A stretch of DNA of 23,835 bases from a virus: positions 1 through 23,835 of IMG/VR virus record IMGVR_UViG_3300007346_000247, one strand, 5' to 3'. Shown one piece after another: positions 1 through 23,835 of the stretch (within the stretch, counting starts at the first letter, position 1; every line of letters begins with the position of its first letter). The notes beneath the pieces were generated by a model that saw nothing but the letters and a program-made list of their open reading frames with translations, ran no database searches and had not been told where the DNA came from. The position numbers were made by a program, and so were the translations under genes.

Positions 1-1
1 C

Positions 2-1483
2 GCCTATCTGCAGGCCGTAGCCTCTGGCACCACCAAAGCCCAGGGCCTGAAGCGCCCGACCGTTGCAGCCCTGCAGCAGGCAGCCAAAGCCCTGGGCCTG
101 CCCGACCGCATCGACCACGCCCCCAGCGGCGGCTACCACGTCGGCACTGGCTGGAATATTGGCCCCTGTAGCAACCTGAAAGACGTGGCCGCGGCCCTAC
201 TGCGCAGTCACGAGAACGCCTGGGCCGTTAAGCCTGCAGCCCAGGCCCTGCCCCCGAGCCATGCCGAGCGCGTGGCCGATGACATTCTGGCCGCTTTGGA
301 TGAGCTAAGCGCCCGATGGGAGGCCCAACCACAGCAGCAACCACAGCAGGCCCCCGCTGCCATCGTGCCCGCTGGCCCTACTGCCCGCAAGACGGCCCCC
401 GCCGCTGTGCCCGATGACGTGAAGGCGCACCTAGCCCGCTTTGGCCTGGCCGTTGATGGCCTGCTGACAGTAGGGGCCTCAAACGCCAAGCTTGCAAAGG
501 GCAAAGCCCTGGCCTGGCCCGTCATCCTGCACCACTTGCCCGCCAAAGCCCTGGCCCAGGCCGTGGCCGGCCCCAAAGCCGGCCCCACGGCCCCACGCTC
601 CCGGATCGACGGCCTGCAGGCCCTGGCCGAACGTGAGAACGTCCTAAGCCTGGCCTTGGCCCATAATGGCTGCCCCTGGGCCTCTGCTGGCTGTGCTGCT
701 GGCTGCCTGGCCTGGGCTGGTCATGGCGGAATGTCCACCACTGTGGCCGCTGCCCGTGCCCGCCGCACCCTTGCCATGCTGGCCGATGGCCGTATATATG
801 CCAGGGCCGTGCTTTGGGCCATCGCCCGAGCCTATCGGCAGGCCCAGACCAAAGGGCTGCCCCTGGCCGTCAGACTGCGCGGCACCGATGACAGCCCGGT
901 TCACCTTTGGCGCTTTGACGTGACAGCAGCAGAGGCACAAAGCCTGGCCCGCCGTTACGGCCTGCCCGTGGCTCCTGGCCAGGGCCTCACCCTGCCAGAG
1001 GCCCTGGCCCTGGCCCCTGCCGGTGCTGTGCATCTCTACGAATATTCCAAAGCCCCCATCACTGGCCCCCACGGCCTGCAGGCCCAGGCCAGCGCTGGCT
1101 TTGACGTGACAGCCTCGCTGGCAGCAGACCGGCCCCGTGGCATCGATCAAGCCCTGGCCGCTGTGGCCGCTGGGTTCCGCGTGGCCGTGCCCGCTGGCTT
1201 TGCAAAGGGCCAGCCCCTGCCAGAGGCCCTGATTCTGCGCAACGATGACGGCGGGGTGCGCCTGCTGTGCATCGACGGCGACACCACCGACCACCGATGG
1301 GCCGACCCTGCAGGGCCTCAGCCTGGGGGCTTTGACGGCGTGGCCGTCATCCTGCGCACAAAGCGCAGCAGGGGCAAAGGGCCAGAGGCTGACGCGTTCA
1401 GCCTCACCCCCCTGGTGGGAGCATGGCAGCCCCTGGCCGGTGGTGGCCAGGCAGCGTTCACCACCGTGAAATGGGAGGCCTGA
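2..1483 (+). CDS. DUF7227-like phage protein, 5' end outside window
   Basis: The frame is open from the first complete codon at position 2, so the gene starts upstream and at least 493 residues are present; the GTG at 185 is only an internal candidate start. The centre and C-terminus recall the DUF7227 family of phage proteins. In order there is a cysteine motif (CPWASAGCAAGCL, nt 671-709, C-x6-C-x3-C), an arginine/alanine-rich helix, VRLRGTDD, HLYEYSKAP, a FDVTASLA segment, and a C-terminal IDGDTTDHRWADPAG. In mycobacteriophage relatives these positions read CPxASxGC, RLNGTSD, YDYTK and IDGDxxDxRxxDP. The function of that family is unknown to me; the cysteines suggest metal binding. Base composition is extreme (about two-thirds G+C where counted), with GCC, CTG and GGC codons dominating, unlike the genes after 3200. 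The family call is from memory of motifs; the reading frame is near certain. Confidence 0.72.
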   Translation, partial: AYLQAVASGTTKAQGLKRPTVAALQQAAKALGLPDRIDHAPSGGYHVGTGWNIGPCSNLKDVAAALLRSHENAWAVKPAAQALPPSHAERVADDILAALDELSARWEAQPQQQPQQAPAAIVPAGPTARKTAPAAVPDDVKAHLARFGLAVDGLLTVGASNAKLAKGKALAWPVILHHLPAKALAQAVAGPKAGPTAPRSRIDGLQALAERENVLSLALAHNGCPWASAGCAAGCLAWAGHGGMSTTVAAARARRTLAMLADGRIYARAVLWAIARAYRQAQTKGLPLAVRLRGTDDSPVHLWRFDVTAAEAQSLARRYGLPVAPGQGLTLPEALALAPAGAVHLYEYSKAPITGPHGLQAQASAGFDVTASLAADRPRGIDQALAAVAAGFRVAVPAGFAKGQPLPEALILRNDDGGVRLLCIDGDTTDHRWADPAGPQPGGFDGVAVILRTKRSRGKGPEADAFSLTPLVGAWQPLAGGGQAAFTTVKWEA

Positions 1484-1486
1484 CCA

Positions 1487-1618
1487 ATGCTGCCCCTACA
1501 GCCCCCGGCATGGATGGAGAGGGAAGAGGCCCGAGCCGAATGGTTGGAAGCCCAGGGCCTGCCAGAGGATTGGCAGCCCGACCCAGAGGATCTAGAGCGA
1601 TGGTGGGAGATCGAATAG
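1487..1618 (+). CDS. Small acidic Trp-rich hypothetical protein (43 aa)
   Basis: ATG lies three bases after the stop of the preceding gene, so the two are probably co-transcribed and translationally coupled. The product is 43 residues, begins MLPLQPPAWMEREEARAEW, and is rich in Glu, Asp, Pro and Trp, ending in a WWEIE tail. It uses the same GCC/CTG/GAG-biased codons as its neighbour, and a hairpin terminator follows 37 bp downstream. I recognise no family. The acidic, tryptophan-rich make-up would suit a small interaction partner, but that is a guess. Confidence 0.5.
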   Translation: MLPLQPPAWMEREEARAEWLEAQGLPEDWQPDPEDLERWWEIE

Positions 1619-1654
1619 CAGCCCCTACCATGCCGGTCCCCATCCCGTCAACTC

Positions 1655-1685
1655 AGCCCCCAGGCAGCCCCTGGGGGCTTTGCTT
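1655..1685 (+). terminator. Intrinsic terminator after the GC-rich operon
   Basis: A perfect 10-bp stem (AGCCCCCAGG 1655-1664 with CCTGGGGGCT 1670-1679) around a 5-nt loop, followed by TTTGCTTTG. It lies 37 bp after the stop of the 43-codon gene and reads on the plus strand. Confidence 0.75.
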
Positions 1686-1827
1686 TGCCTGCTGGCCCCT
1701 GCCATGCCTGGCCCCCGCTTTGGCCCTGCTACGGGCCCACAGGCTGCCCGCTGACGCTGCCCCCGCTTTGCCTGCTGCTGCCTGAGCTTTGCTGGGCTGA
1801 GGGTATCACCCATCACTGGAACGGGGT

Positions 1828-1849
1828 TTTTCCACAGGTCTGTGGAAAA
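1828..1849. promoter_or_regulatory. Inverted pair of DnaA-type boxes
   Basis: TTTTCCACA (1828-1836) and its exact reverse complement TGTGGAAAA (1841-1849) are separated by GGTC. TTTTCCACA fits the general TTWTNCACA DnaA box and is the form used by cyanobacteria. The same bases would also form a 9-bp RNA hairpin, so a structural role cannot be excluded. No further exact copies were seen in the window, which argues against a full multi-box origin here. Confidence 0.45.
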
Positions 1850-1878
1850 CTCTTCACTGTAACGCTTTGTTTCAACGC

Positions 1879-1908
1879 TTGACGCACCGGCCGGTGCCAT
1901 GCAAGAAT
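1879..1908 (+). promoter_or_regulatory. Promoter-like site with palindrome in the spacer
   Basis: TTGACG (1879-1884) and AAGAAT (1903-1908) are 18 bp apart, close to sigma70 -35/-10 geometry. The 14-bp perfect palindrome GCACCGGCCGGTGC (1884-1897) fills the spacer, as an operator would. No plus-strand gene follows before the terminator at 2707, so the product, if any, would be an RNA antisense to the HNH gene. The -10 is weak and this is an inference. Confidence 0.35.
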
Positions 1909-2029
1909 AGCGAAGCAATGGTTGACATAGCGCGGTAACGTGGGGGTTTTGTGCCAAGCTTGTCGGGCTACCCCAAAACAAAGTGCCGCAATTTTTGATC
2001 AACTATTTTCCTTTATGCATACGCGCATA

Positions 2030-2551
2030 TCACAACTGAGAGCAGACTAGGTTCATTTTTGCTTTTGCAAGTGCGAGGCCAAGTTCGATTAGTTCTGTTT
2101 CGTTTGCGTCATTTTTCAAGCAATTTGCTTTCCAAGAAATAATCCAAACATTGTCTTTTGTGTATCCTCTTGAGCTATCAATACGATCTAGCGATGGAGC
2201 GCAGGGATGAGCGTTACCTTGTTCTCCTGCTCCATAGTTAGTTTTCCAGCGAAAAGGAGCCCCGGTAATAGGACAATTATCGGTTACGAGGGAATATAGG
2301 AATTTGGAATCAAGGTCAAATTCCCAGCCTTTAGTTTTTGCTCTATGTTTAGCCGCTGAGAGCATTTTTGCGATTCTTGATGCCACGGGATTTGCATTGC
2401 GAGCAAATGCCCGCGCGTTGTAGTTTCTGTTGTAACTGCTTTCACATGCTTTACATGCGGATCTGCGACCATCTTTAGCTCTGCTTCGACGAGTAAATAG
2501 TGAGAGCGGCTTTACGCGACCACATTTAGAGCAGGCCTTTGTTCCTTCCAT
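2030..2551 (-). CDS. HNH-family endonuclease with N-terminal zinc ribbon
   Basis: From ATG at 2551 the product is 173 residues. Residues 7-36 carry paired cysteines (C7-x2-C10, C33-x2-C36) with the KPLSLF...DGR spacing of a small zinc-binding module that often precedes phage HNH domains. The C-terminal half has CPITGAPF (93-100), PSLDRIDSSRGYTKDNV (119-135) and SWKANCLKNDA, the pattern of free-standing phage HNH nucleases. It likely nicks or cuts DNA, as a homing-type element or in DNA processing. The open frame extends up to 2722, but that would start inside a terminator hairpin. In-frame ATGs at 2584 and 2578 are alternative starts; none has a clear ribosome site. The gene stands alone on the minus strand among plus-strand genes, as expected for a mobile endonuclease gene. 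Confidence 0.72.
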   Translation of the reverse strand: MEGTKACSKCGRVKPLSLFTRRSRAKDGRRSACKACESSYNRNYNARAFARNANPVASRIAKMLSAAKHRAKTKGWEFDLDSKFLYSLVTDNCPITGAPFRWKTNYGAGEQGNAHPCAPSLDRIDSSRGYTKDNVWIISWKANCLKNDANETELIELGLALAKAKMNLVCSQL

Positions 2552-2706
2552 GGAAGGCAAATTAACTGGGCAAAGCATAGCCATGGCTCGTGAAAACGTA
2601 GTCTTGCTATGGCGAACCAAGGCCCCAAAGGCCGCAGGTGAGCCATATGGCGAAGCTCCGTTCAGAACATTCACCAGACATTCCATTCCATTGTTATTTC
2701 CAGAAC

Positions 2707-2737
2707 AAAGGGCGGTCCTCAAAGACCGCCCTTTTTA
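2707..2737 (+). terminator. Strong intrinsic terminator on the plus strand
   Basis: Perfect 11-bp stem AAAGGGCGGTC (2707-2717) with GACCGCCCTTT (2724-2734), 6-nt loop CTCAAA, and a T run through 2736. The T tract is on the plus strand only. No plus-strand gene lies just upstream, so it must end a long or antisense transcript, or insulate the following region. Confidence 0.8.
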
Positions 2738-2808
2738 GTGCGAAGACCATTGTTTGCGTGTGTTTTTGCGTCACCCGCGCAGTTGCACGCATTTTCCCCT
2801 TGCATTCA

Positions 2809-2957
2809 CCAGGCGTCCTGGAGCGACGCCGCTTTGAGGCGGCGTCTCAGGGCTGGAAGGACATTTGCCAGTCCTAGAAGGCTTGCGAGGGGCTTGGCGT
2901 CGAGAGCTTTGGGCTCTTCTGGAGCGCTCAGTGGCCGCTTTGGGGCGGCCCCTCGCT
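2809..2957 (+). ncRNA. Predicted branched structured RNA
   Basis: Dense complementary segments: CCAGG/CCTGG (2809-2813/2817-2821); GACGCCGC/GCGGCGTC (2825-2832/2839-2846, loop TTTGAG); a 9-bp long-range stem GCGAGGGGC/GCCCCTCGC (2885-2893/2948-2956) enclosing AGAGC/GCTCT (2903-2907/2913-2917, loop TTTGG) and CTGG/TCAG (2919-2922/2928-2931). A competing hairpin GGCCGC/GCGGCC (2933-2938/2945-2950, loop TTTGGG) shares bases 2948-2950 with the long stem, so the two cannot both form fully. G-T pairs at 2902/2918 and 2922/2928 favour the plus strand as the RNA. It matches no riboswitch or RNA class I know. Being upstream of the reductase operon it may be a leader or a separate small RNA. Confidence 0.4.
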
Positions 2958-3054
2958 TAGTGCTGGATGCGATGGTCAGGCGTCGCTTCGTCGGCGAACC
3001 GTATCCTGAACAGCAGTTGCACAATGCTTAGCATAACGTGAGCTGTGACCTAAT

Positions 3055-3077
3055 TTTGGTATAGCGCTGATACCAAA
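3055..3077. promoter_or_regulatory. Inverted repeat, possible operator
   Basis: TTTGGTAT (3055-3062) and ATACCAAA (3070-3077) form an 8-bp inverted repeat around a 7-base centre AGCGCTG. There is no T run after it, so it looks more like a protein-binding site or leader hairpin than a terminator. It lies about 150 bp before the first gene of the reductase operon. Confidence 0.4.
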
Positions 3078-3225
3078 CAGGGCTTTTGATGCCATTTCTC
3101 ATGAAAATCTTCAGCTTTTCTCCATTGTTTATGCTGAGATGCTGAAATAATCGTGAAAAGTGACAAGAAACACATGCCCTTCCATTGTTCTCTCTTTAGC
3201 GTGAAGAAATATCGCAGAGATCACC

Positions 3226-3414
3226 ATGTGGGACGATCTGCCAGAGCCCTTCATGGTCGGCTCAATCAAGCTATGGCCCGCCCATAGCCGCCCTGGCTAT
3301 ACGTGGTTCATTGCTCACGAAGGTAAGCCTCATTACTTTCGCAGCAAGAATGAGGCAATGCTCTTCGCAAAGGACCGGCAGTCCATCGAAGATCCTGAAA
3401 TGCTGTGTGACTAG
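3226..3414 (+). CDS. Small hypothetical protein (62 aa)
   Basis: The ATG at 3226 opens a 62-codon frame beginning MWDDLPEPFMVGSIKLW and ending PEMLCD. The composition is that of a folded small protein, with several aromatic residues (W2, W17, Y25, W27, F28, Y37, F38), a FRSKNEAMLFAKD helix-like stretch and an acidic end. No family is recognised. It is the first gene of the block that includes the ribonucleotide reductase, but tandem hairpins at 3431-3490 separate it from nrdA. A regulatory or accessory role is possible but not shown by the sequence. Confidence 0.55.
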   Translation: MWDDLPEPFMVGSIKLWPAHSRPGYTWFIAHEGKPHYFRSKNEAMLFAKDRQSIEDPEMLCD

Positions 3415-3430
3415 CGAAAGATTTGATTAA

Positions 3431-3491
3431 GGAGCCAGCAGACGTAGCTAAGCTGGTTCCGTTCAAGAGCCGCCTTTGAGGGCGGCTCTTT
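3431..3491 (+). terminator. Tandem hairpins, terminator or attenuator before nrdA
   Basis: First hairpin: 9 bp with one wobble (GGAGCCAGC 3431-3439 with GCTGGTTCC 3452-3460). Second: perfect 10-bp stem AAGAGCCGCC (3465-3474) with GGCGGCTCTT (3481-3490), loop TTTGAG. The second is terminator-like but is followed by TCGTCTC rather than a long T run, so read-through into the reductase gene 21 bp later is plausible. Confidence 0.55.
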
Positions 3492-3511
3492 CGTCTCAAT
3501 CAAGGATGACA

Positions 3512-4927
3512 ATGGCGGAGAAGATTGCCCGCACTGGACGGGTGCAAAGTTGGATGGATGATGCTGACGGGCGCCTCCCCGTGAGCTGCACAGTGTTCAA
3601 CGTGCTTGATTCAATGGAAGGCGAGGATGGCATTGAGGCTTCCTGGCGCTTTGTGAGTCATGGTCTGCGCAATGGCGCTGGCGTTGCCGTCCATTTATCT
3701 GATTTGCGGCCTAAGGGCGCTGAAAATGGCAAGGGCCTGGTGGCCAGTGGTCCGGTGAGCTTCGGCAAAATCTATTCCACATTGAATGAAATTCTGCGAC
3801 GGGGCGGGCGATACAAGAACGGTGCAATTGTTCTGCATATTGATTATTCGCACCCTGATGCGCTTGATTTCATCAAAGCATCGCGAAGTGAGCTGCCTTG
3901 GGTGAAGCGTTGCGTGAATGTTGATAAAGATTTTATGGAGAAGAGTTCTCCTGAATTGATTGATGCATTGCTGAAGGGAATTGCTTCAGGCGACATCTGG
4001 CTGAACAAAATTCGTTATGACCAGCGTGGTGAGCGCATTCGTGCGAACGTCTGTCTGGAGGTTTATCTTCCGCATCGTGGCACTTGTCTGTTGCAGCACG
4101 TCAACATGGGCGCCTGCGCCATCGAAGACCTCGTAGGGGCTTTCAAGGAGGGCATGCTGCAGCTTTGTGAGCTGCATGCCGTGACGGGCGTTGGCGACAC
4201 TGGAGAGTATCTGCCTGCCGTTGTAGATCGTCAAGTGGGGCTTGGCATGCTGGGCCTGGCTAACTTCCTGGCGCAGGAGGGTATTTCCTATAAGGACTTC
4301 GGCCTGGCGCTGAAAGATGTGAACGATGGAAAGCCTGGGCCTATTACCAATGCTCGCACTGCTGCCATCGTTTTGAAGCAGGCAATCATGGAGGCCGCGG
4401 CCATTGCCCGTGAATACAACATGGACAGGGCATTTTGCATTGCTCCCACAGCATCGTGCTCCTATCGCTACCAGGATTTGCGTGGATTTACTACAACGCC
4501 TGAGATTGCTCCTCCTATTGCTCGTCACGTGGACCGCGATAGCGGCACATTTGGTGTGGAAAGCTTTGACTATGGCGATGTTGAGACGGCAGCAGATGTG
4601 GGCTGGGAAGATTACAAACGTGTGGCTGATGAGCTGGTACGCATGTACCAAAATAGCGGCAATCTTTTCCATGGATATAGCTTCAATTCTTGGAGCGATG
4701 TTGTCGTTTATGACGAAGCCTTCCTCAAGGATTGGCTAGCATCACCTCAGACGAGCCTCTACTATTCGCTGCAAGTTCTTCCAGACACGCAGCGTAAAGA
4801 TGATGCCTACGCGGCATTAGATGACGACTTTAAGAGCATGTTTGGTCTCGACGATGAGTCGGCGGCCAATCAGAGTTCTGCGTCTTGTGATTTAGAGGCC
4901 GGATTCTGTGCAGCTTGCGCAGAGTGA
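3512..4927 (+). CDS. nrdA: Ribonucleotide reductase large (alpha) subunit, compact class I type
   Basis: Reduces ribonucleotides to deoxyribonucleotides for phage DNA synthesis. From ATG 3512 (preceded by AAGGA) the protein is 471 residues. Catalytic features align with E. coli NrdA: C26 (C225), N179-x-C181-x-E183 (N437/C439/E441, thiyl site), C192 (C462), Y417-Y418 (Y730/Y731 radical-transfer pair in SLYYSLQ), and C466-x2-C469 at the C-terminus for thiol exchange. The YY pair and the downstream beta subunit mark it as class I, not B12-dependent. It is much shorter than the usual ~750 residues: the ATP-cone and the N-terminal helical domain are missing and the protein starts about 25 residues before the first catalytic cysteine, so ATP/dATP activity control by a cone is absent. 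An ATG at 3506 is an alternative start. Such short forms are known in cyanophages. Confidence 0.93.
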   Translation: MAEKIARTGRVQSWMDDADGRLPVSCTVFNVLDSMEGEDGIEASWRFVSHGLRNGAGVAVHLSDLRPKGAENGKGLVASGPVSFGKIYSTLNEILRRGGRYKNGAIVLHIDYSHPDALDFIKASRSELPWVKRCVNVDKDFMEKSSPELIDALLKGIASGDIWLNKIRYDQRGERIRANVCLEVYLPHRGTCLLQHVNMGACAIEDLVGAFKEGMLQLCELHAVTGVGDTGEYLPAVVDRQVGLGMLGLANFLAQEGISYKDFGLALKDVNDGKPGPITNARTAAIVLKQAIMEAAAIAREYNMDRAFCIAPTASCSYRYQDLRGFTTTPEIAPPIARHVDRDSGTFGVESFDYGDVETAADVGWEDYKRVADELVRMYQNSGNLFHGYSFNSWSDVVVYDEAFLKDWLASPQTSLYYSLQVLPDTQRKDDAYAALDDDFKSMFGLDDESAANQSSASCDLEAGFCAACAE

Positions 4928-4936
4928 CTAATTAAA

Positions 4937-4959
4937 AAAGGGGGCCGGCGGCCCCCTTT
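4937..4959 (+). terminator. Terminator between nrdA and nrdB
   Basis: GGGGGCC (4940-4946) pairs with GGCCCCC (4950-4956), extended by AAA/TTT, loop GGC. The T run is short, so partial read-through into nrdB, 27 bp downstream, would allow graded expression of the two subunits. Confidence 0.7.
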
Positions 4960-4986
4960 CGTATCCACACTATTCCATCGTTTGAA

Positions 4987-5727
4987 ATGGCCACTGCCGA
5001 GAAAAGCCCCTATCTAGAGACAATTGCAAAGAAGCGGCCTTGGCAGGCCGTTCCTGTAAGCAGGAATGCCGTTGCTGAGGGCAGCGAGGCTACTTTGTTC
5101 AAGGCGCTGGCTTTGCGCCATCTAGAGCTGCCTGTAAAGGATTTCTTGGCGCAAGGGCTGGAGAAGGATTTGCCTTCCACCCCAGGCGTCGTAGAGGCTC
5201 TTCAGTCCAACATGGAGGACGAAGAGCGCCACGATCAGGCTCTTAATTACATTGCCGCCGTCCATGGCGTAAATGAAAAGGCTGAGAGTGATGTGATGAA
5301 CATCCTGAAAGTATGGAATGAGCATCCAGCTCATCCCGTCCACAAGGCGGCCATTCTTGAGCGCTCCGTGTTTTTCGTGGCGTTGCCGTTCTTCCGTCAA
5401 AACGGCGACGTGGGCATGCGCACTGTTTCTGCTGACATTAGCCGCGATGAGCGTGTTCACACTGCCATTCACGGCATGGTTGCAAAAGAGCTTGGCGAAG
5501 AGGATTCTCAAAGTCTGAATCGGCTTCGTGCCGCTACAGCGGCTTGGCTCTTTGAGGATCTTGGTCCAAGTGATAATCGGTGGCTTGACAAGGATTTCTG
5601 GATGAGGCAATCCGAAAGTCTGTTCTTTACAGGCAAAGCTCCAGAGATGGTCGACACACGTCGCGCACGTCAAATCGCCTTCTTTGAAAGCTCAAACGTG
5701 GACCTGCCCAGCTACGGTCGGGAATAG
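4987..5727 (+). CDS. nrdB: Ribonucleotide reductase small (beta) subunit, tyrosine-less
   Basis: 246 residues, ferritin-like fold, partner of the preceding alpha subunit; it makes the radical or oxidant passed to the alpha active site. Candidate metal ligands by alignment with E. coli NrdB: E47 (D84), E79-x2-H82 (E115/H118), E125 (E204), E155-x2-H158 (E238/H241). W19 in RPWQAVPVSRN matches W48, D154 matches D237, and Y243 near the end could play the Y356 role. The radical-tyrosine position (seven residues after E79) is L86 instead of Tyr122. The nearest tyrosine is Y88. This suggests a non-tyrosyl cofactor, as in other tyrosine-less class I beta proteins, or use of a different residue. It is about 130 residues shorter than E. 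coli NrdB. The ligand assignment is by eye; E47 is the least certain. Confidence 0.88.
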   Translation: MATAEKSPYLETIAKKRPWQAVPVSRNAVAEGSEATLFKALALRHLELPVKDFLAQGLEKDLPSTPGVVEALQSNMEDEERHDQALNYIAAVHGVNEKAESDVMNILKVWNEHPAHPVHKAAILERSVFFVALPFFRQNGDVGMRTVSADISRDERVHTAIHGMVAKELGEEDSQSLNRLRAATAAWLFEDLGPSDNRWLDKDFWMRQSESLFFTGKAPEMVDTRRARQIAFFESSNVDLPSYGRE

Positions 5728-5757
5728 TTTCAGTTCTAGCAAGGCGTTTGCCCAACC

Positions 5758-5787
5758 AAGGCGCTAGCATGATTGCTGGCGCTTTTT
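5758..5787 (+). terminator. Intrinsic terminator after nrdB
   Basis: GCGCTAGC (5761-5768) pairs with GCTGGCGC (5775-5782) with one wobble, extended by AAG/TTT, loop ATGATT, then TTTTTC. It ends the reductase transcript just ahead of the endonuclease VII start at 5794. Confidence 0.78.
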
Positions 5788-5793
5788 CTTTGA

Positions 5794-6294
5794 ATGAAAC
5801 TGTGTGTTTGCTGCGGCATTGAGAAGGACTCTTCGCAGTTTTACAAGGAGAAGAGAGTGGCAGACGGTCTCACCGCCAGATGCAAGCAATGCACCAAGGA
5901 AAAGGCGGGAAACAGTTATAGAACCAGAAAGACAGAAGTATTGGCGCAGCGAAAGGCTCAGTACGACAAGCGAAGAGAAAAGGACAAGAAGTTGCGCAAC
6001 ACCTATGGAATCACGCTTGAGCAATGGGAGGCAATGTTCAAAGCGCAGGGCAGTTGCTGTGCCATCTGCAAGTCGACTAGTCCAAATCACGGGAGCGGCC
6101 AATTTGTTGTTGACCATTGCCACGAATTCGGCCAAGTGCGCGGCATCTTGTGTGGCAAATGCAACATAATGTTGGGCCAGGCAGACGACAGTCACGACAC
6201 ATTGTTTGAAGCTGCCATGTACTTAGTTGCAAATTCCACTCCAGAGTCCATAGAAAAGCGCAAGCAAGCCCTACGGGCGGCGTTGGACCGCTAA
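5794..6294 (+). CDS. Recombination endonuclease VII-like nuclease
   Basis: 166 residues. The C-terminal half is the endonuclease VII domain: GSCCAICKS (C89-x2-C92), VVDHCHEFG (D107, H108, H110), VRGILCGKCN (C120-x2-C123-N124) and the hydrophobic AxYL end. In T4 endonuclease VII the four cysteines bind zinc and the Asp/His/Asn residues coordinate the catalytic metal; the enzyme resolves Holliday junctions and branched DNA before packaging. Residues 4-33 form the same small zinc-ribbon module (C4-x2-C7, C30-x2-C33) found at the start of the HNH protein encoded at 2030-2551. A basic helix (about 45-68) links the two parts. It starts six bases after the T run of the terminator, with no obvious ribosome site. 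Confidence 0.9.
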   Translation: MKLCVCCGIEKDSSQFYKEKRVADGLTARCKQCTKEKAGNSYRTRKTEVLAQRKAQYDKRREKDKKLRNTYGITLEQWEAMFKAQGSCCAICKSTSPNHGSGQFVVDHCHEFGQVRGILCGKCNIMLGQADDSHDTLFEAAMYLVANSTPESIEKRKQALRAALDR

Positions 6295-6314
6295 TATTTT
6301 CAAGGTGTGAGGAG

Positions 6315-6341
6315 AAGGGGCGCCCCGCAAGGGCGCCCTTT
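6315..6341 (+). terminator. Intrinsic terminator after the endonuclease VII gene
   Basis: Perfect GGGCGCCC/GGGCGCCC stem (6318-6325/6331-6338), extended by A-T and G-T pairs at the base, loop CGCAA, followed by TTTGTCTTGTTT. Confidence 0.78.
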
Positions 6342-6350
6342 GTCTTGTTT

Positions 6351-6875
6351 ATGGTCAATTGCTGGCTCATCTCAGATACGCACTTTGGCCATGAGAAGGC
6401 CTGTACGTTTCTGCGGCCTGATGGTGAGAAGCTACGTCCGTTTGACAATGCAGAAAAAGCAGACGAAGCAATGGTGGAAAAGTGGAACGCCGTTGTGAAG
6501 CCCAAAGACAGGATTTACCACTTAGGCGACGTAGCCATTCCGCGTAGGGGCCTGAAAGTATTGGAGCGCCTGAACGGGCGAAAGGTATTGGTGCGTGGCA
6601 ATCATGACATCTACAAGCTGTCAGATTATGCGCAATATTTTGATGACGTGAGGGGATGTTTTTATCACCATGAATTCATGCTGAGTCACATTCCATTGCA
6701 CCCGGAGCTGTTTGAGCAGCGTTTCAGGGGTAACATTCACGGTCATCTACATTGTCACAACGTGAGGCTCCCTGGTGGGAGCCTAGATCGGCGCTATTTC
6801 AACACTTGCGTAGAGCAGAATAATTTTGCCCCTTTCCATTGGGACGAGGCTATGGCTTATTTCGACGGCGAATGA
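6351..6875 (+). CDS. Calcineurin-like metallophosphoesterase
   Basis: 174 residues from ATG 6351 (an in-frame TTG six bases earlier is less likely). It has all motifs of the calcineurin-like superfamily in order: ISDTHFGH (D9, H11), YHLGDVA (D60), RGNHD (N84, H85), LSHIPLHP (H113) and NIHGHLH (H130, H132, H134). It resembles the short phage and bacterial phosphoesterases in which this domain stands alone. The substrate cannot be told; nucleotide or nucleic-acid phosphoesters fit the neighbours. It is cytoplasmic with no signal peptide. Its stop overlaps the start of the next gene in ATGA, so those two are coupled. No clear ribosome site is seen. Confidence 0.9.
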   Translation: MVNCWLISDTHFGHEKACTFLRPDGEKLRPFDNAEKADEAMVEKWNAVVKPKDRIYHLGDVAIPRRGLKVLERLNGRKVLVRGNHDIYKLSDYAQYFDDVRGCFYHHEFMLSHIPLHPELFEQRFRGNIHGHLHCHNVRLPGGSLDRRYFNTCVEQNNFAPFHWDEAMAYFDGE

Positions 6876-7111
6876 TTATGTGGCGGCTTTGGGCGAAAGC
6901 ACTTGGCGAGAAGGCTGGAAAGAATAAAAAAGAAGCAGATGTTGTCGCTCTTATTAGAACTGTTGTACTGTTTTTGTACATGACCACCAATATTTTCATC
7001 ATCGCAGGAGTTATTCGCCACTGGAACGACGTTGAATACACACTACCAGCGAGCGATCAGTTGCGCATAAAACAAAAAGAAGGGGAGCTAATGCTCCCCT
7101 TCTTGCTTTAA
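6872..7111 (+). CDS. Small single-span membrane protein (79 aa)
   Basis: The ATG overlaps the phosphoesterase stop (ATGA), with a second ATG six bases later. The N-terminal third is basic (WAKALGEKAGKNKKE), followed by a hydrophobic stretch of about 25 residues (about 31-55, from VVALIRTVV to IIAGVI) that should span the membrane, and a polar end. The last codons run through a terminator hairpin. Function unknown; a small inner-membrane protein with a basic cytoplasmic end could be a holin-like or anchoring protein, but no lysin gene is nearby to support a lysis role. Confidence 0.65.
   Translation: MIMWRLWAKALGEKAGKNKKEADVVALIRTVVLFLYMTTNIFIIAGVIRHWNDVEYTLPASDQLRIKQKEGELMLPFLL
7077..7110 (+). 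terminator. Terminator ending the plus-strand metabolic block
   Basis: AGAAGGGGAGC (7078-7088) pairs with GCTCCCCTTCT (7093-7103), 4-nt loop TAAT, followed by TGCTTT. It overlaps the 3' end of the small membrane protein gene. Confidence 0.8.
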
Positions 7112-7162
7112 CGCTTAGACATACTGAACAGCGAGCGAACGCTGTGCTGAAATGATAAGCGT
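7111..7162. other. Nested inverted repeats between convergent genes
   Basis: ACGCTTA (7111-7117) pairs with TAAGCGT (7156-7162), enclosing the hairpin ACAGCG/CGCTGT (7128-7133/7140-7145). It sits between the converging plus-strand block and the minus-strand DUF4278-like gene and may terminate minus-strand transcripts, though without a good T run on that strand. Confidence 0.4.
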
Positions 7163-7194
7163 GTCAGCAACGGAATACTACCACGAGGGCAGTT

Positions 7195-7314
7195 TCAGAA
7201 CCAGTGCGGCTTGGGCACATAGGCAACGCCCCTGTAAACCAGAGAGGCCATTTGTGCTTCACGCAGACGTGCGGCTTTCTCAAGCTGCTGCTTGATCAGT
7301 GCAAGAGGGTTCAT
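7195..7314 (-). CDS. DUF4278-like small protein (39 aa)
   Basis: The frame runs from ATG at 7314 to TGA at 7195 and encodes 39 residues. The first 24 form a charged helix (LALIKQQLEKAARLREA) and the end reads LVYRGVAYVPKPHWF. The YRGVxY motif is the hallmark of DUF4278, a short family of unknown function largely confined to cyanobacteria and their phages. The gene lies downstream of tRNA-Thr on the same strand, with two hairpins between them (7331-7352 and 7363-7376). The match rests on one motif; the coding potential is supported by the clean helix and the family-like end. If right, it is one of the better host clues in the window. Confidence 0.6.
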   Translation of the reverse strand: MNPLALIKQQLEKAARLREAQMASLVYRGVAYVPKPHWF

Positions 7315-7398
7315 GGTGGTTCCCGATGATGCTGTCCCCGTTCCGTGACAGCGAGTCATGCGCCCCGTCGCCGGGGTGAACGTACTTTTAGTTTATCA

Positions 7399-7470
7399 AG
7401 CCCCTGGCAGGAATTGAACCCGCGGCTAATGCTTTACAAAAGCATTGCTCTACCACTGAGCTACAAGGGC
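7399..7470 (-). tRNA. tRNA-Thr (anticodon UGU)
   Basis: On the minus strand all four arms form: acceptor GCCCTTG with CAGGGGC (one G-U pair), D stem GCTC/GAGC, anticodon stem ATGCT/AGCAT with loop TTTGTAA (anticodon TGT, reading ACA), 5-nt variable loop, and T arm GCGGG-TTCAATT-CCTGC with one G-U pair. The discriminator base is T and CCA is not encoded. It would supplement decoding of ACA codons during phage translation. Confidence 0.93.
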
Positions 7471-7687
7471 GAGGGGCGGGAGTAGGACGCAATAGTCCAA
7501 TAATGGCCGTGCGGCGGCCCTCCCGCAGCTTCATCGTTGTCCTGGTAAGGCAACAGCAAAGGGAGCTTCCACCCTCCCCTTGCAATTCGGGGGTGCCTGA
7601 ACCACCCCCTATAAAACCACTCAGGCGTCCCCTCGTGGCTGCATCGCGATTGCTCAGAAACTATAAAGCAAAAATAAAACGATGGAG
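7471..7687 (-). other. Gene-free stretch upstream of tRNA-Thr with hairpins
   Basis: About 217 bp without a credible gene. It holds three hairpins: GGCCG/CGGCC (7505-7509/7515-7519); a G-rich stem with a T tail on the minus strand near 7560-7582, a possible terminator for the upstream small genes; and a perfect 7-bp stem GGGGGTG/CACCCCC (7589-7595/7603-7609). The open minus-strand frames here start with TTG and run into the tRNA, so they are not called. Confidence 0.5.
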
Positions 7688-7828
7688 CTATTGCCGCCAA
7701 GACCAATAGATGGTTCCACCTTGCTCTGAAATCCAGCGATGGTGGTGACGTGCTTCATGAAGCGGCACGCAAACTTGGTGTTTGCGGCCATTCAATATGT
7801 ATTGCATGCAAACTGTATTGCCATTCAT
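7688..7828 (-). CDS. Small hypothetical protein (46 aa), coupled to upstream gene
   Basis: ATG at 7828 overlaps the stop of the 80-residue gene in ATGA, the usual sign of translational coupling. The product begins MNGNTVCMQYILNGRKHQV and is rich in His, Trp and Tyr (EARHHHRWISEQ, TIYWSWRQ end). The two cysteines and the HHH cluster could bind metal, but no family is recognised. The longer open frame from 7873 is less likely because it would overlap the upstream gene by 49 bp. Confidence 0.55.
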   Translation of the reverse strand: MNGNTVCMQYILNGRKHQVCVPLHEARHHHRWISEQGGTIYWSWRQ

Positions 7829-8067
7829 ACGTCGTACAGACGACACTCGGGAGCTTCCGGGTTTTGCCGGCACAAAACCTCCCAGCGCGTTGACGTGGAA
7901 AAGGGAAGGTCTACCTCCTTTTTATACGCGGCCATGGCTTCGACATAGGCATTATTTGCCTCGCAGGCTTGCTCGCTGTCTGCCCCGTGCTCGTTAAAGG
8001 CCGTGGTGAACGCAAAGGAGGCATCCACTACTTTTGCAAAGGCTTGGTGAAGAGCTTCCCTTTCCAT
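7825..8067 (-). CDS. Small helical hypothetical protein (80 aa)
   Basis: ATG at 8067 opens an 80-codon frame. The first 50 residues look like a helical hairpin (EALHQAFAKVVDASFAFTT, then ACEANNAYVEAMAAYKKE), followed by a C-terminal part with two cysteines (VLCRQNPEAPECRLYDV). No family is recognised. It is the middle gene of three small minus-strand genes downstream of terL and is coupled to the next through a 4-bp overlap. Being in the packaging transcript it could assist terminase or modify the host; the sequence does not say which. Confidence 0.6.
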   Translation of the reverse strand: MEREALHQAFAKVVDASFAFTTAFNEHGADSEQACEANNAYVEAMAAYKKEVDLPFSTSTRWEVLCRQNPEAPECRLYDV

Positions 8068-8077
8068 TGCATCATCT

Positions 8078-8105
8078 TGAACACTTTTAGGCTAAGTGTT
8101 TTCAA
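8078..8105 (-). repeat. Intergenic hairpin after the 60-aa gene
   Basis: AACACTT (8080-8086) and AAGTGTT (8094-8100) form a 7-bp stem with a 7-nt loop directly after the stop of the upstream gene. The T run on the minus strand is weak, so it may stabilise the mRNA rather than terminate. A similar TTGAAC-containing repeat occurs at 8308-8328. Confidence 0.4.
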
Positions 8106-8284
8106 GTGGATTGCTCTTGGCGCTGCTGTTTTTTGAGCGTTTGCTGAATTTTGCGGAGGCGTGGCAGCAGGGACGGTTGATAAAAATGCTCTGCCGCAAG
8201 AAGCTGCAGCGCAGTTTGGCGATCACCCTCTAATAGTGCTACCAAGAACTGCACTTCTTTGGGACTAATTTCAAGCGTTTCCAC
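8102..8284 (-). CDS. Small hypothetical protein (60 aa), GTG start
   Basis: Starts with GTG at 8284, 40 bp downstream of terL; the nearby ATG at 8292 is out of frame and opens only 17 codons. The product begins METLEISPKEVQFLVALLE and is helix-rich and leucine/glutamine-rich (DRQTALQLLAAEHF, RLRKIQQTLKKQQRQEQ), with a basic C-terminus. The EISPKEVQFLVALLEGD start resembles the small helical N-termini of DNA-binding or clamp-type proteins, but I cannot place it in a family. Its position next to terL makes a packaging accessory role conceivable; it is too short and atypical to call the small terminase. Confidence 0.55.
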   Translation of the reverse strand: METLEISPKEVQFLVALLEGDRQTALQLLAAEHFYQPSLLPRLRKIQQTLKKQQRQEQST

Positions 8285-8307
8285 TTCGGCATTGTGAAAA
8301 TAAATTC

Positions 8308-8328
8308 TTGAACATACTAAAGGTTCAA
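8308..8328 (-). repeat. Hairpin over the terL stop codon
   Basis: TTGAAC (8308-8313) and GTTCAA (8323-8328) form a 6-bp inverted repeat that includes the terL stop (8325-8327). Confidence 0.3.
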
Positions 8329-9689
8329 ATGAATCCGTCTAGCCAATTAGCCTCGTCGTCTTGATTTGCGGCGTGAATTGCTGCGGCCAATGCAAATGCA
8401 TGGTCGTCAATGCCAGTTTGCTTGCCACCAGTTACCGTCCATTGTCCGCCTGCTCTATACACCACAGTTAGACCTTTGATTTCACTAATTGCCTTTTCAT
8501 GGTTGTAAATGTTCACCTGTCCAGCATTAAATAATTCCCGCATCTTTGAGAATGCTTTTACTTTGGAATTGATGGTCCAAGTGAGTTCTTCAATGGGAAA
8601 ATCACCAGTGAGGGCCTGGATTGTGCCTGCGCTGTTGTATTGGTCCATGACGATCTTGTCAAACAAATAGAGCTTGTGCTGTTCCCTTATCCAGTCTTCC
8701 ACTGCATTGATATTTACTTCCTTCCTTCCATTAATTTCAAAGTCGGCAACAAACGTGTGGAACTTGTCAACAACTAGAGTGCCATTATTGAAATGAACAA
8801 TACAGGCGGTGTAGTTATCTCGACCAAGGCCGCCGCGAGCAGGGTCAAGCGCTAGTACATATGTTCCCATAAAGGCCTCTTCAGGAGGCAATGCCTTGCG
8901 TTTGTCGTCAATGCAGGCCTCTACTACATCAGGAGAGATGAGAGCAGAGAGATTGGCAGAGAACTGCGCCCCATATTCCACATTGAACTTATCTGGGTCA
9001 CGCTGGCGCTCCAGCTCCAGGAATTCACGAGAGATGGTGGGATTCATCTCCCATGTTGGGAGGTTTACAGCTTGCAAATGGGAAAACCGCCCTGAGGCGG
9101 CTTCCTTGAAATGTTGATAGAAGAGGCCGTCTGTGAGCCAAGGCGAAGAGAGTTCAAGGATTTTGCCTTCCCGGCCAAACTGTGCCACTGCAGGAGAAAG
9201 CGCTTGATAGATGCCGTTGGCGCCAGAGTTGGCATCGCCGTCTACTGCGAAGGCAAGCTCGTCAAACACACAAGCGCAACATGCAAGACCACGAGCAGCC
9301 CTACCGGAGGTGGGAATAGCTTTGAACACGCAACCATTGCTCATCTCAAGCTGATCTGCCGTTTCGCGCTGGATTTCTTGGGCGAACGGGCTATCGAGGA
9401 TGAGCTGGCGGATGTTATTGAGGGCAATGCGGCTCTGATCTTGACTGTTGGCCACTGTCAAGACGTACCACTTCTCCCCTTTCCGTACCTTGCTTTTGTA
9501 TTTCTCTTCCAGTACAAAACAGATGTAGACGCAGGCAACGGCAGCCATAAGCGTTTTACCACTACGGCGACCGAGAGCCCAAGTTGCCTGTGAATAGCCG
9601 CCAGTGAAGAAGCTGTCAAGAATTTCAGCTTGCTTCGGATAGAGTTCAAGCTTTAGGGCGTGCTTGGCAAAGTCTGAGCAGCTAAGCAT
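8325..9689 (-). CDS. terL: Large terminase subunit
   Basis: 454 residues; the ATP-driven motor and nuclease that packages DNA into the prohead through the portal. The N-terminal ATPase shows Walker A GRRSGKT (40-46), Walker B CVFDELAF (hydrophobic strand then D143-E144) and an SSP coupling motif (181-183). The C-terminal RNase H-like nuclease has the three acidic positions: D282 (LALDPARGG), D349 (IVMDQYNS) and D428/D429 (GIDDHAFA). Length and both domains are complete. The start overlaps the 3' end of the upstream PD-(D/E)XK gene by 37 bp. It is unusual in lying on the opposite strand to the portal and head genes; no obvious small terminase accompanies it. Confidence 0.96.
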   Translation of the reverse strand: MLSCSDFAKHALKLELYPKQAEILDSFFTGGYSQATWALGRRSGKTLMAAVACVYICFVLEEKYKSKVRKGEKWYVLTVANSQDQSRIALNNIRQLILDSPFAQEIQRETADQLEMSNGCVFKAIPTSGRAARGLACCACVFDELAFAVDGDANSGANGIYQALSPAVAQFGREGKILELSSPWLTDGLFYQHFKEAASGRFSHLQAVNLPTWEMNPTISREFLELERQRDPDKFNVEYGAQFSANLSALISPDVVEACIDDKRKALPPEEAFMGTYVLALDPARGGLGRDNYTACIVHFNNGTLVVDKFHTFVADFEINGRKEVNINAVEDWIREQHKLYLFDKIVMDQYNSAGTIQALTGDFPIEELTWTINSKVKAFSKMRELFNAGQVNIYNHEKAISEIKGLTVVYRAGGQWTVTGGKQTGIDDHAFALAAAIHAANQDDEANWLDGFI

Positions 9690-10174
9690 GCTTTTAGTTC
9701 CTCAATCGGGCGAAGATTCTCTTTAGGAACGAAATAAGAGACGCGCCCTGGTACGTGACTCTTTTTCCACTTGTCCTGCATTGCATCGTAGGCCTTGATC
9801 CACCCGTGGATGCGTATCTCCCGATGTTCGATGGTGACCAATACCAGGGTCTTAGAGGAGGTTTCGTCGAGCATGCACGCCAGATCATAGTAATGTCGTG
9901 CTCGTGTTTTTACATCGATGTCCGGGGGTAAATCATAACTTCCGCGTCGGGCTTCACTCTCCTTAAACACTTCATCTTTAAGGCCAAGATATGAAGCAAC
10001 GGCCATCTCACCACCGGCCCCAAGGATGTGAACACGGAGGGCATCTTGCCCGTGAGTGGGGCCTCGATCACGGCCAATTTTGCCCTGAATCATGTTGACG
10101 CTCTGCCGACGCTCACCTTCTGCAATGGCGAGCGCCTTCTCGGAGTGTGACAGCTCCCACGTTATGTAGCCCAT
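9653..10174 (-). CDS. PD-(D/E)XK nuclease-like phage protein
   Basis: 173 residues from ATG at 10174, first gene of the minus-strand packaging transcript. Residues 50-62 read LGAGGEMAVASYL, a helix with a conserved-looking Glu, and about 30 residues later DLPPDIDVKTRAR supplies D-x-D-V-K, followed by a strand LVLVTIEH. This E...D-x(D/E)-x-K order is the PD-(D/E)XK nuclease signature as seen in several small phage proteins. The family call is by motif only. It could cut or nick DNA near packaging or replication, perhaps substituting for an HNH packaging nuclease. It overlaps the terL start by 37 bp, so the two are co-expressed. Confidence 0.6.
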   Translation of the reverse strand: MGYITWELSHSEKALAIAEGERRQSVNMIQGKIGRDRGPTHGQDALRVHILGAGGEMAVASYLGLKDEVFKESEARRGSYDLPPDIDVKTRARHYYDLACMLDETSSKTLVLVTIEHREIRIHGWIKAYDAMQDKWKKSHVPGRVSYFVPKENLRPIEELKACLAAQTLPSTP

Positions 10175-10247
10175 GGTGTGCTAGGCGAATCCTGACGTTT
10201 CAATGTATCCAGTTTTAGAATGGTTGCAACATCAGGATTTCTTATGC
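10175..10247. promoter_or_regulatory. Divergent promoter region between packaging and head operons
   Basis: On the plus strand, CTGACG (10192-10197) and TAGAAT (10216-10221) are 18 bp apart, a good sigma70-type pair. On the minus strand a weaker TTGCAA and TACATT pair, 16 bp apart, overlaps it. An 8-bp inverted repeat AATCCTGA (10188-10195) and TCAGGATT (10232-10239) brackets the plus promoter, so one DNA-binding protein could control both directions. Confidence 0.55.
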
Positions 10248-12128
10248 ATGGCTGACGTTACACAAGGTGTGGATATGGTGCAGCTCGGGCACAGTTCCGA
10301 GGGTGGTATTCGCGCTGATGGCCTGCAAAACGTGTTCACCGGCATGGGTACGACACGTGATAAGACCACACGTACTACTGTTAAGCCCGTCAGCTTCATG
10401 GGCCATGAAGACCTTGAAGGTCTTTATGCACATTGGCTCATGCGCCGCATTGTTGACCTCGTGGCGGATGAGAGCACCCGCGAGGGTTTTGAAATTTTGT
10501 TTGGCGGGGAAGGCGTGAACGCCGAAACCCTTTCCGGCGTTGAGCAAGCTATTGAAGACCTCGAAATCCTGTCGGGCTTTAACGAGGCAGCTAAGACTTC
10601 ACGACTGTATGGCGGCAGCGCACTGTTGCTTTACATCGATGATGGCCGTCCGTCTGATATGCCCGTTGATCGGAGCAACATTCGTGCCGTGGAGGGCATG
10701 GAATGCCTGGATCGGCATCAGATTGCGCCGGTTATCAGCGAAGACAGTCTTTACGACTATTCAAAAGCAACTTACTACCAGATTATTTCTGGTGATCTTA
10801 TTCAGCAACCCAATCTTCGCGCCATCCATAAAGACAGGATTTTGCGCTTTGACGGCATTTGGCTGCCCTACCGCACCCGTCAGAAGAACTATGGCTGGGG
10901 CATGAGCGTGCTGCAGAGCGTGTTTGAGAGCTTCAATCACTACTACAGCGGCACTTCCTCCATTGCCACTCTTCTTACTGAATTCGACATTTTCGTTCAC
11001 AAGGTGCGGGGCCTGGCTTCGATGCTTGCTGCAGGCAAAGAAAGTCAAGTGAAAGACCGCCTGCAACTGAACGACATGAGCAAGAGCATCTATCGCGGCT
11101 ACGCGATTGATGCTGAAAAGGAAGAGCTGGCATTTGTGAGCCGCCACTTCGGTGGCGTCTCTGAAATCTTGGAGAAGCTGCGGCTTGACATTATTGCTGC
11201 ATCTGGCATTCCCCATACATTGTTGTTTGGTCAGTCGCCGTCAGGTCTTGGCGCTACTGGCCGCTCGGAGGAGCGTGATTTCGCGAAGATCTGCCATCAC
11301 TACCAGGAGACACACTTTCGCAAGCCTCTAATGAAGCTGATGGAATACATCATGCTCAGCAAGGCGGGGCCGACCAATGGGAAGGTGCCTGATAACTGGC
11401 GCGTGAGCTTCAAGCCGCTATTTGAAATGAATGAGCGGGAGCTGGCGGACGTGCGGGCGCGTGTTGCTGCCGTCGATGCTCGCTACATCCAGGTGGGTGT
11501 GCTCACACCGCAGGAGGTGGCTGATAGCCGCTTCGGCAAGAGCGAATACAGCATTGAGACCACTATCGATCCGTCCATCGTGCGGGAAATGCCTGACAAG
11601 GCTGGTAGTGGCGATGGAAAACTGGCAGTGTCTCCTGGTGGTCGTGATCCTCTCGATCAGGCCAATGGCACTCTGCCAATGGACGGCACTCGTGGAGCCT
11701 CTCCTGATGACGAAACAATGGACGAGGCAGGTCTCTATCTCTCGCGGGATCTAGAGCATCAGCGTGGAGATGTGGAATTCAAGGACAAGGAACTCCACAA
11801 GAAGGCAATTGCTGCAGCGAAGGCCAAGTTCAAGACTTGGCCAAGCGCAGTGGCCGGGGCCTATGTCACGCGAAAGTACAAAGAGCTGTATAAGCGCAAG
11901 CACGGCAGCATGGAAGGCGCCTTCAAGGGCAAGAAGGAAACTGCCGAATATTTCAAGGAGGATGCCATCGAGCCAATGAAGGCCGAAGGGCTCATTCTTG
12001 GCGACATCGACGAGGCCTCCCTGATTTCTCAGGCTGATATTGATGCTGCATTGAACCAGTGGAAAGCGGAGGCGCCGGAGCGCTTTAAGGACATCTTGGA
12101 GGCTTCTGATGCTCAGCCCACTGAGTGA
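10248..12128 (+). CDS. Portal protein, DUF1073-type, with C-terminal DUF5872-like extension
   Basis: Forms the dodecameric ring at the packaging vertex. I chose ATG 10248 (626 aa), because the upstream ATG at 10203 lies between the promoter elements and AGGA precedes 10248 by ten bases. The core (about 25-450) has DUF1073 features: GMGTTRDK near the start, a YAHWLMRRIVD segment, SRLYGGSALLLY, and IAASGIPHTLLFGQSPSGLGAT-like sequence in the C-terminal part of the core. Residues 512-555 (HKKAIAAAKAKFKTWPSA through YVTRKYKELYKRKHG) resemble DUF5872, a short basic domain of unknown function found in large DNA viruses and some phages. Between them, MDEAGLYLSRDLEHQR (about 491-506) resembles the N-terminus of the capsid protein of this same phage. 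The stop overlaps the MuF-like gene by 20 bp. Confidence 0.9.
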   Translation: MADVTQGVDMVQLGHSSEGGIRADGLQNVFTGMGTTRDKTTRTTVKPVSFMGHEDLEGLYAHWLMRRIVDLVADESTREGFEILFGGEGVNAETLSGVEQAIEDLEILSGFNEAAKTSRLYGGSALLLYIDDGRPSDMPVDRSNIRAVEGMECLDRHQIAPVISEDSLYDYSKATYYQIISGDLIQQPNLRAIHKDRILRFDGIWLPYRTRQKNYGWGMSVLQSVFESFNHYYSGTSSIATLLTEFDIFVHKVRGLASMLAAGKESQVKDRLQLNDMSKSIYRGYAIDAEKEELAFVSRHFGGVSEILEKLRLDIIAASGIPHTLLFGQSPSGLGATGRSEERDFAKICHHYQETHFRKPLMKLMEYIMLSKAGPTNGKVPDNWRVSFKPLFEMNERELADVRARVAAVDARYIQVGVLTPQEVADSRFGKSEYSIETTIDPSIVREMPDKAGSGDGKLAVSPGGRDPLDQANGTLPMDGTRGASPDDETMDEAGLYLSRDLEHQRGDVEFKDKELHKKAIAAAKAKFKTWPSAVAGAYVTRKYKELYKRKHGSMEGAFKGKKETAEYFKEDAIEPMKAEGLILGDIDEASLISQADIDAALNQWKAEAPERFKDILEASDAQPTE

Positions 12129-12771
12129 TTCATGGCCTCGGTTTGATGCCGAATGGTCATATGACACTAACTTGGGGCGCTACAGGCGCCCCTCTGGTCA
12201 ATTCATGAGCGAGAAGGCCGTAATGGCTCTCGTTGATGGTCGCATCGACAAACTTGGTCAGCAGTTACGCCGTTTCACTCAAATGTTGGCCGATGGCAAC
12301 ATCACGATTGATCAGTGGCAAGGCAGTGTCCGCGAAGCAATTAAGGCTGCTCATATTCAAGCAACAGTGCTTGGGCATGGTGGCAAGGACGGCATGGGCA
12401 GCGCAGAGTATGGCCGCATCGGTCAAAGGCTTCGTGCGGAATACGGTTATCTTCAGAAGTTTGCTGGGGATATTCTGGCTGGGCGCGTTTCTACTGCCAT
12501 GGCTCTTGCTCGTGTGCAGCTATATGCTGAGAGCGTGCGAGGTTCTTACTGGGAAGGTTCCAGTATTCGTCAAGAACGACAGGGCTACTCCCTGATGCGT
12601 CGCATCCTCGATCCGCAAGCGCAGCATTGCGATGACTGCCTTCGCTATGCAAGGGCTGGATTGGTGTCGATGGGAAGCCTGCCTATGCCTGGACAACGCT
12701 GCGAATGCCGATCCAGATGTAGATGCAGTGTTGAATACAAGCGCAACGCTGTACCGACAGTCCCTGTCTAA
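12109..12771 (+). CDS. MuF-like minor head protein
   Basis: 220 residues, starting within the last codons of the portal gene. The C-terminal part has the pattern of the Mu F / SPP1 gp7 head-morphogenesis family: DPQAQHCDDCLRYA, then LPMPGQRCECRSRCRC, the CxxC...PG..C.C...CxC arrangement. The N-terminal half is helical. In relatives this protein sits inside the prohead near the portal and helps assembly or early DNA ejection. Position directly after the portal is classical. It begins with WPRFDAEWSYD and YRRPSGQFMS, an N-terminal piece that I do not recognise. Length is on the short side for the family. Confidence 0.75.
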   Translation: MLSPLSDSWPRFDAEWSYDTNLGRYRRPSGQFMSEKAVMALVDGRIDKLGQQLRRFTQMLADGNITIDQWQGSVREAIKAAHIQATVLGHGGKDGMGSAEYGRIGQRLRAEYGYLQKFAGDILAGRVSTAMALARVQLYAESVRGSYWEGSSIRQERQGYSLMRRILDPQAQHCDDCLRYARAGLVSMGSLPMPGQRCECRSRCRCSVEYKRNAVPTVPV

Positions 12772-12788
12772 AAACTAGGCCTAACATT

Positions 12789-12804
12789 GCGCAAGACATT
12801 GCGC
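12789..12804 (+). repeat. Small hairpin before the glycosyltransferase gene
   Basis: GCGCAA (12789-12794) pairs with TTGCGC (12799-12804), loop GACA, followed by TTTGT and the ATG at 12810. A weak terminator or a hairpin that hides the ribosome site; no Shine-Dalgarno motif is visible. Confidence 0.35.
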
Positions 12805-12809
12805 TTTGT

Positions 12810-14006
12810 ATGGCCAAGATTCTTTACTGCGGAGACGCTGCAGTTCAAACTGGATTCGGACGGGTGGCAGAGAATTTGCTGCCTGAGCTTGCGAAAGAGC
12901 ATGAAGTGGTGGTGCTCGCCGTCAACTGGTGGGGCGACCCGCATGAATTGCCCTATCGGATGTATCCAGCTAATGCAGGAGGAGCCGATCCGTTCGGCTC
13001 CCATCGGATGCAGGAGCTTCTGATTAAGGAGAAGCCCGATCTGGTGTTTGCGGTGAATGATATTTGGATTTTGAATAAGCTGTGGAAGGTGGCTAAGCCC
13101 CTTAAAGAGGCGATTGGCTTCAAGTGGTATGGCTACTTCCCCACTGACAGCTACGGCTTCTTCCCGGAAGTGTTTGAGGATTGCAAGGAGTGGGATGGCA
13201 TGGCCACCTACACGCAGTTCGGATTGGAAGAAGTGCGCAAGGCGGGCTGTGAAATGCCGTGCGATGTTATTCCGCATGGTATTGATCGCTCTACATTCTT
13301 CCCCGTTAAAAAGAATGAAGCACGCAAAGCGATGAGCGTGCCCGAGGATCTATTTATCGTCTTTAATGGCAATCGCAATCAGCCACGCAAGCGCATTGAT
13401 TTGACTATCAAAGCGTTCATTGCATTTGCGCTGGACAAACCTGATGCTCGCTTATGGCTCAATATGGGGTCGAAGGATCAGGGATGGGATTTGATTCCTC
13501 TGTTTAAGCGTATTTCTCGTGACTATGGTTACGACCCTGCGGGCAAGTTGATTCTCACAAGCAAGGACTTTGATGTGATGAATTGCCTGCCAGTTGACAA
13601 GCTCAATCTTGTGTATAACGCTTGCGATGTTGGCGTTAACACTTGCATTGGCGAGGGCTGGGGCCTGGTGAATTTTGAGCATGCCGCCACGCGCACTGCT
13701 CAGATTGTTCCCGACCACACATCGTTGAAGGAGATCTTCGGCGGCATCCCGCGCATTCCCATCGAAAGCTGGGAAGTGGACTGTAACTATGGCTTGGACC
13801 GTGGCATTCCTTCTGTGAATGATCTCGTGGCCATCCTTAATAATTACTACGAGAATCGCGACAATCTTGACAAGGTGGCGCAATGGTGCTACGACGAACT
13901 TCAGGATGAGAAGTATTCGTGGAGCACGATTGGTGCGAGCGTGGTCAAAATTGTTAACAATGTCCTGAAGAAGCCCACATCTGGCAAGGGCTTTGGCAAT
14001 GACTAA
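12810..14006 (+). CDS. GT4-like (GT-B fold) glycosyltransferase
   Basis: 398 residues. The N-terminal domain begins AKILYCGDAAVQTGFGRVAENL, a Rossmann strand and glycine-rich loop; the middle has a VIPHGIDRSTFFP segment typical of GT4 enzymes; the C-terminal domain has FNGNRNQPRKRIDLTIKAF (donor phosphate contact K/R) and GEGWGLVNFEHAATRTAQIV, the E-x7-E-like donor site, followed by PDHTSLKEIFGG. It transfers a sugar from an activated nucleotide donor. Acceptor unknown: capsid or tail protein, DNA base or host surface are all possible. It is followed by a GT2-like enzyme with 8-bp overlap, then a methyltransferase, so the three probably act together. Confidence 0.85.
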   Translation: MAKILYCGDAAVQTGFGRVAENLLPELAKEHEVVVLAVNWWGDPHELPYRMYPANAGGADPFGSHRMQELLIKEKPDLVFAVNDIWILNKLWKVAKPLKEAIGFKWYGYFPTDSYGFFPEVFEDCKEWDGMATYTQFGLEEVRKAGCEMPCDVIPHGIDRSTFFPVKKNEARKAMSVPEDLFIVFNGNRNQPRKRIDLTIKAFIAFALDKPDARLWLNMGSKDQGWDLIPLFKRISRDYGYDPAGKLILTSKDFDVMNCLPVDKLNLVYNACDVGVNTCIGEGWGLVNFEHAATRTAQIVPDHTSLKEIFGGIPRIPIESWEVDCNYGLDRGIPSVNDLVAILNNYYENRDNLDKVAQWCYDELQDEKYSWSTIGASVVKIVNNVLKKPTSGKGFGND

Positions 14007-14685
14007 GCGTCGCGTGAGCGTGGGGATTCCCACGCTTTCTTGTTATGACAAGCTCATCCGTCTGTGTAATCATCTTCTCAATGATGAGCACCCTTGTATA
14101 GAGGCAGAGGTGTTGATTCTTGACAATGGTGGGCGAATGAAGGAGAGCGGTGCTGTTGATGCGCTTGCGGAAAAATGCGATCTTTCCAAATGGAAGATTG
14201 CAGTGCCACCGTATAACCTTGGTGTGGCAAAGTCGTGGAATTATCTCATCAATCAGCTCAATCAATGCATTATTGCGAATGATGATGTGGTGTTCGGATT
14301 GAATGACATCGCGGCCTTTTTAGAGGCCGCTGATGCCAATCCTGGCAGCATTTTGCTGGAGACTAATCATCCCGTTGGTGGGTTTTCCACGTTCTACGTG
14401 AATCGCCCTGAGCGCTGGCTGGGAATGGGAGGCTTTGATGAGCTATTTGCACCTGCTTACTTTGAAGACAATGATTGTCGTTGGCGTCTGCTGGTGGAAG
14501 ATAATCCCGCGATCAAAGTGAATCTTCCTTCATGGAAGCATGACAACAGCAGCACATTGCATAGCGGTGATGATCGTTACAAGCGAATGCATTGGTGCTG
14601 TTTTGAACGCAATAAGGCCTACTACCAAACGAAATGGGGAGGCCTCCCTGGCAAGGAACAATTCACTTCTCCATTCGGTAAATAG
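13999..14685 (+). CDS. GT2-like (GT-A fold) glycosyltransferase
   Basis: 228 residues from ATG 13999, with AAGGG eight bases upstream; an in-frame TTG at 13993 is less likely. Features: RVSVGIPTLSCYDKL start strand, EVLILDNGG (donor loop), NLGVAKSWNYLI (the NxGxxxAxN-like segment of GT2), IIANDDVVF (the DxD-like metal site) and GGFDELFAPAYFEDNDCRWRL, which matches the GGFDE...EDxD(x)xR acceptor/base region of the family. It probably extends or starts the same glycan as the GT4 enzyme encoded just before it (8-bp overlap). The last gene of the trio, a methyltransferase, follows after two bases. Confidence 0.85.
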   Translation: MTKRRVSVGIPTLSCYDKLIRLCNHLLNDEHPCIEAEVLILDNGGRMKESGAVDALAEKCDLSKWKIAVPPYNLGVAKSWNYLINQLNQCIIANDDVVFGLNDIAAFLEAADANPGSILLETNHPVGGFSTFYVNRPERWLGMGGFDELFAPAYFEDNDCRWRLLVEDNPAIKVNLPSWKHDNSSTLHSGDDRYKRMHWCCFERNKAYYQTKWGGLPGKEQFTSPFGK

Positions 14686-14687
14686 CA

Positions 14688-15230
14688 ATGGCGCATTTTG
14701 AACAGCAAGAGTTCGTACAGAGTGTGAAAAACGAATTTCCGTCGTTTTTCCATGGAGGGCGAATCATTGAGATGGGGAGCCTTGATATCAATGGAAGTGT
14801 GAGGCGTTTCTTTGAAGAGCCGAAGGAGTACGTGGGTGTTGACGTGGGGCCTGGGCGAGGCGTTGATGTGGTGTGTGAGGGCCAGAATTATGACGGCGCC
14901 ACTGGCAGCTTTGATGTGGCCATCTCTGCTGAGTGCTTTGAACACAATCCCCATTGGGAAGCCACATTCGCAAACATGCACCGTTTGGTGAGAGATGAGG
15001 GCTTATTGGTGATGACCTGCGCCACCGTTGGGCGCCCAGAGCATGGCACAACAAGAAGCGACAGGGGCAGCAGTCCGCTAACAGTTGGTAAGGGCTGGGA
15101 CTATTACAAGAATTTGATTGAGGAAGATTTCTACGACGCTTTTCCCATTGCCTGCATGTTTTCGGAACATTGTTTTAAGGTGAATACAAGTAGTCACGAT
15201 TTGTACTTCTGGGGGCTTGTAAGTAAATGA
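14688..15230 (+). CDS. SAM-dependent methyltransferase (class I, type 11-like)
   Basis: 180 residues. SAM-binding features: IIEMGSLDING (motif I, a variant of ExGxGxG), KEYVGVDVGPGRGVDVV (acidic end of strand 2), GSFDVAISAECFEHN (motif IV with the FEH of small-molecule methyltransferases) and LVRDEGLLVMTCAT. It lacks the DPPY or PC catalytic motifs of DNA methyltransferases, so a sugar or small molecule is more likely than DNA. With the two glycosyltransferases it could cap or modify a glycan. The stop overlaps the next start in ATGA. Confidence 0.85.
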   Translation: MAHFEQQEFVQSVKNEFPSFFHGGRIIEMGSLDINGSVRRFFEEPKEYVGVDVGPGRGVDVVCEGQNYDGATGSFDVAISAECFEHNPHWEATFANMHRLVRDEGLLVMTCATVGRPEHGTTRSDRGSSPLTVGKGWDYYKNLIEEDFYDAFPIACMFSEHCFKVNTSSHDLYFWGLVSK

Positions 15231-15532
15231 CATCGAAGCAGAAGCAATCGAAGGTGCGCAAGGTGATGCGCGAATTCAAAGCGGGCACCTTGAAGGGCGG
15301 TGACGGCAAGCCCGTGAAGAGCCGCCAGCAAGCCATTGCCATTGCAATGAGCGAAGCTGGCATGGAGAAGAAAGATAAGAGCGACGCTTATTGGGATGCC
15401 TACATCGACACGATGTGCGGCTCAATGAGCAAGGAAGGAATGGAGGATGAGGAAGAGATGGATGGCAATCCTGCTGAGGCTCGTTGCAAGGGCTATCTGT
15501 CAAGCCTGCGCAAGCGCAGAAAAAAGGGCTAA
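15227..15532 (+). CDS. DUF6496-type protein, zero-frame product
   Basis: 101 residues, starting in an ATGA overlap with the methyltransferase gene. The first 45 residues (VRKVMREFKAGTLKGGDG, then KSRQQAIAIAMSEAG) match DUF6496, a short basic domain of unknown function seen in phages and bacteria. Then comes an acidic stretch (MEDEEEMDG) and a basic C-terminus ending LRKRRKKG. The stop at 15530-15532 lies right after the slippery heptamer at 15520-15526. Ribosomes that slip there continue into the 15526-15876 frame to make a 216-residue fusion, so this may be the shorter of two products. In many phages comparable domains sit in one continuous head-associated protein. Confidence 0.75.
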   Translation: MTSKQKQSKVRKVMREFKAGTLKGGDGKPVKSRQQAIAIAMSEAGMEKKDKSDAYWDAYIDTMCGSMSKEGMEDEEEMDGNPAEARCKGYLSSLRKRRKKG

Positions 15533-15558
15533 GGGGCGACGCTGAAGGCTTCGCCCCT
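15520..15558 (+). promoter_or_regulatory. Programmed -1 frameshift signal
   Basis: The zero-frame codons AGA-AAA-AAG-GGC-TAA contain the heptamer A-AAA-AAG (15520-15526), the same as in E. coli dnaX. Five bases later a perfect 8-bp stem AGGGGCGA (15532-15539) with TCGCCCCT (15551-15558) closes an 11-nt loop. A small hairpin CTGCG/CGCAG (15506-15519 region) lies just upstream. The -1 frame is open through the site and continues 116 codons. All elements of a bacterial -1 frameshift are present except a clear upstream Shine-Dalgarno-like sequence. Confidence 0.8.
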
Positions 15559-15876
15559 CCTGCAAGCGTGAGAAGTGCTGCGCGGCGCGGCCTTGAGCTG
15601 CGCCGAAAGCACGGCAAAGGAGGGTTGACTACTAAAGAAGCTGGAAAGCAAGGCATTGGAAGCGGCGTGGCACGAGCCACGTCGCTAGCTAACGGGGACA
15701 AGGTTAGTGCGGAGACAATTCGTCGCATGGTTGCATTTTTCTCACGACACGAGAAAAATAAAAGTGGCGGAGAAGATGACGCCGGCTACATTGCTTGGCT
15801 TCTATGGGGTGGCGACGCTGGTAAGTCTTGGGCAAATCGAACACTTAAGATGCTGGAAAAGCGTCAACAAAAATGA
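15526..15876 (+). CDS. Frameshift extension with GYIAWLLWGGDAG-type phage domain
   Basis: This frame has no convincing start codon of its own: the first candidate is a TTG at 15484 inside the upstream gene, and the GTG at 15568 would cut into the conserved-looking beginning FAPPASVRSAARRGLELRRK. It is best read as the C-terminal 116 residues of a -1 frameshift fusion with the DUF6496 gene. The sequence has the order VRSAARRGLELRRKHGKGG, GSGVARATSLANG, SAETIRRMVAFFSRH and AGYIAWLLWGGDAGKSWANR, a pattern I recall from phage proteins of unknown function, often in head modules. The stop overlaps the next start in ATGA. Confidence 0.72.
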   Translation, partial: GLRGDAEGFAPPASVRSAARRGLELRRKHGKGGLTTKEAGKQGIGSGVARATSLANGDKVSAETIRRMVAFFSRHEKNKSGGEDDAGYIAWLLWGGDAGKSWANRTLKMLEKRQQK

Positions 15877-16190
15877 TGGAAGGCCTCAGAATGGTGCGTG
15901 AGGAAGAAGACGGCATCAGTGTGATGCAGGCCTTGCAGATTTTGTCTCGCAATGCCCACCGCAGTACCTCTCGATGGGAACTTGTCGAGAAGCAAGTTTT
16001 CAAGAATGGGCGTCTAGAGGAAACGCATGAATATGTGGTGAGCGTTTACGACGTTCCCGATTCGGAGTTTGAACCTGCCAAGTTTTTAGTGTTTGAAGCA
16101 GTGGCGATGGCCAAGGCTTACATCATGGATGGTATTGAGGAGCAGCTTGCTTCTATTCGTGATGAACACGAAGATGACGATGATGATTGA
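15873..16190 (+). CDS. Small acidic hypothetical protein (105 aa)
   Basis: The start overlaps the preceding stop in ATGA. 105 residues with a QALQILSRNAHRSTSRWELVEKQVFKNG segment, then EYVVSVYDVPDSEFEPAKFLVFEAVAMAKAY and a C-terminal Asp/Glu run ending DDDDD. A mixed alpha/beta fold seems likely, with the acidic tail added. No family is recognised. It is the last gene of the coupled head block before the oppositely oriented repressor gene, whose stop lies at the very next base. Position suggests a minor head or accessory protein. Confidence 0.6.
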   Translation: MMEGLRMVREEEDGISVMQALQILSRNAHRSTSRWELVEKQVFKNGRLEETHEYVVSVYDVPDSEFEPAKFLVFEAVAMAKAYIMDGIEEQLASIRDEHEDDDDD

Positions 16191-16481
16191 TTAGTCCTTC
16201 GTCGCATGAACGACGAAGGACGGATAGCCCATCAACCAGAGCACACTGAGCTGAAAAACTCCGCTCATTACTTTAATTTGCGCAACATCAGGGGCAAGGA
16301 TGCCGCTTTCAATGCGGGAGATGGTGGCCTGATCGCAGAATAGAAGCTCTGCCAGGGCTCGCTGTGAAAGACCGCAACTTTGGCGGGCGTCTTTAACTCG
16401 CGAGCCTATGAGAGCCTTTGCTTCGCTGTACGAGGAGCGAGGGCTTTTAACTTTACGCCCGACCAGATCTTTCTGCGTCAT
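16191..16481 (-). CDS. XRE-family helix-turn-helix regulator
   Basis: 96 residues from ATG at 16481 (the open frame extends further upstream but the region 16482-16541 looks regulatory). Residues 25-85 are a standard XRE/Cro-C1 domain: IGSRVKDARQSCGLSQRALAELL, then FCDQATISRIESGILAPD, with recognition helix around QATISRIES, and the ending FQLSVLWLMGY. The N-terminal 20 residues are basic. It should bind a palindromic operator, probably one of those in the adjoining 60-bp gap, and repress itself and perhaps the protease-scaffold operon. It is unusual to find such a gene on the opposite strand inside the head module. It could equally be a moron expressed on its own. Confidence 0.85.
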   Translation of the reverse strand: MTQKDLVGRKVKSPRSSYSEAKALIGSRVKDARQSCGLSQRALAELLFCDQATISRIESGILAPDVAQIKVMSGVFQLSVLWLMGYPSFVVHATKD

Positions 16482-16541
16482 TCTATGCAGAATAGCATAA
16501 TGTATAGTAGAATAGGCAAATAAAGCTTCTACAGTGTATGT
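16480..16541. promoter_or_regulatory. Divergent operator/promoter region at the XRE gene
   Basis: An AT-rich gap between the XRE start and the protease gene start. It contains overlapping inverted repeats: TATGC/GCATA (16484-16488/16495-16499), ATTCT/AGAAT (16480-16484/16489-16493) and GTAGAA/TTCTAC (16507-16512/16527-16532). TATAGT (16503-16508) and TAGAAT (16508-16513) are plausible plus-strand -10 elements. Confidence 0.5.
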
Positions 16542-17738
16542 ATGAGCACCACATCTTGCCGGTACGACGTTTCTCCTATTGAGAAATACGAAGTAACACC
16601 GGAGGGTTACCTTCGTGTGTGGGCTTCTATTGCTCGTACTGGTATTCAGCATTACACCGATGCTGACGGTTCTATCAGGAAGGAATTCCGTCCTGAAACC
16701 GAAGTGGCGTCTCCTGAAAGCCTTGCCTCATTTGCGGGGAAGGCCATCACTATGGAACATCCTCCTGTCCTTCTGGACAGTGAGAACACCAAGGATTACC
16801 AAATCGGTTTTACCGGCTCGGAAATTGTTTATGACAATGGCTTTGTAAAAGCCGTCATGACAGTGACTGATCGCGAAACTATTGACAAGGTAATGCGCGG
16901 CGATGTTCGTGAAGTGAGCGCCGGCTATAGGGTCAATTATGATCCGACGCCTGGCGTTACCGATAGTGGCGAGCATTACGACGGTATCCAAAAGGAGATC
17001 AGTGGTAATCACGTTGCTATCGTTCGTCGGGGCCGAGCCGGCCCGCAGGTGAGGTTGCATTTGGATCGCCAAGATGCTGCCGATCCCTCCCTACTTTCCA
17101 CTGAGGAAAATCAAACTATGTCCGCCAAAGTCGTTTTCGACGGCGCCGAGTTTGAGGTGAGCGAGAGCGTTGCTCTGGCGATCACCAAAGAACGCGATGA
17201 CGCCAAGATGTCCTACGAGGACATGAAAAAGAAGTACGACGAGCTGCAGGCTGCTGCTGATTCCATGAAGGCCGAAATGGACGCCATGGAAGAAGAAATG
17301 AAGGGCAAAATGGACGGGGCCGAAGGTCGCGCCGATGCCCTGGCCGAGCAAGTCGATTCTCTGAAGGCTGAGCTGGAAGAAGCCAAGCAAATCAACGTGG
17401 ATTCCATTGTTGAAGAGCGCCTGGCCCTTGTTTCCAAGGCTAAGCCCGTACTGGATGCCGCTTATGAATTTAGCGGCAAGAGCGACCGTGAAGTGATGGT
17501 TGACGCCATCAAGGCAGTTCGCGGCGACTCTGTTGCTCTGGACGAGCGTTCCGACGATTACGTCCTGGCAATGTTCGACACCATCTCTGAAGATGCTGCC
17601 AATCGCGCTGATTCCACCGAGGATCTGCGTAAGGCGGTGGCTTCCATCGCCACTCCTGCGTCTGCTCCCTCCTCGTATATCGAGAAGCTGCAGAATGCCT
17701 GGAAATCTCCCCTGTCTGTCTCCAAGGAGGCTAAGTAA
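16542..17738 (+). CDS. DUF2213-type prohead protease fused to scaffold
   Basis: 398 residues. Residues 1-175 are a DUF2213 domain, related to prohead proteases: KAITMEHPP (H73), DVREVSAGYR (S126) and GNHVAIVRRGRAG (H157) supply the His and Ser positions of the active site. Residues about 215-285 are a long charged coiled coil (YEDMKKKYDELQAAADSM and on), followed by a more compact helical end; this is the scaffold part. During assembly the protease would cut the scaffold and perhaps the capsid protein. An in-frame ATG at 17118 with GAGGA ten bases upstream could start the scaffold alone, as lambda Nu3 does within C. Next in line are the cement and capsid genes. Confidence 0.82.
   Translation: MSTTSCRYDVSPIEKYEVTPEGYLRVWASIARTGIQHYTDADGSIRKEFRPETEVASPESLASFAGKAITMEHPPVLLDSENTKDYQIGFTGSEIVYDNGFVKAVMTVTDRETIDKVMRGDVREVSAGYRVNYDPTPGVTDSGEHYDGIQKEISGNHVAIVRRGRAGPQVRLHLDRQDAADPSLLSTEENQTMSAKVVFDGAEFEVSESVALAITKERDDAKMSYEDMKKKYDELQAAADSMKAEMDAMEEEMKGKMDGAEGRADALAEQVDSLKAELEEAKQINVDSIVEERLALVSKAKPVLDAAYEFSGKSDREVMVDAIKAVRGDSVALDERSDDYVLAMFDTISEDAANRADSTEDLRKAVASIATPASAPSSYIEKLQNAWKSPLSVSKEAK
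17118..17738 (+). CDS. Possible internally started scaffold protein
   Basis: ATG 17118 in the protease-scaffold frame is preceded by GAGGA (17103-17107). It would encode 206 residues covering only the coiled-coil scaffold, beginning MSAKVVFDGAEFEVSE. The predicted start lies exactly at the boundary between the protease domain and the scaffold. This mirrors lambda Nu3 within C. It is an inference from the ribosome site and domain boundary. Confidence 0.4.
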   Translation: MSAKVVFDGAEFEVSESVALAITKERDDAKMSYEDMKKKYDELQAAADSMKAEMDAMEEEMKGKMDGAEGRADALAEQVDSLKAELEEAKQINVDSIVEERLALVSKAKPVLDAAYEFSGKSDREVMVDAIKAVRGDSVALDERSDDYVLAMFDTISEDAANRADSTEDLRKAVASIATPASAPSSYIEKLQNAWKSPLSVSKEAK

Positions 17739-17741
17739 TCC

Positions 17742-18311
17742 ATGGCCGTAACTTTTTCGACCAGCGCAGGTGCTGCCGGTGGCGTTCAATCCAGCTATGA
17801 GCTGGAGCTGACTGCTGCTCTGGAAGGCCAATTCGCTGACATTGCCGACAACAACGTCGCCACTTTCGTGAACGAAACTGGCGCCGCCATCGCTTACGGA
17901 AACCTTCTGGTGGTTAACACTGCTGGCACCGTGGGCAACTCCGCCAAGACTGTGGCCGCCACTGGCGACACTGTCGTGGGCGTGAACGCTCTCACCTACG
18001 TGGACGAGAAGGTGCTTGACGCCAACTCCCGTCCTGGTGTTGCTGATGAGCAAGCTGTCAATGCAATCAACAAGGGCGTGGTTGCCGTCTACGTGACCGG
18101 CGCTGTTGATCTCACCTCCCCCGTGCGCGTGTACTACGCCACTCACACTGGCACCACTGCTGGTGCTCACCCCGGTCGCTTCTCTCACGCTTACGTGAGC
18201 GGCAAGACCCGTCGCCTGACTGGCGCCCGCTGGGTGTCCAAGACCACTGGCGCTGGTGTTGCTCTGCTGGAGCTGAACGGCCCCGATTTCACCCTTGCCG
18301 CCGATTCCTGA
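17742..18311 (+). CDS. Structural cement (Gp24-like) capsid decoration protein
   Basis: 189 residues, with AAGGAGG eleven bases before the ATG. Alternating small residues and beta-rich sequence: LEGQFADIADNNVATFVN, NETGAAIAYGNLLVV and VVGVNALTYVDEKV. This matches the pattern of phage structural cement proteins (Gp24-like: G..AD......S..N E.G.aI.fG..V), which sit on the outside or junctions of the shell and stabilise it. Placement between scaffold and capsid genes fits. Codon use is strongly biased to C-ending codons, as in the capsid gene, which fits high expression. Confidence 0.72.
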   Translation: MAVTFSTSAGAAGGVQSSYELELTAALEGQFADIADNNVATFVNETGAAIAYGNLLVVNTAGTVGNSAKTVAATGDTVVGVNALTYVDEKVLDANSRPGVADEQAVNAINKGVVAVYVTGAVDLTSPVRVYYATHTGTTAGAHPGRFSHAYVSGKTRRLTGARWVSKTTGAGVALLELNGPDFTLAADS

Positions 18312-18323
18312 TAGGAGTACACA

Positions 18324-19238
18324 ATGAGCGAATTTCGTATGGATGAAGCGGGCCTGTTCCTTGAGCGTCAGCTTGAGTACATCCGCCCGCAAGTGTTTGA
18401 AGTCGAGTATGCCGACATCAAATACCCCACAATTCTGCCTGTAACCAGCGAAGCTGGTCCTGGCGCCCAGACCTTCACCTATCGCATCATGGATGCGACT
18501 GGTGACTTCAAGCTCATCTCTGACGCTGCAGATGATCTGCCGCGTGCTGATGTGAGCCAGGTCGAGAAGAGCATCAACATCCGCTCCTTCGGTGGCTCCT
18601 TCGGCTACACCGTGCAGGAACTGCGTGCAGCTCAAATGGCCAATCTGGCCCTGGAGCAGCGCCGTGCCGCCGCTGTGCGTCGCGCTTACGAAGAGAAAGT
18701 GGAGAGCGTTGCTCTGTTCGGTGAGGCCTCTGTTGGCCTGGCTGGCTTCTTTAACAACTCCACTGTGGACGTTGTGTCTGCTGACAAGTGGTTCACTGGC
18801 GCTACCGCCACTGGCACCACTGCTCAGGACATGCTGGAACTGATGAACCAGGGCGTTACCGCCATCATCAATGGCTCCAACATGAAGGAGCAGCCCGACA
18901 CCATTCTGATGGCTTGGGAAGATTACAACGTGGTTTCGACCACTCGTAACTCTGACTCTTCGGATGTGACTGTGCTGGAGTACTTCCTGCGCACCAACCC
19001 CTTCATCCGCAACGTCGAGCCCATCAACCAGCTCGATGCTGACAAGAGCAGCCTCAGCAAGAACCGGATGGTCATCTACAAGCGTGATCCCGGCAAAGTG
19101 CAACTGCACATTCCTCAGCCTCTTGAACTGTTCCCCCCTCAGCAGCGCGGTCTGGAATTCATTGTTCCGGCTCATGCTCGCGTGGGTGGCGTCGCTCTGT
19201 ACTATCCCAAGAGCGTCATCTACGTTCAGGCTCCCTGA
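18324..19238 (+). CDS. Major capsid protein, DUF2184 type
   Basis: 304 residues with a strong AGGAG six bases upstream of ATG 18324. The N-terminal arm (FRMDEAGLFLERQLEYIRP, then FEVEYADIKYPTILPVTSE) and the downstream TFTYRIMDATGDFKL, FGGSFGYTVQELRAAQM and PFIRNVEPINQLD segments are characteristic of the DUF2184 HK97-fold capsid family. The C-terminal part ends with HARVGGVALYYPKSVIYV, the closing strand pattern of that family. It builds the icosahedral shell. It has the expected length and no separate delta domain. The gene has no strong terminator; a 64-bp gap leads to the next gene. Confidence 0.9.
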   Translation: MSEFRMDEAGLFLERQLEYIRPQVFEVEYADIKYPTILPVTSEAGPGAQTFTYRIMDATGDFKLISDAADDLPRADVSQVEKSINIRSFGGSFGYTVQELRAAQMANLALEQRRAAAVRRAYEEKVESVALFGEASVGLAGFFNNSTVDVVSADKWFTGATATGTTAQDMLELMNQGVTAIINGSNMKEQPDTILMAWEDYNVVSTTRNSDSSDVTVLEYFLRTNPFIRNVEPINQLDADKSSLSKNRMVIYKRDPGKVQLHIPQPLELFPPQQRGLEFIVPAHARVGGVALYYPKSVIYVQAP

Positions 19239-19302
19239 GAAAGCCCTTAGGTAGTTTGTCAAGAATGGGCGGTTAAGCTTATCAAGTTTGTTAATTCAAC
19301 AA

Positions 19303-19689
19303 ATGTTGATTGCTTACCGCCCTGAACTTGAAAACCCGCCGCGAGAGGCCAGTTTCGGAGTGATTACTAAGCGAGGCATGATTAGCCTTGCGCCCGGTCT
19401 TAATCAGGAAATTCCTGATGAGCAATGGGAAGAAGCAAAACTGAACCCTACGGTGCAGGGACTTCTTCGCATTGGGGCTATTGAGGAGATGAAGGAGCGA
19501 GTGGAAGTGGAAACTATTCCCAAGTCCGCCGAAAACCTTTCTCAGCTTCCGCTTAGTCAGGCTATCCAGGCCATTGAACTTCTCCACGACGAGGACAAAC
19601 TCGGAGATTGGAAGAAGATTGAAGGTCGCGTGAGGGTCCGCAATGCGATTAACCGTCGTCTTGAAGCCATTCGCACAGGAAAAGCATGA
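19303..19689 (+). CDS. Hypothetical protein after the capsid gene
   Basis: 128 residues from ATG 19303; an in-frame TTG at 19288 is possible but less likely. The start (MLIAYRPELENPPREASFG) and the following ITKRGMISLAPGLNQEIPDEQWEE look like a short beta-rich module, as in small proteins between capsid and connector genes. The C-terminal half is helical and charged and ends RRLEAIRTGKA. No firm family. The stop overlaps the DUF4054 gene in ATGA. By position it is a head or head-tail joining accessory. Confidence 0.6.
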   Translation: MLIAYRPELENPPREASFGVITKRGMISLAPGLNQEIPDEQWEEAKLNPTVQGLLRIGAIEEMKERVEVETIPKSAENLSQLPLSQAIQAIELLHDEDKLGDWKKIEGRVRVRNAINRRLEAIRTGKA

Positions 19690-19997
19690 GTGTCACTTAC
19701 GCTGGTTTTCTAGAGCGTTTCCCCGAGTTCAGCCCTCATCCATCGGGAATTGTGAACGGCGCTATTGAGAGCGCCTCTGCAGACGTTTCGTCAGACATCT
19801 TTGGTGATCAGACTGACCGAGCAGTGCGTTTTCTAGCCGCTCACATCATTGCTATTCAGCTTGCACAAATGGGCGTCATGATTGGCGCAACAGACGGCAA
19901 GGTTTATGGCAAAGGTCTCGACGCCACGTTGTATGGGCAAGAGTTCAAACGTCTCACTGATGCGGCATCATCCTCTCTGCTTGGTTTCGTTGTCTAA
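19686..19997 (+). CDS. DUF4054-type head-tail connector
   Basis: 103 residues. The start MSVTYAGFLERFPEFSP fits the F..RFPEF signature of DUF4054, and the rest is a helical bundle (AIESASADVSSDIFGDQ, AVRFLAAHIIAIQLAQMG) with the LTDAASSSLLGF end. These proteins form the ring under the portal. Translational coupling to both neighbours (ATGA with the previous gene and TAATG with the next) supports the assignment. Confidence 0.75.
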   Translation: MSVTYAGFLERFPEFSPHPSGIVNGAIESASADVSSDIFGDQTDRAVRFLAAHIIAIQLAQMGVMIGATDGKVYGKGLDATLYGQEFKRLTDAASSSLLGFVV

Positions 19998-20386
19998 TGA
20001 CCAATCCTGCTCCGCCACTAGCTAATGCCACACTGGTGTTTGCAGTGGCGAGCGGATATGCGACAGACTCGGCCACTGGTAATTACGTTGAAATCACTGG
20101 AGATGAAACGTACTATGCCACTTTGAAGCAGAGCAAGGATCCTCGATACGATCAACGACTCGGGGCTGATGAAACTGCCATCTATATGAAGGGCAGGCTT
20201 GTTAGCCCACTGGCGTTTTCGGGAGTGCCCCCTGGAAGTGTGGCTGCGGCCACCATTGAAAATCAGGAGGGGCGTTTTGAATTACTCCCTACGACCGAGA
20301 TGACTGACCACTACCGTCAGTTTCTGGGCACTCCAATCCACGGCTACTTTAGAGTTGTGGGAGCAGGTAGTGTCCTTAATCGTTAA
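19997..20386 (+). CDS. Probable head closure / neck protein
   Basis: 129 residues, starting in a TAATG overlap with the connector gene. Beta-rich: LVFAVASGYATDSATGNYVEI, TYYATLKQSKDPRYDQRL, AIYMKGRLVSP and RFELLPTTEM. This resembles small SPP1 gp16-like stoppers in size and make-up, but no clear family signature was seen; the call is by position between the DUF4054 connector and the tail tube. Confidence 0.5.
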   Translation: MTNPAPPLANATLVFAVASGYATDSATGNYVEITGDETYYATLKQSKDPRYDQRLGADETAIYMKGRLVSPLAFSGVPPGSVAAATIENQEGRFELLPTTEMTDHYRQFLGTPIHGYFRVVGAGSVLNR

Positions 20387-20409
20387 TCACGCTCCTTCGC
20401 ATTGTTTCA

Positions 20410-20988
20410 ATGGCCATTCAACATCCCACACAGATCATCAAGAGCCAGGACACCATTGTGTATGTGGGCGCTCTTTCCGGCGCCACTCGTCCTGATATTA
20501 CCCCCGCCTCTGCTGGCGTTCTCGCCCGTCCCGTGTCTGGAGTTCCCTCCAACATGTATTTCCTGGGTGGCGTGACCAATGCTTCCGTCGCATTTAACGA
20601 TGGTGAGCAAGAATACTACCTGCTTGGTGGTGGCGGCTTCGCTGATAGCGTGAAAGTCACCCAGCGTTGTCAAGCTTCCATCACTTCGTATTTCCAAAAG
20701 GATCTCGATGGCAGCTCCATTGATGAGACTGCTTTTGACGAGGCTATGGATTTGGTGCTGCGCGGTCGCACCGAAAAAGATTTTGAACTGTATGTCGAAA
20801 TCTTCAAGTTCCTCGGTGGTCAAACTTATGACCTCACCTGCTTTGCAGCAACCGTGATGAACTACAACGAAAGCTATCCTGCTGATAACCTCGTTGAGAC
20901 CACTTTCGACCTGATGAGCCGTGGTACTTATGGCACTGGTCGTTGCACCATCTCCGGCGCAATCCTGCCCACCTCTCCTAACGCTTGA
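20410..20988 (+). CDS. Major tail tube protein (probable)
   Basis: 192 residues, beta-rich: TIVYVGALSGATRPDI, VTNASVAFNDGEQEYYLLGGGG, VTQRCQASITSYFQKDLDG, then EKDFELYVEIFK and a C-terminal strand pair ending RGTYGTGRCTISGAI. Size, composition and the C-biased codon use of a highly expressed gene fit a siphovirus tail tube subunit. A terminator follows at once, as often seen after abundant structural genes. Unusually it lies before the tail completion genes rather than after them. Confidence 0.68.
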   Translation: MAIQHPTQIIKSQDTIVYVGALSGATRPDITPASAGVLARPVSGVPSNMYFLGGVTNASVAFNDGEQEYYLLGGGGFADSVKVTQRCQASITSYFQKDLDGSSIDETAFDEAMDLVLRGRTEKDFELYVEIFKFLGGQTYDLTCFAATVMNYNESYPADNLVETTFDLMSRGTYGTGRCTISGAILPTSPNA

Positions 20989-21013
20989 TCATCAAGCTAG
21001 AGACGTTCTCACA

Positions 21014-21040
21014 AGCCCCCGAAAGGGGGCTATTTTATTA
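21014..21040 (+). terminator. Terminator after the tail tube gene
   Basis: AGCCCCC (21014-21020) pairs with GGGGGCT (21025-21031), GAAA tetraloop, followed by ATTTTATTA. The next gene starts at 21043, so expression beyond it should fall or rely on another promoter. Confidence 0.8.
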
Positions 21041-21042
21041 GT

Positions 21043-21453
21043 ATGAACATCCTGGAAATCCGCAGCACTGTCGAGCAATTGTTGTCCGACTTGCTCGGCA
21101 CTTATACGTTGCCAAACAATTCCACAGCGCCTGCATTGTGGGTGGATGGCCGCAGTGGAGTGCCCAAGGGGTGGAAGGTGCAGGGACTAGAAGCGGCGAT
21201 TAGGCAGTATCCAACACGCGCATCGCGCCCGTTGATGGGGCTCGTTGAGATGCGAAAGGCATGGGAGCTAGTGCTGTCGCAATACGATCCTTCTGCTGAG
21301 GACATGGATGAGGCTATTGAGAGAATTCAACGGCACTTTCCTGATTGCACTGTGAGAGGCTTCCCTTCAAGTGATAGAGAGTATCAATATGCAAGAATTA
21401 TCATTCCCGACATTGAACTAGCCACTCAATATCGTCACGTTGCCAACGAATAA
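21043..21453 (+). CDS. Probable tail terminator-like protein
   Basis: 136 residues starting right after the terminator. It begins MNILEIRSTVEQLLSDLLG, has a LWVDGRSGVPKGWKVQGLEAAI segment, a helix LVEMRKAWELVLSQYD, and a beta end SDREYQYARIIIPDIELA. The alternation of an N-terminal helix, a central sheet and a final strand is what tail terminator proteins look like, but no diagnostic motif is present. Two bases separate it from the HK97 gp10-like gene. Position and size are the main support. Confidence 0.5.
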   Translation: MNILEIRSTVEQLLSDLLGTYTLPNNSTAPALWVDGRSGVPKGWKVQGLEAAIRQYPTRASRPLMGLVEMRKAWELVLSQYDPSAEDMDEAIERIQRHFPDCTVRGFPSSDREYQYARIIIPDIELATQYRHVANE

Positions 21454-21455
21454 AG

Positions 21456-21905
21456 ATGGCTGGTATAGCAAGAATTGTTGGAGCAAAGCAACTTGAGCAG
21501 GCGCTTTTAAGTGCTTTTGAAGAATGGACGAGAGAGGATGTTAACGAACGTTATTGGAGGGAGAAGTTTGAAGACAAATACCGTTATCCGGGACCGCCGA
21601 CTCTGAGGAAAAATGGCGAAATAGCAAGAGATCCTCGTGACATTCTGGACACGGAGTCGCTGTATGAAAGTGGCGTGGAGTCTTATAAGTTTACGCGAGG
21701 CGCAACAGGCGCCGAAGCGAACTGGCACTGGGACGCTAAAAATTCAAGCGGCGAAGAATATGCTTGGTTTGTTCATGAAGGGCAAGGTCCATATTCTCGT
21801 GCGCCTCGCCGATGGACAGACGAGCTTGCATCGGAATATTTGTTTGAGACAAGTGAAATTAAGCGTGATTTAATGGATGCACTAGACCGCCACCTCAATG
21901 CCTGA
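21456..21905 (+). CDS. HK97 gp10-like head-tail / tail completion protein
   Basis: 149 residues. The C-terminal half has EEYAWFVHEGQGPYSRAPRRWTDEL, which matches the YAxxVxxG...R.A..pR.F pattern of HK97 gp10-type proteins, followed by a helical end. The N-terminal half (GIARIVGAKQLEQALLSAFEEW) is helical. In relatives it connects head and tail or completes the tail. It overlaps the next gene by 8 bp. Confidence 0.6.
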   Translation: MAGIARIVGAKQLEQALLSAFEEWTREDVNERYWREKFEDKYRYPGPPTLRKNGEIARDPRDILDTESLYESGVESYKFTRGATGAEANWHWDAKNSSGEEYAWFVHEGQGPYSRAPRRWTDELASEYLFETSEIKRDLMDALDRHLNA

Positions 21906-22164
21906 CACTCCCATTGATTATCTGCAGAGCGACAACGGCGAGGTGCACGTAATCAACGCGACGGTTGACGGCCCAACACTAGAAGCCGGCATCTTATGCG
22001 TTATTTCATTCGCAGAAACTACCATTAGAATCTCAAACGAGCAACATTCGTTTCTGATTGAACTCCCGGAAGACGCTCGCACCAAAGGCGAACGACTGAA
22101 GGCGTTTAATGTGCCGTTGGCAATTTTGGATTATGAGCAAATACAGCTTTCTGCTGGCGTCTGA
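21898..22164 (+). CDS. Small tail-module hypothetical protein (88 aa)
   Basis: 88 residues overlapping the preceding gene by 8 bp and the chaperone gene by 32 bp. It begins MPDTPIDYLQSDNGEVHV and reads as a short beta sandwich (VHVINATVDGPTLEAGIL, ISFAETTIRISNEQHSF). No family is recognised. Its placement in the tail module suggests a minor tail protein. Confidence 0.55.
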   Translation: MPDTPIDYLQSDNGEVHVINATVDGPTLEAGILCVISFAETTIRISNEQHSFLIELPEDARTKGERLKAFNVPLAILDYEQIQLSAGV

Positions 22165-22678
22165 AGAGGTCAGCTACTTTGAACTCACGCCTGCTCTGCG
22201 CATGCAAAAGCATGGCGGATGGCTGATTGCTGAGAGTATCGAGCAAGAGGAGATCAGCAAGGCTCAAAGTCAGAGCACAATTAAAGCGGTGCAGCTTGCG
22301 AAGAAGATTGCCGCTGCGAAAGACATCCCTCTTGACGAGGCCTTTGAAATGCTCCAGGGAGGCGGTGGTTTTTCCGAGAGCGAGCTGTTGGCCGATTACA
22401 CCGAAGAAGCCCTCTTCATGATCACTGCAGGCGGCTCTGCGGAACTTGGGAATGCAAGGCTTATCACTGCATTTATGCGTTGCCGTGGCGAAGGAAAAAT
22501 TGGTGACAATTGGGAGCGTCTTACTGATTGGTCAATGGATGACACAAAAGGCATGACGCGAGAGCTGACTACTAAGGTGTTGGAATTTATTGCCGAAGAA
22601 CAAGATGCGGAGGTGAAAGCAGCACAAGCAAAAAAATCGAAGAGGAAGGTGAAGGAAGATGCCTTGCCGAACGAGTAG
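22133..22678 (+). CDS. Tail assembly chaperone, G-type, zero-frame product
   Basis: 181 residues from ATG 22133. Helix-rich with KAVQLAKKIAAAKDIPLDEAFEML, a glycine-rich loop, and ADYTEEALFMI. Ends in a lysine-rich tail KAAQAKKSKRKVKEDA. Size and position directly before the tape measure are those of lambda gpG. The slippery site near the 3' end produces a longer -1 frame fusion. The chaperones hold the tape measure protein soluble while the tail tube polymerises. Codons GCA-AAA-AAA-TCG hold the slip site; the stop is at 22676-22678. Confidence 0.78.
   Translation: MSKYSFLLASEEVSYFELTPALRMQKHGGWLIAESIEQEEISKAQSQSTIKAVQLAKKIAAAKDIPLDEAFEMLQGGGGFSESELLADYTEEALFMITAGGSAELGNARLITAFMRCRGEGKIGDNWERLTDWSMDDTKGMTRELTTKVLEFIAEEQDAEVKAAQAKKSKRKVKEDALPNE
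22609..22668 (+). promoter_or_regulatory. -1 frameshift signal of the tail chaperone
   Basis: Zero-frame codons GCA-AAA-AAA-TCG contain the heptamer A-AAA-AAA (22630-22636). A perfect Shine-Dalgarno-like GGAGGTGA (22609-22616) lies 13 bases upstream, where it stimulates -1 slippage in dnaX. A 7-bp hairpin with one bulge (22648-22655 with 22662-22668) starts 11 bases downstream. The -1 frame is open through the site and has no good start codon of its own. Confidence 0.82.
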
Positions 22679-23103
22679 AAAAACAAGCGAGAGCTTTCTT
22701 AAAGGGGCTCACTGATTGGGATGCCATCTTTTTTCGCCTTAATGCATCATGCCTTAAGGATGATCGATGGGGACCAGAAAGCTTTTCTAAACAAAAAGTA
22801 AAAGACGTAATTGCTGCTCTTAAATTTTTAGAGAAGCACGATCATTTGCAATACAATTTAAACAGTTTGTCAGTGGCCAAAATGGCCACAATGGTTGCGC
22901 ATGCGCTTGGAGGCAAGAAGGTAAGCCTTACTGCTGATGATTTCTTGCCATTTGATACGCGCAAACTCAAGAAGGAAACAGGCATTACCGACGAAAGCAT
23001 TATTGTGCTTAAGCGCTTGATGAAGACCAGGCGAATGGACGCCCGCGTTGTTTCGATGTTGGCAGAGGAACTTAAAAACGCTTCAATGCGAAATGATGAG
23101 TAA
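22636..23103 (+). CDS. Tail assembly chaperone extension (GT-type, -1 frame)
   Basis: Made only as a fusion with the G-type chaperone: 168 zero-frame residues followed by 155 from this frame, 323 in all. The extension begins KIEEEGEGRCLAERVEKQA after the slip and includes LKGLTDWDAIFFRLNASCLK, a helical part with FLEKHDHLQYNLNSL, and MKTRRMDARVVSMLAEEL at the end. In lambda the T part contacts the tail tube and tape measure. An in-frame ATG at 22870 or TTG at 22846 would give only a fragment, so independent translation is unlikely. Confidence 0.78.
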   Translation: MEEEGEGRCLAERVEKQARAFLKGLTDWDAIFFRLNASCLKDDRWGPESFSKQKVKDVIAALKFLEKHDHLQYNLNSLSVAKMATMVAHALGGKKVSLTADDFLPFDTRKLKKETGITDESIIVLKRLMKTRRMDARVVSMLAEELKNASMRNDE

Positions 23104-23155
23104 TATTATGTGCTATTAAAGCTACACTTAATAGAAGAATGCTGTAAGCGCAGTA

Positions 23156-23835
23156 ATGGCGGCGGAACTTCGGCTTGGCGTATCATTTGATCTCGTATAT
23201 TTTCGCCAGCAGCTTCAAAAGCTGGGCCGAATTGCTTCGTCTGAATTTACTGCGCGTATCAAGATTAAGCTTGACAGAAAAGTAGTCGATAGCGAGCTAA
23301 ATAATCTTCAGCGTGCAATTAAAAGGCGCAAGTACAATATTGAACTCAATATTACGGGAGGCCTTAGAAAGCAAACTTTTGACGATCTTCAGGCTCGTCT
23401 TGATGCGCTAAGCGCAAGAAAGAAAGTCGAGATTCCTGTCAGCATTAAAAACGCTGCTACCGCCAAAGATGTAAATGATACGGTTGTTGGCATTAAGGCC
23501 CGCATTGCCCAAAATCAGACAGTTAAACAGGGCGATGGAAAGATTCGTATTAACACAAGCATTAAACCGTCGATCACAAATGCTGATGTAGCGGATTTTC
23601 GCAGAGTTGTTCAAGCCAAGCTTTCGGGAATTTCAGTAAAAGTCAAGGCTGATATTCAAGGAGGATTTGCGTCTGGTCCAACGGGCCTTGCAGGCCTTCA
23701 AGAGTACATGCGTACTCAAGGATTATCTGGAGGTAATGTACCTGGCGCGGCTCAAACCGGGCGTCGTACTCAGTTTGAAGCAGCAGTTGCGCAGGCTTCA
23801 AATAGAGAACTACAGGATATGATGCGCCGGGCGAA
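23156..23835 (+). CDS. Tape measure protein, 3' end outside window
   Basis: Opens at ATG 23156 and continues to the window end (226 codons seen). The N-terminus, AAELRLGVSFDLVYFRQQL, is followed by repeated strand-helix units (FTARIKIKLDRKVVDSELNNL, YNIELNITGGLRKQTFDDL, KKVEIPVSIKN), typical of phage tape measure N-termini, which pack against the tail tube. It is the gene expected next to the G/GT chaperones. The ribosome site is weak. Confidence 0.75.
   Translation, partial: MAAELRLGVSFDLVYFRQQLQKLGRIASSEFTARIKIKLDRKVVDSELNNLQRAIKRRKYNIELNITGGLRKQTFDDLQARLDALSARKKVEIPVSIKNAATAKDVNDTVVGIKARIAQNQTVKQGDGKIRINTSIKPSITNADVADFRRVVQAKLSGISVKVKADIQGGFASGPTGLAGLQEYMRTQGLSGGNVPGAAQTGRRTQFEAAVAQASNRELQDMMRRA

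Follow-up and report, generated by a model that had tools for sequence, protein, structure and literature searches.

Comparative sequence analysis indicates that a gene encoding a DUF6496 protein very probably undergoes programmed −1 ribosomal frameshifting. The gene lies in a 23,835-nucleotide stretch of DNA (positions 1 to 23,835 of the IMG/VR virus record IMGVR_UViG_3300007346_000247), here called the window, and its features are listed in Table 1. Ribosomes translating the DUF6496 ORF would pause over the heptamer A_AAA_AAG because of the hairpin just downstream, and a fraction of them would slip back by one base with both tRNAs, bypass the zero-frame stop, and read on in the −1 frame, so appending 116 residues at the C-terminus. 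The hairpin and the slip over the heptamer would in this way yield both forms from one gene, a short basic protein of 101 amino acids and a long form of 216 amino acids, at a fixed ratio. Comparison of sequences established the signal and its conservation, and from them we infer the slippage, its efficiency, and the products; the high confidence given here covers the frameshift and not the role of the two forms. The locus combines the elements of a −1 cassette, namely an in-phase X_XXY_YYZ heptamer, a downstream RNA structure, and a selected −1 ORF without its own start.

Table 1. Features of the frameshift site, in window coordinates
Feature	Position	Strand	Remarks
Zero-frame ORF, short product of 101 aa	15227..15532	+	DUF6496 domain, acidic linker, basic tail
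Slippery heptamer A_AAA_AAG	15520..15526	+	Canonical heptamer in 60/60 related −1 loci
Spacer, 5 nt	15527..15531	+	Overlaps zero-frame stop TAA, 15530-15532
Stimulatory hairpin, 8-bp stem	15532-15539 / 15551-15558	+	Arms AGGGGCGA / TCGCCCCT; supported by covariation and by a synonymous-recoding test
−1 extension, 116 aa, with GYIAWLLWGG domain	15526..15876	+	Entered at 15526 (GGG CTA AGG ...)

The zero-frame 3′ end of the 101-codon ORF reads CGC AGA AAA AAG GGC TAA. As the preliminary description had stated, the heptamer lies in the zero frame, a perfectly complementary 8-bp stem begins 5 bases past it, and the −1 frame (15478 up to a stop at 15874 to 15876) is open with no credible start; ahead of the domain, that frame offered a single start-like codon, a TTG at 15484, preceded by a weak GAGG and showing no conservation among relatives. 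The stop had been placed six bases past the heptamer, and one is indeed present, but it begins 3 bases after the heptamer and ends 6 after. The domain start, given as seven codons past the slip, is in fact eight codons away, with FAPPAS beginning at 15550. The lengths claimed for two products from one start, 101 residues and, for the joined zero-frame and −1 product, 216 residues, were reproduced; that both are made is a prediction. The zero-frame product matched DUF6496 (PF20106) over residues 3 to 44 (E=2.2e-10; 41.2 bits against a Pfam gathering score of 24), while no Pfam family was matched by the −1 part. In-phase heptamers of the form X_XXY_YYZ, with Y being A or T, were rare, occurring at three of 4543 positions in the 20 main plus-strand genes of the window, and these included the sites at 15520 and 22630.

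The gene order of the window matched that of Synechococcus phage S-CBS4 and comprised terminase, portal, glycosyltransferases, methyltransferase, the DUF6496 frameshift gene, repressor, head maturation protease, cement protein, and major capsid protein. Many uncultured phages related to S-CBS4 share the frameshift gene, a small gene amid the head genes. The helix-turn-helix repressor-like gene between it and the protease lies on the minus strand (16191-16652), and a repressor occupies the equivalent place in S-CBS4. Two endonuclease VII-like HNH genes, at 5794-6294 (+) and 2030-2722 (−), are possible homing endonucleases. Within the tail module, the in-phase A_AAA_AAA at 22630-22636 joins the ORF at 22109-22678 to a 155-codon −1 ORF at 22636-23103 and is probably a classical tail-assembly-chaperone frameshift; the same run was seen in S-CBS4 (L114, near 15404), upstream of the tape-measure gene.

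Relatives were gathered by C-domain and N-domain searches, the C domain being that of the −1 extension, which returned several hundred loci before duplicate removal. Among the distinct loci, 60 had the C domain encoded in frame −1 relative to the DUF6496 ORF, 18 had one continuous ORF, and three were scored as +1, two of these having one A fewer in the run and the other being a mis-parse of L083. The preliminary description had held that the signal would be real if relatives either encoded both domains in one frame or conserved the heptamer plus stem, and the alignment of homologues returned both outcomes. All 60 −1 loci contained a canonical in-phase heptamer (A_AAA_AAG in 46, G_GGA_AAG in 10, and C_CCA_AAG in 4, including L047), at a distance from the stop of 3 nt in 55 loci, 0 nt in four, and 15 nt in one. 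No heptamer was found near the stop in 70 distinct DUF6496 ORFs lacking the C domain, and no heptamer plus stop was found beside C domains with partners other than DUF6496.

IMG/VR was scanned for any three G or C bases (SSS) before AAAG together with the 5′ arm of the hairpin. This gave 45 distinct sites, related to one another rather than independent, every one of which had GGG or CCC and none any of the six mixed G/C triplets; with the A form included, at least 141 distinct but likewise related sites were counted, and a simple motif test recognised the C domain after at least 130 of them. A scan of genome contigs gave three loci only; one was a member with the frameshift, from a metagenome bin labelled Rhodobiaceae, and its contig is probably that of a phage. 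When slip types were mapped on the C-domain tree, they switched among A, G, and C at least 8 times among the frameshift loci, each switch arriving at another heptamer able to re-pair. The feature under conservation appears from this to be slippage itself.

The six-A run in the window could also be taken as a site of transcriptional slippage, with mRNAs containing an extra A giving the fusion by normal translation, and L029, where a comparable gene has seven A and is in frame, would fit such a process. However, six A is short for polymerase slippage, 14 of the 60 loci use GGGAAAG or CCCAAAG with runs only a few bases long, and the codon-phased heptamer, its spacing, and the hairpin suit ribosomes. 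Transcript slippage is very unlikely.

Ribosomal slippage gains further support from the hairpin. In a gap-free alignment of 37 relatives, 98.6% of the pair cells were kept, and both-side changes were seen in two of the eight pairs, for example from C-G to A-U in seven sequences; the covariation exceeded that of all 500 shuffles and of all slid registers. Compared with synonymous recodings that preserve the −1 protein, the hairpin stability had a mean z of −2.16 in 49 frameshift loci versus −0.07 in 12 in-frame loci encoding much the same RGDAESF(A/S)PP motif (p=9e-5, which is only indicative because the loci are related). Folding of a single 111-nt stretch of the window gave a z of −1.04, which is uninformative because the GC-rich surroundings pair in many ways, and the recoding test was used instead. 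By that test, the downstream hairpin was absent from L060, L162, and L137 of the C_CCA_AAG group, which may use another stimulator. An upstream Shine-Dalgarno-like stimulator was also considered and rejected: no clear element was present in the window, and the enrichment among relatives (23/60 loci against a 22% background) was weak and may be accounted for by acidic GAG/GGA codons.

A rival view has the downstream ORF translated independently, either from a start codon of its own or through reinitiation past the zero-frame stop. In the −1 frame, none of the 60 loci had an ATG in the interval from the previous stop to the domain, and 39 of the 60 had no ATG, GTG, or TTG there; likewise, a good ATG for the second frame combined with loss of the slip site, the situation that would have spoken against a frameshift, was found in none. 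What can be cited for two separate genes is the TTG at 15484 and the public annotation of the isolate S-CBS4 (NC_016766), where the same slip site is present (L114, 8001-8653) and two hypothetical proteins are listed, gp018 and gp019, the latter as a separate CDS that begins at a GTG within the conserved domain. Separate genes would, however, leave the heptamer, the switching between slippery types, the hairpin, and the repeated in-frame fusions unexplained, and they too are very unlikely. On the comparative evidence, the S-CBS4 annotation appears instead to split the frameshift gene and to truncate its second part to the internal GTG.

In close pairs, dN/dS was 0.02 to 0.17 in the zero frame and, where dS was estimable, 0.01 to 0.12 in the −1 frame, indicating purifying selection on both frames; between the window and L005, dS was saturated in the N part. 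Homopolymers are prone to errors, and L064 and L080 each have one A fewer than near-identical relatives, which puts the domain out of the −1 frame; either a real mutation or an assembly error may be responsible there. As an account of the layout as a whole, errors in sequencing or assembly, and likewise the inactivation of a fused gene by a frameshift mutation, have a negligible chance of being correct, given that the same layout recurs in dozens of independent metagenomes and in the isolate S-CBS4, that some heptamers are not homopolymers, that both frames are under purifying selection, and that the hairpin covaries.

In-frame fusions, which encode the same kind of product as the slip would give, appear to have arisen several times, with six changes on the C-domain tree, four of them forced by well-supported branches. 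One case could be followed at the nucleotide level: L029 reads AGA AAA AAA GTA GAT AGG where L030 reads AGA AAA AAG TAG ATA GGG, so that one extra A converts the frameshift form into the in-frame form. In this fusion (L029, 4680-5327), a −1 slip on the seven A would yield a short product, the reverse arrangement and like that of dnaX. In L082 (near 5298; N protein 89% identical) and L095 (near 5173), the domain has been deleted and the slip site is gone as well, while the N protein is kept and short remnants of the 3′ end of the domain are still present. With fusion-only relatives on one side and domain-loss relatives on the other, a fixed ratio of both forms is therefore not essential in every lineage.

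These variants bear on what the frameshift is for. The ratio of forms may be unimportant, a mobile domain having landed out of frame with slippage as its first route of expression; this competes with the functional part of our explanation and not with the frameshift, and we regard it as a serious possibility, although a somewhat doubtful one. The four to six changes to in-frame versions and the loss of the domain in close relatives agree with it, and the same view has been reported for Ig-like domains of phages (PMC5009743). Against it, the heptamer and hairpin have been kept over long divergence, though a one-base insertion would fix the frame, and the in-frame forms fall within the frameshift group when outgroups are used as the root, on a tree that is poorly resolved and in which two outgroup rows fall inside.

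A functional role for the two forms is suggested by the company that the C domain keeps. Elsewhere it is joined to Phage_portal, Phage_portal_2, Peptidase_S78 or capsid polyproteins, and DUF6582 proteins, its place in other phages being the C-terminus of the portal or the N-terminus of the prohead-protease polyprotein; in isolates, it stands at the front of the capsid polyprotein or of an ORF that precedes the capsid gene by three genes. Fold matches among viral models included prohead proteases and portals. An AlphaFold2 model made for L029, an in-frame homologue, was helical, with two confident parts, a loose linker, and a mean pLDDT of 84.8; searches of solved structures by sequence and fold gave no credible relative. 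Gene order and these partners, the basis for a role in the head, suggest that the C domain is a head-assembly adaptor; being found on portals and protease polyproteins, it plausibly docks its protein to the portal, protease, or scaffold. The short form could be a bulk component of head assembly or of the head interior, with the adaptor domain carried by a minority long form, a proposal we make tentatively. With similar reserve, the C domain may represent a further promiscuous domain family of phage heads, alongside the Ig-like one, that is spread and dosed by frameshifting, with the ratio of the two forms a selected control of head assembly maintained by swapping three heptamers.

Among known systems, dnaX of E. 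coli likewise has a downstream hairpin at close spacing, but its shift leads to the shorter of the two products and is stimulated by an upstream Shine-Dalgarno element. In the window, the shift would give the longer product and no clear Shine-Dalgarno-like element is present, and relatives use G_GGA_AAG or C_CCA_AAG; the heptamer A_AAA_AAG itself is the same in dnaX and the window (PMC5009743).

The preliminary description knew of no frameshifting in a head-module protein of this kind. However, −1 frameshifting is on record for head genes of T7 and T3 (gene 10, major capsid), Lactobacillus phage A2, and Listeria phages A118, A500, and PSA, and the Ig-like domains of phages are attached through a frameshift in some cases and in frame in others (PMC5009743). 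The novelty therefore lies in the gene family and its natural variants and not in the idea: the mechanism appears to be classical −1 frameshifting, newly seen in the DUF6496 family. In the literature searched, which left most subscription papers outside its scope, no description of a DUF6496 frameshift and no mention of DUF6496 were found.

A close parallel is with the Ig-like extensions of T3 gene 10, Lactobacillus phage A2, and the Listeria phages, in which frameshifting gives some copies of a head protein a promiscuous domain that occurs in frame elsewhere (PMC5009743). The DUF6496 base protein differs in being small and not the major capsid protein, the C domain is also found on portals and proteases, and its helical model in L029 sets it apart from the beta structure of Ig-like extensions. 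Lambda G/GT also makes a short abundant and a long rare form from one gene, with an adaptor domain on the long form (PMC5009743), but the proteins and their place are different, and in the window a separate site, at 22630, is probably the tail-chaperone one. Set beside these systems, the DUF6496 gene is a case of frameshifting with good support that involves neither a tail chaperone nor a major capsid gene; it occurs in phages common in IMG/VR and is one whose product had been split and truncated in the S-CBS4 annotation. Its natural series, in which the domain is absent, reached by frameshift with A, G, or C heptamers, or fused in frame, allows an old question to be tested directly by comparing relatives: whether the ratios set by frameshifting in phages are important, or are left over from domains that were inserted out of frame.
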